From: Kineococcus mangrovi | GTDB taxonomy: Bacteria > Actinomycetota > Actinomycetes > Actinomycetales > Kineococcaceae | Direction of reading: 5' to 3' | DNA length: 64,000 nucleotides | Assembly (NCBI RefSeq): GCF_041320705.1 | Contig: NZ_JBGGTQ010000002.1 | Span: 496,001-560,000, forward strand | In this document: piece by piece, positions 1-64,000 of the stretch | Position numbering within the stretch: position 1 is the stretch's first letter | Layout: every line of letters begins with the position of its first letter | Made by a program: the position numbers and the translations under genes | Notes under the pieces: generated by a model | The model's input: only the letters and a program-made list of their open reading frames with translations | The model's database searches: none | Told to the model about the DNA's origin: nothing

Positions 1-434
1 ACGCCACCATCGAGGCCGCCCGCGCCGGGGAGATGGGCAAGGGGTTCGCCGTCGTCGCCGGGGAGGTCAAGGAACTGGCCCAGCAGACCGCCCGGGCGAC
101 CGAGGAGATCGTCGCCAAGGTCGCGGCCACCCAGACCGACGCCACCGAGGCCGCCGGGGCCATCACCCAGATCGCCGAGGTCATCGCCCGCATCGACGGC
201 CTGCAGTCCACCATCGCGGCCGCGGTGGAGGAGCAGTCGGCCACGACGGCCGAGATGGTCCGCAACGTCACCGAGGTCTCCACCGGCAGCAACGAGATCG
301 CCACGAACATCTCCGGCATCGCCGCCGCCGCCGATCGGACCACCAGCGGCGCCAGCCGGACCGCCGCCACCGCCGGGGAGGTCACCCGCGCCGCCGGCGA
401 GCTCAACGAGTTGGTGGCCACCTTCCGGCTGTGA
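1..434 (+). CDS. Methyl-accepting chemotaxis protein, C-terminal part
   Basis: The frame is open from base 3 at the window edge, so the sensor, membrane segments and HAMP domain lie upstream. The visible 143 residues are the descending arm of the MCP signalling coiled coil, including [18 protein letters not shown] just after the hairpin tip that contacts CheA and CheW. The rest is a heptad-rich helix with Ala/Glu-rich adaptation-type stretches. It ends in NELVATFRL with no CheR-tether pentapeptide. It would control the flagellar motor through CheA. Family assignment is certain; the ligand cannot be read from this fragment. Confidence 0.95.
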
Positions 435-449
435 CACCCGTCTCGGCAG

Positions 450-2723
450 GTGCGCGGATTCGCCCTCCGCGATCCGGTGAAAGACGCCGGACGCGCTACA
501 GCCACCCGCCGCACCGCCCGACAGGTCATCGTGACTCCTGCTCCGTCCACGCGCCCCGCCGCGGCCGGTGTACCGGTGAAGGTGACGACCGAGGTGACGG
601 CTGAGGTGGCGGCCGAGGTGGCCGCCGGGGCGGAGCCGTGGCGCCTCCCGGGTCGGTCCCGCCTGCCCGAGCCGGTGTGGCGGGTCCGTCACCGCTGGGT
701 GACCACGGTCCTGCTGGTCCACCTGCCGGTGCTGCTGGGCTGGGCCGTCGCCCACCACGCCTCCACCGACACCCTCCTCACGCTGTGCGCCCCCGCCGCG
801 CTGTACCTGGCCGCCGCGATGGAGACCCTCAGCCGCGGCCGGCTGCCGCTGCCGCCGGTGCTGGCCTCGTGCGCCGCGGCGGCGGGCTTGATGGCCTGCT
901 CCTCGTTCCTGGTCGCCGTCTCCGGCGGCTACATCGAGGCCCACTTCCACTTCTTCGTGATGATCCCCGTCGTCGCCCTCTACGAGGACTGGGCCCCGTT
1001 CGCCGTCGCCGCCGCCATCGTGCTGCTCGAACACGGTGTCGTCGGCACGCTGTGGCCGCACAAGGTCTACGGTCACGCCGCCCTGCACGGGGAGCACCCC
1101 TGGCTCTTCGCGGCCATCCACGCCGGGTTCGTCGTCGCCGCCTGCCTGGGCTCGCTGACCGCCTGGACGCTCAGCGAGCGCGCCCGCACCGCCCAGCAGC
1201 GCCTCCTGCGTCAGCTGCACCACCGCACCCGCCACGACGACCTCACCGGCCTGGCCAACCGCACCGGTCTGAGCGAGGCCCTCGACGCCGCCCTGACCGC
1301 CGCCCAGGCCACCGGCACGCCGGTCTCGGTCCTGGTGATGGACCTGGACCACTTCAAGACGGTCAACGACACCCTCGGCCACTCCGCCGGGGACGACCTC
1401 CTGCGCGAGGTCGCGGCCCGCGCCACCGCCTCCCTCACCGAGACGTTGACCGGAGCCCTGACGGAATCCCTCAGCGGGACGACCAGCCCCGACGCGCTCA
1501 CGGTGCGCCTGGGCGGCGACGAGTTCGCCGTCCTGCTCCCGGGTCTGGACGCCGGCCGGGCCCTGCAGCTGGCGCAGCACCTGCGCCGCGGCATCGGCCG
1601 CGCCACCACCTTGCTGGGCACCACGGTCAGCACCTCGGTCAGCATCGGCGTGGCCAGTCGCTGCGTGCCCCCCGCCCCCCACCAGCCGGGCACCGACCAG
1701 CCCGCGGTCAGCGCTGCCGACGAGCGCGCCGCGATGGCCGAACAGCTGCTGCGCGAGGCGGACGTCGCGATGTACGTGGCCAAGACCTCCGGCAGCGGCA
1801 CCAGCCTGTACGACCCCACCCACGACCAGCACACCACCGAACGCCTGGCCGCCTTGAACGACTTCCAGCAGGCCCTGGACTCCGACGCCGCTCTCGCCCA
1901 GCAGCCAGGTGGACGTCCGGGCGGGGGGCCCGGTCCCCGGCCCGGGCAGGAGGACGACCGGCAGATCGTCGTCCACCTCCAGCCCAAGGTGTCGGTCAGC
2001 ACCGGACGACTCCTGGGGGTCGAGGCGCTGGCCCGGTGGAACCACCCCACCCGCGGTGTCCTGCCGCCGAGCGAGTTCATCGCCATGGCCACCAGCCCCG
2101 ACCTGTCCGAGGCGTTCACCACCCGCGTCCTGGAAGCGGCCCTGGCCCAGTGCGGCACCTGGCTGCGGGCCGGTTACGAGGTGCCCGTCTCGATCAACGT
2201 CACCGCCCACTGCCTGCCCCGCCTGGCGCTGCCGATGCGGCTGCTCGACGCCCTGGGACGGCACGGCGTCCCGCCGCGGCTGCTGTGCCTGGAGCTCACC
2301 GAGGACATCCTGGTCGCTGACCCGGAGACGACCGCCCAGGTGCTCACCTCGCTGCGCCACACCGGGATCCGCTGTTCCGTGGACGACTTCGGCACCGGCT
2401 TCTCCTCGTTGTCCTACCTGCGCCGGCTACCGCTGGACGAGTTGAAGATCGACCGGTCCTTCGTCCTGGGGATGTTCCCCCACGGACCCGACGGGGCGGT
2501 CGACGACGTCGTGGTCGGGGCCGTCATCGACCTGGGCCACCGCCTGGGCGTCCACGTCGTCGCCGAAGGCGTCGAGCACCAGCGCGAGCTGGACGTCCTG
2601 ACCCGGTTGGGGTGCGACAGCGTGCAGGGCTACCTGCACTCCCCACCCGTCCCCGCCGCTGCGTTCCCCCAGCACCTGCTCGAGACGAGCCGGACCACGC
2701 GCCCGCACCGGCTGCCCGTCTGA
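450..2723 (+). CDS. Membrane GGDEF-EAL protein (c-di-GMP synthesis/hydrolysis)
   Basis: 757 residues. After a variable Ala/Val-rich N-terminus, hydrophobic helices occupy about residues 80-240 and contain a histidine-rich motif (EAHFHFFV, about 163-170) seen in actinobacterial membrane sensors. The GGDEF domain (about 250-445) has an intact GGDEF signature at 345-349. No RxxD inhibitory site is evident before it. The EAL domain (about 495-745) keeps EALARW, DDFGTGFSSL and KIDRSFV, so both activities look possible. The GTG start is 16 bases after the chemoreceptor stop with no strong Shine-Dalgarno; a start further inside is possible. The pairing with a chemoreceptor suggests motility control, which is inference. 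Confidence 0.93.
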   Translation: MRGFALRDPVKDAGRATATRRTARQVIVTPAPSTRPAAAGVPVKVTTEVTAEVAAEVAAGAEPWRLPGRSRLPEPVWRVRHRWVTTVLLVHLPVLLGWAVAHHASTDTLLTLCAPAALYLAAAMETLSRGRLPLPPVLASCAAAAGLMACSSFLVAVSGGYIEAHFHFFVMIPVVALYEDWAPFAVAAAIVLLEHGVVGTLWPHKVYGHAALHGEHPWLFAAIHAGFVVAACLGSLTAWTLSERARTAQQRLLRQLHHRTRHDDLTGLANRTGLSEALDAALTAAQATGTPVSVLVMDLDHFKTVNDTLGHSAGDDLLREVAARATASLTETLTGALTESLSGTTSPDALTVRLGGDEFAVLLPGLDAGRALQLAQHLRRGIGRATTLLGTTVSTSVSIGVASRCVPPAPHQPGTDQPAVSAADERAAMAEQLLREADVAMYVAKTSGSGTSLYDPTHDQHTTERLAALNDFQQALDSDAALAQQPGGRPGGGPGPRPGQEDDRQIVVHLQPKVSVSTGRLLGVEALARWNHPTRGVLPPSEFIAMATSPDLSEAFTTRVLEAALAQCGTWLRAGYEVPVSINVTAHCLPRLALPMRLLDALGRHGVPPRLLCLELTEDILVADPETTAQVLTSLRHTGIRCSVDDFGTGFSSLSYLRRLPLDELKIDRSFVLGMFPHGPDGAVDDVVVGAVIDLGHRLGVHVVAEGVEHQRELDVLTRLGCDSVQGYLHSPPVPAAAFPQHLLETSRTTRPHRLPV

Positions 2724-2763
2724 CGGGCGGACCGCCCCCGGCCGCACCCGTGGCACCCGACCG

Positions 2764-3204
2764 TCAGAGCGCGCGCACCATCGTCACGTGCGGGATCCCG
2801 TCCTCCTGGAAGATCTCGCCGCGCGCGACGAAACCGAACCGGGCGTACCAGTGCTGCAGGTGGGCCTGCGCGTCGAGCACGACCTCGGAACCCTCGAGGA
2901 GTTCGAGGGCACGACCCATCAACCGCGCCGCCACCCCGGCACCGCGGAACTCCTCCGCCGTGGCGACCCGGCCGATCCGGCCGCGGCCGTCGGCGTCGCG
3001 CAGGACACGCAGCGTCGCGACGGGAGCGCCGTCGACCTCGGCCCACACGTGCACGCAGGTGGGTTCGAGGTCGCGGCCGTCGAGTTCGGGGTAGGCGCAC
3101 CGCTGCTCGACGACGAACACGTCGACGCGCAACCGCATCAGCGCGTAGAGCACCGCGGGCGGGAGGTCGGCGAGCGCCGCCTCCCGCACCCGGGGCGGAC
3201 TCAC
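2764..3204 (-). CDS. elaA: ElaA-family GNAT N-acetyltransferase
   Basis: 146 residues of a compact GNAT fold. The N-terminal segment [20 protein letters not shown] and the C-terminal [14 protein letters not shown] and EEDGIPH-like ending ([10 protein letters not shown]) match the ElaA family. The acetyl-CoA loop is near RGAGVAARL. The GTG start overlaps the purA stop by 4 bases (GTGA), so it is probably translationally coupled to purA. The in-frame extension upstream lies inside purA and is not coding. Substrate unknown; the family is assigned by similarity only. Confidence 0.88.
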
Positions 3205-4487
3205 CCGAGAAGGTCGTGCCGGACGACGGTCTGCTCGCGGTCCGGGCCGACGCCGACGGCGCTGATGCGGGCGCCGGAGATCTGTTCGAGCGCCTCGACG
3301 TAGGCCTGGGCGTTCTTGGGCAGGTCCGACGTCGAGCGCGCCGCGGAGATGTCCTCGGTCCAGCCGTCGAAGTACTCGTAGACGGGTGTCGCGTGGTGGA
3401 AGTCGGTCTGCGACATGGGGATCTCGTCGTGGCGGACGCCGTCGACGTCGTACGCCACGCACACCGGGATGCGTTCCCAGCCGGTGAGGGTGTCGAGCTT
3501 GGTGAGGACGAAGTCGGTGACGCCGTTGATGCGGGCGGCGTACCGGGAGATGACCGCGTCGTACCAGCCGGTGCGGCGCGGGCGGCCGGTCGTGGTGCCG
3601 AACTCCCCGCCGTCCTGGCGCAGCTTCTCGCCGTCGGCGTCGAGCAGTTCGGTCGGGAACGGGCCCTCGCCGACCCGGGTGGTGTACGCCTTGACGACGG
3701 CGACGATCCGGTCGATGCGGTTCGGCGGGATGCCCGCCCCCGTGCACGCCCCGGCCGCCGTCGCGGAGGAGGACGTGACGAACGGGTAGGTGCCGTGGTC
3801 GATGTCGAGCATGGTCGCCTGGCCGCCCTCGAACAGGACGACCTCGTCGCGGTCCAGGGCGCGGGACAGTTCCAGGGAGACGTCGGTCACCATGGGCCGC
3901 AACCGGTCGGCGTAGGAGAGGAGGGTCTCGACCGTCTCGTCGACCGACACCGCGCGGCGGTTGTAGTGCTTGACCAGCAGGTGGTTCTTCTGGTCGAGGG
4001 CGCCTTCGACCTTCTGCCGCAGGATCGACTCGTCGAACAGGTCCTGGACGCGGATCCCGACCCGGTTGATCTTGTCCGCGTAGGACGGGCCGACGCCGCG
4101 ACCGGTGGTGCCGATCTTGCGCTTGCCCAGGAAGCGCTCGGTGACCTGGTCGAGCACGCGGTGGTAGGGGGCGATGACGTGCGCCGAGGCGGACACGAGG
4201 AGCTTGGAGCAGTCGACCCCGCGGGCCGTCATCGCCTCGAGCTCCTCGAACAGGACGGACAGGTCCACGACGACGCCGTTGCCGATGACCGGTGTGACGC
4301 CCGGGGTGAGGATGCCGCTGGGGAGCAGGTGCAGCGCGTACTTCTCGTCACCGACGACGACGGTGTGCCCGGCGTTGTTGCCGCCGTTGAACTTCACCAC
4401 GTAGTCCACGCGTGCGCCGAGGGCGTCGGTGGCCTTGCCCTTGCCCTCGTCCCCCCACTGGGCGCCGACGAGCACGATCGCGGGCAT
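3201..4487 (-). CDS. purA: Adenylosuccinate synthetase
   Basis: 428 residues, normal length for PurA, which joins IMP and aspartate with GTP to give adenylosuccinate in AMP synthesis. Visible signatures are the GTP/IMP loop WGDEGKGK (11-18), [21 protein letters not shown] and [18 protein letters not shown]. The ATG at 4487 is chosen because [18 protein letters not shown] is the conserved start and GGGGA lies just upstream; 17 in-frame codons further up do not belong. elaA follows with a 4-base overlap. Confidence 0.98.
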
Positions 4488-4622
4488 TGAGATCCCCTGC
4501 TTCCTGGTGACGACTGTCCGGGTGCTGCACGGCCCCACGGACCACCGGCCCAGCGAAGGGGGCGGTCGCCGCAGACCACGACGAGCTTACCGGGTGGTGG
4601 ACCCGCGGCGACCTGCTCGCGC

Positions 4623-5660
4623 TCAGCCGGCGAACCGCTCGGCGAGGTGGCGCCCCAGCGCCGTCCCCGACTCCCACGCCGTCTGCACCTTGGACCGTTC
4701 GCCCCAGGCGTCCCCGCAGACGCCGATCCCGCTCTCCTCGTCCCACCCGAACGGGGCGTCCTCGTGCTGGCGCAACGGGCTCGCCAGCGACCAGCGGTGC
4801 GCGCGGGCCCACGTGGGCTCGGGCGCGGCCGCGACCCCGAGCATCGGCCCCAGGCTCGCCAGCACGGGTGCGACGACGCTCGCGGGGGCGTCGAGGTGCT
4901 CGCTGGAGACGTCGGGGGCCGTGTGGGCGACGAGGACCGGGGCCCCGTCGCCGCGGCGGGAGCCGTCGTCGGCGAGGAAGACCAGCAGGTCGGAGTCGTT
5001 GACGAAGGCGCCGTGGAAGTCGGGCCACCAGCGCTGCTCCCAGCCGGCGTAGACGGCGATGCAGGGCCGCCAGTTCCACCGGGCCGACACGTCCAGGCGG
5101 GTGGCGGCCATCCGCGGCAGCAGGTCGGCGGCCTGCGGGTCCGGCATGGCCAGCACGACCGCGGGTGCGCCCCGGCCGTCGACGCCGGGGCCGCCCTCGC
5201 CGCTGGAGACGCTCTCGACGTCGATGCCGTGGACCACGTCGAGCGGTGCCGCACCGGGCTGGGCCACGAGGTCCTCCACGAGGCTGCGCAGCCCCGTGGG
5301 GGCGGCCCAGCGGACGGGGCCGGACGAGGAGCCCGGCTCCCCGCCGGAACCGTCCAGGACGGCGAACGTGTCGGTCCAGGGCCTCGCCAGGCCGCGCTCC
5401 TGCCAGCCGGCGACGAGCCGGGCGAAGTCGTCGTGCAGGTCCCCCTCCCCGGACACGGTGAAGTAGGAGGCGCCGAGGTCGACGACGCGCACGTCGCCGG
5501 CGCTCTCGACCCGGCGCCCGCTCATGCGCCCGCCGCTGCGCCGTCCCCGGTCCAGGACGCGGACGGGCACACCAGCGTCGGAGAGGGCGCGGGCGCAGGA
5601 CGCCCCGGAGATCCCGGCACCGACGACGAGGACGGGACGGGTGGGGTCCACGGCGCTCAC
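4623..5660 (-). CDS. Renalase-like NAD(P)/FAD-dependent oxidoreductase
   Basis: 345 residues. The N-terminal dinucleotide-binding motif is VLVVGAGISGASCARAL followed by the FAD ribose acid in VRVLDRGRRSGGRM, as in the FAD-linked amine oxidase/renalase group. The C-terminus has the second FAD motif, GVCGDAWGERSKVQTAWESG. No signal peptide, so cytosolic. The GTG start overlaps the DUF3151 stop by 4 bases, placing it last in a three-gene operon with the SpoIIE-type phosphatase. Substrate unknown; renalases oxidise off-isomers of NAD(P)H, but this is not proven here. Confidence 0.85.
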   Translation of the reverse strand: MSAVDPTRPVLVVGAGISGASCARALSDAGVPVRVLDRGRRSGGRMSGRRVESAGDVRVVDLGASYFTVSGEGDLHDDFARLVAGWQERGLARPWTDTFAVLDGSGGEPGSSSGPVRWAAPTGLRSLVEDLVAQPGAAPLDVVHGIDVESVSSGEGGPGVDGRGAPAVVLAMPDPQAADLLPRMAATRLDVSARWNWRPCIAVYAGWEQRWWPDFHGAFVNDSDLLVFLADDGSRRGDGAPVLVAHTAPDVSSEHLDAPASVVAPVLASLGPMLGVAAAPEPTWARAHRWSLASPLRQHEDAPFGWDEESGIGVCGDAWGERSKVQTAWESGTALGRHLAERFAG

Positions 5661-6076
5661 GAGGGCAGCAGCTCGTGCGCGGCGGCGGGGTCGCAGTCGC
5701 CCAGGAACGTGGTGCAGCGCACCGCCTCCTCGGTCTCGCCGATGGTCTGCGCCGCCCGCTGCAGGGCGGCCAGCGCCCGCAGGAACCCGCGGTTGGGCTC
5801 GTGGGACCACGGCACCGGCCCGTGCCCGCGCCAGCCGGCCCGGCGCAGGGCGTCCAGCCCGCGGTGGTAGCCGGTGCGCGCGAAGGCGTACGCGGTCACC
5901 GCGTCCCCGGCCACGAGCGCGCGCTCGGCCAGCAGGGCCCACGGCGCCGACGCGGCCGGGTGGGCCGCGGCGACCGCGGCGGGGTCGGTCCCGGCGGCCA
6001 GGGCGTCGTCGACCTCGCCGTTCGCGGGCAGGTGGGTGGGCGGCGGTCCGCCCAGCAGGTTGGTGCCGGTGCTCAC
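5657..6076 (-). CDS. DUF3151 family protein
   Basis: 139 residues, full length for DUF3151, a family of unknown function common in Actinobacteria. Typical segments are LLGGPPPTHLP at the start, RTGYHRGLDALRRAGWRGHG and WSHEPNRGFLRALAALQRAA. No signal or membrane segment. Both ends overlap neighbours by 4 bases (GTGA), between the PP2C-type phosphatase and the flavoprotein, so all three are very likely co-translated. No catalytic residues recognised. Confidence 0.9.
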   Translation of the reverse strand: MSTGTNLLGGPPPTHLPANGEVDDALAAGTDPAAVAAAHPAASAPWALLAERALVAGDAVTAYAFARTGYHRGLDALRRAGWRGHGPVPWSHEPNRGFLRALAALQRAAQTIGETEEAVRCTTFLGDCDPAAAHELLPS

Positions 6077-8529
6077 GCGGGGTCCTCTCCAGTGCTGTTC
6101 TCGGCGGTGCTGTTCTCGGCGGTGCCGATCTCGACCCAGACGACCTTGCCGCGCCGGGTGGGGGTGCTCCCCCACCGTCCCAGCGATGCGACGAGCCGCA
6201 TCCCGTGGCCGCCCGCCCCGTCGGGACGCGCGTCGACGACCTGCGGCTGCTCGGGGCTGTCGTCCTCCACCTCGATGCGCAGGTGCCCCTCGAGGTCGAA
6301 CAGGCGCAGGCCGATCGTGCCCCAGCCGTGCAGGACGGCGTTGGCCACGAGCTCGGAGACGACGATCTCCGCGCGCGGGCCGCAGGCCAGGCCCCACACG
6401 GCGCAGGCCCGCAGCGTCGCGTGCCGGGCCTTGCCGATGGAGGACGGCTCGGACGGCAGCTGCCAGCGGCGACGGCGCGGGGTGTCGGCGGTCGGCGGGG
6501 GCTCGTCGGCCAGCTCCGACTCCTCCGGCACCCGGACGACGACGATCGCCGTGTCGTCCTCGGGGGTCTCACCCAGGCCGGCGAGCAGCTCCTCCCCGAT
6601 GCCGGCGGCGTCGCGGGCCCCGGAGCGCGCGAGAACCTCGACGAGCACCTCCAGGCCGTCGCGCATCGGGCGCGACCGCGTCTCGATGAGGCCGTCGGTG
6701 TAGAGCACGAGGACGTCCCCCGGTGACAGCGCGCGCTCGCGGGTCGGCCGCGGCCGCTCCCCCAGACCCACGAGGGTCCCGGTCGCCTCGCTGAGCACCT
6801 CGACGCGGTGCTCGCCGACCGGTCCCTCGCCGGCCGGGCCACGCCGCAGCAGCGGGGGCAGGTGCCCCGCGCTGGACCAGGCCATCTCCCAGCCGCCGTC
6901 GTCGAGGCGTTGCAGCGTGGCGTAGACGAGGGAGGCCATCCGGCCGATGCCGAGGCCGCCGGCGAGCTGGTCGACGCGCATGAGGACGCTGCCGGGGTCG
7001 TCGACGTCGTGCGCGGCGGAGCGGACCACGGAACGGATCTGCCCCATGGCCGCGGCGGCCTCGACGTCGTGCCCGACGACGTCGCCGACGACGATCCCGG
7101 CGACCGCGCTGCCGCCGCCGTCGGCGGGCGCGGGCAGCACGTCGTACCAGTCGCCCCCCACCTGGGCGTGGTCGGCGTTGGGCGCGTAGAAGGTCCAGAC
7201 GTCGAGCCCGTCGATGCCGGCGACCCCGGCGCTGTCGGGCAACAGGCTGCGTTGCAGCGTCTCCGCCAAGGCGTGCTCCCTTGCGTGCAGTCGTGCGTTC
7301 TCCAGCAGCAGACCCGCCCGGGCGCCGGCGCCCACGACGACGGCGCGGTCCTGCGGACCCAGGCCGCTCGGGTGCGGGCGCACGAGCAGGAGGCCGAGGA
7401 CGTCCTGCTGCCCCCTCAGCGGCACCGCGAGCGCCGGGGCGCCCGCCGTCGCCCCCCGGTGGGCCTGGGGTGCCGCGCCGATCTCCTGCAGCCACCCCGC
7501 CACCGAGCCCGGGCCCCGCGCCACGTCGTCGAGGTCGTCGAGGTCGGTGAGCTCGCGCGTGCAGGCGTCCAGCAGCGGGTCCGGCGCGGCCGTCCTCGAC
7601 CGGGACGTCCGCCGACCCACCAGGGGGTGCAGCCGCCGGCCGTGCGCGGCGGCCACCTCCAGGTCGGCGCCACCGGCCCGCTCGTGCACCCGGACCACCA
7701 GCGCACCCTCCACGAGCTGGTCCCCCAGGACGCGGACCACCTCCTGCAGGACCGCGTCCACCTCCCGGGACGTCCCGAGCGCCTCACCGGCGTCGCGGAC
7801 GACCGCGTCGAGGCGGGTCAGGACGTCGAGCCGGGTCCCGGCGGCCCGGTCGGCGGCGGTGCGGCGGGTGACGTCGCTGTGCCAGGTCAGGACGTGGCAC
7901 ACGGCACCGGCGCGGTCCAGGAGCGGCACCGCGCGCACGTGGTGCAGGAAGTCGGTCCCGTCCGCCCGCTGGTCCAGCACCGTCACCGACACCGGGTCCG
8001 GGCTGCGCAGCGCCCGTTCGAACTCGGCGAGCGCCCGCTCGTCGCGCGTGCGCAGCAGGTGGTGGGCGGGCCGGTGCTCGACGTGCACGGCGGGCACCCC
8101 GGTGGTCCGGGTCCAGGCCCCGTCGACGACGTCGACGACGAGGCGGCCCCCGCGCACGGCGGACAGCGCGGCCCCGGGGGCCGCGGCCACGACGGGGACG
8201 CCGGCCGGGTCCGCGTGGACGCGTTCGACGGGCGTGAGCACCAGGAGCACCTCCTCGCGCCCGGGCACGGGGGCCGCGCTGCACCACAGGTCCCCCGGCA
8301 GCAGCTCGCCGTGCACGGGCCGGCCGGCGGTGACGTGCTCCCAGACGGCTGCCGCCGGCAGCGGCACCCGGGCCAGGAAGTCCTGCAGGGTCCGCGGTGG
8401 TCCCTGCACCGCGCCGGCCAGCTCCCGCGCACCGGCGTCGGCGCCCAGGAGCACCCCGGTCCGGCGGGCCAGGAGCAGCACGGCGGCGGGTTCACCCAGG
8501 GCGAGCGCCTGCGGACTGCTGGCCGACAT
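6073..8529 (-). CDS. PAS-GAF-SpoIIE phosphatase with C-terminal anti-sigma HATPase
   Basis: 818 residues. In order: a short PAS-like N-terminus, a PAS region (about 150-280) whose end TWHSDVTRRTAADR is typical, a GAF domain (about 290-450), a PP2C/SpoIIE phosphatase (about 465-700) with metal-binding VGGDWYDV, GDVVGHDVEAAAAMGQ and the late ETPEDDTAIVVVRV, and an RsbW/SpoIIAB-like ATPase (about 720-810) with ELVANAVLHG and GGHGMRLV. One chain thus holds both the anti-antagonist phosphatase and an anti-sigma-type kinase. ATG with GAGGAGA about 10 bases upstream. Divergent from a STAS antagonist, its likely substrate. It leads an operon with DUF3151 and the flavoprotein. Confidence 0.92.
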   Translation of the reverse strand: MSASSPQALALGEPAAVLLLARRTGVLLGADAGARELAGAVQGPPRTLQDFLARVPLPAAAVWEHVTAGRPVHGELLPGDLWCSAAPVPGREEVLLVLTPVERVHADPAGVPVVAAAPGAALSAVRGGRLVVDVVDGAWTRTTGVPAVHVEHRPAHHLLRTRDERALAEFERALRSPDPVSVTVLDQRADGTDFLHHVRAVPLLDRAGAVCHVLTWHSDVTRRTAADRAAGTRLDVLTRLDAVVRDAGEALGTSREVDAVLQEVVRVLGDQLVEGALVVRVHERAGGADLEVAAAHGRRLHPLVGRRTSRSRTAAPDPLLDACTRELTDLDDLDDVARGPGSVAGWLQEIGAAPQAHRGATAGAPALAVPLRGQQDVLGLLLVRPHPSGLGPQDRAVVVGAGARAGLLLENARLHAREHALAETLQRSLLPDSAGVAGIDGLDVWTFYAPNADHAQVGGDWYDVLPAPADGGGSAVAGIVVGDVVGHDVEAAAAMGQIRSVVRSAAHDVDDPGSVLMRVDQLAGGLGIGRMASLVYATLQRLDDGGWEMAWSSAGHLPPLLRRGPAGEGPVGEHRVEVLSEATGTLVGLGERPRPTRERALSPGDVLVLYTDGLIETRSRPMRDGLEVLVEVLARSGARDAAGIGEELLAGLGETPEDDTAIVVVRVPEESELADEPPPTADTPRRRRWQLPSEPSSIGKARHATLRACAVWGLACGPRAEIVVSELVANAVLHGWGTIGLRLFDLEGHLRIEVEDDSPEQPQVVDARPDGAGGHGMRLVASLGRWGSTPTRRGKVVWVEIGTAENSTAENSTGEDPA

Positions 8530-8848
8530 GGGACGGGTCTCCTCGGGCTCGCGCGGGACGGCTGGCGGGCGACCGGTCCTGCGACCGGCCCGTCCTGGAG
8601 TCTGCCCGACGCGCCGGTGGTCGTGGCGGTCGGTTGACCAGTTCCCCGCCCGGACCGGGCGGCCGCGGTGCACGGCACGGGCGCCGGTCCGGCCTCGCTA
8701 GCATGCAGGGGGGTCGGACGGACCGCGCGTCGAGGAGGCGCCGGGACGCCCGCCCCACCCGCGTGGTGGAAGACCGCGCGGGACGGTCGACCGCTGCCTG
8801 AAGAGAGCCGGGCACAGCGGCACAGGGTGCGGACCTTTCGGAGGACCC

Positions 8849-9274
8849 ATGACGAACGACGCGACACCGCCGGGACAGGCTCCCCGGGTGCCCCAGGTGC
8901 GCTCGGTGGACCCGGGCTCGGTGCACGTCCTCTACGAACCGCGGGCCACCCGCGTGGTGCTCACCGGCGAGATCGACGCCGAACTGGGTCCCGACCTGCT
9001 CGAGGCCGCCGAGGACGCGCTGAGCTCCGGGCGTCCGCTGCAGGTCGACGCCCACCACGTGACGTTCATGGACTCGACGGGCCTGGCCTTCCTGGCCCGG
9101 CTCGCCTCCCGGTCCAAGGCCCACCGGGTGACGCTCATCCGTCCCCCGGCCGTGGTGAAGTTCCTCATCGAGACGACGAACATCGTCCAGCTGCTCGACG
9201 TCGTCGACGAGGAGCCGGGCCTGAGCAGCGCGACCACCGGCGACGCCGACGAGGACGGGCCGCAGCCCGCCTGA
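8849..9274 (+). CDS. STAS-domain anti-sigma factor antagonist (RsbV/SpoIIAA-like)
   Basis: 141 residues with one STAS domain at about 25-120. The phosphorylatable serine is in FMDSTGLAFLARL. The start is ATG with GGAGGA 7 bases upstream. It carries a short N-terminal and an acidic C-terminal extension. It lies divergent from the phosphatase/ATPase gene starting at 8529. In this family the antagonist frees a sigma factor by binding the anti-sigma ATPase and is switched by phosphorylation; that the neighbour is its partner is inferred from position. Confidence 0.92.
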   Translation: MTNDATPPGQAPRVPQVRSVDPGSVHVLYEPRATRVVLTGEIDAELGPDLLEAAEDALSSGRPLQVDAHHVTFMDSTGLAFLARLASRSKAHRVTLIRPPAVVKFLIETTNIVQLLDVVDEEPGLSSATTGDADEDGPQPA

Positions 9275-9290
9275 CGCCCGAGCGGCGGAC

Positions 9291-9332
9291 CGGATCGGCC
9301 CCGACCACCTGCGGGTGGGCGGGGCCGATCCG
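9291..9332. terminator. Bidirectional terminator hairpin
   Basis: A perfect 12-bp inverted repeat, CGGATCGGCCCC (9291-9302) and GGGGCCGATCCG (9321-9332), with an 18-base loop lies between the convergent STAS gene and fbaA. Either transcript would form the stem. The T tract is weak, as usual at this GC. Confidence 0.7.
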
Positions 9333-9344
9333 TCGTTCAGCGCC

Positions 9345-10367
<1,023 letters not shown>

Positions 10368-10483
10368 GGGGACACTCCTCCGTGCGACGGCTCTGGCGGG
10401 GCCGATCCTTCCACGCCCCCGCCGGCGCGGGCAGCGGCCCCTTCCCGGATGCCGACCCCCGCCCGTGGTGCGAGCGTGGCGAC

Positions 10484-11038
10484 ATGACGGACGCAGCGCT
10501 CGCGGGCAAGAAGATCGCGTTCCTCGTGGCGAACGAGGGCATCGAGCAGGTCGAACTGACCGAACCGTGGAAGGCGGTGCAGGAGGCGGGGGGCGAGCCC
10601 GTCCTGCTGTCGACCGGGCCGGGCACGGTCCAGGCGTTCGACCACCTGGACAAGGCCGACACCTTCGACGTGGACGTCGTCGTCGACGACGCCAGCCCGT
10701 CGGAGTACGCCGCCCTCGTCCTCCCCGGCGGCGTGGCCAACCCCGACGCCCTGCGGACCTCCCGCTCCGCGGTGACCTTCGTGCAGCAGTTCGCGGCCTC
10801 GACCCGCCCCGTCGCGGCCATCTGCCACGCGCCGTGGACGCTGGTCGAGGCCGACGTGCTCAAGGGCCGCCGGATGACGTCCTGGCCCTCGCTGCGCACG
10901 GACCTGCGCAACGCCGGCGCCGAGTGGGTCGACGAGGAGGTCGTCGTCGACCGCAACGGTCCCGGTCCGCTGGTGACCAGCCGCAACCCCGACGACCTGC
11001 CGGCGTTCAACCGCGCGCTGCTGGAGGCGCTGTCGTGA
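10484..11038 (+). CDS. DJ-1/PfpI-family protein (YhbO/protease-I-like)
   Basis: 184 residues. The DJ-1/PfpI fold is shown by KIAFLVANEGIEQVELTEPW (which holds the conserved Glu), by LVLPGGVANPDALR and by the nucleophile elbow AAICHAPWTL with Cys followed by His. Related enzymes are deglycase/chaperone or general-stress proteins; the exact reaction is disputed in the literature. I chose the ATG at 10484; an in-frame extension to 10382 would run into the fbaA promoter region. Its stop overlaps the next gene's GTG, so the two are co-translated. Confidence 0.92.
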   Translation: MTDAALAGKKIAFLVANEGIEQVELTEPWKAVQEAGGEPVLLSTGPGTVQAFDHLDKADTFDVDVVVDDASPSEYAALVLPGGVANPDALRTSRSAVTFVQQFAASTRPVAAICHAPWTLVEADVLKGRRMTSWPSLRTDLRNAGAEWVDEEVVVDRNGPGPLVTSRNPDDLPAFNRALLEALS

Positions 11039-12039
11039 GCGCTCCCGGCATCGGCTACACCTGCATGAGCGAGCAGTCCGACCCGCGCTGGCTGGTGCGG
11101 GACGCCCGTGCCGCGGAGGAGGCCGGCTTCGACACGATCGTGTTCTCCGACCACGCCTCGCCGTGGCTCACCTCGCAGGGCCACGCGCCGTACGTCTGGT
11201 CGGTGCTCGGGGCGGTGGCGGCCACGACGTCGCGCGTGGAACTCATGACCTACGTGACGTGCCCGACGATCCGGTACCACCCGGCGATCGTCGCGCAGAA
11301 GGCCGCGACGGTGCAGATCCTGTCGGAGGGACGTTTCGTCCTCGGGCTGGGTTCGGGCGAGAACCTCAACGAGCACGTCGTCGGGCAGGGCTGGCCCGCG
11401 GTCGAGGAACGCCAGGACATGCTCGTCGAGGCGTGCGAGATCATCTCCAACCTCTTCGACGGCGACCTGCTGACCTACGCGGGCGAGCACTTCCGGGTCG
11501 ACTCCCACCGGTTGTGGGACGTCCCGGACCAGCGCGTCCCGCTGGCGATCGCCATCAGCGGGGAGAAGTCCGCCACCCGCTTCTCCCCCCTGGCCGACCA
11601 CGCGATCGCGGTCGAACCCGACGCGGCGCTGCAGGCCTGGGACGCGGCGCGGGAGACGGGGCAGCAGCCGAGCCGGAAGATCGGGCAGATGCCGGTCTCC
11701 TGGGGCGCCGACCGGGACGCGGCGATCTCCCGCGCGCACGAGCAGTTCCGCTGGTTCGCCGGGGGGTGGAAGGTGAACGCCGACCTGCCGACCACGGCGG
11801 GTTTCGCCGGCGCGACGCAGTTCGTCCGTCCCGAGGACGTCGCCGGGCAGATCCCCTGCGGGAACGACGTGGACGCGGTCGTCGAGGCCGCCTCGGCGTA
11901 CTTCGAGGCGGGTTTCACCGACCTCGCCCTCGTCCAGATCGGTGGCGAGCACCAGGAGGAGTTCCTGGCCGCCGCGAAGTCGGACATCATCCCCGCGCTG
12001 CGCGAGGCGGCCCAGGGGACCGACCCCTCGCCCAGCTGA
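11035..12039 (+). CDS. LLM-class, probably F420-dependent, oxidoreductase
   Basis: 334 residues of a luciferase-like TIM barrel. Features of the F420-dependent glucose-6-phosphate-dehydrogenase-like group (TIGR03557 type) are YTCMSEQSDPRWLVRDA, VFSDHASPW, GLGSGENLNEHVVGQGWP and FAGGWKVNADLPTTAGFAGA. The GTG start overlaps the DJ-1 stop (GTGA). The cofactor is inferred from the family; no F420 biosynthesis gene is in the window. Substrate unknown. Confidence 0.88.
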   Translation: MSAPGIGYTCMSEQSDPRWLVRDARAAEEAGFDTIVFSDHASPWLTSQGHAPYVWSVLGAVAATTSRVELMTYVTCPTIRYHPAIVAQKAATVQILSEGRFVLGLGSGENLNEHVVGQGWPAVEERQDMLVEACEIISNLFDGDLLTYAGEHFRVDSHRLWDVPDQRVPLAIAISGEKSATRFSPLADHAIAVEPDAALQAWDAARETGQQPSRKIGQMPVSWGADRDAAISRAHEQFRWFAGGWKVNADLPTTAGFAGATQFVRPEDVAGQIPCGNDVDAVVEAASAYFEAGFTDLALVQIGGEHQEEFLAAAKSDIIPALREAAQGTDPSPS

Positions 12040-12052
12040 GGCCCCGGGCCGG

Positions 12053-12090
12053 GAGCGCCGCCGCCCCCGTCGTGCACGGCGGCGGCGCTC
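12053..12090. terminator. GC-rich hairpin after the DJ-1/LLM pair
   Basis: A perfect 13-bp stem, GAGCGCCGCCGCC (12053-12065) with GGCGGCGGCGCTC (12078-12090), and a 12-base loop follow the LLM stop by 13 bases. Probable intrinsic terminator without a clear T run. The rest of the gap to 12235 shows only a weak TAGCGT box near 12152. Confidence 0.65.
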
Positions 12091-12234
12091 GAGGTGCGGG
12101 GCAGGTGCTCGTCCCCGCCGGACCGGTGGTCCGGCGACGAACTCCGCGGGCCTAGCGTGGGGCGGTCCGTCCCCACCCCGTCCAGGTCCCGCGGCGCGAG
12201 CCGCGGGAGCCGGACCCGCACCGAGAGGTGGTCC

Positions 12235-13605
12235 ATGCACGACGACACGACCGCGAAGCGGATGCACGAGGTCACCGGGGAGAACGAGGCGGCCCTGGAC
12301 CTCGTGCTCGACTACGCGCGCAACCGCCTGACGGCCCCGGACCTCCCGCTGGACAAGTCGGTCAGCAGCGCCGACCTGCGGCGCCTGGCTCCCCCCGCCG
12401 TCACCGAGGACGGCATCGGGGCCGCGCGGGCCCTGGCCGTCTTCGAGCACGTGCTCGCCCCGGCCTGCATCACCACCGACCACCCGCGCTACCTCTCGTT
12501 CATCCCGTCCGCGCCGTCCAAGGCCGCTGCCGCGTTCGACATCGTGGTCTCGGCCAGCGCCCTGTACGGGGGGTCCTGGCTGGAGGGCGCCGGCGCCGTG
12601 CACGCCGAGAACGAGGTGCTGCGCTGGCTGGCCGACGAGTTCGGGCTGCCCGCGGGTTCCGGTGGGGTGTTCGTGCAGGGCGGGACGCTCGGCAACCTGT
12701 CGGCGCTCGTCGCCGCCCGGGAGGACGCCCGCGGCAGGGGGCCGGTGGCGGGCCGGTGGGCGGTCGTCTGCAGCGCCGAGGCGCACTCCTCGATCGCGTC
12801 GGCCGCCCGGGTGATGGACGTCGACGTGGTGGCCGTCGCCCCGGGTGAGGACGGCGTCCTGCGCGGCGAGGCCGTCCGCGCCGCGCTGGCCGAGCACGGG
12901 GACCGGGTGTTCGCGGTCGTGGCGACGGCGGGGTCCACGAACTTCGGGATCGTCGACGACCTGCAGGGCATCGCGGACGCCACGACGGAGCACGGGACCT
13001 GGTTGCACGTCGACGGCGCGTACGGGCTGGCCGGCCGGCTGTCGACCCGCCGCCGGGACCTGTTCGCCGGTCTCGAGCACGCCGACTCCGTCATCGTGGA
13101 CCCGCACAAGTGGTTGTTCGCGCCGTTCGACGCGTGCGCGCTCATCTACCGCGACCCCGACCGCGGCCGCCGGGCGCACACCCAGCACGCCGAGTACCTC
13201 GACACGCTGACCGAGACGAAGGACTGGAGCCCCTCGGACTTCGCCGCCCACCTCACCCGACGGCCCCGCGGGTTGCCGACCTGGTTCTCGCTGGCGACCT
13301 ACGGGGTGCGGGCCTACCGGGAGGCGATCGACGCGGCCATCGACCTGGCGGCCGAGGTCGGCCGGGTCGTCGCGGAACGCCCCGACCTCACCCTGGTGCG
13401 GGAGCCGCAGCTGTCCGTCGTGGTGTTCGAGCGCACCGGCTGGACGAAGGCCGACTACGACGCCTGGTCGGCGCGGCTGCTGGACGAGCAGCTCGCGTTC
13501 GTGACACCGAGCAGCCACCAGGGCCGGCCGAACGCGCGGTTCGCGATCGTCAACCCGCGCACGACGATCGAGGACCTCACGGCCATCCTGGACACGATGC
13601 GCTGA
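12235..13605 (+). CDS. Group II PLP-dependent amino-acid decarboxylase family
   Basis: 456 residues. The PLP fold type I decarboxylase signature is present: VDGAYGLAGRLS with the cofactor aspartate region and SVIVDPHKWLFAPFDACAL with the Schiff-base lysine. GGTLGNLSALVAAR is the phosphate-binding region. The family includes aromatic-L-amino-acid, tyrosine, glutamate and 2,4-diaminobutyrate decarboxylases, and the substrate cannot be read from the sequence. ATG at 12235 with GAGAGGTGG upstream. Convergent with the M20 gene with only 3 bases between stops. Confidence 0.9.
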   Translation: MHDDTTAKRMHEVTGENEAALDLVLDYARNRLTAPDLPLDKSVSSADLRRLAPPAVTEDGIGAARALAVFEHVLAPACITTDHPRYLSFIPSAPSKAAAAFDIVVSASALYGGSWLEGAGAVHAENEVLRWLADEFGLPAGSGGVFVQGGTLGNLSALVAAREDARGRGPVAGRWAVVCSAEAHSSIASAARVMDVDVVAVAPGEDGVLRGEAVRAALAEHGDRVFAVVATAGSTNFGIVDDLQGIADATTEHGTWLHVDGAYGLAGRLSTRRRDLFAGLEHADSVIVDPHKWLFAPFDACALIYRDPDRGRRAHTQHAEYLDTLTETKDWSPSDFAAHLTRRPRGLPTWFSLATYGVRAYREAIDAAIDLAAEVGRVVAERPDLTLVREPQLSVVVFERTGWTKADYDAWSARLLDEQLAFVTPSSHQGRPNARFAIVNPRTTIEDLTAILDTMR

Positions 13606-13608
13606 CCC

Positions 13609-14835
13609 TCACCCCGGCGGCGGTCCGGTCAGCAGGTCCGCCAGCACGTCGGCGAGGGCGACCGACCCGGCTTCGGCGTCCTCGTCGGTGCAGAACTCCC
13701 CCGGCGCGTGCGAGACCCCGGTGGGGTTGCGCGTGAACAGCATCGCGGTGGGGACGCGCCCGGCGAGCACCCCGGCGTCGTGGCCGGCGCCGGTGGCCAG
13801 CAGCGGCGCGGTGGGCAGCACCCCGGACAGCCTGCGGGACAGGGCGCCGTCGAAGTCGACGGTGGGGCTGAGGGACTCCTCGCGGACCTCCACCGCGCAC
13901 CCCTCCGCGGCGGCCAGGCGCGCGGCCCGGCGCGAGACCTCGGCGACCACGGCCGCGGTGACGACGTCCTCGGGGTGGCGCACGTCGAGCCACAGGTCGA
14001 CGCGGGAGGCGATGACGTTCGTGCCGCCCGGCACGGGGTCCAGCCGCCCGACGGTGGCGCGCGTCCCGGGGTTCGCGGCGGCGACGTCGCGGGCGGCCGC
14101 GACGACGAGGGCGGCCACGAGCAGCGGGTCCCTGCGGTCGGCGAGCAGCGTCGTCCCCGCGTGGTTCCCCTCCCCGCGCACCGTGAACCGCCACCGCCCG
14201 TGCCCGATGACGGAGGTCGCGACGGCCACGGGCGCCCCGAGGTCGACGAGCCCGCGGCCCTGCTCGACGTGCAGTTCCACGAAGCAGCCGATGCGGGCCA
14301 GGGCCTCGTCGTCGCGGCCGAACCCCGCCGGGTCCAGCCCGGCCCCGCGCGCCACGTCGGCGAAGGTGTTCCCGTCGGGGTCGGTCAGGGCCAGGGCTCG
14401 TCCCGGGGTGACCGCCCCCGTCAGCAGGCGCGACCCGAGGCACGCGACCCCGAACCGCGATCCCTCCTCCTCGGGGAACACGGCCAGGCCGAGGGGCCGG
14501 GCGGGGTCGACGCCGCGCTCGCGCAGCAGGTCGAGCGCGCGCAGCGCCGACACCACGCCGAGGGGGCCGTCGAACGCACCACCGCCGGGGACGGAGTCGA
14601 GGTGGCTGCCCGTGACGACGGCCCCCTCCAGGGGCAGGCCCGCGGGGTTCCACCAGGCCCACACGACGCCGTTGCGGTCGGTCGTGCCCTCCAGCCCCCG
14701 GGCGCGCAGCTCGGCGAGGTACCACTCCAGCAGCTCGCGCTCGGCGGCGGAGAACACGGGCCGCGAGTACCCGCCCCGGGCCCGGTCCCGGCCGGTGTCG
14801 ACGGTGGCGGCCAGCAGCCGCGCGGTCTCAGGCAC
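13609..14835 (-). CDS. M20-family Zn-dependent N-carbamoyl-amino-acid / allantoate amidohydrolase
   Basis: 408 residues, usual for the HyuC/AmaB/AllC group. Metal ligands are in VVTGSHLDSVPGGGAFDGPL (His, Asp), VFPEEEGSRF (Glu-Glu) and FVELHVEQG, with the last His in PTGVSHAPGE. These enzymes hydrolyse N-carbamoyl amino acids, allantoate or ureidopropionate to ammonia, CO2 and the amino acid. The GTG start overlaps the end of the sarcosine-oxidase-like gene by 8 bases, which suggests one pathway. Confidence 0.9.
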   Translation of the reverse strand: MPETARLLAATVDTGRDRARGGYSRPVFSAAERELLEWYLAELRARGLEGTTDRNGVVWAWWNPAGLPLEGAVVTGSHLDSVPGGGAFDGPLGVVSALRALDLLRERGVDPARPLGLAVFPEEEGSRFGVACLGSRLLTGAVTPGRALALTDPDGNTFADVARGAGLDPAGFGRDDEALARIGCFVELHVEQGRGLVDLGAPVAVATSVIGHGRWRFTVRGEGNHAGTTLLADRRDPLLVAALVVAAARDVAAANPGTRATVGRLDPVPGGTNVIASRVDLWLDVRHPEDVVTAAVVAEVSRRAARLAAAEGCAVEVREESLSPTVDFDGALSRRLSGVLPTAPLLATGAGHDAGVLAGRVPTAMLFTRNPTGVSHAPGEFCTDEDAEAGSVALADVLADLLTGPPPG

Positions 14836-15952
14836 GGGACGACCCCACCCGGAACCGGCCGGGCACGGACCCGGTCCGCAGGGCGGCGTCCGCCGCGAGC
14901 TCACCGAGCAGCGGCGCGAACTTCGCACCGTGCCCCGAGCACGGCGAGACGACGGTGACCCCGTCGGCCTCGTCGACGACGAAGTCCTCGGTCGGGGTGT
15001 TCGTGAACAGGCAGGTCGTCTCGGCGTACGGCTCCGGTTCCAGGCCCGGCAGGAACCGGCGCACGTGCTCCACGACGCGTTCCCGGTTCGCCGCGTCCAC
15101 CCGACCGGTCCGGGTGGCCGCCGACCGCAGCCGGCGGCCGGCGGCGAACTCGGCGACCTTCTGCCCGCGGAACTGCGCGTCCCGGCCGCCGGGCAGGGCG
15201 TAGAGGCAGATGTCCTCGCGGTGGTGGATCAGGGTGGGCCAGGGGGTGCGGGGTTCCCGGTGGGGGAAGTGGAACGCGTTCTCCTCGGTCACCGTCAGGG
15301 TGGGCAGGGCCGCGAGGAAACCCGCCGGCAGCGGCAGCTCACCGAGCAGGTCCGGCAACCACGGACCGGCGCACACCACCACCCGCCCGGCGGACACGGT
15401 GCGGCCGTCGGCGGCGTGGGCGGTGAAACCCGCGCCGGTGCGTTCGAGCCGCGACAGGGCCCAGCCCTGGAGCACCTGGGCACCGTGCGCCCGGGCCGCC
15501 GCCACCATCGCCCGCACCGTGGAGCCGGCGTCGAGCACACCACCGGCCCGGTGCCACAGGACGTCGGAGTCGAACGCGATGCCCGGCCAGCGGTCGCGGG
15601 CGTCCTCGCGCGCCAGGAGCTCGTGCTCGACCCCCGCGTCGGCCAGGACGGCGGCGAGCCCGTGCGGGTCCCGCCGGGCCCCGAAGTCCAGCGCCCCGCA
15701 CCGGGTCACCAGGTCGGCACCGTGGAGGGCGGACAGTTCGGTCCACGCCGTCTCGGCGGCCCCGACGAGGTCGACGTACAGCCGCTCGGGGTAGGCGTGG
15801 CGCAGGATGCGCGCCGACCCGTGCGAGCTCCCCTGCGCCGAGGCGGGCACGTCGCGCTCCACCAGCACGACGGTGCGGCCGCGCTGCGCGAGCCGCCACG
15901 CGGTCGAGGCCCCGGCCAACCCGGCACCCACGACGAGGACCTGAGCGTCCAC
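14828..15952 (-). CDS. Monomeric sarcosine oxidase / N-methyl-amino-acid oxidase family
   Basis: 374 residues. The N-terminal FAD motif is VLVVGAGLAGASTAWRLAQRG. CLFTNTPTEDFVVD near the C-terminus matches the region where monomeric sarcosine oxidase and N-methyltryptophan oxidase attach FAD covalently to Cys, and the Cys is present. SGHGAKFAP closes the flavin site. The expected reaction is oxidative demethylation of an N-methyl amino acid, giving formaldehyde and H2O2. It is the upstream partner of the overlapping M20 amidohydrolase. Substrate not proven. Confidence 0.9.
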   Translation of the reverse strand: MDAQVLVVGAGLAGASTAWRLAQRGRTVVLVERDVPASAQGSSHGSARILRHAYPERLYVDLVGAAETAWTELSALHGADLVTRCGALDFGARRDPHGLAAVLADAGVEHELLAREDARDRWPGIAFDSDVLWHRAGGVLDAGSTVRAMVAAARAHGAQVLQGWALSRLERTGAGFTAHAADGRTVSAGRVVVCAGPWLPDLLGELPLPAGFLAALPTLTVTEENAFHFPHREPRTPWPTLIHHREDICLYALPGGRDAQFRGQKVAEFAAGRRLRSAATRTGRVDAANRERVVEHVRRFLPGLEPEPYAETTCLFTNTPTEDFVVDEADGVTVVSPCSGHGAKFAPLLGELAADAALRTGSVPGRFRVGSSRA

Positions 15953-16026
15953 GCGTCCCCTCCCCGTTCTCCTCGACGCACCCGGAGCCGGTGCGACCGG
16001 TGCAGCGTCGGCGGGACGACCCGACG

Positions 16027-16056
16027 TTGACAGGTTTTCACACGATCCGCCAAGAT
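16027..16056 (+). promoter_or_regulatory. Sigma70-type promoter for the esterase
   Basis: TTGACA (16027-16032), an 18-base spacer and CAAGAT (16051-16056) lie about 30 bases before the esterase start, between two divergent genes. Confidence 0.55.
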
Positions 16057-16087
16057 CGCCCGACCGATCCAGGACGAAGGAGTCCCC

Positions 16088-17110
16088 GTGTCCCGTCGCA
16101 CCCCTCTCGCCCTCGCAGCGGCCGCCGTCGGGCTGGTCGCGGTGTCCACCGTGAGCAGTGCCGGTGCCGCACCGGCGGACCCCGCCGCCCGGACCGTCGG
16201 GTGCACCTCGACGGTGCCGCCGGGAACGCACAGCGTGCCGATCCGCTTCGCCGGCGGCACCACCGAGGTCCAGGTCTTCGTCCCCTCCCACCGGCCCGCG
16301 CGCGTCCCCCTCGTGCTGGACCTGCACGGCAGCGGTTCCAACGGTCCCGCGCAGTCGGGCATCAGCGACCTCGCGTCGGTCGCCGAGCGCGAGGGGTTCC
16401 TCGTCGCCAACCCCACCGCGGCCGTGGAACTGCCCCCGTCCGACCCGCCCCTGCCCGGTGGCGGTTGGGCGTGGAACGTCCCCGGCGTTCCGACGACGGC
16501 CGGTCAGCTCCCGCCGCCGGACGCCCGGGACGACGTGGCCTTCCTGGCCGCCGTCGTCGACCAGCTCGGGGCGGCCGCCTGCGTGGACACCCGGCGCACG
16601 TACGCGACCGGGTACTCCGGCGGGGGGCGCATGGCCTCGGCCCTGGCCTGCGAGCTGTCCGACCGGATCGCGGCGATCGCCCCGGTCGCGGGGCTGCGGG
16701 CCGGGCGGCCGGCGCCGGACGAACCCTCGGTGCCGGAGGTGCAGAGCTGCACCCCGCGCGAACCGGTCGCGGTGCTCACCTTCCACGGCGACGCGGACGG
16801 GGTGAACCCCTACGGCGGCAGCGACGACCTGCGGTGGGGGTACTCCGCACCCGTCGCCGTCCAGACCTGGGCCCGGCTGAACGACTGCCGCACCGGCCCG
16901 GTGCGGACCGCGCTCACCGAGCACGTCTCGCTGACGACCTACGCGCGGTGCGCGGGCGGGGCCGACGTGGAGTTCCAGCGGATCACCGGTGGGGGTCACA
17001 CGTGGCCCGGGGCCGACGAGCCGGAGGGTCCGCTCGGCCCCATCACCCAGGAGGTCGACGCCTCGGAGACGATGTGGCAGTTCTTCGAGGCGCACCCGAA
17101 GCACGTCTGA
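16088..17110 (+). CDS. Secreted PHB-depolymerase-like / CE1 esterase
   Basis: 340 residues. A signal peptide is clear: two Arg, a hydrophobic stretch and an Ala-x-Ala type site near residue 27. The alpha/beta hydrolase core has the oxyanion-region VLDLHGSGSNG, the nucleophile in TGYSGGGRMASALAC, an Asp in TFHGDADGVNPY and the His in GGGHTWPGAD, the arrangement of LpqC/poly(3-hydroxybutyrate) depolymerase-like esterases. GTG start with GAAGGAG upstream. It is probably extracellular or wall-associated; polyester or acyl-polysaccharide substrates are possible. Confidence 0.9.
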   Translation: MSRRTPLALAAAAVGLVAVSTVSSAGAAPADPAARTVGCTSTVPPGTHSVPIRFAGGTTEVQVFVPSHRPARVPLVLDLHGSGSNGPAQSGISDLASVAEREGFLVANPTAAVELPPSDPPLPGGGWAWNVPGVPTTAGQLPPPDARDDVAFLAAVVDQLGAAACVDTRRTYATGYSGGGRMASALACELSDRIAAIAPVAGLRAGRPAPDEPSVPEVQSCTPREPVAVLTFHGDADGVNPYGGSDDLRWGYSAPVAVQTWARLNDCRTGPVRTALTEHVSLTTYARCAGGADVEFQRITGGGHTWPGADEPEGPLGPITQEVDASETMWQFFEAHPKHV

Positions 17111-17118
17111 GGAGCGGG

Positions 17119-19998
17119 TCAGTCCTCCGGCAGGGCGTCGGCGAGGAGTTCGGCGAGGTGCCGGGGGCGAACCCCGGCGAGGTTGTCGGACTGCGTCCGG
17201 CAGGAGTACCCGTCGGCGACGACGAGGGCGTCACCGCGCTCGCGCAGGGCGGGCAGGAGGGCGTGCTCGGCGACCTTCACGGACACCTCGTGGTGCCCCT
17301 TCTCGGCGCCGAAGTTCCCCGCGAGGCCACAGCACCCCGACAAGACCTGCGCGTCGACACCGGCCTTGGCGAGCAACCGCTCGTCGGGGCCGAAACCCAT
17401 CGTGGCGTGCTGGTGGCAGTGCGGCTGCACGACGGCCTTCACCGGGCCGTCCGGGTCCAGCTGCGGCGGCACCCAGTCCGGGCGCTGCTCGGCGATGAGT
17501 TCGGCCAGGGTCCGCACCCGGTGCTCGAGCGCGTGGGCGCGGGGGTCGTCGGGCAGGAGTTCGGCGGCGTCCTCGCGCAGCAGCGAGGTGCAGGACGGTT
17601 CCAGGCCCACCACGGGCACGTTCGAGTTCCCCAGCGCGTCGAGGGAGGACCGCAACTGCCGCTTGGCCCCGTCGAGCTGACCGGTCGAGACCCACGTCAG
17701 ACCGCAGCACACCTGCTTCTGCGTCAGCCGCACGGAGAACCCCAGGTGCTCCAGCAGCTTCACGGCCGCCTTGCCCACCTCGGGGGAGAAGTGCTCGGTG
17801 AACGAGTCCACCCACAGCAGGACGGGCTGACCGTCCTCGCGGACCGGTCGCCGGTCGAACCAGGCGCGGAACGTCTCGGACGCGAACGCCGGCAGCGGCC
17901 GGTTCTGGTCCACGCCCCCCAGGGCCCGCGCCGTCCACGCCAGCGCCGGGACCGACGTCAGCCGGTTCACGACCTTCGGCGCGATGGACGCCAGCTTCGA
18001 CCAGCGCGGCAGCCAGCCGAGCAGGTAGTGGTTCATGGGCCGCACCCGGCCTGCGTAGAACTTGTCGAGGAACTCCGCCTTGTAGGTCGGCATGTCGACG
18101 CCGGCCGGGCAGTCGGCGCTGCACCCCTTGCAGGACAGGCAGAGGTCGAGGACGTCCTTGACCTCCTGCGAGCGCCACCCGTCGGTCACGAGGGTCCCGT
18201 TGGCCATCTCCTGCAGCAGGCGGGCCCGGCCGCGGGTGGAGTCCTTCTCGTCGCCGGTCGCCAGGTAGGACGGGCACATGACCCCGCCGGTGTCGGCGCG
18301 GCACTTGCCGACGCCGACGCAGCGGTGCACGGCGCGCGTGAGGTCGCCCTCGTCGCGCGAGTAGGCGAACTTCAGCGGCATCCCGAGGGCGTGCGCGGGA
18401 CGCGCCGCGGGGACGCGCAGGTCGGCGGCGACGTCCGCCGGGCGCACGATGACCCCGGGGTTCAGCAGGTCGGCCGGGTCGAAGGCGCGCTTGACCTGCT
18501 CGAAGGCGGTGATCGCCGCACCGTCGTACATGAGCGGCAGCAACCCGCCGCGGGCGCGGCCGTCGCCGTGCTCCCCGGACAGCGACCCGCCGTGGCGGGC
18601 GACGAGCCGGGCGGCGTCCTCCAGGAAGTCCTTCGCGGCGGCCCCGCCGCCGTCCTCGTACAGGGGGAAGTCGATGCGGACGTGGATGCAGCCGTCGCCG
18701 AAGTGCCCGTACGCCAGGCCGTCGACGCCGTGGGAGGCCATGAGCGCGTCGAACTCGCGCAGGTACTCCCCCAGCTTCGCGGGGGGCACCGCCGCGTCCT
18801 CCCAGCCGGGCCACGCCGGCTGCCCCTCGGGAGAGCGACCGGCGAGACCGGCCCCGTCCTCGCGGATGCGCCACAACGTCTTCGCCTCGGCGGCGGTCGG
18901 GATGACGACGGAGTCCAGGGCGCGGGAGCCGGCGACCATCGCCCTCGCCGCGGCCAGCGACTCCTCGGGGGTCTCGCCACCCATCTCGACGAACAGCCAG
19001 CCGTTGCCGCTGGGCAGCCCCTCGACGGACCCGCCACGGCGGACGACGGCGTCGGCCAGCCGTCGGTCGATGCCTTCGACGGCGAGCGGGGCGTGCTCCA
19101 GCAGCGCGGGGGTCGCGTCGGCCGCCTCGTGCATCGAGGCGTAGCCGAGCACGACGAACGTCGTCGACGGCGCCTGCCGGACGAGACGGACGCGGGCACG
19201 CAGGATGGTCGCGAGCGTCCCCTCGGACCCGGTGAGGAGACGGGCCAGGGCCGTCCCCGTGGGGCCGCCGGTCTCCGGCAGGAGGTGTTCCAGGGCGTAC
19301 CCGGAGACCTGCCGGCCGAAGGTGGCGAAGGACGTCCGGATCGTCGCGAGGTGCTGCGAGGCGACCGTGCGCAGCTCCTCGACCAGCTCGGCGGGTGGGG
19401 CGTCGGTCCAGTACCGGCGGCCGTGCCCGTCGAGGACCTCCAGGGCGAGCACGTTGTGGGAGGTGCGGCCGTAGGCCAGGGCGTGCGAGCCGCAGGCGTC
19501 GTTGCCGATCATCCCGCCGACGGTGCAGCGGGCGTGGGTGGAGGGGTCGGGCCCGAACCGCAGCCCGTGCGGGGCCGCCTGCCGCTGCAGGTCGTCGAGG
19601 ATCACGCCCGGTTCGACGAGCGCGGTCATGGACTCGGCGTCGATGTCCAGCACGCGGTGCAGGTGGCGGGAGAAGTCGAGCACGACGCCGGGGCCGATGG
19701 CGTTGCCCGCGACCGACGTGCCCGCCCCGCGGGAGGTGAAGGGGACCCCCAGCTCGCGGCAGACGCCCCAGACGGCGACGACGTCCTCGACCGAGCGCGG
19801 GAAGACGACGACGAGCGGGACGACGCGGTAGTTCGAGGCGTCGGTCGTGTACTCGGCGCGGCGGCGGCCGGACGCGTCGACGGTCCCCGACCCCGGGGTC
19901 GTCCCCAGGGCGGCGTCGAGGGCGGCGACCAGCTCCGCGGTCGTGGGGGTCGTCGCCTCCGCCGTGGCCTGGGCGCGCGCGTCGTCGATGAGGGTCAC
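17119..19998 (-). CDS. FAD/4Fe-4S D-lactate or D-2-hydroxyacid dehydrogenase (YdiJ-like)
   Basis: 959 residues. N-terminal FAD-binding type 4 domain with PFTSRGAGTSVAGNAIGPG and GGMIGNDACGSHALAYG, then the FAD-oxidase C-domain with YGHFGDGCIHVRIDFPL. The ferredoxin-like part has CVGVGKCR, CPSYLATGDE and CLSCKGCSADCPAGVDM. Two CCG domains follow with QVCCGLTWVSTG and SGCCGLAGNFG. Electrons would pass from FAD through FeS centres to the quinone pool. GTG at 19998; 20 in-frame codons further upstream are not conserved-looking. D-lactate or D-2-hydroxyglutarate is the likely substrate. Confidence 0.92.
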   Translation of the reverse strand: MTLIDDARAQATAEATTPTTAELVAALDAALGTTPGSGTVDASGRRRAEYTTDASNYRVVPLVVVFPRSVEDVVAVWGVCRELGVPFTSRGAGTSVAGNAIGPGVVLDFSRHLHRVLDIDAESMTALVEPGVILDDLQRQAAPHGLRFGPDPSTHARCTVGGMIGNDACGSHALAYGRTSHNVLALEVLDGHGRRYWTDAPPAELVEELRTVASQHLATIRTSFATFGRQVSGYALEHLLPETGGPTGTALARLLTGSEGTLATILRARVRLVRQAPSTTFVVLGYASMHEAADATPALLEHAPLAVEGIDRRLADAVVRRGGSVEGLPSGNGWLFVEMGGETPEESLAAARAMVAGSRALDSVVIPTAAEAKTLWRIREDGAGLAGRSPEGQPAWPGWEDAAVPPAKLGEYLREFDALMASHGVDGLAYGHFGDGCIHVRIDFPLYEDGGGAAAKDFLEDAARLVARHGGSLSGEHGDGRARGGLLPLMYDGAAITAFEQVKRAFDPADLLNPGVIVRPADVAADLRVPAARPAHALGMPLKFAYSRDEGDLTRAVHRCVGVGKCRADTGGVMCPSYLATGDEKDSTRGRARLLQEMANGTLVTDGWRSQEVKDVLDLCLSCKGCSADCPAGVDMPTYKAEFLDKFYAGRVRPMNHYLLGWLPRWSKLASIAPKVVNRLTSVPALAWTARALGGVDQNRPLPAFASETFRAWFDRRPVREDGQPVLLWVDSFTEHFSPEVGKAAVKLLEHLGFSVRLTQKQVCCGLTWVSTGQLDGAKRQLRSSLDALGNSNVPVVGLEPSCTSLLREDAAELLPDDPRAHALEHRVRTLAELIAEQRPDWVPPQLDPDGPVKAVVQPHCHQHATMGFGPDERLLAKAGVDAQVLSGCCGLAGNFGAEKGHHEVSVKVAEHALLPALRERGDALVVADGYSCRTQSDNLAGVRPRHLAELLADALPED

Positions 19999-20059
19999 GC
20001 CTTCAGTGTGCCGCCGGCGGCGGGGTGCTCCGACACGGAGCCGGACCTCACCACCCACC

Positions 20060-20941
20060 TCACCGGAGCAGCGCGAGCCGTCGTGGGCTGACGGTGACGG
20101 TGATCCGCTGGCCGCGGCTGACGGTGAGCCGGTCGTCCTCGAGGCCGTCGCCGAAGACGACGAGCTCGTCGGACAGGACGTCGAGGGTCAGCGACTGGTC
20201 GGTGAGGGCGCCGGCGACGAGGTCGGCCCCCGTCGTGCGGGACGGCCAGGCCTCGCGGACGAACCAGGCCAGCGCGGGGTCGACGGGGGTCGGCAGCGCA
20301 GTCGCGGCCCGCCCCCGGGACAGGGAGGCGAGCCACCCCGTCGCCCCCGTCCCGGTCCCGGTGACGACCCCGCTGGAGGCCTGTTCCTCGCGCCGGTCCC
20401 CCGCGGTCAGCACGTAGCGGGCGGTCTGGTGGCTGCGGTGGCCGACGAACACCTCGTTGAGGGCGTGCAGCTCCTGCCCGTCGTCGGTGCTGGCCCGGAC
20501 CATCGTCCGCAGTTCACACGAGCCACCGGAGACGCTGCGGTGCAGCAGGTCTCGTGCCGCCGAGGCGGGGTGCGGGACGAGGACACCCGCGTTGCGGCCC
20601 GGCAGTGGGTCGATGCCGACGACGACCTGCCCGGACAGGTGCTTGGCGACGTTGGCGACGAGGCCGTCCTGGCCGACGACCACGACGACGTCCTCGGGGG
20701 CGAAGAGGAACCGGGACAGGTCGGCGCGTTCCACCGTCCCGGTCCGCCAGTCGGCGGGGACCGCGGCCGCCACGGCGGCGAGCGCGCGGCGCTGCTGCTC
20801 GTCGGCCTCCTCCAGCTCGGTGAGGCAGCGGCCGCGGGTGCGGAGGAAGAAGTCGGCGGCGCCGGGGGTGCCGTGCCGGGCGACGGCCTCGGCGTAGGCG
20901 GTGCGGCGGTGCACGAGGACGGCGCGGGGCGCGAGGCTCAC
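20060..20941 (-). CDS. NAD-kinase-like protein
   Basis: 293 residues. The sequence VVVVGQDGLVANVAKHLSG followed by VVGIDPLPGRN resembles the nucleotide-binding start of the ATP-NAD kinase fold, with GQDG where classical kinases have GGDG. LHALNEVFVGHRSHQTARY matches the NE loop. GTGTGATGWLASL is a further glycine-rich segment. It is divergent from standard PpnK, so phosphorylation of NAD is plausible but not shown. The GTG start overlaps the SPFH stop by 4 bases. With NrtR operators upstream of the operon, a role in pyridine nucleotide balance is likely. Confidence 0.75.
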   Translation of the reverse strand: MSLAPRAVLVHRRTAYAEAVARHGTPGAADFFLRTRGRCLTELEEADEQQRRALAAVAAAVPADWRTGTVERADLSRFLFAPEDVVVVVGQDGLVANVAKHLSGQVVVGIDPLPGRNAGVLVPHPASAARDLLHRSVSGGSCELRTMVRASTDDGQELHALNEVFVGHRSHQTARYVLTAGDRREEQASSGVVTGTGTGATGWLASLSRGRAATALPTPVDPALAWFVREAWPSRTTGADLVAGALTDQSLTLDVLSDELVVFGDGLEDDRLTVSRGQRITVTVSPRRLALLR

Positions 20942-21933
20942 GGCTGCACCAGCTTCGCGAGGGCCCCCGTCACGACGTCGGGGGTCAGGACGAGGGTGCC
21001 GACGTTCGGCAGCTGCCCGGCGAACTCGCGCAGCGCCAGCGTCAGGAGCACCTCCGGCGGGGTCCCGGCGATCGCGGCCATCCGGGCGGCCTCGGCCGCG
21101 GCGTCCGCCTCGCCCTGGGCGCGGCGGGCAGCGGCTCGGGCCTGGGCGAGGCGTTCCTCGCGCTCGGCCTCCGCGGCGGTGCGGATCGCGTCGGCGGCCG
21201 CCGCGTCCTCGACGCTGCGGCGCTGGTTGGCGCCCCTCTGGGCGACGAGCTGCTCCTCGCGGCGGGCGAGCTCGATCTTGTTCTGCAGCTCGTTCCCGCT
21301 GATGGCCCGCTCCCGCTCGACGGCGAGGGCGCGGCGTTCGGCGGTGGCGCGGTCGGCCTCGGTCTGCAGCTGCTCGCGCGTCGGCGTCCCGAGGGCCTTC
21401 TCGACGTCGGGGTCGGGCCGGACGGCGACGACGCGGGCGTCGACGAGGGCGAGACCGGTCTGGGCCAGGCGGCTGTCGGCGAGCAGCCCCGCGGTGATGC
21501 GCTCGCGGGTCAGCGTCACACCGGTGACCAGGACGTCCCGCAGCGCCATCCCGGCGAGGACGTCGAGGACGTGCTGCTGCGCGGTCTCGGTGAGCAGCCC
21601 GGCGATCTGCTGCAGCGGCGCGGCCCGCCAGCGGCCGGTGGCCGGGTCGAGGGAGAAGTCGACGCGGGTCGCGGCGAGCGCGGGGTCCTCGATGCGGAAG
21701 GTGACGGTGGCCTGGACGGTGACGTCGACGAAGTCGGCGGTGCGGGCGTGCATCAGCAGCGGGAGCTCGCGGTCGTCGACGGGCAGCTCCGAGAGCGTCG
21801 CGCTCAGCGGGCGGAACCAGAACGCCTGCCCCGTTCCGGAGTGGGCGACCTTCCCGCGGCGCTGGTGGATGACGTGGGTGGTCGGGGTGCTGCGCAGGTG
21901 CCGCGCGAACGGGTAGCGGGTGATGTCGGCCAT
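20938..21933 (-). CDS. SPFH/band 7 (prohibitin/slipin-like) protein
   Basis: 331 residues. The SPFH domain spans about 25-190 (QRRGKVAHSGTGQAFWFRP, VDVTVQATVTFRIEDP). A long charged Ala/Glu/Arg-rich coiled coil follows (about 195-290), as in flotillin-type scaffolds. There is no clear N-terminal membrane helix, so attachment may be peripheral. ATG behind GGAGG. It is the first gene of a two-gene operon with the NAD-kinase-like gene, divergent from nrtR and facing two NrtR-type palindromes. Confidence 0.88.
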   Translation of the reverse strand: MADITRYPFARHLRSTPTTHVIHQRRGKVAHSGTGQAFWFRPLSATLSELPVDDRELPLLMHARTADFVDVTVQATVTFRIEDPALAATRVDFSLDPATGRWRAAPLQQIAGLLTETAQQHVLDVLAGMALRDVLVTGVTLTRERITAGLLADSRLAQTGLALVDARVVAVRPDPDVEKALGTPTREQLQTEADRATAERRALAVERERAISGNELQNKIELARREEQLVAQRGANQRRSVEDAAAADAIRTAAEAEREERLAQARAAARRAQGEADAAAEAARMAAIAGTPPEVLLTLALREFAGQLPNVGTLVLTPDVVTGALAKLVQP

Positions 21934-21964
21934 GTCTGCCTCCGGGTCCGTGGTCGGCGACTCG

Positions 21965-21985
21965 TTGTCGTCGAGATGACGATAA
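21965..21985. promoter_or_regulatory. NrtR-type operator copy 1
   Basis: TTGTCGTC (21965-21972), a 5-base spacer and GACGATAA (21978-21985) form an imperfect palindrome with one mismatch to copy 2. It is the copy nearer the SPFH gene. Confidence 0.7.
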
Positions 21986-21999
21986 GCCTCCTCCTCCCC

Positions 22000-22020
22000 T
22001 TGTCGTCAAGTCGACGACAA
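22000..22020. promoter_or_regulatory. NrtR-type operator copy 2
   Basis: TTGTCGTC (22000-22007), AAGTC and GACGACAA (22013-22020) form a perfect 8-bp palindrome. The centre is 35 bp from that of copy 1. It covers the -35 region of nrtR, so autorepression is expected. Confidence 0.75.
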
Positions 22021-22025
22021 CTCGG

Positions 22026-22031
22026 TACGCT
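22026..22031 (+). promoter_or_regulatory. -10 box of nrtR (leaderless start)
   Basis: TACGCT lies 6 bases before the GTG, immediately downstream of operator copy 2. Confidence 0.5.
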
Positions 22032-22037
22032 GACCGG

Positions 22038-22706
22038 GTGAGCCACCCCGTCCTCGCCGTGACCGTCGACCTCGTCGTCCTGACCGTGCGCGGGGGAGCC
22101 CTGTGCGTGCTGCTCGTCGAGCGCGGCGAGGAACCGTTCCTGGGCAGGTGGGCGCTGCCCGGCGGGTTCGTGCGCCCGGACGAGGACCTGCCCGGCGCCG
22201 CGGCGCGCGAACTCGCGGAGGAGACCGGCCTGCCCCGCGGCCTCGTCCACCTCGAGCAGGTCGCCACCCACGGCGCTCCCGACCGCGACCCCCGCCAGCG
22301 CGTCGTGACCGTCTGCTACCTGGCCCTGGCCCCCGACCTGCCGGTCCCGCGGGCCGGCACCGACGCCGCCGACGCCCGGTGGGTCCCGGTCGCCGACCTG
22401 CCCGACCTCGCCTTCGACCACGACGTGCTGCTGGCCGAGGCCGTGGAGCGGGCCCGCGCCAAGCTCGAGTACACGCCGCTCGCCACGGCCTTCTGCGGCG
22501 AGGAGTTCACCGTCGCCGAACTCCGCCGCGTCTACGAGGCCGTCTGGGGCACGGCGCCGGACCCGCGCAACTTCCACCGGAAGGTCACCGGTGCGACGGG
22601 TTTCCTGGAACCGACGGGTGCGACGACGACGCGCGACGGGGGCCGGCCGGCCGGGCTGTTCCGGCGCGGCGCGGCCGCCACCCTGCACCCGCCGCTGCTG
22701 CGCTGA
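22038..22706 (+). CDS. nrtR: NrtR-family Nudix transcriptional regulator
   Basis: 222 residues. The N-terminal Nudix domain (about 5-140) has a complete Nudix box, GFVRPDE then RELAEETGL, so pyrophosphohydrolase activity may remain. The C-terminal winged helix (about 145-220) includes LEYTPLATAFCGEEFTV and DPRNFHRKV, the DNA-binding part of NrtR. NrtR regulators sense ADP-ribose or related nucleotides and repress NAD metabolism genes. Two palindromes lie between it and the divergent SPFH/NAD-kinase-like operon, so it probably controls both directions. Confidence 0.9.
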   Translation: MSHPVLAVTVDLVVLTVRGGALCVLLVERGEEPFLGRWALPGGFVRPDEDLPGAAARELAEETGLPRGLVHLEQVATHGAPDRDPRQRVVTVCYLALAPDLPVPRAGTDAADARWVPVADLPDLAFDHDVLLAEAVERARAKLEYTPLATAFCGEEFTVAELRRVYEAVWGTAPDPRNFHRKVTGATGFLEPTGATTTRDGGRPAGLFRRGAAATLHPPLLR

Positions 22707-22732
22707 CCCTTCTGCCGCGACGGTCCGTGCAC

Positions 22733-22738
22733 TAGGGT
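22733..22738 (+). promoter_or_regulatory. -10 box before the ABC exporter operon
   Basis: TAGGGT lies 8 bases upstream of the GTG at 22747, the leaderless arrangement seen repeatedly in this window. Confidence 0.45.
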
Positions 22739-22746
22739 CGAACGCC

Positions 22747-23541
22747 GTGTCGCCCTACCCCGCCCTCGTCGCGGCGGGGTTCCGCAGGTGGTCCACCTAC
22801 CGCGCCGCGACAGCCGCGGGAGCCCTCACGAACTCGGTCTTCGGCGCCATCAAGGCGGCCGTCCTCGTGGGGACGGTGACGTCGGCCGGGGCCTCCGTCG
22901 CGGGGTACGACCCGGCCCAGGCCGCGACGTTCGCCTGGACCACCCAGGCGTTCCTCGCCCCCGTCAGCGTCTTCGCCGACGACGAGCTCGCCCGCCGCGT
23001 CCGCACGGGCGACATCGCGGTCGACCTCGCCCGCCCGGTGGACCCGCAGCTCGCGGCCTAGGCCACCGACCTCGGCCGGGCGGCGTTCACGCTGCTCCCC
23101 CGCGGCGCCCCACCCCTCCTGCTCGGCGCCCTGCTGACGGGTCTGGCGCTGCCGGCGTCCCCGCTGCCGTACCTGCTGGGCGTCGTGAGCCTCGTCGCCG
23201 GGGTCTCCGTGAGCTTCGCGGCGCGCTGGATCGTCAACCTCACCGCGTTCTGGCTCACCGAGGTCCGCGGGATCCTCCTGCTCTACACCGTCCTCGCCAC
23301 GACCCTGACGGGGTTGTCGATCCCGGTGGCCTGGTTCCCGCCGTGGTTGAACGCCCTCGCCCACGCCACCCCGTTCCCCTCGATGCTGCAGACTCCCGTC
23401 GACGTCGTCCTCGGCCGCGCCGCGGACCTCGACGCGCTGCGGCTGCTCGGTGTGCAACTGGGGTGGCTCGCCGCGCTGCTCGCGGCCGGCCGGGTCCTCC
23501 TGGCCGCCGGGGCGCGGCGTCTGGTGGTGCAGGGTGGCTGA
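22747..23541 (+). pseudogene. ABC-2-type permease (ABC2_membrane_6/DUF990) interrupted by in-frame TAG
   Basis: The frame from the GTG at 22747 reads a typical exporter permease start (FRRWSTYRAATAAGALTN, then DLARPVDPQLAA), hits TAG at 23059-23061, and continues in the same frame as ATDLGRAAFTLLPRG through further membrane helices to TGA at 23541. With the stop read as an amino acid it would be 264 residues, normal for the family. Tryptophan (TGG) is the likeliest ancestral codon since one base change gives TAG. The downstream permease and ATPase are intact and overlap tightly. Either a recent nonsense mutation, readthrough, or a sequencing error. Confidence 0.8.
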
Positions 23542-24349
23542 CCGTCCCACGCGCGCACCGGGTCCCTACCGTGCGCTGCTGGGGTCGCGGGTGCGGGCGC
23601 AGTTCTCCTACCGGGCCTCGTTCGCCGCCGACGTCCTCGCCAACGTCGGCACCGGTCTGTCGGAGTTCGCGACGATCTACGTCGTGTTCTCGCGGACGGA
23701 CGAGCTCGGCGGTCTCGACGTCTGGCAGGCCGCCCTCGTGTTCGCCCTGGCCAACGTCGCGTTCTCGATCGCCGACCTCGTCGTCGGCCACGTCGACACC
23801 CTGCCCACCCTCGTCCGCACGGGCGCGCTCGACGCGTTCCTGCTGCGACCGCTGCCCGTGCTGGCCCAGCTCGCGACCTCCGACGTCGCGCTGCGGCGGG
23901 TCGGCCGGGTCCTCGTGGCGGCTCTCGTGTTCGCCGTCGCCTGGCCGCGCGCCGGGGTGGAGTTCGACGGCCGGGCCGTGGCGCTGCTGGTCGTCGCGGT
24001 CCTCGGCGGGGCGGCCATCTTCAGCGCGGTGTTCGTCGTCGCCGGGTCGCTGCAGTTCTGGCTGCTCGACGGGCGGGAAGCGGTCAACTCCATCACCTAC
24101 GGAGGCTCGAACGCGGCCCAGTACCCGGCGTCGCTGTACTCCGGGCCGCTGCGCTGGCTGTTCTGCTACGTCGTCCCCGCCGCGTTCGTCGCCTACCTGC
24201 CGGTCCTCGTGCTGCTGGGGGAACCCGGACCGGCGGGCTTGCCCGCCTGGCTGGGGTGGTGCTCGCCGGTGGCGGCGGCCCTGCTGTGGGTGGTCGCCCT
24301 GCTGCTGTGGCGGGGCGGGGTCCGGCACTACACGGGGAGCGGGTCGTGA
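23534..24349 (+). CDS. ABC exporter permease (ABC2_membrane_6 family)
   Basis: 271 residues with about six hydrophobic segments. SRVRAQFSYRASFAADVLAN at the start and FLLRPLPVLAQL in the first third match the second permease of the COG4586-4587-3694 transporter type. The GTG start overlaps the preceding permease stop by 8 bases and the stop overlaps the ATPase start by 4. It would pair with the interrupted permease to form the membrane pore. Exported substrate unknown. Confidence 0.88.
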   Translation: MADRPTRAPGPYRALLGSRVRAQFSYRASFAADVLANVGTGLSEFATIYVVFSRTDELGGLDVWQAALVFALANVAFSIADLVVGHVDTLPTLVRTGALDAFLLRPLPVLAQLATSDVALRRVGRVLVAALVFAVAWPRAGVEFDGRAVALLVVAVLGGAAIFSAVFVVAGSLQFWLLDGREAVNSITYGGSNAAQYPASLYSGPLRWLFCYVVPAAFVAYLPVLVLLGEPGPAGLPAWLGWCSPVAAALLWVVALLLWRGGVRHYTGSGS

Positions 24350-25314
24350 ACGCGCTGGAGGTCCAGGACCTGGTCCGCGAGTACGTGGTCCGCGAGCCGG
24401 GGACGTCGCGGTGGCGTCGGCGCCGCAGGGTCGTCCGCGCCGTGGACGGGTTGTCGCTGCGGGTGGCACCCGGGGAGTCGGTGGGTTTCATCGGCGCCAA
24501 CGGAGCCGGGAAGTCGACGACCGTGAAGCTGCTGACGGGGATCCTCGTCCCCTCCGGCGGATCCGTCCGCACCTGCGGCCTGGACCCCGTGACCCACCGG
24601 CGGGACCTGGCCCGGCGCATCGGGGTGGTCTTCGGGCAGCGCAGCCAACTGTGGTGGGACCTGCCGCTCAGCGAGTCGTTCCGGTTGCTGGCCGCGATCC
24701 ACCGCCTGCCCGCCGAGGTGTGGCGGCCACGGCTGAGCGACCTCGACGAGCGGCTCGGCCTGGGGGAGTTCCTCACCACACCCGTGCGCCAGTTGTCGCT
24801 GGGCCAGCGGATGCGCGGCGAGGTCGCGGCCGCCCTGCTGCACTCCCCGGAACTGCTGCTGCTGGACGAACCCACGATCGGCCTGGACGTCCTGTCCAGC
24901 GAACGGCTGCGGCAGTTCCTGCGCGCCGAACGGGCCGAGAACGGGACGACGCTGCTGCTGACGACCCACGACATGGGCGACGTGCAGCGGTTGTGCGACC
25001 GCGTCCTCGTCGTCGACCACGGGCGCGCCGCCTACGACGGGGACCTGCCCGGTCTGGTCCGACGGGTCGGCGCACGGCGCGTCCTCGTGGTCGACCTCCG
25101 CGACCCCGTCGACCCCGGTCCCGTGACCGGGGCCGACCTGCTCGCGGTCGAGGAGGGCGGGTACCGCCGCCGCTACGCGTTCTCGGCCGAGGAGACGACG
25201 GCGGCGGCGGTCCTGGCGCACGTGACGCGTGCCGCCGAGGTGCGGGACCTGTCGGTCGAGGAACCCGACATCGCCGACGTGCTGCGCCGGCTCTACGCGG
25301 CGTCCGGGCGCTGA
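24346..25314 (+). CDS. ABC exporter ATP-binding protein
   Basis: 322 residues. Walker A is GANGAGKST, the signature region LSLGQRMR, Walker B LLLLDEPTIGLD, and the switch histidine is in LLTTHDMGD. A long loop between strands near the N-terminus (SRWRRRRRVVRAVDG) and a C-terminal extension after residue 230 fit COG4586 exporters. GTG overlaps the upstream permease (GTGA). Convergent with the DUF4383 gene with one base between stops. Confidence 0.95.
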   Translation: MNALEVQDLVREYVVREPGTSRWRRRRRVVRAVDGLSLRVAPGESVGFIGANGAGKSTTVKLLTGILVPSGGSVRTCGLDPVTHRRDLARRIGVVFGQRSQLWWDLPLSESFRLLAAIHRLPAEVWRPRLSDLDERLGLGEFLTTPVRQLSLGQRMRGEVAAALLHSPELLLLDEPTIGLDVLSSERLRQFLRAERAENGTTLLLTTHDMGDVQRLCDRVLVVDHGRAAYDGDLPGLVRRVGARRVLVVDLRDPVDPGPVTGADLLAVEEGGYRRRYAFSAEETTAAAVLAHVTRAAEVRDLSVEEPDIADVLRRLYAASGR

Positions 25315-25315
25315 C

Positions 25316-25816
25316 CTACTGGATGTCGCCGCCTGCGGTGGGGCCGTGCCCGGACGGGGCGGTCTCGCGGGTGTAGCGGCGCGGCATCGCGAGCCCGAGG
25401 ACGACCATCCCCAGCCCCAGACCGAGGTGCAGCCAGTCGTCGGCCGTGTTGAGGGGCACGAAGTTGGCCTGGCTGCTCTCGGAGACGACGAGGCCGTAGA
25501 TCCACAGGACGAGGTAGACGAGGCCACCGGCGACGAGGAACGCCTTCGCCGCGGACGCCCCGCGCGACATCAGGACCCCGGCGGCGCCGAAGGCGAGGTG
25601 CACGAGGTTGTGCAGGACCGAGACCTGGAAGACGCCGAACAACATGGCCGTCGAGTCCGGTCCCGCGCCGCTGAGGGAGCCGTAGTCGGTGGTGATGCCG
25701 GGGATGAACCCCAGGACACCGATCACGAGGAACGCGATGCCGACCACGAGAGCGGTGGTCTGCACGGGGGCGTGGTGGACGGCCAGGTCGGAGGTGGTGG
25801 AACGGGTGTTGCTCAC
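25316..25816 (-). CDS. DUF4383 membrane protein
   Basis: 166 residues with four predicted membrane helices: residues about 20-40 (LVVGIAFLVIGVLGFIPG), 60-80, 90-110 and 128-145. The segments FGVFQVSVLHNLVHLAFGAAG and NTADDWLHLGLGLGMVVLG carry the conserved histidines of DUF4383. The GTG has AGGAG upstream. Function unknown; the family is often found among actinobacterial stress genes. Confidence 0.85.
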   Translation of the reverse strand: MSNTRSTTSDLAVHHAPVQTTALVVGIAFLVIGVLGFIPGITTDYGSLSGAGPDSTAMLFGVFQVSVLHNLVHLAFGAAGVLMSRGASAAKAFLVAGGLVYLVLWIYGLVVSESSQANFVPLNTADDWLHLGLGLGMVVLGLAMPRRYTRETAPSGHGPTAGGDIQ

Positions 25817-25955
25817 GGGGCGGCTCCTGGGACGCAGCCGGGAAGGTTCCCGGCGGTGTTCCGGCCGGAGTTTCGACCTGTTCCACCGTAGGCACCGCCC
25901 GCGGCCCCGGCACCTCGGACGACGAGGGGTGCTCGAGGCCGCGTCGGGGAACGGT

Positions 25956-26231
25956 TCAGAACTGCGGCGCCATGCGCCCCAGGACGGGGGTCCACCCGAC
26001 GACGCGCCGCTGAGCCACGATCCCGTCCCGCACGAACGGGTCGGCGTCGAGCAGCGCCTCGACGGCCGCAGCGTCGGCGGCCTCGAGGACCAGGATCGCG
26101 CCGTCGTCGTCGGTGGGCCCGGAGACCACGACCTGCGGCAGCGAGCCGAGGTACTCGCGGTGGGCCGCGCGACCGGCGTCGCGGGCGGCGGTGTCGGAGG
26201 TGTACGCGTAGGTCGCGACGAAGTACGGCAT
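25956..26231 (-). CDS. YciI-like (YCII domain) protein
   Basis: 91 residues, the full length of a YCII domain, a ferredoxin-like fold. MPYFVATYAYTSD at the start, REYLGSLPQVVVSGP with the usual active-site surroundings, and DPFVRDGIVAQRRVVGW near the end are typical. Exact role unknown. TAGCGT (26243-26238 on the minus strand) is 6 bases before the ATG, so the mRNA is probably leaderless. Confidence 0.85.
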   Translation of the reverse strand: MPYFVATYAYTSDTAARDAGRAAHREYLGSLPQVVVSGPTDDDGAILVLEAADAAAVEALLDADPFVRDGIVAQRRVVGWTPVLGRMAPQF

Positions 26232-26237
26232 GCGCGG

Positions 26238-26243
26238 ACGCTA
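26238..26243 (-). promoter_or_regulatory. -10 box of the YciI gene
   Basis: TAGCGT on the minus strand, 6 bases before the ATG at 26231. Confidence 0.45.
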
Positions 26244-26885
26244 CCGGGCGGTGACGGTCGCGCCGGGCGCCCGGGTGCCGCGGGAACCGTCGAGCCGGGG
26301 GAGCACGAACCCGACGAGCGGCCCGATGCCGAACGCGAAGACGACGGTCCCCACCCCCACGTCACCGCCCAGCAGCGCGCCCACGAGGAGCACCGACACC
26401 TCGACGGCCCCGCGGCACTGCCAGATCGGGCGACCGGTCCGTGCGTGCAGGCCGGTCATCAACCCGTCGCGCGGGCCGGGCCCCAGCCCGGAACCGAGGT
26501 AGACGCCGCTGGCGACGGCCAGCAGCAGCAGCCCCACCGCGAACAGGGGCGCGCGCACGAGCAGGTGCTCCGGCGAGGGCAGCAGGTCGACCGTCGCCTC
26601 GATGACCGTCCCGACGAGCAGGACGTTGAGGAGCGTGCCCGGCCCCGGCCGCTGCCGCAGGGGGATCCACAGCAGCAGCACGGCGATCCCGATGAGGTTG
26701 GCCAGCCAGCCGACGCCCACCCCCGTCTGCGCGGCCAGCCCCGTCGCGAACACCGTCCACGGCCCCACGCCCACGTGGGCCAGGACCATCAGCCCCTCCG
26801 CGACGCCGTAGAGGACGAGGCCGAGGAGGAGGCGCGCGACCCTGGACGCGGACGGTGGCTTGCTCACACGACGATTGGACCGCAT
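26241..26885 (-). CDS. YczE/YitT-like membrane protein
   Basis: 214 residues with about five hydrophobic helices. The conserved YczE features GVAEGLMVLAHVGVGPWTVF and GSGLGPGPRDGLMTGLHART are present. The charged C-terminus lies after the last helix. Function unknown; in many bacteria the gene is divergent from a MocR-type regulator (YczR), exactly as here, and the two start codons are 43 bases apart. The stop lies inside the promoter region of the YciI gene. Confidence 0.85.
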   Translation of the reverse strand: MRSNRRVSKPPSASRVARLLLGLVLYGVAEGLMVLAHVGVGPWTVFATGLAAQTGVGVGWLANLIGIAVLLLWIPLRQRPGPGTLLNVLLVGTVIEATVDLLPSPEHLLVRAPLFAVGLLLLAVASGVYLGSGLGPGPRDGLMTGLHARTGRPIWQCRGAVEVSVLLVGALLGGDVGVGTVVFAFGIGPLVGFVLPRLDGSRGTRAPGATVTAR

Positions 26886-26929
26886 GCCACCGGTGCAGCG
26901 ACAGCGCCAATCCGCCTAGAGTGGACTGG
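26873..26929. promoter_or_regulatory. Divergent control region between YczE-like and MocR genes
   Basis: The gap holds repeats likely to be bound by the MocR protein: GATTGGAC (26873-26880), CCAATCC (26907-26913) and GTGGACTGG (26921-26929). A -10 box TAGAGT (26917-26922) is 6 bases before the MocR GTG, inside these repeats, so autorepression is plausible. Operator assignment is inference. Confidence 0.45.
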
Positions 26930-28356
26930 TGCCGACGATCTCCGCTTCCGGGCTGGCCCAGCTCCTCGGCGACTGGCGCGACGACGGTCCCGCCCTGCGG
27001 GCGCTGGCCGACCGCGTCCGGCTGCTGCTGCTCGACGGCCGGGTGCTCTCGGGCAGCCGGTTGCCGGCCGAGCGCGAGCTCGCGGCGGCGGTGGGGGTCA
27101 GCCGCACCACGGTGGCGGCGGCCTACGCCCGCCTGCGCGACAGCGGGCACCTGCGCAGCGTGCGCGGCTCCGGCAGCGTGATCACCTTGCCCACGGGCTC
27201 CCGCAGCGGTTCCGCAGAACCCCTCACCGCCGCCGGCGGTCTCGTGAACCTCACGCGCGCCGTCCTGCCCGCGGCCCCCGTCCTGGCCGGCGCGGCCCGC
27301 GCCGCCGCCGAGGACCTGCTCGCCCACCTGCCCGGGGACGGCTACGAACTCCTCGGCGTCCCGTCCCTGCGGGCGGCCCTCGCCGAGCGCTACACCGCCC
27401 GCGGGCTGCCCACGGCCCCCGAGGAGGTCCTCGTCACGCTCGGCGCCCAGCACGCGGTGGGTCTGCTCTGCCGCGCGTTCCTGGCCCCCGGCGACCGCGT
27501 CCTCGTCGAGTCCCCCGGGTACCCGTACGCCGTCGACGCCGCGCGCGGTGTCGGCGGGCGCCCCGTCGCGGTGCCCGTCACCGCCGGGACCGGGGACACC
27601 CCCGGTGGCTGGGACGAGGAGGCGCTGGAGGACGCCTTCGCCCGGACCCGGCCGGCGCTGGCCTACCTCATGCCCGGGTTCCAGAACCCCACCGGCGCCG
27701 TGATGCCCCCGGCGCTGCGGCACCGCGTCGTCGAGCTGGCCCGGAGGTACGGGACCCGGCTCGTCGTCGACGAGACGACCAACGACCTCGCGCTGGACGG
27801 GCCGGTGCCCCCGCCGTTCCCCGCCGACGCGGTGCACGTCGGGTCGGCGGCGAAGTCGCTGTGGGGCGGGTTGCGGATCGGCTGGGTGCGGGCCGACGCC
27901 GCCACCGTGCAGCACGCGGCGGCGCACCGCACCCCGTGGGAACTCGGGACCCCCGTCCTGGAGCAGCTCGTCGTCGCCCGCTGCCTGCCGCAGCTCGACG
28001 ACGTCCTCGTCGACCGGTGCGGTGAACTGCGGCAGCGGCGGGACGTCCTCAGCGCGGAACTGGCGGCCGCGCTCCCGGAGTGGGACGTCCCGCACGTCCC
28101 GGGTGGCCTGGCCCTGTGGGTGCGCCTGCCCACGGCCACGAGTTCCGCGCTGGCCCTCGCCGCGCAGCGGCACGGGGTGCTGCTGACCCCCGGGCCGCGG
28201 TTCGGGGTGGACGGGGCGTTCGAGCGGTACCTGCGGCTGCCGTTCGGCGCCGACGCCGGCACGTTGCGCACCGTCGTCGTCCCGGCCCTGGCGCGGGCGT
28301 GGCGGGACACGGGTGCCGTCGCACCCGTGTCCCGCCGGCTCGAAGTGATCGTCTGA
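26929..28356 (+). CDS. MocR/YczR-family regulator (GntR HTH fused to aminotransferase fold)
   Basis: 475 residues. N-terminal winged helix (about 10-80) with LPAERELAAAVGVSRTTVAA. The fold type I aminotransferase-like domain (about 100-460) has GAQHAVGLLCRAF, PGFQNPTGAVMP, DETTNDLALDG and the PLP lysine in HVGSAAKSLWGGLRIGW. PLP is sensed or an effector is bound; catalysis is not expected. Divergent from the YczE-like gene, so it is the likely regulator of that gene. The last 19 codons run through a perfect 16-bp hairpin, suggesting the original stop was earlier. Confidence 0.92.
   Translation: MPTISASGLAQLLGDWRDDGPALRALADRVRLLLLDGRVLSGSRLPAERELAAAVGVSRTTVAAAYARLRDSGHLRSVRGSGSVITLPTGSRSGSAEPLTAAGGLVNLTRAVLPAAPVLAGAARAAAEDLLAHLPGDGYELLGVPSLRAALAERYTARGLPTAPEEVLVTLGAQHAVGLLCRAFLAPGDRVLVESPGYPYAVDAARGVGGRPVAVPVTAGTGDTPGGWDEEALEDAFARTRPALAYLMPGFQNPTGAVMPPALRHRVVELARRYGTRLVVDETTNDLALDGPVPPPFPADAVHVGSAAKSLWGGLRIGWVRADAATVQHAAAHRTPWELGTPVLEQLVVARCLPQLDDVLVDRCGELRQRRDVLSAELAAALPEWDVPHVPGGLALWVRLPTATSSALALAAQRHGVLLTPGPRFGVDGAFERYLRLPFGADAGTLRTVVVPALARAWRDTGAVAPVSRRLEVIV
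28301..28336. terminator. Perfect 16-bp hairpin inside the MocR 3' end
   Basis: GGCGGGACACGGGTGC (28301-28316), loop CGTC, GCACCCGTGTCCCGCC (28321-28336). It sits within the MocR coding frame, 20 bases before the stop and 32 bases from the end of the convergent permease gene, where a bidirectional terminator is expected. Confidence 0.65.
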
Positions 28357-28368
28357 CGTGCGGGCGGG

Positions 28369-29286
28369 TCAGCCCTTGACCGCCCCCGAGGCCAACCCGG
28401 CGACGTAGAACCGCTGCAGCGCCACGTAGAGGATGACGCACGGGATCATCGCGACGACGGCGCCGGCCACGAGGTAGCCGTAGTTGACGGCCCCGTACGC
28501 CCCGGACTGCAGGTTCACCAGCGACAGGGGCAGCGTGTAGAGCCGGTCGTCGGTGAGGAACGTCAGCGCCCCGAGGAACTCGGTCCAGCTGGCGAGGAAC
28601 GCGTACAGCGCGCTGGTGGCCATGCCGGGGACCAGCATCGGCCGGAGCACGGACACCAGGGCCCGCATCGTGCCGGCGCCGTCGACGCGGGCGGAGTCCT
28701 CGATCTCGGCCGGGATCGTCTCGAACGCGTTGCGCATGACGAACACCCCGAACGGGAGGTTGACCGTCGTGTAGAACAGCACCAGGCCGAGCCGGGAGTC
28801 GGTCAGGCCCATGGCGTTCATCTGCAGGTACAGCGGGGTGATGATGGCCTGGAACGGCACCATCATCGTCACCACGATGACGCCGAACAGGACGTTGCGG
28901 CCCCGGAAGGTGAAGCGGCCGAAGCCGTACCCGGCCAGGGTCGCGATCACCGCGGTGAGCACGGCGGTCCCGATCGAGACCACGAGGCTGTTGCCCACCG
29001 ACCGCACGATGTCCAGGTCGCCGCTGAACAACGCCGAGAAGTTCGCCGTCGTCAGCGCGAACAGGTCCCCCACGTCCGGGTCCGCCGCCACGATCGCGTC
29101 GTTGGGCTGGAACGAGCGCAGCACCGACCAGGCGAGCGGGACGAGGAAGACGAGGGTGGCCAGGATGCCGCCGAGCCAGTAGAGCGTGACCTTGGTGCGG
29201 CTCTCGGCCCGGCCGGACGGTCCACCTCCCCGGGCCGTGCGGACCCGCACGCCGTGCGGGGTGCTGGTCCTCGTGAGAGTCACCAC
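28369..29286 (-). CDS. Carbohydrate ABC transporter permease (MalG type)
   Basis: 305 residues, six membrane helices after a 30-residue cytosolic start. The EAA loop is EIEDSARVDGAGTMRALVSV, which docks an ATPase. It ends AGLASGAVKG, typical of MalG-type permeases. Two adjacent GTG codons can start it. It is the last gene of the GH127 operon, 3 bases after the MalF-type gene. No ATPase is encoded here, so a shared MsiK-type ATPase is needed. Confidence 0.93.
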   Translation of the reverse strand: MVTLTRTSTPHGVRVRTARGGGPSGRAESRTKVTLYWLGGILATLVFLVPLAWSVLRSFQPNDAIVAADPDVGDLFALTTANFSALFSGDLDIVRSVGNSLVVSIGTAVLTAVIATLAGYGFGRFTFRGRNVLFGVIVVTMMVPFQAIITPLYLQMNAMGLTDSRLGLVLFYTTVNLPFGVFVMRNAFETIPAEIEDSARVDGAGTMRALVSVLRPMLVPGMATSALYAFLASWTEFLGALTFLTDDRLYTLPLSLVNLQSGAYGAVNYGYLVAGAVVAMIPCVILYVALQRFYVAGLASGAVKG

Positions 29287-29289
29287 GGT

Positions 29290-30183
29290 CTACTCCTTCT
29301 CGCGCAACAGCCGGAACTGGGCGGCCGTCACCAGACCGATGACGACGACCAGGACGATCGACAGCGCGGACGCCGCGCCCAGCTGGAGCTGGACGAAACC
29401 GCGCTGGTAGACGTACATGACGACCGTCTGGGTGTCCGTCCCGGGCCCGCCGCGGGTCAGGACGTAGAACTGGGTGAACGCCAGCAGCGACCCGATGACG
29501 GAGATGACCAGGCTCATGGCGATGGTGCGGCGCAGCATGGGGATCGTGATGCTGCGCTCACGCTGCCACCACGACGCACCGTCCATCTCCGCGGACTCGT
29601 ACACGTCGCGGGGGATGCCCTGCATCCCGCCCATCAGCAGGACCATGGTGAGCCCCGACACGGCCCAGACGATCATCACGCAGATGAGGCCCGTCGCGAG
29701 CGGACCGTCGGCCAACCACGCGGTCGTCCCGTCGGTGATGCCGAGCGTCTCCAGGACGACGTTCACCATGCCCGACCCGGGCTGCGCCTCCAGCACCATG
29801 AGGAAGCTCAGCGTGGTGAGCCCGATGACGTAGGGGACGAAGAACACCGTGCGGAACACCGTGGAGAACCGGCGGTTGGCGCGGACCACGACGGCGAGGA
29901 CGTACCCGAGCACGAGGATCGGGCCGGTCACGATGGCCGTGTAGAGGACGGTGTACCCGACCGACTTCCAGAACACCGGGTCCGAGGCGATGGCCGTGTA
30001 GTTCCCGAGGCCGATGAACTCGTACGACCCGATGAGGGGCCAGTTCGTGAAGGACATGTAGACCGCGAAGACCAGCGGCACGAGCACGAAGACCGTGACG
30101 AAGACCAGGGCCGGCAGCGTCAGCAGCAGACCCGTCCGCGGGGGGTGGGTGAGGGACCGGGGTGTTCTCTCGAGGGTGCTCAC
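29290..30183 (-). CDS. Carbohydrate ABC transporter permease (MalF type)
   Basis: 297 residues with six membrane helices. LLTLPALVFVTVFVLVPLVF is the first helix, FTNWPLIGSYEFIGLGNYTA the typical periplasmic segment, and DVYESAEMDGASWWQRERSI the EAA loop. The GTG start overlaps the stop of the binding-protein gene by 4 bases. It pairs with the MalG-type permease that follows. Confidence 0.93.
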   Translation of the reverse strand: MSTLERTPRSLTHPPRTGLLLTLPALVFVTVFVLVPLVFAVYMSFTNWPLIGSYEFIGLGNYTAIASDPVFWKSVGYTVLYTAIVTGPILVLGYVLAVVVRANRRFSTVFRTVFFVPYVIGLTTLSFLMVLEAQPGSGMVNVVLETLGITDGTTAWLADGPLATGLICVMIVWAVSGLTMVLLMGGMQGIPRDVYESAEMDGASWWQRERSITIPMLRRTIAMSLVISVIGSLLAFTQFYVLTRGGPGTDTQTVVMYVYQRGFVQLQLGAASALSIVLVVVIGLVTAAQFRLLREKE

Positions 30184-31493
30184 AGTTGGGCCTGCTCCAG
30201 GATGCGGTCGAAGTCCTTCTGCCCCTGGCGCAGCGCCCCGTCCAGGTCACCGTCGAAGACGGACCGGCGGAACGCCGCGATCCACGGCGAGTCCTGCTGG
30301 TTGAACAGCAGGTTGTAGGCGAGCGTCGTCGGCGCGTACGCCTCGGCGATCCCGTCGAGGGGCGCGACGGCGAGCGGGAACTCCTCGCGGTACTGCGCCG
30401 TCGCCGCGTCCGAGCGCACGGGGATGTACCCGCCGGCGGGCAGACCGGTCTGCTGCGGCAGGTCGAGGGCGAAACGGGCGAACTGCCAGGCCCCCGAGGC
30501 GTTGGCCGCCCCGCGCGGGATGCACAGGTTGTCCCCACCGGCGAACGTCGCCCGGCCCCCGTCGGGACCGGGCAGCAGCACGACACCGGTCTTGGCCCGC
30601 ATCTCCGGCGAGGCGTTCAACGCCGCCACCGCGAAGTTCCCCGGGAACAGGCCGACCGTGCCGTCGCGGAAGTCCGCGCCCCAGCGGGCCCCGTCGCCGG
30701 AGAAGTTCGCCTGCGGCATGAGCCCCTCGGTCCACATCGTCCGGTACAGCTCGAACGTGCGCCGGAGGGCGTCGTTGCCGACGATCGCCCCGCGTTGCTC
30801 CCCGACCTCCCCCACGATGTTCGGCGCGTCCGCCGCCCACAGGTGCGGTTGGACGACGAACCCGAGGATGCCGGCCGCGTTGCCGTCGACCGACCAGCCG
30901 TACGTCCCGTCCTCCAGGGCCCCGATGGCGCGGGCGGCCTCGAGCAGACCGTCGAAGTCCTGCGTGTGCTCGACCGGGTCCAGCCCGGCCCGCTCGAACA
31001 ACTCGGTGTTGTAGAAGAGCATCGAGTTGTCCGCGATGTACGGGACCCCGTAGTGCCGCTCGTCGCGGGTGGCCAGGGCGAGCTGACCGGGGTTGAGCCG
31101 GTCGGCGAAGTCGAGCTGCTGCACGAGCGGGGTGAGGTCGGTGAACGAGTCGCGGTAGATGAACAGCATCGAGTTGATGTCGTCGATGTCGACGATGTCC
31201 GGCACGTTGCCGCCGCGGATGGCCGTGGCCAGCTTCGTGACGTACTGACCGTCCAGGACGGGCGTCACCTCGACGGTGACGGCGTCCTGGGAGGCGTTGA
31301 ACGCGTCGACGACCTGCCGGACGCCGACGACCGTCGCCGCCCGGCACCACAACCGGACGGTCCCGGTCGCGTTCTCACCGAACCCCGCGGCCGTGACGTC
31401 GGGTTCGGGCAACTGCGACGCGCAGGAGGGCAGCAGCGCCGACAGACCGGCGAGCCCTCCCAGCGCGAGCAGGGTCCTGCGGTGGAGCTCCAT
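30180..31493 (-). CDS. Carbohydrate ABC transporter substrate-binding lipoprotein
   Basis: 437 residues. Lipoprotein signal with RRTLLALGGLAGLSALLPSC, so Cys 24 would be lipid-modified. The mature part is a family 1 (MalE/UgpB-type) solute-binding protein with ADNSMLFYNTELFERAGLDP and GLFPGNFAVAAL. The ATG has an excellent AGGAGGTG. It is encoded 32 bases after the GH127 gene, so the ligand is probably an arabinofuranoside oligosaccharide released outside or taken up whole. Confidence 0.93.
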   Translation of the reverse strand: MELHRRTLLALGGLAGLSALLPSCASQLPEPDVTAAGFGENATGTVRLWCRAATVVGVRQVVDAFNASQDAVTVEVTPVLDGQYVTKLATAIRGGNVPDIVDIDDINSMLFIYRDSFTDLTPLVQQLDFADRLNPGQLALATRDERHYGVPYIADNSMLFYNTELFERAGLDPVEHTQDFDGLLEAARAIGALEDGTYGWSVDGNAAGILGFVVQPHLWAADAPNIVGEVGEQRGAIVGNDALRRTFELYRTMWTEGLMPQANFSGDGARWGADFRDGTVGLFPGNFAVAALNASPEMRAKTGVVLLPGPDGGRATFAGGDNLCIPRGAANASGAWQFARFALDLPQQTGLPAGGYIPVRSDAATAQYREEFPLAVAPLDGIAEAYAPTTLAYNLLFNQQDSPWIAAFRRSVFDGDLDGALRQGQKDFDRILEQAQL

Positions 31494-31525
31494 CGCACCT
31501 CCTGGGAACGGAACGGGTGGACCGG

Positions 31526-33493
31526 TCAGGCCCGGGGCAGCCAGACGCGCATGGCGCCGAGCTCGCGGTTGGCCCAGGCGTAGTACGGGACCGCCGGGAC
31601 GACCTGGGTGGCGTCCCCGGCCTGCGGCGCGGGGTCGTCCCCGGCCGGCCGGTACAGCGGTCCCGTCGCCGCGCCCACCGCCGCGTGCACGGGCAGGTGC
31701 AGGACGGTGACCCCCTCGAGCAGGTCGGGGCGGTGCTCGGCGCGGGCGTCGCGCAGCTCGGCGACGCGGACGCGCACGTCGTCGGCGACGAGCCCCTCGG
31801 GCAGGTCGGCCTGCTCGACCGCGTAGACGAGCGGCCCGCGTTCGACGACCACGCAACCGCGCACGGCGTCGACGCGCGGGTCGGCCTCGACGGGGCGGAC
31901 GGTCATGGGCAGGACGAGTTCGACGACGTCACCGGGCGCGAACCCCCGGCGCACGCGGAGGTAGTCGCCGGCGGCGGCCGGCACGTCCTGCCCCGCCACC
32001 GTGGCGGTGGCTCCCTCCGCCCAGCCGGGCACGCGCAGCGCCAGCTCGAACTCCCCGGGGGACTCCAGCACCTCGACGCGGACGGTGCCGTCCCAGGGGT
32101 ACTCGGTGCTCACCCGCACCCGGGCACCGCCGGCCTGCACCTCACCGGTCGTGAACTGGTGCAGCTGGATCCCGGGCACCCCGTCGCGGTCGGCGGTCGT
32201 CGCCACGTAGGCGTCGAGCTGGGACAGCGTGCGCATGATGTTCGGCGGGCAGCAGGCGCAGTCGAACCACGGCCGCCGGCCGTGCGCGACGCTGCGCTCC
32301 TCCTCGGCGTGCGCGCCGTGCCGCAGCTGCAGGGCGTTGACGTAGAAGTACTCCGTGCCGGCCAGGGACACCCCGGGCAGGAAGGCGTTGAACAGGGTCC
32401 GCTCGACGAGGTCGGCGTACCGGGCCTCCCCCGTCGCCAGCAGCATCCGCCAGCTCCACTGGACGCTCGCGATCGCCGCGCACGTCTCGGCGTAGGCGCG
32501 GTCGGGGCCGAGCTCGTAGTGGTCGCCGAACTGCTCGAAGTCCCAGCGCGAGCCGATGCCGCCGGTCACGTACGTCTTGGACGACAGCATCCCCTCCCAC
32601 TGCCGCACCAGTGCGTCGAGGAGTTCCGCGTCGCCGGTCTCGGCGGCGACGTCCGCGGCACCGGCCGTGAGGTACACCGCCCGGACCGAGTGGCCCTCGG
32701 GCGAGGTGGCCTCGCGCACGGGGACGCGGTCGGAGAAGTAGGTGGGGTCGACGCCGAACCGCGTCCGGATGATGCCGTGCCCGCGGGCGTCGACGAACCA
32801 GCGGGCGAGGTCGAGGTAGGCGCGGTTCCCCGTCTCGCGGAACAGCTCCACCAGGCCCATCTCGACGACGGGGTGACCGTCGACCTCCTCGATCCCCCCG
32901 GGGCCGAAGGTGGCGACGAGGTGGTCGGCGAGCTTGACCGCGACGTCGAGCAGGCCGGTGTCCCCGGTGCTGCGGTGCACGGCGACGGCGGCCTGGAACA
33001 GGTGGCCGGCGCAGTAGTGCTCGTGGCTCCAGTGCAGCCCGGTGTAGCGCTCGCCCTTCCCGCGCACCTGCTGGACGGAGTCCAGGTACCCGTCGTCGGC
33101 CTGCGCGGCCGCCACCACGGCCGTGACCTCGCGGATCCAGCCGAGGACCTCCTCGTCGGCCTCGCGCCCGTACTCCCAGCCGGCCGCCTCGAGCCACTTG
33201 TAGACGTCGGAGTCCATGAAGATCGGGCCCTTGGCCTCGCCCTGCTCGACTCCGGCGGCGATGCGCAGGTTGCGCAGGTTGCCCGCGGTCTCGAGCTTCT
33301 CGTAGCCGGTCCGGATGGCCTGGCGGCGGTTGGCCTGCATGCGGTCGAACCAGAACCCGCCCGTGGAGCGCGAGGCGCCGAGCGGGACGGGCTGCAGGGT
33401 GACGGCCGCGTCCGCGGTGGGGGCGACGGGGGTGTTCACGGGCTGCGCGCCCGAGGTGGGGGACAGGTCCGGTCCAGCGGTCGTGCTGGTCAT
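31526..33493 (-). CDS. Glycoside hydrolase family 127 (beta-L-arabinofuranosidase type)
   Basis: 655 residues without a signal peptide, so probably cytosolic. The (alpha/alpha)6 barrel spans about 60-430. The metal-binding cysteines and acid of the GH127 HypBA1 type are recognisable: AETCA (Glu and first Cys) and WFDCACCPPN (the vicinal Cys pair). The C-terminal part is beta-rich. ATG at 33493 behind GGAGAG; a longer frame upstream overlaps the promoter. It is the first gene of the operon with the ABC importer, opposite a LacI regulator. Exact linkage specificity is not readable. Confidence 0.93.
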   Translation of the reverse strand: MTSTTAGPDLSPTSGAQPVNTPVAPTADAAVTLQPVPLGASRSTGGFWFDRMQANRRQAIRTGYEKLETAGNLRNLRIAAGVEQGEAKGPIFMDSDVYKWLEAAGWEYGREADEEVLGWIREVTAVVAAAQADDGYLDSVQQVRGKGERYTGLHWSHEHYCAGHLFQAAVAVHRSTGDTGLLDVAVKLADHLVATFGPGGIEEVDGHPVVEMGLVELFRETGNRAYLDLARWFVDARGHGIIRTRFGVDPTYFSDRVPVREATSPEGHSVRAVYLTAGAADVAAETGDAELLDALVRQWEGMLSSKTYVTGGIGSRWDFEQFGDHYELGPDRAYAETCAAIASVQWSWRMLLATGEARYADLVERTLFNAFLPGVSLAGTEYFYVNALQLRHGAHAEEERSVAHGRRPWFDCACCPPNIMRTLSQLDAYVATTADRDGVPGIQLHQFTTGEVQAGGARVRVSTEYPWDGTVRVEVLESPGEFELALRVPGWAEGATATVAGQDVPAAAGDYLRVRRGFAPGDVVELVLPMTVRPVEADPRVDAVRGCVVVERGPLVYAVEQADLPEGLVADDVRVRVAELRDARAEHRPDLLEGVTVLHLPVHAAVGAATGPLYRPAGDDPAPQAGDATQVVPAVPYYAWANRELGAMRVWLPRA

Positions 33494-33554
33494 GATCTCT
33501 CCATCGAGGCGGTGCGGGTGCGCCCGGAACAGCCGGAACACGTTTTCTGCGACG

Positions 33555-33583
33555 AACCTAGAACTCCCCTCCCAGCTCGTCAA
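33555..33583 (-). promoter_or_regulatory. Promoter of the GH127-ABC operon
   Basis: On the minus strand, TTGACG (33583-33578), a 17-base spacer and TAGGTT (33560-33555), giving a 5' leader of about 55 bases. It lies between the divergent GH127 and LacI genes. A LacI operator is expected nearby, but I saw no clean palindrome. Confidence 0.6.
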
Positions 33584-33627
33584 GGGCGCGGTAGTCTGTT
33601 GCGACTCAACGGGTCGGGAGGTGGGCA

Positions 33628-34623
33628 GTGGCGGAAAGCGGCGTTCCGGTGCGGATCGTCGACGTCGCCGCGCTCGCGGGCGTCTCGGCGGGGACGGCCT
33701 CCAAGGCCCTCAACGGGACGGGCCAGCTGCGCGCCGAGACGCGCGACCGCGTGCGCCGCGCGGCCGAGCAGCTGGGGTTCACGCCCGACCCGGTGGGCCG
33801 GGGCCTGTCCTCCGGGCGCAGCTACACCGTCGGGCTCATCACGACCGACAGCTTCGGCCGGTTCTCGATCCCGGTGATGCTCGGCGCGGAGAACGCCCTG
33901 GGTGCCGGGGAGATGAGCGTCCTGCTGTGCGACAGCCGCGACGACCCGCTGCGCGAGCAGCACTACCTGCGGACGCTGCAGGCCCGTCGGGTGGACGGGA
34001 TCATCGTCACGGGCCGTCGCACCGACCCGCGCCCGCCCCTGGCCGCGAGCGTGCCGGTCGTCTACGCGTTCACCCCGTCGCAGGACCCGCGGGACACCTC
34101 CCTCGTCACCGACCAGGCCGGGGGCGCCGCCGGAGCCGTCCGGCACGTCCTGGACCTCGGCCGGCGCCGCGTCGCGCACGTCACCGGACCGGCCGATCAC
34201 CACGCCACCCGCGTGCGCGCCGAGGCCGCCGGGCGCGCGGCCGGCGACGCCCTCGTCGGGCCCGTCCTGCACGGGGACTGGAGCGAGCGGTGGGGACGGC
34301 TGGCCGCCGACCTGCTGCTGCGCCGCCACCCCGACCTCGACGCCGTGACGTGCGGCAGCGACCAGATCGCCCGCGGCGTCTGCGACGGTCTGCGCGACGC
34401 CGGCCGCCGCGTCCCGCAGGACGTGGCCGTCGCGGGGTTCGACGACTGGGACGTCATCGCCCTGGCCTCGCGGCCACCCCTGACGACGGTGAACCTCGGC
34501 CTGGAGGCCCTGGGGCGCCGCGCGGGGGAACTGCTGCTGCAGGCCGTCGCCGGATCACCCTCTCCCGGCACGACGACGCTGCCGACGCGGCTCGTGGTAC
34601 GGGAGTCGACGGTCCCGGCCTGA
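33628..34623 (+). CDS. LacI-family transcriptional regulator
   Basis: 331 residues. The LacI helix-turn-helix is at about 9-30 (VRIVDVAALAGVSAGTASKA) with the hinge LGFTPDPVGRGLSSG. The periplasmic-binding-like core follows, ending GFDDWDVIALASRPPLTTV. GTG start with GGGAGGTG upstream. Divergent from the GH127/ABC operon, it probably represses it until an arabinose-containing sugar appears. Confidence 0.93.
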   Translation: MAESGVPVRIVDVAALAGVSAGTASKALNGTGQLRAETRDRVRRAAEQLGFTPDPVGRGLSSGRSYTVGLITTDSFGRFSIPVMLGAENALGAGEMSVLLCDSRDDPLREQHYLRTLQARRVDGIIVTGRRTDPRPPLAASVPVVYAFTPSQDPRDTSLVTDQAGGAAGAVRHVLDLGRRRVAHVTGPADHHATRVRAEAAGRAAGDALVGPVLHGDWSERWGRLAADLLLRRHPDLDAVTCGSDQIARGVCDGLRDAGRRVPQDVAVAGFDDWDVIALASRPPLTTVNLGLEALGRRAGELLLQAVAGSPSPGTTTLPTRLVVRESTVPA

Positions 34624-34654
34624 CCCGCGCGCGGTCGACGGCGCGGCACCGGGG

Positions 34655-34660
34655 CAGGAT
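34655..34660 (+). promoter_or_regulatory. -10 box of the acetamidase/formamidase gene
   Basis: CAGGAT lies 6 bases before the GTG at 34667, leaderless arrangement. Confidence 0.45.
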
Positions 34661-34666
34661 CGCCCC

Positions 34667-35593
34667 GTGTCCCCCCAGCAGCAGGTCCTGCGCCCGAGCG
34701 CCCGCACCGTGACCGACGCCTTCGACCCCTCGCTCGCGCCCGTCCTCACCGTCGAGCCCGGTGAGCGCTTCACCGTCGAAGCCCTCGACGCGCACGGGTT
34801 CACCCGGCGTCCGGCGGGCCCCGGCGCCCCCACCCCGCGCCTGGTCGAGGACGCGCAGGGGCACTGCCTGTCCGGCCCGGTCGCGGTGCGCGGCGCCGAA
34901 CCCGGCGACGTCCTGGCGGTGACCTTGCACGCGGTGCGGACCGCCGACTGGGGCTGGACGGTCGCGGGCGTCGACACCCCGCTGAACCGGCGGTTGGGCA
35001 CCACGGGCCGCGTCGACCTGCTCTGGGACGTGGACCCCGACCGCCGGACCGCGACGAACCAGCTGGGGTTCACCGTCGACACCGCCCCGTTCCTCGGCGT
35101 CGTCGGGACGACACCGGCCGCGCCCGGACGGCACTCGACGATCCCCCCGCGACCCGGTCACGGCGGGAACGTCGACTGCCGCTCGCTCGTCGCGGGGTCG
35201 ACGCTGTTCCTGCCCGTCCACGTGCCCGGCGCGTTGCTGTGCCTGGGCGACGGGCACGCCGCGCAGGGCGACGGGGAGGTGTGCGGGACGGCCGTGGAGT
35301 GCGCGACGACCACGGAGCTGTCGATCGCCGTCGTGCCCGACCCGGCCCTGCCGACCGTGCACGCCGTCACCCCGGCCGAACGCATCACGTTCGGCTTCGA
35401 CGCGGACCTGAACGCCGCCACCGACGCGGCTCTCGGTGACCTCCTCACGTGGGTGGCCGCCGAGCACGACCTCGACCGACCGACCGCCCTCGCCCTCCTC
35501 AGCACGTGCGCCGACCTGCGCGTCACGCAGGTCGCCAACCGCACGTGGGGCGTGCACGCCGTCCTGCGCCACGACGCGCTGCGCCGGAGCTGA
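34667..35593 (+). CDS. Acetamidase/formamidase family protein
   Basis: 308 residues, normal for FmdA/AmdA-type amidases. LSGPVAVRGAEPGDVLAVTL, PGHGGNVDCRSLVAGSTL and HVPGALLCLGDGHAAQGDGE with conserved Asp/His are the family hallmarks; they form the metal site. Expected reaction: hydrolysis of short-chain amides to acid and ammonia. No leader sequence and no clear operon partner; a hairpin follows the stop. Substrate range unproven. Confidence 0.9.
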   Translation: MSPQQQVLRPSARTVTDAFDPSLAPVLTVEPGERFTVEALDAHGFTRRPAGPGAPTPRLVEDAQGHCLSGPVAVRGAEPGDVLAVTLHAVRTADWGWTVAGVDTPLNRRLGTTGRVDLLWDVDPDRRTATNQLGFTVDTAPFLGVVGTTPAAPGRHSTIPPRPGHGGNVDCRSLVAGSTLFLPVHVPGALLCLGDGHAAQGDGEVCGTAVECATTTELSIAVVPDPALPTVHAVTPAERITFGFDADLNAATDAALGDLLTWVAAEHDLDRPTALALLSTCADLRVTQVANRTWGVHAVLRHDALRRS

Positions 35594-35626
35594 CCCCGCG
35601 GGGTTCAGGCCGTGCCGCGCGGGGTC
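35592..35626 (+). terminator. Hairpin after the acetamidase gene
   Basis: GACCCCGCG (35592-35600) and CGCGGGGTC (35618-35626), loop 17 bases, begins inside the stop codon. Confidence 0.55.
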
Positions 35627-35867
35627 TCGCCGTTCAGCGCCAGCACCCGCAGTCGATGCCTCCTGCGCGTCGTGCGTTCCCGGGTTCTGATCCGGCTGGT
35701 GGTCCACGAACAGGTCAGCGCGTCCGGGACGTCGAGGTCCAGCCGCTGCGAGGTCTTGCGGATGGTTCTCGCGCAGGCCGTCACCCGATCAGTCCTCGAC
35801 ATTGGCTCCACCGATCAGAACGCCGACCCTGGGGTTGCGGGCGGTGTTCGCGATCGCCCGGCGGGAC
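35627..35867. other. Non-coding stretch left of the IS remnant
   Basis: No recognisable gene. Short frames on both strands lack similarity that I know and lack ribosome sites. It may be further decayed insertion-sequence DNA, as it abuts the recognisable ISL3 remnant. Confidence 0.4.
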
Positions 35868-37164
35868 GGCCCGGCGACGACGGGGGCGGCGTTGACGCGG
35901 GTGGCGTTCGGGTTCCACTCCCCGGCGCCGTCGGTGGAGTTGGGGATGCTGGCCGTGGTCGGGTCCTGCCCTCTGCTACCGGGTCGCGAGAGTCGTCGAG
36001 AGCTTCACACGCGTCACGTGAGCCGGAGAAAGCGTGGTCCAGGGCGGCCTGCGCACCGCCCGTGACCGCAGCGTGTTGGCCCGTTCGACTGACCACGATG
36101 TGCAACCCGTCGGTGATCATCGGCGGGCATTGCGTGTACAACGCTGAGCGCAGTCCCGCGACGAAGGCGTCGGCCCTGCTGAGGTTGCCACCCACCACCA
36201 GACGTGCGGGGTTGAAGAAGTTGACGATCGTGGCGAGAACCAGTCCGGTGTTCAGGCCGGCGGCGCGCAGGATCTGTGTCGTCTGCGGATGAGCGTCGCG
36301 GGCCAGGACGAGCAGGTCATCGGTCGTGCGCACCTGGATCCCGCTTTCAGCGAGGGCATGCACGAGCGCTGACCCGCTGGCGACGGCATCCAGGCAGCCG
36401 ACACGCCCACAGGAGCACGGGACCGAAGGCGCATCAGGAACCGGGACGTGGCTGATGTCCCCGGCGAAACCGTGTGCACCCTTGTGGAGAACCCCGCGGG
36501 CGATGATTCCACTGCCGATCCCAGAACCTACTTTGATGAACACCATGTCGTCGACGGGGTCATCGCTGACTGCGTGTTCGCCCAGCGTCATCAGATTCGC
36601 GTCGTTCTCGACCACGACGGGGACGCCGAGGTACGGCCGGATCAACTCTTGAACGTCTGTGCCGTTCCAGCCCGGCATCCGCGCCGGGGCCACTACCCGC
36701 CCGCTGTGAGAACTGACCGGGCCGGGGATCCCGATGCAAGCGGCCAACAGGGGCCCACCCGTGGGGTGCTCGTCGTCCATCGACTTCACCCGTTCGGCGA
36801 CCAGACGCAGGACGACCTCGGGGCCGTCCGCGATGTCGATGGGCTCGCGGTGTTGCGTGACCTCCTCGCCAGCGGCGTCGTAGAGCCCGATGGCTGCGTG
36901 TCGCTCACCGAGGGCGATGCTCACGACCGTTCCCGCCCCGGGCCGCATCTGGAGCATCCGCGGTGGACGCCCGCCGCGTGATGGTGCCGCGGTGCCCTCT
37001 TGGAGATAGCCCTGCGACATCAGCTCCCCGACCCGGGCCGCGACGGTGGTGGGGGACAGTCCGGTGATGCGGGCGATGTCGGCGCGTGATGTCGCACGCC
37101 CGGAGCGCACCAGGGTGACGATGGCATCGCGTGCGACACGGCTTCCACGAGGTGTGGGGATCAC
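35815..37164 (-). CDS. ROK-family transcriptional repressor with IS-derived tail
   Basis: 449 residues as it reads. Winged helix at about 10-70 (ADIARITGLSPTTVAARV), then a ROK fold with CIGIPGPVS, VENDANLMTLGE and the zinc motif CSCGRVGCLD, as in NagC/XylR repressors. The first 380 residues are a normal repressor; at 36024 the frame enters the ISL3 inverted repeat and about 69 IS-derived residues follow before a stop. GTG at 37164 is preferred over a TTG at 37224. Divergent from the amino-acid transporter operon, which it probably controls together with the ROK kinase at its end. Confidence 0.85.
   Translation of the reverse strand: MIPTPRGSRVARDAIVTLVRSGRATSRADIARITGLSPTTVAARVGELMSQGYLQEGTAAPSRGGRPPRMLQMRPGAGTVVSIALGERHAAIGLYDAAGEEVTQHREPIDIADGPEVVLRLVAERVKSMDDEHPTGGPLLAACIGIPGPVSSHSGRVVAPARMPGWNGTDVQELIRPYLGVPVVVENDANLMTLGEHAVSDDPVDDMVFIKVGSGIGSGIIARGVLHKGAHGFAGDISHVPVPDAPSVPCSCGRVGCLDAVASGSALVHALAESGIQVRTTDDLLVLARDAHPQTTQILRAAGLNTGLVLATIVNFFNPARLVVGGNLSRADAFVAGLRSALYTQCPPMITDGLHIVVSRTGQHAAVTGGAQAALDHAFSGSRDACEALDDSRDPVAEGRTRPRPASPTPPTAPGSGTRTPPASTPPPSSPGRPAGRSRTPPATPGSAF
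35868..36024 (+). mobile_element. ISL3-family insertion-sequence remnant, left copy
   Basis: The plus strand encodes LTRVAFGFHSPAPSVELGML then a CPLLPGR ending, the C-terminus of an ISL3 transposase, and ends in a terminal repeat at 36001-36024. It matches the right copy in reverse complement with few gaps, and long identical runs such as GGCGTTGACGCGGGTGGCGT. The transposase is truncated and cannot act. Confidence 0.8.
36001..36024. repeat. Terminal inverted repeat of left IS remnant
   Basis: Read from the islet side it begins GGCTCACGTGACGCGTGTGA, close to the two ends of the right copy (GGCTCTCCNGACGC). It fuses in frame to the ROK repressor. Confidence 0.7.
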
Positions 37165-37270
37165 GCCGCCAGTGAAGCACGAGGAGAGCACGAAGTGACA
37201 ACTTATTACTCCAACAATGGACAAAGTTGCAGGATATCTATTTGTAACACAAGCGACTTATGCTTCCATC
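37165..37270. promoter_or_regulatory. AT-rich divergent promoter region of the islet
   Basis: Much more A/T-rich than the surroundings. A 6-bp inverted repeat CAACTT (37199-37204) and AAGTTG (37224-37229) and a TATGCT box (37259-37264) are visible. Likely operator region for the ROK repressor, unproven. Confidence 0.4.
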
Positions 37271-38008
37271 ATGCCGTCGATGATCAGCATGCGTGAGGTC
37301 GAGAAGCACTACGGAGACCTGCACGTCCTGCGCTCGATCAACCTGGACGTTCCAGCCCGCCAGGTCGCCGTGGTCGTCGGGCCGTCGGGGTCGGGGAAGT
37401 CCACGCTGTGCCGGACCATCAACCGCCTCGAGCCGATCGATTCCGGAGAGATCCACGTCGACGGGCAACGGCTGCCGGATGAAGGACGGGACCTGGCCCG
37501 GTTGCGCGCCGATGTCGGCATGGTGTTCCAGTCGTTCAACCTCTTCGGGCACCACACCGTCTTGGACAACGTGACCTTGGCGCCGCTGAAGGTGCGGCGC
37601 AGCGCCCGGGCCGCAGCGCGTGAGGAGGCCATGGAACTCCTGGCTCGCGTCGGTATCGCCGACAAGGCCGACCGCTTCCCCGCGGAGTTGTCCGGTGGAC
37701 AGCAGCAGCGCGCCGCAATCGCCCGGTCTCTGGCCATGCGACCCAAGGTGATGTTGTTCGACGAGCCGACTTCGGCCTTGGACCCGGAGATGGTCGGTGA
37801 GGTCCTCGACGTCATGACCTCGCTGGCCGAGGAGGGGATGACGATGGTCGTCGTCACCCACGAGATGGGCTTCGCCCGCTGCGCCGCCGACCGCGTCCTG
37901 TTCATGGACGGCGGGCGCATCGTCGAGGACGCTCCACCGGAAGAGTTCTTCGGCAGCCCCCGCGGGGAGCGGGCCACGTCGTTCCTCGCCTCCATCCTGT
38001 CCCACTGA
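37271..38008 (+). CDS. Polar amino-acid ABC transporter ATP-binding protein (GlnQ type)
   Basis: 245 residues. Walker [11 protein letters not shown]-loop [15 protein letters not shown], signature [17 protein letters not shown], Walker [15 protein letters not shown] and switch His in VVTHEMGF. This is the GlnQ/HisP group. The ATG at 37271 is chosen from three close ATGs; an extension to 37217 reaches into the AT-rich control region. First gene of the islet operon, divergent from the ROK repressor. Confidence 0.93.
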
Positions 38009-38052
38009 TCTGTCCTGCTGACTCACCTCACCCGAAACCTGGAAGGTTCCCC

Positions 38053-39006
38053 ATGGCGCTCTCGTCCTCCGTCTCCCGCCGACCGGTGCTGCTCGCCCTG
38101 GCTGCTGGTGTTCCTCTGACTGCAGCCGGCTGTGGCAGCGACTCCGATTCAGGCACCTCCGCTGTCCCCGGTGCCACCAGCAGCGACTCCGGTCTGCAGG
38201 CCGTCTACGACGCGGCCCCTCGCGCCGAGGACTCCGCCATGCCCGCAGGCTCGACGATGGCTGCCATCAAGGATCGTGGGAAGCTGCGCGTGGCCGCAGC
38301 CCTCGACGCACCGCTCCTCTCGCAGCAGGACCCGACGAACCCCGACAACATCGAAGGCTTCGACATCGACCTGGCCAAACTGCTGGCCATCTACATCCTC
38401 GGCAAGCCTGAGATCGAGGTCATCCCGCCTGCCTCGGAGACCCGCGAGGCGCTGCTGGCCAACGGCACCGTCGACGTCGTGTTCAACACCTACACGATCA
38501 CCGAGGAACGGGCACAGCAGATCAGCTTCGCCGGCCCGTACTTCACCTCCGGCCTCGCCGTCGCCGTCGAGGCCGACAACACCGACATCAAGAGCGTCGA
38601 GGACCTGGCCGGAAAGACGGTCATCGTCGGTGCCAACACCCCGGCAGTCACCGCGGTCCCTGAACGGCAGCCCACGGCCGAGGTCGTCAGCTTCGCTACC
38701 GACCCGCAGGCCGTTCAAGCCCTCACCCAAGGCCGCGGCGATGCCTACGTGCAGGACTACACGCTGCTGGCCGCCGACGCGGCGAGCAACAGGGACATCA
38801 AGATCGTCGGTCAGCCGTTCACCGAAGAGCCGTACGGCATCGGTCTCAAGCACGACGACGCAGACTTCAAGCAGTTCGTGAACACTTGGTTGAAGGCCAT
38901 CGAAGACGACGGCTCCTGGACGCAGGTGTGGGAGGCAACCCTCGGCACGGTCTCCGACTCCGCCGCACCGACCCCGCCGGCCATCGGTTCCGTCCCCGGT
39001 TCCTGA
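38053..39006 (+). CDS. Amino-acid ABC transporter substrate-binding lipoprotein
   Basis: 317 residues. Lipoprotein signal RRPVLLALAAGVPLTAAGC with the lipobox Cys near residue 27, then a Ser/Asp-rich linker. The SBP_bac_3 core has DIDLAKLLA, VDVVFNTYTITEERAQQISF, YFTSGLAVAV and GIGLKHDDADFKQFVN, as in GlnH/GluB-type proteins. GGAAGG precedes the ATG. A short Pro/Ser tail ends it. Ligand unknown; the neighbouring asparaginase suggests asparagine, glutamine or a derivative. Confidence 0.92.
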   Translation: MALSSSVSRRPVLLALAAGVPLTAAGCGSDSDSGTSAVPGATSSDSGLQAVYDAAPRAEDSAMPAGSTMAAIKDRGKLRVAAALDAPLLSQQDPTNPDNIEGFDIDLAKLLAIYILGKPEIEVIPPASETREALLANGTVDVVFNTYTITEERAQQISFAGPYFTSGLAVAVEADNTDIKSVEDLAGKTVIVGANTPAVTAVPERQPTAEVVSFATDPQAVQALTQGRGDAYVQDYTLLAADAASNRDIKIVGQPFTEEPYGIGLKHDDADFKQFVNTWLKAIEDDGSWTQVWEATLGTVSDSAAPTPPAIGSVPGS

Positions 39007-39019
39007 CGGGAGTCCCATC

Positions 39020-39664
39020 GTGCACGTGCTCCTCGACAACCTCGACCCGCTGCTGCGGGCACTGGGTACCACTCTGGTGGTGTTGCTGGTGTCTGCTGCA
39101 GGATCCCTCCTGCTGGGCATCTTGGTGACGGTCGCCCGGGTCAGCCCAGTTCCCGTGCTGCGGGCCGCCGCGTTCGGGTACGTGCAGCTGTTCGTCAACG
39201 TGCCCCTGCTGGCGCTGCTGCTGCTGGCCGTGTTCGCCTTGCCCGACGCGGGTCTGGTGATGCCGCTGACGACCACGGTCATCGTCGTCCTCGTCGTCTA
39301 CGAAGCGGCCTACGTCGCCGAGGCGGTGCGCAGCGGGGTGAACTCCGTGCCGCCGGGACAGGTCGAGGCCGCCCGGGCGCTGGGGTTCACCCTCACCCAA
39401 GTGCTGCGACTGGTGATCGTCCCCCAGGCCCTGCGGACCGTCGTCCAGCCGCTGGGCAATGTCATGATCGCCCTGCTCATGAACACCGCACTCGCCGCGA
39501 CGGTCGGGGTTGTCGAACTCACTTCTGCGGTCAACAAGGTGAACCTCGTCGAGGCCCAACCCATCCCGATCTTCGCCGCCGCGGGCCTGGTGTACATGGC
39601 GATCGCACTAGCAATCGGCTTGGCAGCCGGACGCATCGAGAAGAAGGTGGCGATCAGCCGATGA
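39020..39664 (+). CDS. Amino-acid ABC transporter permease (GlnP/GluC type)
   Basis: 214 residues, about five membrane helices. The EAA loop is VPPGQVEAARALGFTLTQVL. LLRALGTTLVVLLVSAAGSL is the characteristic first helix. GTG with GACGGGAG upstream, 13 bases after the binding protein. Its stop overlaps the next permease (ATGA). The pair forms the heteromeric pore of the importer. Confidence 0.93.
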   Translation: MHVLLDNLDPLLRALGTTLVVLLVSAAGSLLLGILVTVARVSPVPVLRAAAFGYVQLFVNVPLLALLLLAVFALPDAGLVMPLTTTVIVVLVVYEAAYVAEAVRSGVNSVPPGQVEAARALGFTLTQVLRLVIVPQALRTVVQPLGNVMIALLMNTALAATVGVVELTSAVNKVNLVEAQPIPIFAAAGLVYMAIALAIGLAAGRIEKKVAISR

Positions 39665-40557
39665 GCACCGCGACCCCGTCGGCGAAAGCGATCGCCAAGC
39701 CCCCCGCCAAGGCCGTCCGCCGCAGCCACTCCTCCTCTTTCCTCTACGACGAACCCGGTCCCCGTGCTCGCCGGCGGATCCGCCTCGCCTCCGTGCTCAG
39801 CGTGCTGGCGCTGCTCGGGCTCTTGGCCGCGGCGCTGGCGCAGTTCGCCTCCCGCGGCCAGCTGGACGCCGACCGTTGGACACCGTTCGCACAGTGGGCG
39901 ATCTGGAACTACCTGATCGTCGGGTTGTGGGGCACGGTGAAGGCTGCCGCCGTCGTGGCCGTCATCGCCTCCGCCGCGGGGGTCGTACTGGCCCTCGCCC
40001 GGCTCAGTCACCAACGCCCCGTGCGCTGGGTGGCGACGGCCTGGATCGAGATCGCCCGCACCCTGCCTGTCCTGCTGCTGATCTACCTGATGCTGTTCGG
40101 CCTACCCGCGTACGGCATCAACCTGCCGTTGTTGTGGAAGCTCGCGATGCCGCTGGCGATCGCAAACTCCGCCGTCGTGGCCGAGATCGTTCGAGCCGGA
40201 ATCCTCAGCCTGCCGCGTGGCCAGGCCGAGGCCGGCGCCAGCCTGGGCATGACCCGCTGGCAGGTCATGCGTCACGTCGAGCTCCCGCAGGCTCTGCGCA
40301 CCGTCACCCCCTCGCTGGTGACGCAGCTCGTCAGCCTGCTCAAGGACACCTCGCTCGGCTACGTCGTGGCGTACACCGAACTGCTGTACCGCGCGCAGGT
40401 GCTGTCCGCCTACAACCGCCTGCTCATCCAGACGTTCCTCGTCGTTGCGCTCGTCTACTTCGTGTGCAACGGCAGCCTGTCCTACCTCGCCTCGCGGTTG
40501 CGGGTGCGCGCCGGCCACCGCAGTGCCGCCGGAGAACTGGAGACCACCCGTGGCTGA
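39661..40557 (+). CDS. Amino-acid ABC transporter permease (GluD type)
   Basis: 298 residues. A 45-residue basic cytosolic N-terminus precedes the membrane helices, as in GluD-type permeases. The EAA loop is LPRGQAEAGASLGMTRWQVM and the last helices carry LVTQLVSLLKDTSLGYVV, typical of the family. Overlaps its partner by 4 bases and the asparaginase by 8. Confidence 0.93.
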   Translation: MSTATPSAKAIAKPPAKAVRRSHSSSFLYDEPGPRARRRIRLASVLSVLALLGLLAAALAQFASRGQLDADRWTPFAQWAIWNYLIVGLWGTVKAAAVVAVIASAAGVVLALARLSHQRPVRWVATAWIEIARTLPVLLLIYLMLFGLPAYGINLPLLWKLAMPLAIANSAVVAEIVRAGILSLPRGQAEAGASLGMTRWQVMRHVELPQALRTVTPSLVTQLVSLLKDTSLGYVVAYTELLYRAQVLSAYNRLLIQTFLVVALVYFVCNGSLSYLASRLRVRAGHRSAAGELETTRG

Positions 40558-41536
40558 GAACGCCACCCCACCCCTGGTCGAACTCGCCGTGGTCCGCCGG
40601 TCCGGACTGCTCGAGAGCCGCCATCTCGGCGCCCTGTTCGCCCTCGACGCCGCCGGGAACCCCGCGGCCGAACTCGGCGACGTCGATGCTCCCGTGCTGC
40701 CGCGATCGACGACCAAACCGCTGCAGGCGCTGGCCTGCCTGTCCGTCGGCGCCCCGCTGGAGGGACCGGCACTGGCAATCGCCGCAGGCAGCCACACCGG
40801 CACCGACGCCCACGTCGAGGTCGTGCGCACCGTGCTGGCCGAGGCGGGTCTGACCGAGGACGCGCTGCGCTGCCCCGTGGACTGGCCCGAGGACGAACCC
40901 ACCCGCAACTCCCTGGTCCGCGCCGGGCAGGAGCGCAGCCGGGTGCGGATGAACTGCTCCGGCAAGCACGCGGCGATGCTGCTGGCCTGCCGCGTCAACG
41001 GCTGGTCCACCGAGGGCTACCTCGAGACGACGCATCCGCTGCAGCAGCGTGTGCGCGCCGTCACCGCCGAGTTCACCGAGGCACCCGTGACACACGACGC
41101 CGTGGACGGCTGCGGCGCGCCGCTGTTCGCCACCACCGTGCGAGGGCTGGCCACCGCCTTCCGTGCACTGCAGCGAGCTGCTGCCTCCGAGCCGGCGGGC
41201 CGCGTCGCCGCCGCGATGCGTGCGCATCCGGAGTTCGTCGGCGGGCACGGCCACGCCAACACCGAGGTCATGCGCCGCGTCCCCGGGACCGTGGCCAAGG
41301 GCGGTGCCGAAGGGGTCATCGGCCTCGCCGGCCCGGACGGACAAGCCGTGGCGATGAAGATCATCGACGGGAACCCCCGCGCGACCACCCTGCTGGCGCT
41401 GGAGGTCCTCACCGCCCTCGGCGTGGACGTCTCGGAAGCTGCGGATCTGCGCGTCGTACCCGTCCTGGGTGGCGGCGTGCGCGTCGGCGAGGTCGCTCCA
41501 GGTGCCGCGGTGCAGGCGTGGGTGGCCGCCCGGTGA
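40550..41536 (+). CDS. Asparaginase, PF06089 (Rhizobium etli type) family
   Basis: 328 residues with no signal peptide. Family marks are VVRRSGLLESRHLGALFALD at the start, PRSTTKPLQALACLS (Ser-x-x-Lys), NCSGKHAAMLLACR and VDGCGAPLFAT. These are class 3 asparaginases, unrelated to AnsA/AnsB, and hydrolyse L-asparagine to aspartate and ammonia. The GTG overlaps the permease gene by 8 bases and the stop overlaps CutC, so its substrate is very probably what the ABC importer brings in. A modified asparagine is possible given the sugar-kinase partner. Confidence 0.9.
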   Translation: MAENATPPLVELAVVRRSGLLESRHLGALFALDAAGNPAAELGDVDAPVLPRSTTKPLQALACLSVGAPLEGPALAIAAGSHTGTDAHVEVVRTVLAEAGLTEDALRCPVDWPEDEPTRNSLVRAGQERSRVRMNCSGKHAAMLLACRVNGWSTEGYLETTHPLQQRVRAVTAEFTEAPVTHDAVDGCGAPLFATTVRGLATAFRALQRAAASEPAGRVAAAMRAHPEFVGGHGHANTEVMRRVPGTVAKGGAEGVIGLAGPDGQAVAMKIIDGNPRATTLLALEVLTALGVDVSEAADLRVVPVLGGGVRVGEVAPGAAVQAWVAAR

Positions 41537-42279
41537 GTGCCGACACTGCCGTCGAGATCTGCATCGACGACGTCGACGGGGCTGTCGTGGCGCAGGAGTG
41601 CGGAGCGGCGCGCGTCGAGGTGTGCGCTGCGTTGTCCGAGGGCGGGACGACGCCCAGCTGGGGGGCGTTGACGGCGATCTTGGCCCGCGTGCAGCGTCTG
41701 GAGGTCAGCGTGCTGGTACGTCCGCGAGCGGGGAACTTCACGTACTCCGTGGCCGAGACGGACACCCAGCTCGCCGACATCGCCGCGGTCCGTTCTCTCA
41801 GCGCCCCACCGGACGTGCGGCTCGGCGTCGTCGTCGGCCCGTTGCGCGCCGACGGGACCGTGGACACCGACCTGCTCAGGCGTCTCGTCGCCGCCGCCGG
41901 GGACCTGCCGGTGACCTTCCACAGAGCTTTCGACACCCTTGCCGACCTGTCCGGTGCGCTGGAGACGCTCATCGACGCCGGTGTGACCCGGGTGCTGACC
42001 TCCGGCGGCGCCCGCACCGCTCTGGAGGGCGTCGACGTGCTGGCCGGTCTCGTCGCCCACGCCGGTGACCGGATCGAGGTGATGGCCGGTGGCGGGGTGC
42101 GCGCGTGCAACGCTGCTGAGCTCGTCGCGCGCACCGGTGTGCCCGCCGTGCACCTGCGTGCCGGCGAACCCGTCGTCACAGCGGCCAGCTCTGCGACCGA
42201 CATCAGCTACGACGTCCCGCGCCAGGTGACCGCCCCTGGACCTGTGCGCGCCGTCGTCGCCGCACTGGCCGAGTGGTGA
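41533..42279 (+). CDS. cutC: CutC-family TIM-barrel protein
   Basis: 248 residues, full length. VEICIDDVDGAVVAQECGAARVEVC at the N-terminus (here cited in parts), VLVRPRAGNFTYS, FHRAFDTL, RVLTSGGA and MAGGGVRACNA are CutC hallmarks. The family was named for copper homeostasis, but that role is contested and its fold is that of a sugar-phosphate or isomerase-type barrel. Overlaps both neighbours by 4 bases (GTGA), between an asparaginase and a sugar kinase, a setting that argues for a catabolic enzyme rather than copper handling. Confidence 0.88.
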   Translation: MSADTAVEICIDDVDGAVVAQECGAARVEVCAALSEGGTTPSWGALTAILARVQRLEVSVLVRPRAGNFTYSVAETDTQLADIAAVRSLSAPPDVRLGVVVGPLRADGTVDTDLLRRLVAAAGDLPVTFHRAFDTLADLSGALETLIDAGVTRVLTSGGARTALEGVDVLAGLVAHAGDRIEVMAGGGVRACNAAELVARTGVPAVHLRAGEPVVTAASSATDISYDVPRQVTAPGPVRAVVAALAEW

Positions 42280-43277
42280 GCGCGGTGAACGAGAGGGACG
42301 CCGTGCTCGCTGTCGACGTCGGCGGTTCCTCCCTCAAGGGCGCGGTGGTCACCGCCGCGGGGCACACGCTGGCCCCCAGCACGCGACCCACCGGCACCGG
42401 CGCTGCAGCTGTCGAGGCGATCACCCGCTTCTTGCTCGAGCTGGCTGACCAGGCCCGGGCGATGGGGGTCCGGGTCGCCGGGGCGGGCGTCGTCACGCCG
42501 GGAACCGTGGACGAGGGAGCAGGCAACGTCGGTTACGCCTCCAACCTGGAATGGCGAGACGTTCCGCTTCGAGACCTGCTGAGCGCCGGCACCGGTCTGC
42601 CGGTGGCCACCGGACACGACGTGCGGGCGGCCGGCCTGGCCGAACAGCTCTTCGGCGCCGCCCGCGGCATCGACGACTTCGTTCTCATCCCCATCGGCAC
42701 CGGCGTCGCCGCGGCGCTGCGCACCTCTGGACACGGAGTGGTGGGGGCCACCGGGGCAGCCGGCGAGCTCGGCCACATCCCCGTCGTACTCGACGGGGAG
42801 CGTTGTCCCTGCGGGCAGCGGGGGTGTTTGGAGGTCTACGCCTCCGGCGGCGGGGTCGCTCGCCGCTACGCGGCTCGCACCGGTGTTCCCTCGCGGGCTC
42901 AAGATGTCGTGGCACGGCTCGGGCACGACACAGCGGCCGATGAGGTGTGGCAGGACGCCCTCGCGGCCCTGAGCAGCGGCCTGACAACCCTGACGCTGTT
43001 GCTCGACCCGCAGGTCATCGTTCTCGGTGGAGGCTTCACCGCTGCCGGAGACGCCCTTCTGGTCCCGTTGCGGCAGCGACTGACCGAGCAGCTGACCTGG
43101 CGGCCCTCCCCTGAGGTGCGCCTGTCCCAGTTGGGGACAGACGCCGGTAGGAGCGGCGCCGCTGTCTTGGCCATGCGCCAGCAAGGCATCACGCCGCCAC
43201 CGGAGCTGCAGTCAGCCACGACGAGTGCGGTCGTCGAACCTGCTTCTGGTCGACCGGCTCTCCGGACGCACGTGTGA
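42276..43277 (+). CDS. ROK-family sugar kinase with IS-derived C-terminus
   Basis: 333 residues. ATP-binding AVDVGGSSLKGAVV at the N-terminus, catalytic region VATGHDVRAAGLAEQ with Asp, GTGVAAALRTSG and the zinc motif CPCGQRGCLE. These kinases phosphorylate glucose, N-acetylglucosamine, N-acetylmannosamine or allose. The GTG at 42276 overlaps cutC; 42285 is possible. The last codons (RPALRTHV) and the stop lie in the terminal repeat of the right IS copy, so the native end was replaced; the core fold is intact. Confidence 0.88.
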   Translation: MSAVNERDAVLAVDVGGSSLKGAVVTAAGHTLAPSTRPTGTGAAAVEAITRFLLELADQARAMGVRVAGAGVVTPGTVDEGAGNVGYASNLEWRDVPLRDLLSAGTGLPVATGHDVRAAGLAEQLFGAARGIDDFVLIPIGTGVAAALRTSGHGVVGATGAAGELGHIPVVLDGERCPCGQRGCLEVYASGGGVARRYAARTGVPSRAQDVVARLGHDTAADEVWQDALAALSSGLTTLTLLLDPQVIVLGGGFTAAGDALLVPLRQRLTEQLTWRPSPEVRLSQLGTDAGRSGAAVLAMRQQGITPPPELQSATTSAVVEPASGRPALRTHV

Positions 43278-43279
43278 AG
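43256..43279. repeat. Left terminal inverted repeat of right IS remnant
   Basis: GGCTCTCCGGACGCACGTGT and four more bases; supplies the ROK kinase stop codon. Confidence 0.75.
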
Positions 43280-43670
43280 CACTCAACGACTCCCACGGAC
43301 CGGCAGCGGGCACAACCCACCCACGGCCAGCATCGACAACCCCACCAACGGTGCCGGGAGTGGAACCCGAACGCCACCCGCGTCAACGCCGCCCCAACCG
43401 CCACCGGGTCCTACTGCGTCACCTGGCCCTCGCCGAGGTCTTCGGGGTTCTTCCACAACGCCCGACGGGCTCCCTCGAGCGACTTCGCCGCGCCCGTAGC
43501 CTGCAGAGCCCACCGTCCCGATCCAGCCCTCCCCGTCCGCCGACACGTACGTGATCTGCGCCGCCCGCTTCCCTCCCGGGTTCTGCCCGGATCCGCCGGA
43601 GGCGTCGAGCTCGTCGAAGGACCCGGCCAAGGACTCCTCGTCCCGCCCCGACCCGCTAGGGCGAACTCAA

Positions 43671-43694
43671 GCTCACACACGCGTCAGGAGAGCC
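43671..43694. repeat. Right terminal inverted repeat of right IS remnant
   Basis: In reverse complement it begins GGCTCTCCTGACGCGTGTGT, matching the left end. Confidence 0.75.
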
Positions 43695-43740
43695 AAACCT
43701 GATGTGCCCCACCTCGGTGGAGTCGTCCTGACTGCTCGTC

Positions 43741-44305
43741 GTGTCCGCGAGCACGACGGGGCAGATCTTCAGCTACCCGCCCAACCTGCTGCCGAGCACG
43801 CACCTGATGGAGAACCTGCGCAACGTCGTCACCAACATCGACCTGCTGGGAGCGGTGCTCAACTCGTTCATCGTCGCCGGGTCGCTCGCCGTCCTCGTCG
43901 TGCTGCTCGACTCCCTGGCCTCCTCCGCCGTCGCGAAGCACCGGTTCCCCCGGCCGCGACGTCCTCTTCGGGATCCTGCTCGTGACGTTCCTCGTCCCGG
44001 GAAACCTGTCCCTCGTGCCGAGCTTCGTGCTCATGTCGGAGCTGGGGTGGGTGGGCCAACTGCCGGCCCTCGTCGTCGCCGGCGCCGCCAACGCGTTCGG
44101 CACCTTCCTGCTCCGGCAGTTCGCGCAGGCGTCCATCCCGGACGAGCTCATCGAGTCCGCCACCCTCGACGGCGCGGGGTTCTTCCGCACCTGGTGGTCG
44201 ATCGTGATCCCGATGCTGCGCGGCGGCCGGGCGCTCATCGGGATCTTCCTCATCGGCTCGCGGCACTTCATCGCCGACATCGCCGCGGGGGCGCTCAAGG
44301 GCTGA
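43741..44305 (+). pseudogene. Broken MalG-type carbohydrate ABC permease
   Basis: Pieces of one permease lie in two frames. The first frame reads FSYPPNLLPSTHLMENLRNV through SSAVAKHRFP; a C run at 43947-43951 has one C too many, and the second frame continues GRDVLFGILLVTFLVPGNL to the EAA loop IPDELIESATLDGAG. After IPMLRGG the text jumps to a C-terminus, HFIADIAAGALKG, so roughly 80 residues of the last helices are deleted. The N-terminus is missing near the IS end at 43694. Not functional; probably cut when the IS or islet arrived. Confidence 0.85.
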
Positions 44306-44330
44306 TCCCACCGGAGGCGGCGGAGCGCAG

Positions 44331-44336
44331 TAGGGT
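44331..44336 (+). promoter_or_regulatory. -10 box of the PhzF-family gene
   Basis: TAGGGT lies 7 bases before the GTG at 44344. Confidence 0.45.
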
Positions 44337-44343
44337 CGCGCGG

Positions 44344-45171
44344 GTGGACGTCCTGCGTTACGCCGCCTTCACCGACGACCCCGCCGGCGGGAACCCCGCG
44401 GGGATCGTGCTCGACGCGACGGGAGCCTCGGCCGAGCAGATGCTCGCCGTGGCCGCCGAGGTGGGGTACGCCGAGACGGCGTTCGTCGTGGGACGGACCG
44501 ACGAGCGCCACCTGTCGATGCGCTACTTCTCCCCGCACGCGGAGGTCCCGTTCTGCGGGCACGCCACGGTCGCGACGGCCGTCGCCCTCGCGACGCGGCA
44601 CGGGGACGGGGAGTTCACGTTCGACACCCCGGCGGGCACGATCGCGCTGCGCGCCGCCGCGGGAAGGGCGTCGTTCACGAGCGTGGAGCCCTCCGTCGCC
44701 GACCTCACCGGCCCCCAGCTCGACGGGCTCCTCGACCTGTTCGGCCTCGCGCCCGACGACCTCGACCCCCGGTACCCGCCGCGGGTCGCGGCCGCGGGCA
44801 ACCGGCACCCCGTCCTCGTCCTCCACGACGCCGACCGCTTCGACGGGTTCACGTTCGACCCCGCCCGCGCGCGCCGGGTCCTCGACGACAACGGCTGGCC
44901 CGCGACCCTGACGGTGGCGCTGGCCCGCGACACCCTGGTCTTCGAGGTGCGCAACGTCTTCCCCGTCGGCGGCATCACCGAGGACCCGGCGACGGGGTCG
45001 GCGGCCGCCGGGCTCTGCGGTTACCTGCGGGAACTGGGGCTGGTGGACCCGCCCGCCCGCGTGACCATCCACCAGGGGCGGCACGTCGGCCGGCCCGGGC
45101 TGATCACGGTCGACGTGCCGCCCGGCGGGGGTGTCGTCGTCAGCGGTGCAGCCGTGCCGATGCCCGCGTGA
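44344..45171 (+). CDS. PhzF-family isomerase/epimerase-like protein
   Basis: 275 residues, full length. DPAGGNPAGIVL near the start, the catalytic-Glu region VGYAETAFV, MRYFSPHAEVPFCGHATVAT and ITEDPATGSAAAGLCGYL are diagnostic of PhzF folds, a diaminopimelate-epimerase-like architecture. Only true PhzF makes phenazines, and no phenazine gene is here, so the substrate is unknown. A much longer in-frame extension upstream covers the broken permease and is not used. Confidence 0.92.
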   Translation: MDVLRYAAFTDDPAGGNPAGIVLDATGASAEQMLAVAAEVGYAETAFVVGRTDERHLSMRYFSPHAEVPFCGHATVATAVALATRHGDGEFTFDTPAGTIALRAAAGRASFTSVEPSVADLTGPQLDGLLDLFGLAPDDLDPRYPPRVAAAGNRHPVLVLHDADRFDGFTFDPARARRVLDDNGWPATLTVALARDTLVFEVRNVFPVGGITEDPATGSAAAGLCGYLRELGLVDPPARVTIHQGRHVGRPGLITVDVPPGGGVVVSGAAVPMPA

Positions 45172-45290
45172 GGCTGCGCCGGTCCGCGCGCGCCCTCGTC
45201 GTCACCACCGCACCCGCCGACCTCGCCGCCCTGGTGCCGAGGGCGTCGCGGCTGCCCGCCGGGGCGCCGCCGCTGGTCGTCGGTCCGTGA
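45168..45290 (+). CDS. Possible 40-residue ORF after the PhzF-family gene
   Basis: A GTGA overlap with the PhzF stop opens a frame of 40 codons (VRLRRSARALVVTTAPADLA and so on) ending at TGA 45288-45290. It has no similarity I recognise and is Ala/Leu/Pro/Arg-rich like random high-GC sequence. Listed only because the overlap is the operon style here. Confidence 0.2.
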   Translation: MRLRRSARALVVTTAPADLAALVPRASRLPAGAPPLVVGP

Positions 45291-45300
45291 CCGCCGGACC

Positions 45301-45738
45301 TCACGGTGGCGTCGGGTCGGACCCGTCCTCACGTGGCCGCCCCCTGCTGAGGTGCACGAGCCCGGCCTCCGTCGGCCTGAACCCGCAGGCGTCCCGGTAG
45401 AAGGACGTCAGCTCCGGCAGGAAGTCGACGTGCAGCCACTCGCACCCCGCCGCAGTCGCCTCCCGCACCGCGCGCTGCACGAGCGCCGTGCCGATCCCCC
45501 GCCGCTGGTGGGAGGGGCGGGTCCCGGTGTCCAGCAGGAACGCGTGGTCGCCGCCGTCCCACGCGACGTTGACGAACCCGACGAGCAGGTCGTCGTGGGC
45601 CGTGACCCAGCCCAGCGAGTGCTCGCGCACGCGGGGCCACCACCCCGGTGCGGGGCGTCCGCCGTGCGAGGCGACGAGGTCGAGCAGGTCGGCGTCGGTG
45701 AGGGCACCGCGCCAGCGGTACGTCGGGGTCCCGGGCAC
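45301..45738 (-). CDS. GNAT-family N-acetyltransferase
   Basis: 145 residues. The acetyl-CoA loop RPSHQRRGIGTALVQRAVRE (motif A, Q/RxxGxG/A) and FLPELTSFYRDACGFRPTEA near the end identify the fold. YRWRGALTDADLLDLV at the N-terminus fits a small cytosolic acetyltransferase. GTG start with CACGCT 6 bases before it. Substrate unknown. Convergent with the PhzF gene. Confidence 0.88.
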   Translation of the reverse strand: MPGTPTYRWRGALTDADLLDLVASHGGRPAPGWWPRVREHSLGWVTAHDDLLVGFVNVAWDGGDHAFLLDTGTRPSHQRRGIGTALVQRAVREATAAGCEWLHVDFLPELTSFYRDACGFRPTEAGLVHLSRGRPREDGSDPTPP

Positions 45739-45794
45739 GCAGCCAGCGTGCGCGCCGGCACGGGCGAGGTCGAGCGGTTTCCCACCCGAGGGGG

Positions 45795-47423
45795 TCAGCC
45801 GGCGCGCACCTGGTTGCGGCCGCCCGCCTTCGCGGCGTAGAGGCGGGCGTCGGCGGCCGACAGCAGCGACGTCTTGTCGCCCCCGTCGGCGAGGACGGCC
45901 ACGCCGGCGCTGACGGTGATGCCCCGGCCCGGGGTGGCACCGGACCAGTCGAACCCGGCGACCGTACGCCGCACCCGCTCGGCGAGCTCGGCGGCGGCAC
46001 CGTCCGCGCCGCCGGTGAGGACGACGAGGAACTCCTCACCGCCCAGCCGCGCGGCGAAGGCCGTGCCCGAGGGGCTGTCGGCCGCGGACCGCTCGAGGAT
46101 GCCGGCGGTCAGGCGCAGCACCTCGTCCCCGGCCTCGTGGGAGAACGTGTCGTTGACGGACTTGAAGTGGTCGAGGTCGAACAGGACCGCGCTCACCGCC
46201 GGGCCGCCGTGGCGGGACTCCTCCACCAGCGCGGGCAGCTTCTCGTCGACGAAGAGTCGGTTGCGCAGACCGGTCAGCGCGTCGCGCCGGGCCTCCTCGC
46301 GGTACCGGGCCGCCTCGGCGCGGGCGACGTCCGTCTCGAACACCGCCTGCCGGGCCCGGGCCTGCGCCTCCCGTTGCTCGGACAGCAGTTCCCGGTCGGC
46401 GGCGTAGAACTCCTTGTGCGTCTCGAAGGCGGCGCGGTGGTCCCCCAGCGCCGCGTGCACCTCGGCCTGCTCGGCCAGGAGTTGCGCGCGGACCGTGCGG
46501 AAACCCGCTCCGGTGCAGGCCGAGCGGGCCTGGGTCAGCACCTCGGCGGCGGCCGCCGGGTCGCCCTTGGACCGCAGCACGATCGCCAGGGTCAGCAGGT
46601 AGACCGGTTCGTCGTCGGCGTTCTTGGCGTCCATCGCGGCGCTCGTGGCGACGGCCGCGCGGGCCGAGGCCTCCGCGGCGTCCAGCTCCCCGCACAGCAG
46701 CTGGACCCGGGCGACGGTGTCGAGCGTGTTCGAGTTCAGGGCCATCCCGTACTGCGCGCTGAGCCGGTGCAGCAGTTCGAGCTCACGGCGGGCCCCGTCG
46801 GCGTCGCCGCGTTCGAGCTCGGAGTAGGCGCGGTTGTTGACGATGCGCAGGTGCAGCTGCCCGTCGCCGACGGCGAGCTCCTCGGCCCGCGAGTACCAGG
46901 TCCGCGCGTCCTCGACCCCTCCCATCTCGTCGAGGAGGTCCGCGACCGTCAGCAGGACCCGGATCTGCAGGCGCTGCGACACCCCCTCGGAGAACGCCGC
47001 GACGGCGTCGAGGGCGTGTTCGAGGGCCGTCGGGCGGTCACCGAGGTCGCGCAGGACCCGGCACAGCACCCAGGAGGCGCGGACGGTGACCTCGGCGCCG
47101 CGGACGGCGGCGTCGTGCTCGGTGAGCAACCGCGTCACGATGTCGGCCGCCGTCGGCGAGTCGCCCGCGCGCTGGACGGCCTCCGCCTCCCCGACGCGGG
47201 CGAGCGCGAGGCTGGACACGTCCCCCAGCTGCGCAGCGCGGGCGGCGATGTCCCGGGCGTGCGCGGCCGCCTGGTCCGGGTCGCGGCCGACCAGGTCGTC
47301 CAGGTCGTCCAGGTCGGCGCGGACCGCGCTGAGCGCCGCCTCCCGGGACGTCCCCGCCGCAGCGGGTTCGGCGGCTGCGGGATCGACGGCAGCGTCGAGC
47401 GTCAGGTCACCCGGCACCGCCAC
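45795..47423 (-). CDS. TPR-repeat diguanylate cyclase
   Basis: 542 residues, cytosolic. The N-terminal two thirds are TPR-like helical repeats (about 60-350), with a coiled-coil connector (about 340-380). The GGDEF domain starts at DALTGLRNRLFVDE and carries GGEEF in AARLGGEEFLVVL, an accepted active variant. No EAL domain and no obvious RxxD site. Of several adjacent GTG codons I chose 47423, 6 bases after GGAGG. The architecture suggests control by a protein partner bound to the TPR region. Confidence 0.9.
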   Translation of the reverse strand: MAVPGDLTLDAAVDPAAAEPAAAGTSREAALSAVRADLDDLDDLVGRDPDQAAAHARDIAARAAQLGDVSSLALARVGEAEAVQRAGDSPTAADIVTRLLTEHDAAVRGAEVTVRASWVLCRVLRDLGDRPTALEHALDAVAAFSEGVSQRLQIRVLLTVADLLDEMGGVEDARTWYSRAEELAVGDGQLHLRIVNNRAYSELERGDADGARRELELLHRLSAQYGMALNSNTLDTVARVQLLCGELDAAEASARAAVATSAAMDAKNADDEPVYLLTLAIVLRSKGDPAAAAEVLTQARSACTGAGFRTVRAQLLAEQAEVHAALGDHRAAFETHKEFYAADRELLSEQREAQARARQAVFETDVARAEAARYREEARRDALTGLRNRLFVDEKLPALVEESRHGGPAVSAVLFDLDHFKSVNDTFSHEAGDEVLRLTAGILERSAADSPSGTAFAARLGGEEFLVVLTGGADGAAAELAERVRRTVAGFDWSGATPGRGITVSAGVAVLADGGDKTSLLSAADARLYAAKAGGRNQVRAG

Positions 47424-47523
47424 CACCGCCCTCCACGCCCGCGTCCCGGACGGGACCTCTCGGGGGTGTCGGCACGCCGGGGGCCCGGCTTGACCTCCCG
47501 GGACGATCTCGCGCCGGCGGGCC

Positions 47524-48936
47524 TCAGCCCGTGACGAGCCGCAGGCGACGGGCCTGGTCGGAGACGAACTTCCGCTCGGGGTCCACCGCGTCGCGCACCC
47601 GGCGCCAGGCCGGCAGCTCGGGGTACATGCGGGCGAACCGGTCCGCGGTCGTGCGCGAGTCCTTGGCCAGGTACAGCCGGCCACCGGCGTCCAGGACCAT
47701 CTCGTCGAGCAGGTCGCAGAGCTGGTCCAGGCCCTTCTTCACGGGCAGGTCGACCGCGAGGGTGTAGCCGCGCTGGGGGAAGGACAGCGGCGCGTCGTTG
47801 CCGTCGCCGAAGCGCTTGAGGACGTTCAGCGCCGAGATGTGGCCGGAGTCGACGATGGCCTCCATGCTCGCGCGCAGCAGGTCGGCCCGCTCGAACGGGA
47901 CGACGAACTGGTACTGCAGGAAACCCCGCGGACCGTAGGCGCGGTTCCAGTCCGCGAACAGGTCCAGCAGGTGGTAGAACTGCGTGATGTTCTGCACCAC
48001 ACCGGACTTGGTCTTGGACTTGCGGTAGTAGACCTCGTTCAGCGCCTTGGCCGTCAGGGTGTTGAGCATGCCGGGCGGGAAGACGTCCGGGAACGTCGCG
48101 AGCTGGGGCGCGTCGAACTTCAGCGGGTCCTTGCGCAGCTCCGGCGGCAGGTCGGACAGCTTCGCCGAGGAGCCCCGCAGCAGGAACCCCCGCCCCATGT
48201 GCTGGCCCTTGGTCACCGAGTCGAACCACGTCTTGGAGTACGTGTAGTTCTCGTCGTTGTGCTGCAGGCGTTCGAGCATGTCGTCGAAGTCGGTGGCCTG
48301 CTCGACGTCGGCGATGAAGTACGAGGTCTCCACGCGGTCCAGCCGGATCTTCGCGCGCAGGACGATGCCCGTCAGGCCCATGCCCGCGGTGGTCGCGAGG
48401 AACAACTCGCGTTCCGGGCCGTCGGGCGTGAGCGTGCGGATCTGCCCGTCGGCCGTCAGCAGGTCCATGGACAGCACGTGCCGGGTGAAGGTGCCCTGGG
48501 TGTGGTGGTTGCCACCGTGGATGTCGGCGCCGATGGCGCCGCCGACGGTGACCTGGCGCGTGCCGGGCAGGACGGGCACCCACAACCCGTGCGGGACGAC
48601 GGCCCGCAGCAGCTTGTCCAGGGAGCAGCCGGCGTCCACGTCGGCGACGGCCGCGTCGACGTCGACGTCGTGGATGCGGTCCAGCGCCGACGTGTCGACG
48701 ACGAGACCGCCGGCGTTCTGCGCCGGGTCCCCGTAGGACCGGCCCAGGCCGCGGGCGATGACCCCGCGCGGCCCGGCGGTGCGGACGGCCTCGGCGATGA
48801 CGTCGAGGTCGGCGGTGTGCAGGACGGTCGCCGTCGTGGGGGCCGTGCGGCCCCAGCCGGTGAGGCGTTCGGTCCGGCGCTCGGCGGACGGCGACGCGGA
48901 ACGGGACGCGGGCTTCAGGCCGGGGATGCTCACCAC
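47524..48936 (-). CDS. dprE1: DprE1-like decaprenylphosphoryl-ribose 2'-oxidase
   Basis: 470 residues, very close to mycobacterial DprE1. Shared segments are [88 protein letters not shown] and [11 protein letters not shown] with the active-site Lys. The flavoprotein oxidises decaprenylphosphoryl-ribose on the way to arabinose donors for wall arabinan; no DprE2 is adjacent. The residue aligned with the benzothiazinone-target Cys387 is Ala394 ([10 protein letters not shown]). GTG at 48936 with a -10 box 7 bases upstream. Confidence 0.92.
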
Positions 48937-48943
48937 GGGGGCG

Positions 48944-48949
48944 AGCCTA
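48944..48949 (-). promoter_or_regulatory. -10 box of the DprE1-like gene
   Basis: TAGGCT on the minus strand, 7 bases before the GTG at 48936. Confidence 0.5.
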
Positions 48950-49124
48950 ACCGCCGGCCCCGACGAGCCCTCTCGTCCCGGCCGCAGGCTCGGGGAGCCG
49001 GTCCGCGCTCCCCGCCCGAGGCCACGCGGTGATCGACGGGGGCGGCAGGGACGAGCACGACGCCGCCGGGCGGGCGGCGCCGTGCCTGAGCGGACCGAGG
49101 CGCCCCGCGACGCGCGCCAGGTGG

Positions 49125-49130
49125 CAGACT
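49125..49130 (+). promoter_or_regulatory. -10 box of deoC
   Basis: CAGACT lies 8 bases before the GTG at 49139; supports that start over the GTG at 49121. Confidence 0.4.
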
Positions 49131-49138
49131 CGGCGACC

Positions 49139-49801
49139 GTGAGCCCGCGCACCCGCACCGACGTCGCCCACCTCGTCGACCACACCCTCCTCAAGCCGGA
49201 GGCGACCCCCGCCGACGCCGCCGCCCTCGTCGCCGAGGCCCGCGAGCTCGGTGTCCTCGCCGTGTGCGTGTCCCCCACGATGCTGCCGCTGGCCGACACC
49301 GGTGACCTCGTCGTCGCGACCGTGTGCGGGTTCCCGTCGGGCAAGCACACCAGCGCCGTGAAGGCGGCCGAGGCCGCCGCCGCCGTGCAGGCCGGTGCCG
49401 ACGAGGTGGACGTGGTCATCGACGTCGGCGCGGCCCTGGCCGGGGACGTGGACGCCGTGCGCGACGACGTCGCGGCCGTGCGGACCGCCGCGCCCGCCCC
49501 GACGGTGCTCAAGGTCATCGTCGAGTCCGCGGCCCTGCCCGACGACGTCCTCACCGCGGTCTGCCGGGCGGCCGAGGACGCGGGCGCGGACTTCGTCAAG
49601 ACGTCCACGGGTTTCCACCCGACCGGCGGGGCGACGGTGCACGCCGTCGAGGTCATGCACGCCGCGGTCGGCGGGCGGCTGGGCATCAAGGCCAGCGGCG
49701 GGATCCGGACGACCGAACTGGCGCTGGCGCTGCTGGACGCCGGGGCGACCCGGCTCGGGCTGTCCGGGTCGGCGGCCGTCCTGGCGGGCCTGACCGACTG
49801 A
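49139..49801 (+). CDS. deoC: Deoxyribose-phosphate aldolase
   Basis: 220 residues. [14 protein letters not shown] at the start, [18 protein letters not shown], the [12 protein letters not shown] segment, the Schiff-base Lys in DFVKTSTGF and IKASGGIRT near the end are all DeoC hallmarks. It splits 2-deoxyribose 5-phosphate to glyceraldehyde 3-phosphate and acetaldehyde. GTG start chosen by the -10 box; a GTG six codons upstream is possible. The NagD-like phosphatase follows after 55 bases. Confidence 0.95.
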
Positions 49802-49856
49802 GCACGACCACGGGCACGGCGACGGGATCGAGGGTGGACGCGTGGAGGGCAACGAG

Positions 49857-50636
49857 ATGAGCGACGCGAACGGCATCGAGTGCTGGCTGACCGACATGGA
49901 CGGCGTCCTCGTCCACGAAGACCACGCGCTGCCCGGTGCGGCCGAGTTCCTGCAGCGGCTGGCCGACGCCAGCCGCCGGTTCCTCGTGCTGACCAACAAC
50001 TCGATCTTCACCCCGCGCGACCTCTCGGCCCGGTTGTCGCGCAGCGGCATCGAGGTCCCCGAGCAGAACATCTGGACGTCGGCGCTCGCGACGGCCGACT
50101 TCCTGGCCCGGCAGATGCCGGGGGGCTCGGCGTACGTCATCGGTGAGTCGGGTCTGACGACCGCCCTCTACGAGGCGGGCTACACGATGACGGACACCGA
50201 CCCCGACTACGTCGTCCTCGGGGAGACCCGCACGTACTCGTTCGAGGCCATCACCAAGGCGATCCGCCTCGTCGAGGCCGGTGCCCGGTTCATCGCCACG
50301 AACCCCGACGCCACCGGCCCCTCCAAGGAGGGGTCGCTGCCGGCGACGGGGTCCGTGGCGGCGCTCATCACGCGGGCCACCGGGGCCGAGCCGTACTTCG
50401 TCGGCAAACCCAACCCCATGATGTTCCGCTCGGCGATGAACCGGATCGAGGCGCACTCGGAGACGACCGCGATGATCGGGGACCGGATGGACACCGACGT
50501 CGTCGCGGGGATCGAGGCCGGGTTGCGGACGTTCCTCGTCCTCACCGGGTCCACCAGGCGCGACCAGGTCCGCCGGTTCCCGTTCCAGCCGTTCCAGGTC
50601 GTCGACGGGATCGGCGACCTCGTCGACCTGGTCTGA
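49857..50636 (+). CDS. HAD-superfamily IIA phosphatase (NagD-like)
   Basis: 259 residues. Motif I WLTDMDGVLVHED, motif II FLVLTNNSIF, motif III Lys in VGKPNPMMF and motif IV MIGDRMDTDVVAGIEAG with the C2A cap between, as in NagD/UMP phosphatases (about 250 residues). ATG at 49857 preferred, 8 bases after GGAGGG; a GTG at 49842 is in frame. It may act on nucleoside or sugar monophosphates, consistent with deoC upstream. Confidence 0.92.
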   Translation: MSDANGIECWLTDMDGVLVHEDHALPGAAEFLQRLADASRRFLVLTNNSIFTPRDLSARLSRSGIEVPEQNIWTSALATADFLARQMPGGSAYVIGESGLTTALYEAGYTMTDTDPDYVVLGETRTYSFEAITKAIRLVEAGARFIATNPDATGPSKEGSLPATGSVAALITRATGAEPYFVGKPNPMMFRSAMNRIEAHSETTAMIGDRMDTDVVAGIEAGLRTFLVLTGSTRRDQVRRFPFQPFQVVDGIGDLVDLV

Positions 50637-50651
50637 GCCCCGGGTCAGACC
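50630..50651. terminator. Small hairpin spanning two convergent stop codons
   Basis: GGTCTGA (50630-50636) and TCAGACC (50645-50651), loop 8. Each stem arm contains one stop codon of the convergent NagD-like and TPR genes. Confidence 0.35.
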
Positions 50652-50971
50652 TCCGCGCCGAGGACGTGCGCCATCACGCGGTGGCCGCGGGCCTCGTCGT
50701 GCCGGCTCTGCCGTTCCAGGGCGCGCGAGAGCAGCAGGTGCGCGAAGGCGTCGGACGGGGTGCGGCGCACCAGGTCCCGCGCCTGCTCCTCCGCCTTGGT
50801 CAGCATCGCGGCACCGAAGTAGCTGCGGGCGAGCAGTTCGCGCAGGGAGCGGTCGTCGGGGTGACGGCGGACCAGGGGTTCCAGCGACCGGACGGCGTCG
50901 GTGAACCGGCGCTCGTCGAAGGCGTCGCGGGCCATCTCGAAGCTCAGCAGGTCGATGTTCACGGGTTCCAC
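50645..50971 (-). CDS. Small tetratricopeptide-repeat protein
   Basis: 108 residues made of about three TPR units: FDERRFTDAVRSLEPLVRRH, SLRELLARSYFGAAMLTKAE and DAFAHLLLSRALERQSRHDE. No signal or membrane helix. Probable adaptor. GTG at 50971, or the GTG three codons later at 50962; the start region forms an 8-bp hairpin. The zinc-metallopeptidase gene is 31 bases upstream on the same strand. Confidence 0.8.
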   Translation of the reverse strand: MEPVNIDLLSFEMARDAFDERRFTDAVRSLEPLVRRHPDDRSLRELLARSYFGAAMLTKAEEQARDLVRRTPSDAFAHLLLSRALERQSRHDEARGHRVMAHVLGAEV

Positions 50972-50979
50972 AACCCGTG
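50960..50979. repeat. 8-bp hairpin around the TPR start codon
   Basis: CACGGGTT (50960-50967), CCAC, AACCCGTG (50972-50979), perfect. The loop is the first GTG start codon of the TPR gene, so it could limit initiation or end the upstream transcript. Confidence 0.5.
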
Positions 50980-51002
50980 CGCCGGACCCCTGATTCCGCG
51001 GG

Positions 51003-51359
51003 TCAGGCCCAGCCCAGCTCGTGCAGGCGGGCGTCGTCGATCCCGAAGTGGTGCGCGATCTCGTGGACCACGGTGATCCCGACCTCGGCCACCACCTCCT
51101 CGCGGTCGCGGGCGATCGCCAGCGTCGGCCGGCGGAAGACCGTGATGCGGTCGGGCAGGGCGCCCGCGGCCCACCACCCGTCGCGCTCGGTCAGCGGGGT
51201 TCCCTCGTACAGCCCGAGGAGGTCCTGCGCGAAACCCTCCGGCGGGTCGTCCTCGACGAGGACGACGACGTTGTCCATCGCCCGGGCCAGGGCGTCGGGG
51301 ATGCGGTCGAGCGCGTCCGCGACGGCCTCCTCGAACTCCTCGCGCGAGAGCTCCACCAC
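51003..51359 (-). CDS. PF06262-type zinc metallopeptidase (minimal zincin)
   Basis: 118 residues. The active-site motif is VVHEIAHHFGIDDARLHELG: HExxH with a third ligand further on, the minimal zincin pattern. SREEFEEAVADALDRIPDAL at the N-terminus and EGTPLTERD are typical. Function in the cell unknown. Two adjacent GTGs (51359, 51356) can start it, 5 bases after the small upstream ORF. Confidence 0.9.
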   Translation of the reverse strand: MVELSREEFEEAVADALDRIPDALARAMDNVVVLVEDDPPEGFAQDLLGLYEGTPLTERDGWWAAGALPDRITVFRRPTLAIARDREEVVAEVGITVVHEIAHHFGIDDARLHELGWA

Positions 51360-51364
51360 GGCGC

Positions 51365-51577
51365 TCAGCCGCCGACGAGGACGCGTCGGCCGTCGAGCTC
51401 GCGCACCGCGGCCCGGCCCGGCCGCTCGACGGGGACCGCGTCCACCCCCGGGACCGCGCCGGCGGGCGCCGCCCCGGTGCGCAGGCGCACGAGGGCGGGG
51501 TCGGGGGCGGAGCGCGGGTGCGCGACGACGGCCACCCGGTACCGGGGGTGCCTCACCGGCCGTCGCACGTCGCTCAC
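51365..51577 (-). CDS. Small hypothetical protein upstream of the zincin
   Basis: 70 residues, Arg/Val/Pro-rich (HPRYRVAVVAHPRSAPDPAL), no recognised domain. GTG with GAGG just before it, and only 5 bases separate its stop from the metallopeptidase start, so an operon is plausible. The composition could also be that of a chance frame. Confidence 0.4.
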   Translation of the reverse strand: MSDVRRPVRHPRYRVAVVAHPRSAPDPALVRLRTGAAPAGAVPGVDAVPVERPGRAAVRELDGRRVLVGG

Positions 51578-51737
51578 ACCTCGATCCCGGGGGGACGACC
51601 TCCAGCTGTCGAGCACGACGTCTCAGCTCCTCCTCGGGTCGGCGGCACGGGGTCCACCGGGGGAACGACCCGGGGCCCGGTCCGGTTCTCCGGTCGTGCG
51701 CGCCCGCCGGACGGACGGAGGGGGGCGGCATCCGTGG

Positions 51738-51743
51738 CAGGAT
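51738..51743 (+). promoter_or_regulatory. -10 box of the reductase/HAD fusion gene
   Basis: CAGGAT within CCGTGGCAGGAT (51732-51743), 7 bases before the GTG. The same 12-mer precedes the acyltransferase leader at 54094-54105. Confidence 0.5.
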
Positions 51744-51750
51744 CCTCCGC

Positions 51751-54042
51751 GTGCGATTGGCTGAGCAGCTCGACGGCAAGCGGTTCCTCCTGACCGGGGT
51801 GACGGGCTTCATCGGTGAGGCGCTGCTGCAGCGCCTGCTCGTCGACCTGCCGGGCACGACGGCCGTGGCGCTGGTGCGCCCCAAGCCCGGGCAGAGCGGC
51901 GAGGACCGCCTGCGCTCGGTGCTGCGCAAGCCGATCTTCCGCGCCGCGGGTGAGGCCGACGACCTGCTGAAGACGCGCGTGGAGGCCCTCGAGGGCGACC
52001 TGTCGGACGTGCCCGAGCTGCCCACCGACATCGACGTCGTCGTGCACTGCGCGGGGGACGTCTCGTTCGACCCGCTCATCCAGGACGCCTTCACCACGAA
52101 CGTCACGGGCACCCGCGCCCTCGTCGAGCGCACGCTGGAGGCCGGTGAGCGCGGTGGGCGCGCGGTCCACTACGTCCACGTCTCCACCGCCTACGTCGGC
52201 GGCCGTCGCCGCGGCGCCGTGCCCGAGCGGGCCGTGGAGCACCAGGTCGACTGGCGCACCGAGACCGCCTCGGGGCTGCGGCTGGCCGCGCGGATCGAGG
52301 AGGACTCCCGGCTCGAGGGCCGGCTGAAGGGCTTCCTGCGCGCCGCCGAGCGCGACCACGGGCGGGCGGGTCCGCTGAGCGTGGCCGCCGGGGCCGAGGA
52401 GCGCCGCGTCGCGTGGGTCAGCGCGCAGCAGAAGGCGGCGGGCAAGGAGCGCGCCCGGACGCTGGGCTGGACGGACTGCTACACGTTCACCAAGGCCATG
52501 GGTGAGCGGCTGGTCGAGGAGATCGCCGCACCCGTGGTCCCGACGACGATCCTGCGCCCGAGCATCGTGGAGTCCGCGGTCAAGCACCCGCACCCGGGGT
52601 GGATCGAGGGTTTCAAGATGGCCGAGCCGATCATCCTGGCCTACGGCCGCGGTGAGCTCACCGAGTTCCCGGCCGCCCCGGACTCCGTCCTGGACGTGGT
52701 GCCGATCGACCACGTCGTCAACGCGATCCTCAAGGCCTCCGCCACGCCGCCGCCGCTGTCGCAGCCGGCGTACTACCACGTCACCTCCGGCGCCCGGAAC
52801 CCGCTGACGTTCCGGCACATCTACGAGTACATCCGCGCCTACTTCACCGAGCACCCGTTCGACACCTCCCCGGCCGTCATGCCGACGTGGGACTTCCCCG
52901 GCGGCCGGGCGGTGGAGCGCAAGGTGCGCGCCGGGGAGCTGCTGACCGGTGCCGGCAACCGCGTGCTGGCCCTGGCGCCGCGGTCGGCCAAGGTGCGCGA
53001 GGTCTCGCGCACGCTCGACAAGGCCCAGCGCCAGATCGAGTTCGCCCGCCGGTACATGGACCTGTACAAGGCGTACACCGAGGCCGAGCTGCGCTTCGTC
53101 GACGACCGGACCCTCGCGCTGCACCGGTCCCTGGACCCGGCCGACGTCGAGACGTGGGGCTTCGACACCTCCGAGGTCGACTGGGACCACTACTGGCTCC
53201 AGTCGCACTGCCCGAGCGTGACCGCGCAGATGCGCAAGTACGACGAGATCCGCCGGCGCCGCACCCAGGCCGCCGCGAGCGGCCCGCGCGAGCTGCGCCC
53301 GGCCACCGAGGGCGCGGCCCCGGTCGTCGCCGTCTTCGACCTGGCCGGGACCCTGCTGCCGGGCACCGTCGTGGACACCTACCTGACGCTGCGGCTGTCG
53401 TCCCTGGACGCTCCCGCCCGCATCGCCGAGTTCGGCCGGATCATGCGGCACCTGCCGGGGTGGATCGCCGCCGAGCGCCGGGACCGCGGCAGCTTCCTGC
53501 GCTCGCTGTTCCGCGGGTACGCCGGCGTCGACCTCGACGCCCTGGAGGCCTACGTCGACGACGTCTTCGCGCCGTCGTTCCTGCAGCAGGTCTCCTCGGA
53601 CGCGCTGCGGCGCATCCAGGCCCACCGCGACGCCGGCCACCGCACGATCCTCATGACCGGGGACGTCCGGCAGGTGACCCGGCCGCTGGAGGGTCTGTTC
53701 GACGAGGTCGTGTGCACCGAGCTCGACGAGACCACCGCGGACGGCCGCCGCCGCGCCAGCGGCTTCCTGACCTCCCCGCCGCTGGTGGGCGAGGCGCGCG
53801 CGGCGTGGTTGCGCCGCTACGCCGAGGTCGAGGGCGCGAACCTGGCCGCGAGCTACGCCTACGCCGACTCCCACGTCGACCTGCCGCTGCTCAAGACCGT
53901 CGGCAACCCGACGGCCGTCTCCCCCGACGTGCCACTGTTCCGGGTGGCGCGCGCCTCGCGCTGGCCGGTGGCCGACTGGGCGGCCTCCTCCCCGACCCGC
54001 CGGTTGCGGGTGCCGCAGCAGGTGCTGGCCGGCACGGACTGA
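51751..54042 (+). CDS. Fatty-acyl-CoA-reductase-like SDR fused to HAD-IB phosphatase
   Basis: 763 residues. N-terminal extended SDR (about 5-380): cofactor loop LLTGVTGFIGEALLQRLL, VHVSTAYVGG and active site YTFTKAMGE (YxxxK). A FAR_C-like segment follows (RFVDDRTLALHRSLD, VDWDHYWLQSHCPS, about 440-495). The C-terminal HAD-IB domain (about 520-740) begins VAVFDLAGTLLPGTVV, where the usual second Asp of motif I (DxDxT) is Ala, and has TILMTGDVRQVTRPLE. It probably reduces acyl-CoA to aldehyde or alcohol and acts in lipid synthesis with the downstream acyltransferase. HAD activity is doubtful given that change. Confidence 0.88.
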   Translation: MRLAEQLDGKRFLLTGVTGFIGEALLQRLLVDLPGTTAVALVRPKPGQSGEDRLRSVLRKPIFRAAGEADDLLKTRVEALEGDLSDVPELPTDIDVVVHCAGDVSFDPLIQDAFTTNVTGTRALVERTLEAGERGGRAVHYVHVSTAYVGGRRRGAVPERAVEHQVDWRTETASGLRLAARIEEDSRLEGRLKGFLRAAERDHGRAGPLSVAAGAEERRVAWVSAQQKAAGKERARTLGWTDCYTFTKAMGERLVEEIAAPVVPTTILRPSIVESAVKHPHPGWIEGFKMAEPIILAYGRGELTEFPAAPDSVLDVVPIDHVVNAILKASATPPPLSQPAYYHVTSGARNPLTFRHIYEYIRAYFTEHPFDTSPAVMPTWDFPGGRAVERKVRAGELLTGAGNRVLALAPRSAKVREVSRTLDKAQRQIEFARRYMDLYKAYTEAELRFVDDRTLALHRSLDPADVETWGFDTSEVDWDHYWLQSHCPSVTAQMRKYDEIRRRRTQAAASGPRELRPATEGAAPVVAVFDLAGTLLPGTVVDTYLTLRLSSLDAPARIAEFGRIMRHLPGWIAAERRDRGSFLRSLFRGYAGVDLDALEAYVDDVFAPSFLQQVSSDALRRIQAHRDAGHRTILMTGDVRQVTRPLEGLFDEVVCTELDETTADGRRRASGFLTSPPLVGEARAAWLRRYAEVEGANLAASYAYADSHVDLPLLKTVGNPTAVSPDVPLFRVARASRWPVADWAASSPTRRLRVPQQVLAGTD

Positions 54043-54055
54043 GCGGCGCGGTACC

Positions 54056-54081
54056 GGTCGGGCCGGTGGTGGCGCCCGACC
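54056..54081 (+). terminator. Hairpin after the reductase/HAD gene
   Basis: GGTCGGGC (54056-54063) and GCCCGACC (54074-54081), loop 10, 14 bases after the stop. Confidence 0.55.
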
Positions 54082-54099
54082 CGGCGGCGGGGGCCGTGG

Positions 54100-54105
54100 C
54101 AGGAT
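54100..54105 (+). promoter_or_regulatory. -10 box of the acyltransferase transcript
   Basis: CAGGAT within CCGTGGCAGGAT, 7 bases before a GTG at 54113. Confidence 0.45.
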
Positions 54106-54112
54106 GCCTCCT

Positions 54113-54172
54113 GTGAACTCCGCACCGCCAGTGACCGCCGGTGTGTCGAGGACCGAAGGATGGCGAGGCTGA
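54113..54172 (+). CDS. Possible 19-residue leader peptide
   Basis: GTG 7 bases after the -10 box opens a 19-codon frame (VNSAPPVTAGVSRTEGWRG) whose TGA overlaps an ATG of the acyltransferase gene (TGATG at 54170-54174). This looks like a translationally coupled leader, but could be chance. Confidence 0.35.
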   Translation: MNSAPPVTAGVSRTEGWRG

Positions 54173-54921
54173 TGGGGATCCCGCGACCGACCCGGATCGT
54201 GCGCGCACTGCCGTCGCTGCGCAAGCGCTCCACCGGCCCGTCCGAACCCGGTGAGGGCGGGCGCGCCGTCCACCGCAACGACTGGGTGCGCTCGGCGCCG
54301 GCGACGACCGTCCGCGCCACCCTGCAGCGGGTGCTCATGACCCCGCTCATGAAGTCCCAGGTGCGCCTCCACGTCCACGACGTCGAGGCGCTGGACCGGC
54401 TGGGGACCGCGGCCGTCCTCGTCGCCAACCACTCCTCCCACCTCGACGCGCCCGTCATCCTCGAGGCGCTCGGACCCCGCCGCCGCCGGCGCGTGGCCAT
54501 CGCGGCCGCGGCCGACTACTTCTTCGACGTCTGGTGGCGGGCGGCCCCGTCGGGCCTGGTCATCGGCACCTACCCGCTGGAACGTCGCGGGGGCCGCGGG
54601 CAGAACCCGTCGGCGCAGCTGCTGGCCGACGGCTGGAGCCTGGTGATCTTCGCCGAGGGCGGGCGCAGCTACACCGGCGAGATGCGCCCGTTCAAGAAGG
54701 GGGCCGCGTACCTGGCCCTCGACGCGGGGGTGCCGGTCGTGCCCATCGCGCTGCGCGGCACCTTCGACGCCATGCCGCCGAAGAAGAACTGGCCCGTCAA
54801 GGGGCGACCGCCGATCCACGTCACCTTCGGCGAACCCCTGCACGGTCGTGAGGGCGAGAAGGCCGGGGAGTTCACGACGCGCATCGAGGAAGCCGTCGCG
54901 AAGCTGCTCGCGAACAGCTGA
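54160..54921 (+). CDS. 1-acylglycerol-3-phosphate O-acyltransferase (PlsC-like)
   Basis: 253 residues. The HX4D motif is NHSSHLD, followed by the acceptor-binding block LVIFAEGGRSYTGEM (Glu-Gly-x-Arg) and VPVVPIALRGTFDAMP. A 60-residue basic N-terminus precedes the catalytic domain; no clear membrane helix except a weak one near YFFDVWWRAAPSGLVIG. ATG at 54160 or at 54172, the latter overlapping a leader stop. Its promoter copies that of the reductase/HAD gene, so both are likely co-regulated in one lipid pathway. Confidence 0.9.
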   Translation: MARLMGIPRPTRIVRALPSLRKRSTGPSEPGEGGRAVHRNDWVRSAPATTVRATLQRVLMTPLMKSQVRLHVHDVEALDRLGTAAVLVANHSSHLDAPVILEALGPRRRRRVAIAAAADYFFDVWWRAAPSGLVIGTYPLERRGGRGQNPSAQLLADGWSLVIFAEGGRSYTGEMRPFKKGAAYLALDAGVPVVPIALRGTFDAMPPKKNWPVKGRPPIHVTFGEPLHGREGEKAGEFTTRIEEAVAKLLANS

Positions 54922-55030
54922 CCCGGGGCCCGCTCGCGTGATCTGCGTCACGCGGGGGGTGCCCGCGCCGCTCGCCGCCGCGGCCCGGGGTCACGACGGG
55001 GTCGCGGGACGGTGTACGGCGGGCGGCTGA

Positions 55031-55945
<915 letters not shown>

Positions 55946-55994
55946 CGACCCGGGGCCTGCCGGCCCGCGCGACGTGCGACCCGCCCCGGGTCCG

Positions 55995-56013
55995 GCCCCG
56001 GCCGGCCCGGGGC
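55995..56013. terminator. Terminator between Rpf-like and TrmH genes
   Basis: GCCCCGG (55995-56001), 5-base loop, CCGGGGC (56007-56013), then GTTCGTCGT. A wider repeat ACCCGGGGC (55948-55956) / GCCCCGGGT (55983-55991) precedes it. Confidence 0.6.
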
Positions 56014-56047
56014 GTTCGTCGTCCGGCGGCGGACCGGGGGCCTCGCG

Positions 56048-56689
56048 CTAGGGCCGCTGCCCGAACACGTGCCGCCGCACCCAGGCGTGCATCGCCACCG
56101 CCGCGGCGGCCCCCACGTTGATGGAGCGGGTCGACCCGAACTGCGCGATGGCCAGGACGTCGACGCAGTGCGCCACGGCCTCCCCGGTCAGCCCGGGGCC
56201 CTCCTGCCCGAAGAGCAGCACGCACTCGCGCGGCAGGTCGTAGGTCTCCAGCGGGACCGACCCCTCGACGTTGTCGATCCCGACGACGGGCAGCCCCCGC
56301 TCCGCGGCCCACGCGGCCAGCGCCGCCACGTCCTCGTGGTGGTGGACCGACAGGTACCGGTCGGTGACCATCGCGCCGCGCCGGTTCCACCGGCGGTGGC
56401 CGACGACGTGGGCGCCCGCGGCGTTGACGGCGTTCGCCGTCCGCACGACCGAGCCGATGTTGGCGTCGTGCTGCCAGTTCTCCACCGCCACGTGCAGCGG
56501 GTGCCGGCGGGTGTCGAGGTCGGCGACGATCGCCGCGTTCGACCAGTACCGGTATCCGTCGACGACGTTGCGACGGTCGCCCTCGGCGAGCAGCGCCGGG
56601 TCGAACCTCGGGTCGTCGGGCCAGGGCCCCTCCCAGGGACCGACACCGACGACCCGCTGCTCGACCTGCTCGACCCGCTCGTCCGGCAC
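56048..56689 (-). CDS. TrmH/SpoU-family RNA 2'-O-methyltransferase
   Basis: 213 residues. The three SpoU motifs are seen: ENWQHDANIGSVVRTANAVN (motif 1 with the catalytic Asn/Arg), CVLLFGQEGPGLT (motif 2) and IAQFGSTRSINVGAAAAVAM (motif 3), forming the SAM-binding knot. GTG at 56689 with CAGGAT 6 bases upstream. Methylates tRNA or rRNA ribose; the target nucleotide is not readable. Confidence 0.93.
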   Translation of the reverse strand: MPDERVEQVEQRVVGVGPWEGPWPDDPRFDPALLAEGDRRNVVDGYRYWSNAAIVADLDTRRHPLHVAVENWQHDANIGSVVRTANAVNAAGAHVVGHRRWNRRGAMVTDRYLSVHHHEDVAALAAWAAERGLPVVGIDNVEGSVPLETYDLPRECVLLFGQEGPGLTGEAVAHCVDVLAIAQFGSTRSINVGAAAAVAMHAWVRRHVFGQRP

Positions 56690-56695
56690 CCGGTG

Positions 56696-56701
56696 ATCCT
56701 G
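56696..56701 (-). promoter_or_regulatory. -10 box of the TrmH-type gene
   Basis: CAGGAT on the minus strand, 6 bases before the GTG at 56689. Confidence 0.45.
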
Positions 56702-56708
56702 CCAGGTC

Positions 56709-57884
56709 TCAGGCGGCCTTCCGCCACGCGGACTTCAGCCCGAGGGACCGTCCCGTCTGCAGGAGGCTGTTCTCGTACAGCCGGCGCGCGACGGTCACGA
56801 ACAGCACGGCCGTCACCGCGATGACGCCGAGGGACAGCAGGGGTTCCCAGACGGGGAGGTCGCCCTGGACGACCCGCTTGGGCATGACCATCGGTGAGGA
56901 CAGGGGGACGTAGGACAGGACCGTCTGCAGCGTCCCCGGCTCGTTGACCGCGAACGAGGCGAAGAACGGCAGCATGACGAACATCTGCACCGGGGTGGCG
57001 GTGGACTGCAGGTCCTCCAGCCGGCTGGCCATCGCCCCGGCCGCCGCCCACAGGCACGACAGCATCGCGAACCCGAACAGGAAGAACACGAGGAACCAGG
57101 CGGCGGCCGTCGGGATCGCGGGGATCGACTCCAGCAGTTCGGGCTGGGCGAACCGCAGCGCGAGGATCCCCGCCACGACGAGCACGAGGATCTGCCCGAA
57201 GGCCAGGATGCCGTTGCCGAGGATCTTGCCGATGAGCAGCTGGCGGACCGGGACGGTGGTCACCAGGAGCTCGATGACGCGGGTCTGCTTCTCCTGCACC
57301 ACGCTCTGCGCGATGGCGTAGCCGAAGATGAGGACGATCTGGAAGAACAGGACGGCGAAGACCAGACCGAGCAGGTAGACCGTGAACGGGTCCACCGCGT
57401 CGGGGGCCAGCAGCACCGTGGTCGGCGGCGGCAGCGACAAGACCGCCCGCACGTCGTCGGCGCCGACCCCGAGCTCCTCGAACGCGGCGACCCGCTGCGC
57501 CGCGACGACGCGGGTGGCCAGGACACCGGAGAGGGTGTCCGACACGGCGCGGTCCCCGACGATCGCGACCCCGGTGCCGGTGACGAGCACGGCCGCGTCG
57601 ACGTCGCCGTCCCGGACGGCGCGCTCGGCGGCGGCCGCGTCGGGCTCGTCGCGCAGGACGACGCGGTCACCGGTGTCCTCACCCGACTGGGCGGTCTCCA
57701 CGTACGGGCGCGACTGCGCGGTCACGGCCACGTCGTAGTCGTCGGACCCGCCCGAGATGAGACCCGGCAGCACCGCGGCGACGGCGACGATGACGAAGAG
57801 CAGGACCGTGGAGATGATGAAGCCCTTGTCCCGCAGTCGCTCGGTCATCTCGCGCTGGGCGACGATCCACCACTGGCCCCTCAC
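56709..57884 (-). CDS. ABC-2-type permease (NatB-like)
   Basis: 391 residues. REMTERLRDKGFIISTVLL is the typical NatB-like N-terminus, then a large extracytoplasmic domain (about 40-170) and five or six helices from about 180 (LLGLVFAVLFFQIVLIFGYA; SVVQEKQTRVIELLVTTVPV). GTG overlaps the ATPase stop by 4 bases. It forms an exporter with the upstream ATPase. Relatives extrude Na+ or peptides; substrate unknown. Confidence 0.9.
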   Translation of the reverse strand: MRGQWWIVAQREMTERLRDKGFIISTVLLFVIVAVAAVLPGLISGGSDDYDVAVTAQSRPYVETAQSGEDTGDRVVLRDEPDAAAAERAVRDGDVDAAVLVTGTGVAIVGDRAVSDTLSGVLATRVVAAQRVAAFEELGVGADDVRAVLSLPPPTTVLLAPDAVDPFTVYLLGLVFAVLFFQIVLIFGYAIAQSVVQEKQTRVIELLVTTVPVRQLLIGKILGNGILAFGQILVLVVAGILALRFAQPELLESIPAIPTAAAWFLVFFLFGFAMLSCLWAAAGAMASRLEDLQSTATPVQMFVMLPFFASFAVNEPGTLQTVLSYVPLSSPMVMPKRVVQGDLPVWEPLLSLGVIAVTAVLFVTVARRLYENSLLQTGRSLGLKSAWRKAA

Positions 57885-58768
57885 CGGGACACCTCCTGGA
57901 ACAGTTCGGACAACGAGGGCAGCATCGGTGCGAACGAGCGCACCGGGCCGCGGCGGACCGCCTCGGAGAGGACGGTCTGGTCGAGGTCGGGCGCACCGGA
58001 CAGCTCCAGGACGAGCCCGTGCCGGCGCCGCTCGAGCACCGTGACGCCGGGGACGGCCGCGAGCCAGCCGAGATCGCCGTCGGCGACGAGCTCGTACCGG
58101 GACCCGGCGCGCTCGCGGCGCAGCTTCTCGGGTTCCCCCGAGGCGACGACACGGCCGCCGTGCAGGACGACGAGGTCGTCGCACAACCGGTCGACGAGGT
58201 CCAGCTGGTGGCTGGAGAACAGGACGCCGACCCCCGCGGCGGTCTTCTCCCGCAGCAGGTCGGCCATCGCGTCGACGGCGAGGGGGTCCAGGCCGGAGAA
58301 CGGCTCGTCGAGGACGAGCAGCTCGGGGTCGTGGACGAGGGAGGCGGCGACCTGGACGCGTTGCTGGTTCCCCAGCGACAGCGACTCCAGCTTGTCGCGG
58401 GCCCGGTCCCCCAGCCCCAGGCGGTCGAGGAGGTCCTGACCGCGGCGCGTCGCCACCGCGCGGTCCACGCCGTGCAGCCGGGCGAGGAACACGAGCTGCT
58501 CGAGCAACCGCCCCTTGGGGTACAGGCCGCGTTCCTCGGGCATGTACCCGAAGCGTCGGCGGGTGGCGAGGTCGGGCGTCTTCCCGCGGAACGTGACCGT
58601 CCCGGAGTCGGCGGCCAGGACACCGAGCGCGATGCGCATGGTCGTGGTCTTCCCGGCCCCGTTCGCGCCGACGAAGCCGACCATGCGCCCGTCGGGGACG
58701 CTCAGGCTGACGTCGTCGAGGGCGAGACGCTCCCCGAAGCGGCGGGTGATGTTGTCGAGGGCGAGCAC
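57881..58768 (-). CDS. ABC transporter ATP-binding protein (NatA-like)
   Basis: 295 residues. Walker A GANGAGKTT, Q-loop near YMPEERGLYP, signature LSLGNQQRVQVA, Walker B LLVLDEPFSGLDP and His in FSSHQLD. The YMPEERGLY segment is common in NatA-type exporters. GTG at 58768 with TAGGTT 7 bases upstream (leaderless). First gene of a two-gene operon. Confidence 0.93.
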   Translation of the reverse strand: MLALDNITRRFGERLALDDVSLSVPDGRMVGFVGANGAGKTTTMRIALGVLAADSGTVTFRGKTPDLATRRRFGYMPEERGLYPKGRLLEQLVFLARLHGVDRAVATRRGQDLLDRLGLGDRARDKLESLSLGNQQRVQVAASLVHDPELLVLDEPFSGLDPLAVDAMADLLREKTAAGVGVLFSSHQLDLVDRLCDDLVVLHGGRVVASGEPEKLRRERAGSRYELVADGDLGWLAAVPGVTVLERRRHGLVLELSGAPDLDQTVLSEAVRRGPVRSFAPMLPSLSELFQEVSR

Positions 58769-58775
58769 CCGCCCG

Positions 58776-58781
58776 AACCTA
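58776..58781 (-). promoter_or_regulatory. -10 box of the NatA-like operon
   Basis: TAGGTT on the minus strand, 7 bases before the GTG at 58768. Confidence 0.5.
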
Positions 58782-58816
58782 GGGGCCGGTCGGGGACACC
58801 CGCGTCCACCGAACGT

Positions 58817-59923
58817 CTACCGGACCGGCACCCGTTCCCCCTCGATGGTGGGGTGCAGGCGGACGGCGGTGGCCTTGACGGCGAGGTGCACGGCCGCCCC
58901 GGGCGCGAGGTCGAGCTCGGCGGCGGCACCGACGGTGACGTCGGCCAGGACGTCGGCGACGTCGTGGCCGCGCACCCCGTCCAGGCGCGCGCGGACGCGC
59001 ACCACCTCCCCGCGCGGGCTGACGTCGACGACGGTCGCGGCCCAGCGGTTGCGCGGGCTGCCGCCGGGGTCGGCGGCGTGCACGGCGACGGCCGACGGGC
59101 TGAAGACGGCCACCCCGGGGCGTCCCGGCACCGCGGGGCCGTCGCCGGGCAGCCCGGCGACCAGCCCACCGTCCGGGGTGCGCAGGCCGTCGGTCGTGAA
59201 CACCCCGGGCAGCAGGTCCAGACCGGCCAGCTGGGCGGCGAACCGGCTGCGCGGGGCCGTGAGGACCTGCTGCACCGACCCGTCCTCCACGACGCGGCCG
59301 GCCTCGACGACGACGGCCCGGTCGGCGAGCGCGAGGGCGTCGAGGGGTTCGTGGGTGACGAGCACCGCCGAGCGCTCCCCGCGGCCGAGGACCCGGCGCA
59401 GCACCTGGCGCACCTCGGGGGCGGCGGCCACGTCGAGCGCGGCGAGGGGTTCGTCCAGCAGCAGCAGGCGGGGGTCGGCGGCCAGGGCGCGGGCGATCGC
59501 GACGCGCTGCGCCTGCCCCCCGGACAGCTGGTGCGGACGGCGGTCCGCGAACCCGGCCATCCCCACCTCGGTGAGGACCTCGCTCGCGCGGGCGCGGGCC
59601 CGGGACCTGGACGCGCCGGTGCTGCGCGGGCCGAAGGCGACGTTCGCGGCGACGTCGAGGTGGGGGAAGAGCAGCGCCTCCTGGGCCAGCAGCCCGACCC
59701 CGCGCCGGTGGGGGGGCACGAAGGCCCCGCCGCCCTCGGCCAGGACGGTGCCGTCGAGCACGATGCGGCCGGCGGTGGGGCGCAGCAGCCCCGCCAGGAG
59801 CGCGAGCAGCGTCGACTTCCCCGCCCCGTTGGGGCCGAGGACGGCGACGACCTGCCCCGCCGCGACGTCGAGGGCGACGTCCAGGTCGCGGGGGCCGAAC
59901 CGGACGTCGAGGTGCAGGCTCAC
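58817..59923 (-). CDS. modC: Molybdate ABC transporter ATP-binding protein
   Basis: 368 residues. Walker [10 protein letters not shown], signature [16 protein letters not shown], Walker [14 protein letters not shown] and switch His in [19 protein letters not shown]/Mop-like domain (about 295-365, [17 protein letters not shown]) is the regulatory part of ModC. GTG overlaps modB by 4 bases. Last gene of the molybdate operon. Confidence 0.93.
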
Positions 59924-60738
59924 AGCACGCTCCGCCGGCCCCGGACGGCGACGACGACCACGACCGCGACGACGACGAGCAGCAGCGACATCGCCGCCGC
60001 GGCGTCGGGGTCGGTCTCGCGTTGGAGGTAGATCGCCGACGGCAGGGTGCGCGTGACGCCCTGCAGGCTGCCGGCGAAGGTGATCGTGGCCCCGAACTCC
60101 CCCAGCGCGCGGGCGAAGGCGAGCACGGCACCGGAGAGCAACCCCGGTGCGATGAGGGGGACGGTGATCCGGACCAGGACGCGGCCGGGGCGGGCGCCGA
60201 GGGTCGCGGCGACCGACTCGTAGCGGTCCCCGGCCGTGAGCAGCGCCCCCTCCAGGCTGAGCACGAGGAACGGCAGCGAGACGAACGTCTGCGCCAGCAC
60301 GACGGCCGCGGTCGTGAAGCCCACCTCGACGCCGAGGACCGACAGGGTCGCGCCGATCAGCCCACGCCGCCCCAGCACCCACAGCAGCGCCAGGCCGCCG
60401 ACGACGGGGGGCAGGACGAGGGGCAGCAGCACGACGGAGCGCAGCACGCGGGTCCCCGGGACGTGGCCGCGGGCCAGGACCAGCGCCATCGGGACGCCGA
60501 GCAGGACGCACAGGACGGTGCTCACGGACGCGGTCCGCAGGCTGAGCAGCAGCGCCGTGAGGGCGGACTCGGAGGTGATGAGCGCTGCGAACCGGGCCCA
60601 CGGGACGCGCGAGAGGATCCCGAGCAAGGGCAGCACGAACAGCAGCAACCCCAGCGCGGCCGGGACGAGCACCCACCGGGGCAGCGCGCTCCCCCCCGCG
60701 CCCCCGCCGCGCCGGACCGTCCGGGCGCGCGCGGTCAC
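59920..60738 (-). CDS. modB: Molybdate ABC transporter permease
   Basis: 272 residues with five or six helices. [20 protein letters not shown] and [19 protein letters not shown] are the ModB/CysTW hallmarks; the EAA loop is [19 protein letters not shown], and [17 protein letters not shown] is strongly conserved. GTG overlaps the modA stop and its own stop overlaps modC. Confidence 0.95.
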
Positions 60739-61514
60739 GGCGTGCCGAACCCCGCGTCCTGCAGCACCTCCCGTCCGTCCGGCCCCGTCACGAAGTCGAC
60801 GAACTCCTCGGCCAGCCCGGCGTCGGTCGCGTCCTCCAGGGCCGCCACGGGGTAGGTGTTCACGGCGGCGGAGGACTCGGGGAACTCCACGCCGGTCACC
60901 GCGTCCCCGGCGTCGCGGACGTCCGTGACGTAGACGAGGCCGGCGTCGGCCTCGCCGGAGGTGACCTTGCCGAGGACGTCGGTCACCGACGGTTCCTCGC
61001 TGACGGGCGACAACGTCACCCCGGACGCCTCCTCCACCGTCTCGGTCGCCGCCCCGCACGGGACCTGCGGCGCGCACACGACGACCTTGACGCCGGGCCG
61101 GGCGAGGTCGGCGAACCCGGTGATGCCCGCGGGGTTGCCCGGCGGGGTCGCGATCTCCAGGACGTTGGTCGCGAAGTCGACGGGCTCGCCGGCCGTCAGG
61201 GACTGCCCGGTGACCTTCGCCATGGTGCTCTCGTTGGCCGAGGCGAAGACGTCGGCGGGTGCGCCCTCGCCGATCTGCGTCGCCAGGTCGGAGGACCCGG
61301 CGAAGTTGAGCCGGACGCGGACTCCGGGGTGCGCGGCCTCGAACTCGGTGCCGAGCTGCGTGAACGTGGCCGTCAGGGAGGCGGCCGCGAAGACGGTGAG
61401 GGTCCGTTCGGCGGGGGCGCTGCTCGTGCCGGCCGCGCTCGGCCCGTCCTCACCGCCGCCGCAGGCCGCGAGCAGCGCGACGGCCAGACCGGCCACGAGG
61501 GCCCGCCCCCTCAC
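60735..61514 (-). CDS. modA: Molybdate-binding lipoprotein
   Basis: 259 residues. Lipoprotein signal with [13 protein letters not shown] (Cys about 18). The oxyanion site appears in [18 protein letters not shown] and [13 protein letters not shown], with [13 protein letters not shown], and [12 protein letters not shown] late, all typical of ModA. GTG overlaps the stop of the HTH-Mop regulator by 4 bases. It captures molybdate (or tungstate) outside the membrane. Confidence 0.93.
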
Positions 61515-61918
61515 GAGCGCCCCTCGGGGGTCTCGACGATGACGGTGGTCGCCTTGACGACCGCGGTCGCGCGGCTGCCCGGTTCCAGGCCGAGCTCGGC
61601 GGCGGCCTCGGCGCTCATGAGGGAGACGACGCGGTGCGGCCCGCACTGCATCTCGACCTGGGCCATGACGCCGTCGGCGACGACGCGCGTGACGAGGCCG
61701 GCGAAGCGGTTGCGCGCGGAGCGGGCGACCGCCGTGGTGTCGGTCGCGGCCGTCACCGCGTTCTCGACGGCGAAGGCGGCCAGCGCCGCCCCGTCGACGA
61801 CGGTGCGGCCGGCGGCGTCCTTGCTGCTCGCCAGGGCGGCGCTGTCGGTCCAGCGGCGGGCGGTGTCGTCGGAGACGCCGAGCAGGTCGGCGACGTCGCG
61901 GATGCGGTACGAGGGCAC
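61511..61918 (-). CDS. HTH-Mop molybdate-responsive regulator
   Basis: 135 residues. A MerR/excisionase-like helix-turn-helix (about 5-45: YRIRDVADLLGVSDDTARRW) is fused to one Mop/TOBE domain (about 65-130: ARNRFAGLVTRVVADGVMAQ and LGLEPGSRATAVVKATTVIV). It is thus a compact ModE substitute, first in the mod operon. GTG with TAGGAT 6 bases upstream. Two palindromes sit just upstream of that box. Molybdate binding is inferred from the Mop domain. Confidence 0.9.
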   Translation of the reverse strand: MPSYRIRDVADLLGVSDDTARRWTDSAALASSKDAAGRTVVDGAALAAFAVENAVTAATDTTAVARSARNRFAGLVTRVVADGVMAQVEMQCGPHRVVSLMSAEAAAELGLEPGSRATAVVKATTVIVETPEGRS

Positions 61919-61924
61919 GCGCGG

Positions 61925-61930
61925 ATCCTA
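61925..61930 (-). promoter_or_regulatory. -10 box of the mod operon
   Basis: TAGGAT on the minus strand, 6 bases before the GTG at 61918. Confidence 0.5.
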
Positions 61931-61931
61931 A

Positions 61932-61945
61932 CCCGCACCTGCGGG
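61932..61945. promoter_or_regulatory. Palindrome 1 upstream of the mod operon
   Basis: CCCGCA-CC-TGCGGG. It abuts the -10 box, so a bound regulator would block the promoter. Centre 31 bp (three helix turns) from palindrome 2. Confidence 0.6.
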
Positions 61946-61963
61946 CTCTTCGAGTCCACCGAT

Positions 61964-61975
61964 CCGCACGTGCGG
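61964..61975. promoter_or_regulatory. Palindrome 2 upstream of the mod operon
   Basis: CCGCACGTGCGG, perfect. It repeats the core of palindrome 1 and lies 2 bases from the ankyrin gene stop. Confidence 0.6.
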
Positions 61976-61977
61976 CT

Positions 61978-62385
61978 TCAGGGTCGGTGTCCGGTCCGTT
62001 CCGCGAGGAGCGCAGCCATCTCGGGGAGGTCGAAGAACTGCGCCACGGCGACCCCGGACTGGCGCCCGAGGCCCGGGTCGGCGCCCGCGTCGAGGAGCAG
62101 CTCGACGATCTCGCCGGCCCGCCGGAAGACGGCCGCGCTGAGGGCCGTCTGCCCCTTGTCGTTGACCCGCGCGTGGTCGGCGCCGCGTTCGAGGACCGCG
62201 CGGACCGTCTCGGCGTGCCCGTGGTACGCGGCCAGGATCAGCAGGGTGTCACCGGCCGAGTTCGTGAGGTTCACCGGGACACCCGCGTCGAGCCGCTCCG
62301 CGAGGGCGGCCGTGGCTCCCTCGCGCGCCAGGTCGAAGGTCCCGTGCAGGAAGTCCAGCTCGTCCTCGGTCAGCCCCTGGGTCAC
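61978..62385 (-). CDS. Ankyrin-repeat protein
   Basis: 135 residues. About three ankyrin repeats: NLTNSAGDTLLILAAYHGHA, RVNDKGQTALSAAVFRRAGE and ADPGLGRQSGVAVAQFFDLP. No signal peptide. Likely a small binding protein; partner unknown. GTG at 62385 with TACGCT 6 bases upstream (leaderless). It is transcribed toward the mod operon, with the paired palindromes between. Confidence 0.88.
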   Translation of the reverse strand: MTQGLTEDELDFLHGTFDLAREGATAALAERLDAGVPVNLTNSAGDTLLILAAYHGHAETVRAVLERGADHARVNDKGQTALSAAVFRRAGEIVELLLDAGADPGLGRQSGVAVAQFFDLPEMAALLAERTGHRP

Positions 62386-62391
62386 GGTCGG

Positions 62392-62397
62392 AGCGTA
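62392..62397 (-). promoter_or_regulatory. -10 box of the ankyrin gene
   Basis: TACGCT on the minus strand, 6 bases before the GTG at 62385. Confidence 0.45.
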
Positions 62398-62448
62398 ACG
62401 AGGGACGCCGGGGGTAGCGCTGCGGCGGGGACCGGACGTACGGTTGCT

Positions 62449-62458
62449 GAACCGGTTC
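62449..62458. promoter_or_regulatory. LacI-type operator palindrome
   Basis: GAACCGGTTC, a perfect 10-bp palindrome with the central CG common in LacI-family operators, about 73 bases before the isomerase start. Confidence 0.5.
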
Positions 62459-62530
62459 GGTTCGCGTCCGGACCGGGGACGAGGGCGTCCAGGCGGACGT
62501 CCGTCACCTCTGGAAGGACGAACTCCGCTC

Positions 62531-63331
62531 ATGACCCCTGAGGCAACCGCACCCACCGCTGTCGACGCGTCGTGGATCTCGGTGCAGCTGTACAGCGTCC
62601 GGGAGGCGCTGGCTGCTGACACCGAGGCCACGCTGGCCCGGCTGGCCGCGATCGGGTTCACCCAGGTCGAACCGTTCGGGCTGACCGGTTCGGCCCGGCA
62701 ACTGGCCCCGGCGCTGGCCGCGCACGGGCTCTCGGCGCCCTCCGCGCACGCCAGCGTGGTCGGCGCCGACCTGGACGCGGTCCTGACCGCCGCCCGGGCG
62801 ACCGGCACCACCCTGGTCGTCGAACCGCACGTCGACCGGGCCCGCTGGAGCACCCGCGAGGACGTGGCCGCGATCGCCGACGAGTTGAACACCGCCGCCG
62901 CCCGCGCCGCCGACCACGGCATCACCATCGGTTACCACAACCACGAGTTCGAGTTGGAAACCCGCCTGGCCGGCCGGCCCGCGCTGGAGGTCCTGGCCGA
63001 GCACCTGCACCCCTCGGTGGCGCTGGAGGTCGACACCTACTGGGCCGTGGTGGGCGGGGTGGACGTGCCCGACCTGCTGGACCGCCTCGGCTCGCGGGTG
63101 AAGGCGGTGCACCTGAAGGACGGTGACGGCTCGCGGGACGACAAGGCGCAGGTCGCGTTCGGGACCGGCGCGATCGACACCGCCGCGATCCTGGCCGCGT
63201 GCGGGGACGTCGAGCTGGGCGTCATCGAGCTGGACGACACCACCGGGGACATGCTCACCGCCGTCCACGACAGCTACACCAACCTGCGCGCGGGCCTGTC
63301 CCAGCAGGCGGGCACCGGGGCCCGGGCATGA
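62531..63331 (+). CDS. Sugar phosphate isomerase/epimerase (AP-endonuclease-2-like TIM barrel)
   Basis: 266 residues. SVQLYSVREALAADTEATLA, the metal-binding GYHNHEFELE, VALEVDTYWAVVGG, KAVHLKDGDG and the late Glu in LGVIELDD are family marks (IolE/IolI, xylose-isomerase-like). A divalent metal is expected. ATG at 62531 with GGAAGGA about 13 bases upstream. Its stop overlaps the next gene (ATGA), a Gfo/Idh/MocA dehydrogenase, the usual partner in polyol or keto-sugar catabolism. Substrate unknown. Confidence 0.9.
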   Translation: MTPEATAPTAVDASWISVQLYSVREALAADTEATLARLAAIGFTQVEPFGLTGSARQLAPALAAHGLSAPSAHASVVGADLDAVLTAARATGTTLVVEPHVDRARWSTREDVAAIADELNTAAARAADHGITIGYHNHEFELETRLAGRPALEVLAEHLHPSVALEVDTYWAVVGGVDVPDLLDRLGSRVKAVHLKDGDGSRDDKAQVAFGTGAIDTAAILAACGDVELGVIELDDTTGDMLTAVHDSYTNLRAGLSQQAGTGARA

Positions 63332-64000
63332 GCGCCCCCGCACCCCGCACCGGGCCGGTCGGGATCGGCATCATCGGCGCCGGCGTCATCTGCGGCACCT
63401 ACCTGGAGAACCTCACCTCCTTCCCCGACGTGGCCGTCCACGCCATCGGCGACCTGTTCCCCCAGGCCGCGAGAGCACGCGCCGAGGAGCACTCGGTGGC
63501 GGTGCACGGCGGCATCGAGGCGGTCCTGGAGCACGACGACGTCGAGATCGTCGTCAACCTGACGATCCCGTCCGCCCACGTGGAGGTCTCCTCGGCCGCG
63601 ATCGCCGCCGGCAAGCACGTGTGGTCGGAGAAACCGGTCGCGTTGGACCGCGACGGCGGGCAGCAGCTGATCGCGGCCGCCCAGGCGGGCGGGGTCCGGC
63701 TGGGCTGCGCGCCCGACACCTTCCTCGGCACCGGTCTGCAGACCGCGCTGTCGGTGCTGCGCCGCGGGGACATCGGCACCCCGTTGAGCGCGTTGACGTT
63801 GATGCAGTCCCCGGGCCCGGAGTCCTGGCACCCCAACCCGGCGTTCTTGTTCGCCCCCGGCGCCGGGCCGTTGTTCGACGTCGGCCCCTACTACCTGACG
63901 ACGCTGGTGCAGGCGTTCGGGCCGATCACCTCCGTGGCCGCGCTGGCCGGCACCTCCCGCCCGCAGCGGACCATCGGCTCCGGCCCCAAGGCCGGGGAGG
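63328..64000 (+). CDS. Gfo/Idh/MocA-family oxidoreductase, N-terminal part
   Basis: 224 codons are visible, open to the window edge. The NAD(P)-binding motif is GIGIIGAGVICGTYLENL, then IPSAHVEVSSAAIAAGKHVW and the catalytic-Lys motif SEKPVALDRDGG. The C-terminal half begins with GPLFDVGPYYLTTLVQAFGP. ATG overlaps the isomerase stop by 4 bases. It oxidises a sugar or inositol derivative; the rest lies downstream. Confidence 0.93.
   Translation, partial: MSAPAPRTGPVGIGIIGAGVICGTYLENLTSFPDVAVHAIGDLFPQAARARAEEHSVAVHGGIEAVLEHDDVEIVVNLTIPSAHVEVSSAAIAAGKHVWSEKPVALDRDGGQQLIAAAQAGGVRLGCAPDTFLGTGLQTALSVLRRGDIGTPLSALTLMQSPGPESWHPNPAFLFAPGAGPLFDVGPYYLTTLVQAFGPITSVAALAGTSRPQRTIGSGPKAGE

Follow-up and report, generated by a model that had tools for sequence, protein, structure and literature searches.

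Two palindromes in the gap between nrtR and a divergently transcribed operon, which encodes an SPFH protein and a NAD-kinase-like (NADK-like) protein, are very probably the operators through which a dedicated NrtR paralogue controls both that operon and its own gene. The window, a 64,000-nucleotide stretch of the Kineococcus mangrovi genome, contains nrtR on the plus strand (22038..22706, GTG start at 22038) and the SPFH gene on the minus strand (20938..21933, ATG start at 21933), separated by a 104-bp gap in which both palindromes lie. This reading is built on sequence, namely the operator pair, its conservation, its overlap with a promoter, the co-inheritance of regulator and target, and retained protein motifs, with the NAD-kinase fold supplied by a predicted model. 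From these features we infer binding and repression by NrtR, the nature of its ligand, the enzyme activity, and an association of the SPFH protein with the NADK-like protein.

The gene identities given in the preliminary description hold. The product of nrtR comprises a Nudix domain with a canonical Nudix box and an NrtR winged-helix domain (PF00293, E 8.4e-25, and PF21906 NrtR_WHD, E 3.6e-13, both passing the gathering cut-off), with D175-PRNFHRK as its recognition segment. The operon (21933-20060, minus strand) begins with the SPFH/Band_7 protein of 331 residues, in which the SPFH domain is followed by a helix of ~108 residues, and continues with the NADK2-like protein of 293 residues (20060..20941, minus strand), which gives weak profile matches, has the predicted fold of a NAD kinase, and retains GxDG (D92) and N162-E163. 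The stop of the SPFH gene and the start of the NADK-like gene share 4 bp (GTGA at 20938-20941), an arrangement suggestive of translational coupling. A FAD-linked oxidase gene further downstream (17119-19998, minus strand) was rejected as a member of the operon, being nearby in only one of 80 named loci, L046, itself a Kineococcus. On the other side, the ABC-2-type permease-like gene that adjoins nrtR (22747-23541, plus strand) is broken by an in-frame TAG at 23059-23061; in G006, G008 and G005 its two halves are collinear and share a single frame, which suggests a recent nonsense mutation, an error of sequencing or a case of stop readthrough.

Operator 1, the nrtR-proximal site, distal to the SPFH gene, occupies 22000..22020 and reads TTGTCGTC-AAGTC-GACGACAA, a perfect 8+8 palindrome of the form TTGTCGTC-N5-GACGACAA. 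Operator 2, proximal to the SPFH gene, occupies 21965..21985 and reads TTGTCGTC-GAGAT-GACGATAA, or TTGTCGTC-N5-GACGATAA, with one departure from the palindrome. Measured from start to start they are separated by 35 bp, and from end to end by 14 bp, so that the arrangement first proposed, a perfect palindrome and a second copy with one change 35 bp away in the divergent gap, is confirmed. Scanning of the window for the palindrome pattern with up to 3 mismatches gave 4 matches against 0.26 expected, a count reached in none of 100 shuffles. In a search for further copies across the 4.36-Mb Kineococcus genome, operators 1 and 2 were the sole matches at 0-1 mismatches, and two more appeared at 2 mismatches, one of them (window position 27761) within a coding ORF. 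Core matches such as ACTTCGTCAGCAGGACGATGA occur in several Kineococcus species, among them G002, which has no operon; they are without the TT..AA ends and were rejected as operators.

The operator pair is conserved well beyond Kineococcus. Searching for proteins similar to the NADK-like sequence yielded 80 named loci. Nearly all belong to Actinomycetota, and they come from organisms such as Arthrobacter, Streptomyces, Nocardioides, Cellulomonas, Mycolicibacterium and one Acidimicrobiales MAG. The SPFH gene lies ahead of the NADK-like gene in every one of these (cut by a contig end in L077 and L100), and a divergent nrtR adjoins the operon in 62. Across the class the distribution is patchy, with a NADK-like match in 66 of 395 genomes. 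Within 200 bp upstream of the SPFH gene, paired sites TTATCGTC-N5-GACGATAA were found in 74 of 78 loci, compared with 0.05% of 3900 Markov-shuffled control sequences; L101 and L102 have one site only, and L098 and L110 have no recognisable site. The palindrome, whose absence from orthologous operons had been named as grounds for abandoning the proposal, is thus present at both sites or at one in nearly all of them. The start-to-start spacing falls into two classes that differ by one helical turn: 44 loci have 33-34 bp, and another 26, mainly relatives of Arthrobacter, have 44-45 bp. The gene pair also occurs on a contig labelled Chloroflexi (L100, MAG VBII01000150.1), which may be of actinobacterial origin and mis-binned, or the result of transfer. 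In a Micropruina MAG (L092) the SPFH and NADK genes look fused; this was discounted, as the junction codon is ambiguous (X) and the sequence contains several other X residues.

Both sites overlap a predicted promoter of the SPFH operon (21979..22009, minus strand; TTGACG-N19-TATCGT). Read on the minus strand, operator 1 holds the −35-like TTGACG, and operator 2 begins TTATCGTC and holds the −10-like TATCGT. Of 78 orthologous operons, 70 have the pattern TTGAC-N16-19-TAnnnT upstream, compared with 0.13% in Markov-shuffled sequence. Its TTGAC keeps a fixed place in the distal site and hardly varies, even at loci whose outer palindrome has decayed. The −10 TA...T lies inside the proximal site in the 34-bp class; in the 45-bp class it falls between the sites and is followed by the proximal operator. 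A strict sigma-70 consensus scan of the window gave no promoter, and for this reason we count the promoter as a comparative prediction. A repressor needs operators at the −35 element and at or beside the −10 element, and the operator pair with its predicted promoter elements is a repressor-operator architecture of this kind.

Three lines of evidence indicate that the regulator binding both palindromes is almost certainly the adjacent NrtR. The first is co-loss: Kineococcus G002, G004 and G010 have neither the SPFH gene, nor this nrtR, nor the TT..AA sites, their sole NrtR being a 43-44% identical protein that is also found in operon-bearing Kineococcus. Of 33 genomes from the order, all 10 that carry the operon have an nrtR with at least 66% identity, against one of the 23 that do not (G025, 62%); the association has a Fisher p of 1.2e-7, uncorrected for phylogeny. 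The second comes from a Streptomyces-like genus, probably Streptomyces itself, in which the nrtR orthologue and the operon share a contig but are separated by 0.9-2 Mb (G429, G422, G232 and G407). There the unlinked nrtR has TTATCGTCAGGCAGACGACTA or a near variant upstream and the operon retains its pair; the named Streptomyces loci L086, L088 and L094 have the same layout. The third is a correlation between recognition segment and operator, DPRNFHRK going with TCGTC and DRPNFRRK with TAGTC; ~60% identical paralogues with DRPNFRRK have TTATAGTC-N5-GACTATAA in the two that show a clear palindrome (L153 and L154). Strict genome-wide motif scans returned mostly operon sites, together with nrtR and pncB sites, and no control matches. 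In L153 and L154, both from Streptomyces, the palindrome upstream of the paralogue is a perfect TTTATAGTC-N5-GACTATAAA, and with the TCGTC clade these two form a natural pair for mapping the specificity residues of NrtR. A second NrtR-family protein, 44% identical, is encoded in the K. mangrovi genome itself (L235, G000:C3:112856-113455) and in the Kineococcus genomes searched; the 180 bp upstream of its gene in L235 contain no clear palindrome.

Other accounts of the palindromes fare poorly against these observations. The genome is GC-rich, TCGTC and GACGA are common words in it, and several core-only matches occur per genome, all of which would suit a chance origin in GTC/GAC-rich DNA; the window and genome counts, however, and a conservation far above the shuffled control contradict it, and we give it practically no credence. 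That a regulator other than NrtR binds the sites, the neighbourhood of nrtR being incidental, draws some support from the dissimilarity between this palindrome and the mycobacterial NrtR motif. It is nevertheless highly improbable, as the motif tracks the unlinked nrtR of Streptomyces, vanishes together with nrtR in Kineococcus, and shifts with the recognition helix.

NrtR-family proteins respond to ADP-ribose or NAD, with L-arabinose as the effector of the family member BtAraR (PMC4666351). By analogy with the family, the ligand of the Kineococcus NrtR is likely to be ADP-ribose or NAD, and is probably ADP-ribose. The protein is related by sequence to SoNrtR (3gz5, phmmer E 2.2e-30) and, as its best solved-structure match, to BtAraR (5bs6, E 7e-36). 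Against the ADPR-responsive equivalog NF050029 (NtrR) it scores 128.4 bits, below the curated cut-off of 400, and it is best described as a family relative and not as the equivalog itself. Of 62 NrtR homologues, 59 keep the Nudix box G-x5-E-x7-RE-x-EE-x-G intact, and MsNrtR and BtAraR have lost it. Members of this clade may therefore still be able to hydrolyse their ligand. Among the Streptomyces scanned, most genomes contain the motif core once more, and in the six loci examined (L202, L206 and L208-L211) it is a conserved palindrome with a TCGTC-N5-GACGA core directly 5' of pncB, the nicotinate phosphoribosyltransferase gene of NAD salvage, with a nicotinamidase gene downstream in five. This suggests that NrtR controls NAD salvage in Streptomyces and is the best in-silico evidence for a pyridine-nucleotide signal, although the outer bases of the pncB site differ (AT.TCGTC) and another NrtR paralogue could be acting there. 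No site was found upstream of pncB in Kineococcus or in the other non-Streptomyces genomes scanned, and the Kineococcus regulon seems to consist of nrtR and the operon only, with no tie there to NAD synthesis. Of the original proposal, then, the tie between the operon and NrtR is strongly supported, and the link to pyridine-nucleotide sensing is drawn by analogy with the family.

The NADK-like protein has no Pfam match, falling below the cut-off of the Pfam NAD_kinase model, and reaches at most 21.7 bits against NCBIfam, where the cut-off is 211; PF01513 gives weak matches in 31 of 50 homologues. Its predicted structure (pLDDT 93.1), in contrast, has a NAD-kinase fold (Foldseek E 7.8e-19). The closest fold is that of human mitochondrial NADK2 (7r4l; VIA-align Z 25.5, 276 residues aligned, rmsd 3.0, 20% identity), ahead of the bacterial NAD kinases at Z 20-22, and a profile search likewise finds NADK2 (E 4.5e-16). 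NAD kinases carry a GGDG motif, which here reads GQDG. GxDGL is present in all 79 homologues, with x nearly always Q, and NE...G in 73 of the 79. Since the Kineococcus genome also encodes two conventional NAD-kinase candidates (65-70 bits), the operon protein is a divergent NAD-kinase paralogue; on its motifs and modelled fold, we consider it somewhat more probable than otherwise that it has NAD-kinase activity. Its partner, the SPFH protein, matches PF01145 at 53.9 bits (cut-off 23.6), and Foldseek relates it to HflK/C, prohibitin and erlin. A membrane anchor is usual, and not universal, in SPFH/Band 7 proteins; no clear membrane segment was seen here, the highest 19-residue Kyte-Doolittle mean being 1.47, and only 1 of 78 homologues exceeds 1.6. 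In a PADLOC search for anti-phage defence systems, the Nudix domain gave a weak match to PDC-S07 and the SPFH and NADK-like proteins gave nothing; with just this weak match, a defence role for the locus was set aside.

Two rival readings accept the repressor and dispute what it senses or what it controls. NrtR might repress as described and respond to something other than a pyridine nucleotide, such as a sugar or another nucleoside diphosphate, leaving the operon untied from NAD status; within the same family AraR answers to L-arabinose (PMC4666351), and no NAD-synthesis gene was found in the Kineococcus regulon. The target operon nevertheless encodes a NADK2-like protein, the same core motif precedes pncB in Streptomyces, and the Nudix box is intact here, unlike that of MsNrtR; we regard such an effector as unlikely, though with a weight of its own. 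A better case can be made that the NADK-like protein is not an active NAD kinase and regulates the SPFH ring as a pseudokinase or a sensor that binds nucleotides. The canonical candidates elsewhere in the genome, the GQDG substitution and the failure to reach the Pfam model all favour this, but in the alignment D92 and N162 never vary, E163 hardly does, and the SSG and TGTGATGW segments line up with the corresponding segments of NADK2, so that a pseudokinase is a serious minority possibility.

Taking NrtR as the repressor and a pyridine nucleotide as its signal, we propose that one NrtR dimer would sit on the −35 element at operator 1 and another on the −10 element at operator 2, repressing the SPFH–NADK-like operon; because operator 1 directly precedes the nrtR start, NrtR would also repress itself. 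A product of NAD turnover, with ADP-ribose as the precedent in the family, would most likely bind the Nudix domain and relieve repression, and with its Nudix box intact NrtR may hydrolyse its own ligand and so reset the switch. Induction would yield an SPFH protein that forms rings and is either soluble or peripherally attached, and a divergent enzyme of the NADK2 type. The two would be translated jointly and would probably cooperate, plausibly to increase NADP(H), or to phosphorylate some related dinucleotide, while NAD is being consumed. More speculatively, a possibly enzymatically active, ADP-ribose-sensing NrtR might induce an SPFH cage that houses the NADK2-type kinase, so that actinobacteria would have an inducible, scaffolded module for NAD-to-NADP conversion or dinucleotide signalling in response to NAD breakdown; we offer this fuller picture only tentatively.

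Each of the three kinds of protein, NrtR regulator, SPFH protein and NAD kinase, is already known in its own right. Our literature search found no text joining NrtR with SPFH proteins or SPFH proteins with a NAD kinase; the founding paper on the NrtR regulon lay outside that search, and an earlier prediction is possible. To our knowledge, SPFH proteins are widespread and their bacterial partners and signals mostly unknown. An actinobacterial SPFH family here gains a fixed NADK2-like partner, a fixed regulator and a fixed operator pair, which makes its function testable. If the proposal is true, the NrtR family reaches past NAD synthesis and sugar use, and human mitochondrial NADK2 has a bacterial relative.

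The closest regulatory parallels are MsNrtR and BtAraR. MsNrtR controls the nadABC operon of Mycolicibacterium smegmatis from the motif GTTTTCGA-N7-TCGAAAAC, requires D167, N170 and R173 for DNA binding, and is released by ADP-ribose; its Nudix box is degenerate and hydrolase activity was not detected (PMC6800001). The Kineococcus protein resembles it in joining a Nudix domain to a winged helix, in its predicted autoregulation, in having a palindrome in the gap beside the target operon, and in residues D175, N178 and R181, which correspond to D167, N170 and R173. It differs in having two operators of the form TTATCGTC-N5-GACGATAA, an SPFH/NADK2-like target in place of de novo NAD synthesis, and an intact Nudix box. 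BtAraR, an NrtR-family regulator from Bacteroides, binds 21-bp semipalindromes, two of which stand in tandem before the target operon in most genomes (PMC4666351). The architecture, the 21-bp semipalindromes and the two sites before the operon are the same here, whereas BtAraR serves a sugar operon, takes L-arabinose as its effector and has lost the Nudix glutamates (PMC4666351). Human NADK2 is the closest solved structure to the operon's second protein by both profile and fold, including the SSG..TGTG and LNE segments; at 20% identity, the Kineococcus protein differs from it in being bacterial, in having GQDG for GGDG, and in being encoded with an SPFH protein under predicted NrtR control. 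Like HflK/C, prohibitin, erlin, flotillin and stomatin, that SPFH protein has a long helix after its SPFH domain, and it is set apart from them by the lack of a visible hydrophobic N-terminal membrane segment and by its NADK2-like operon partner.
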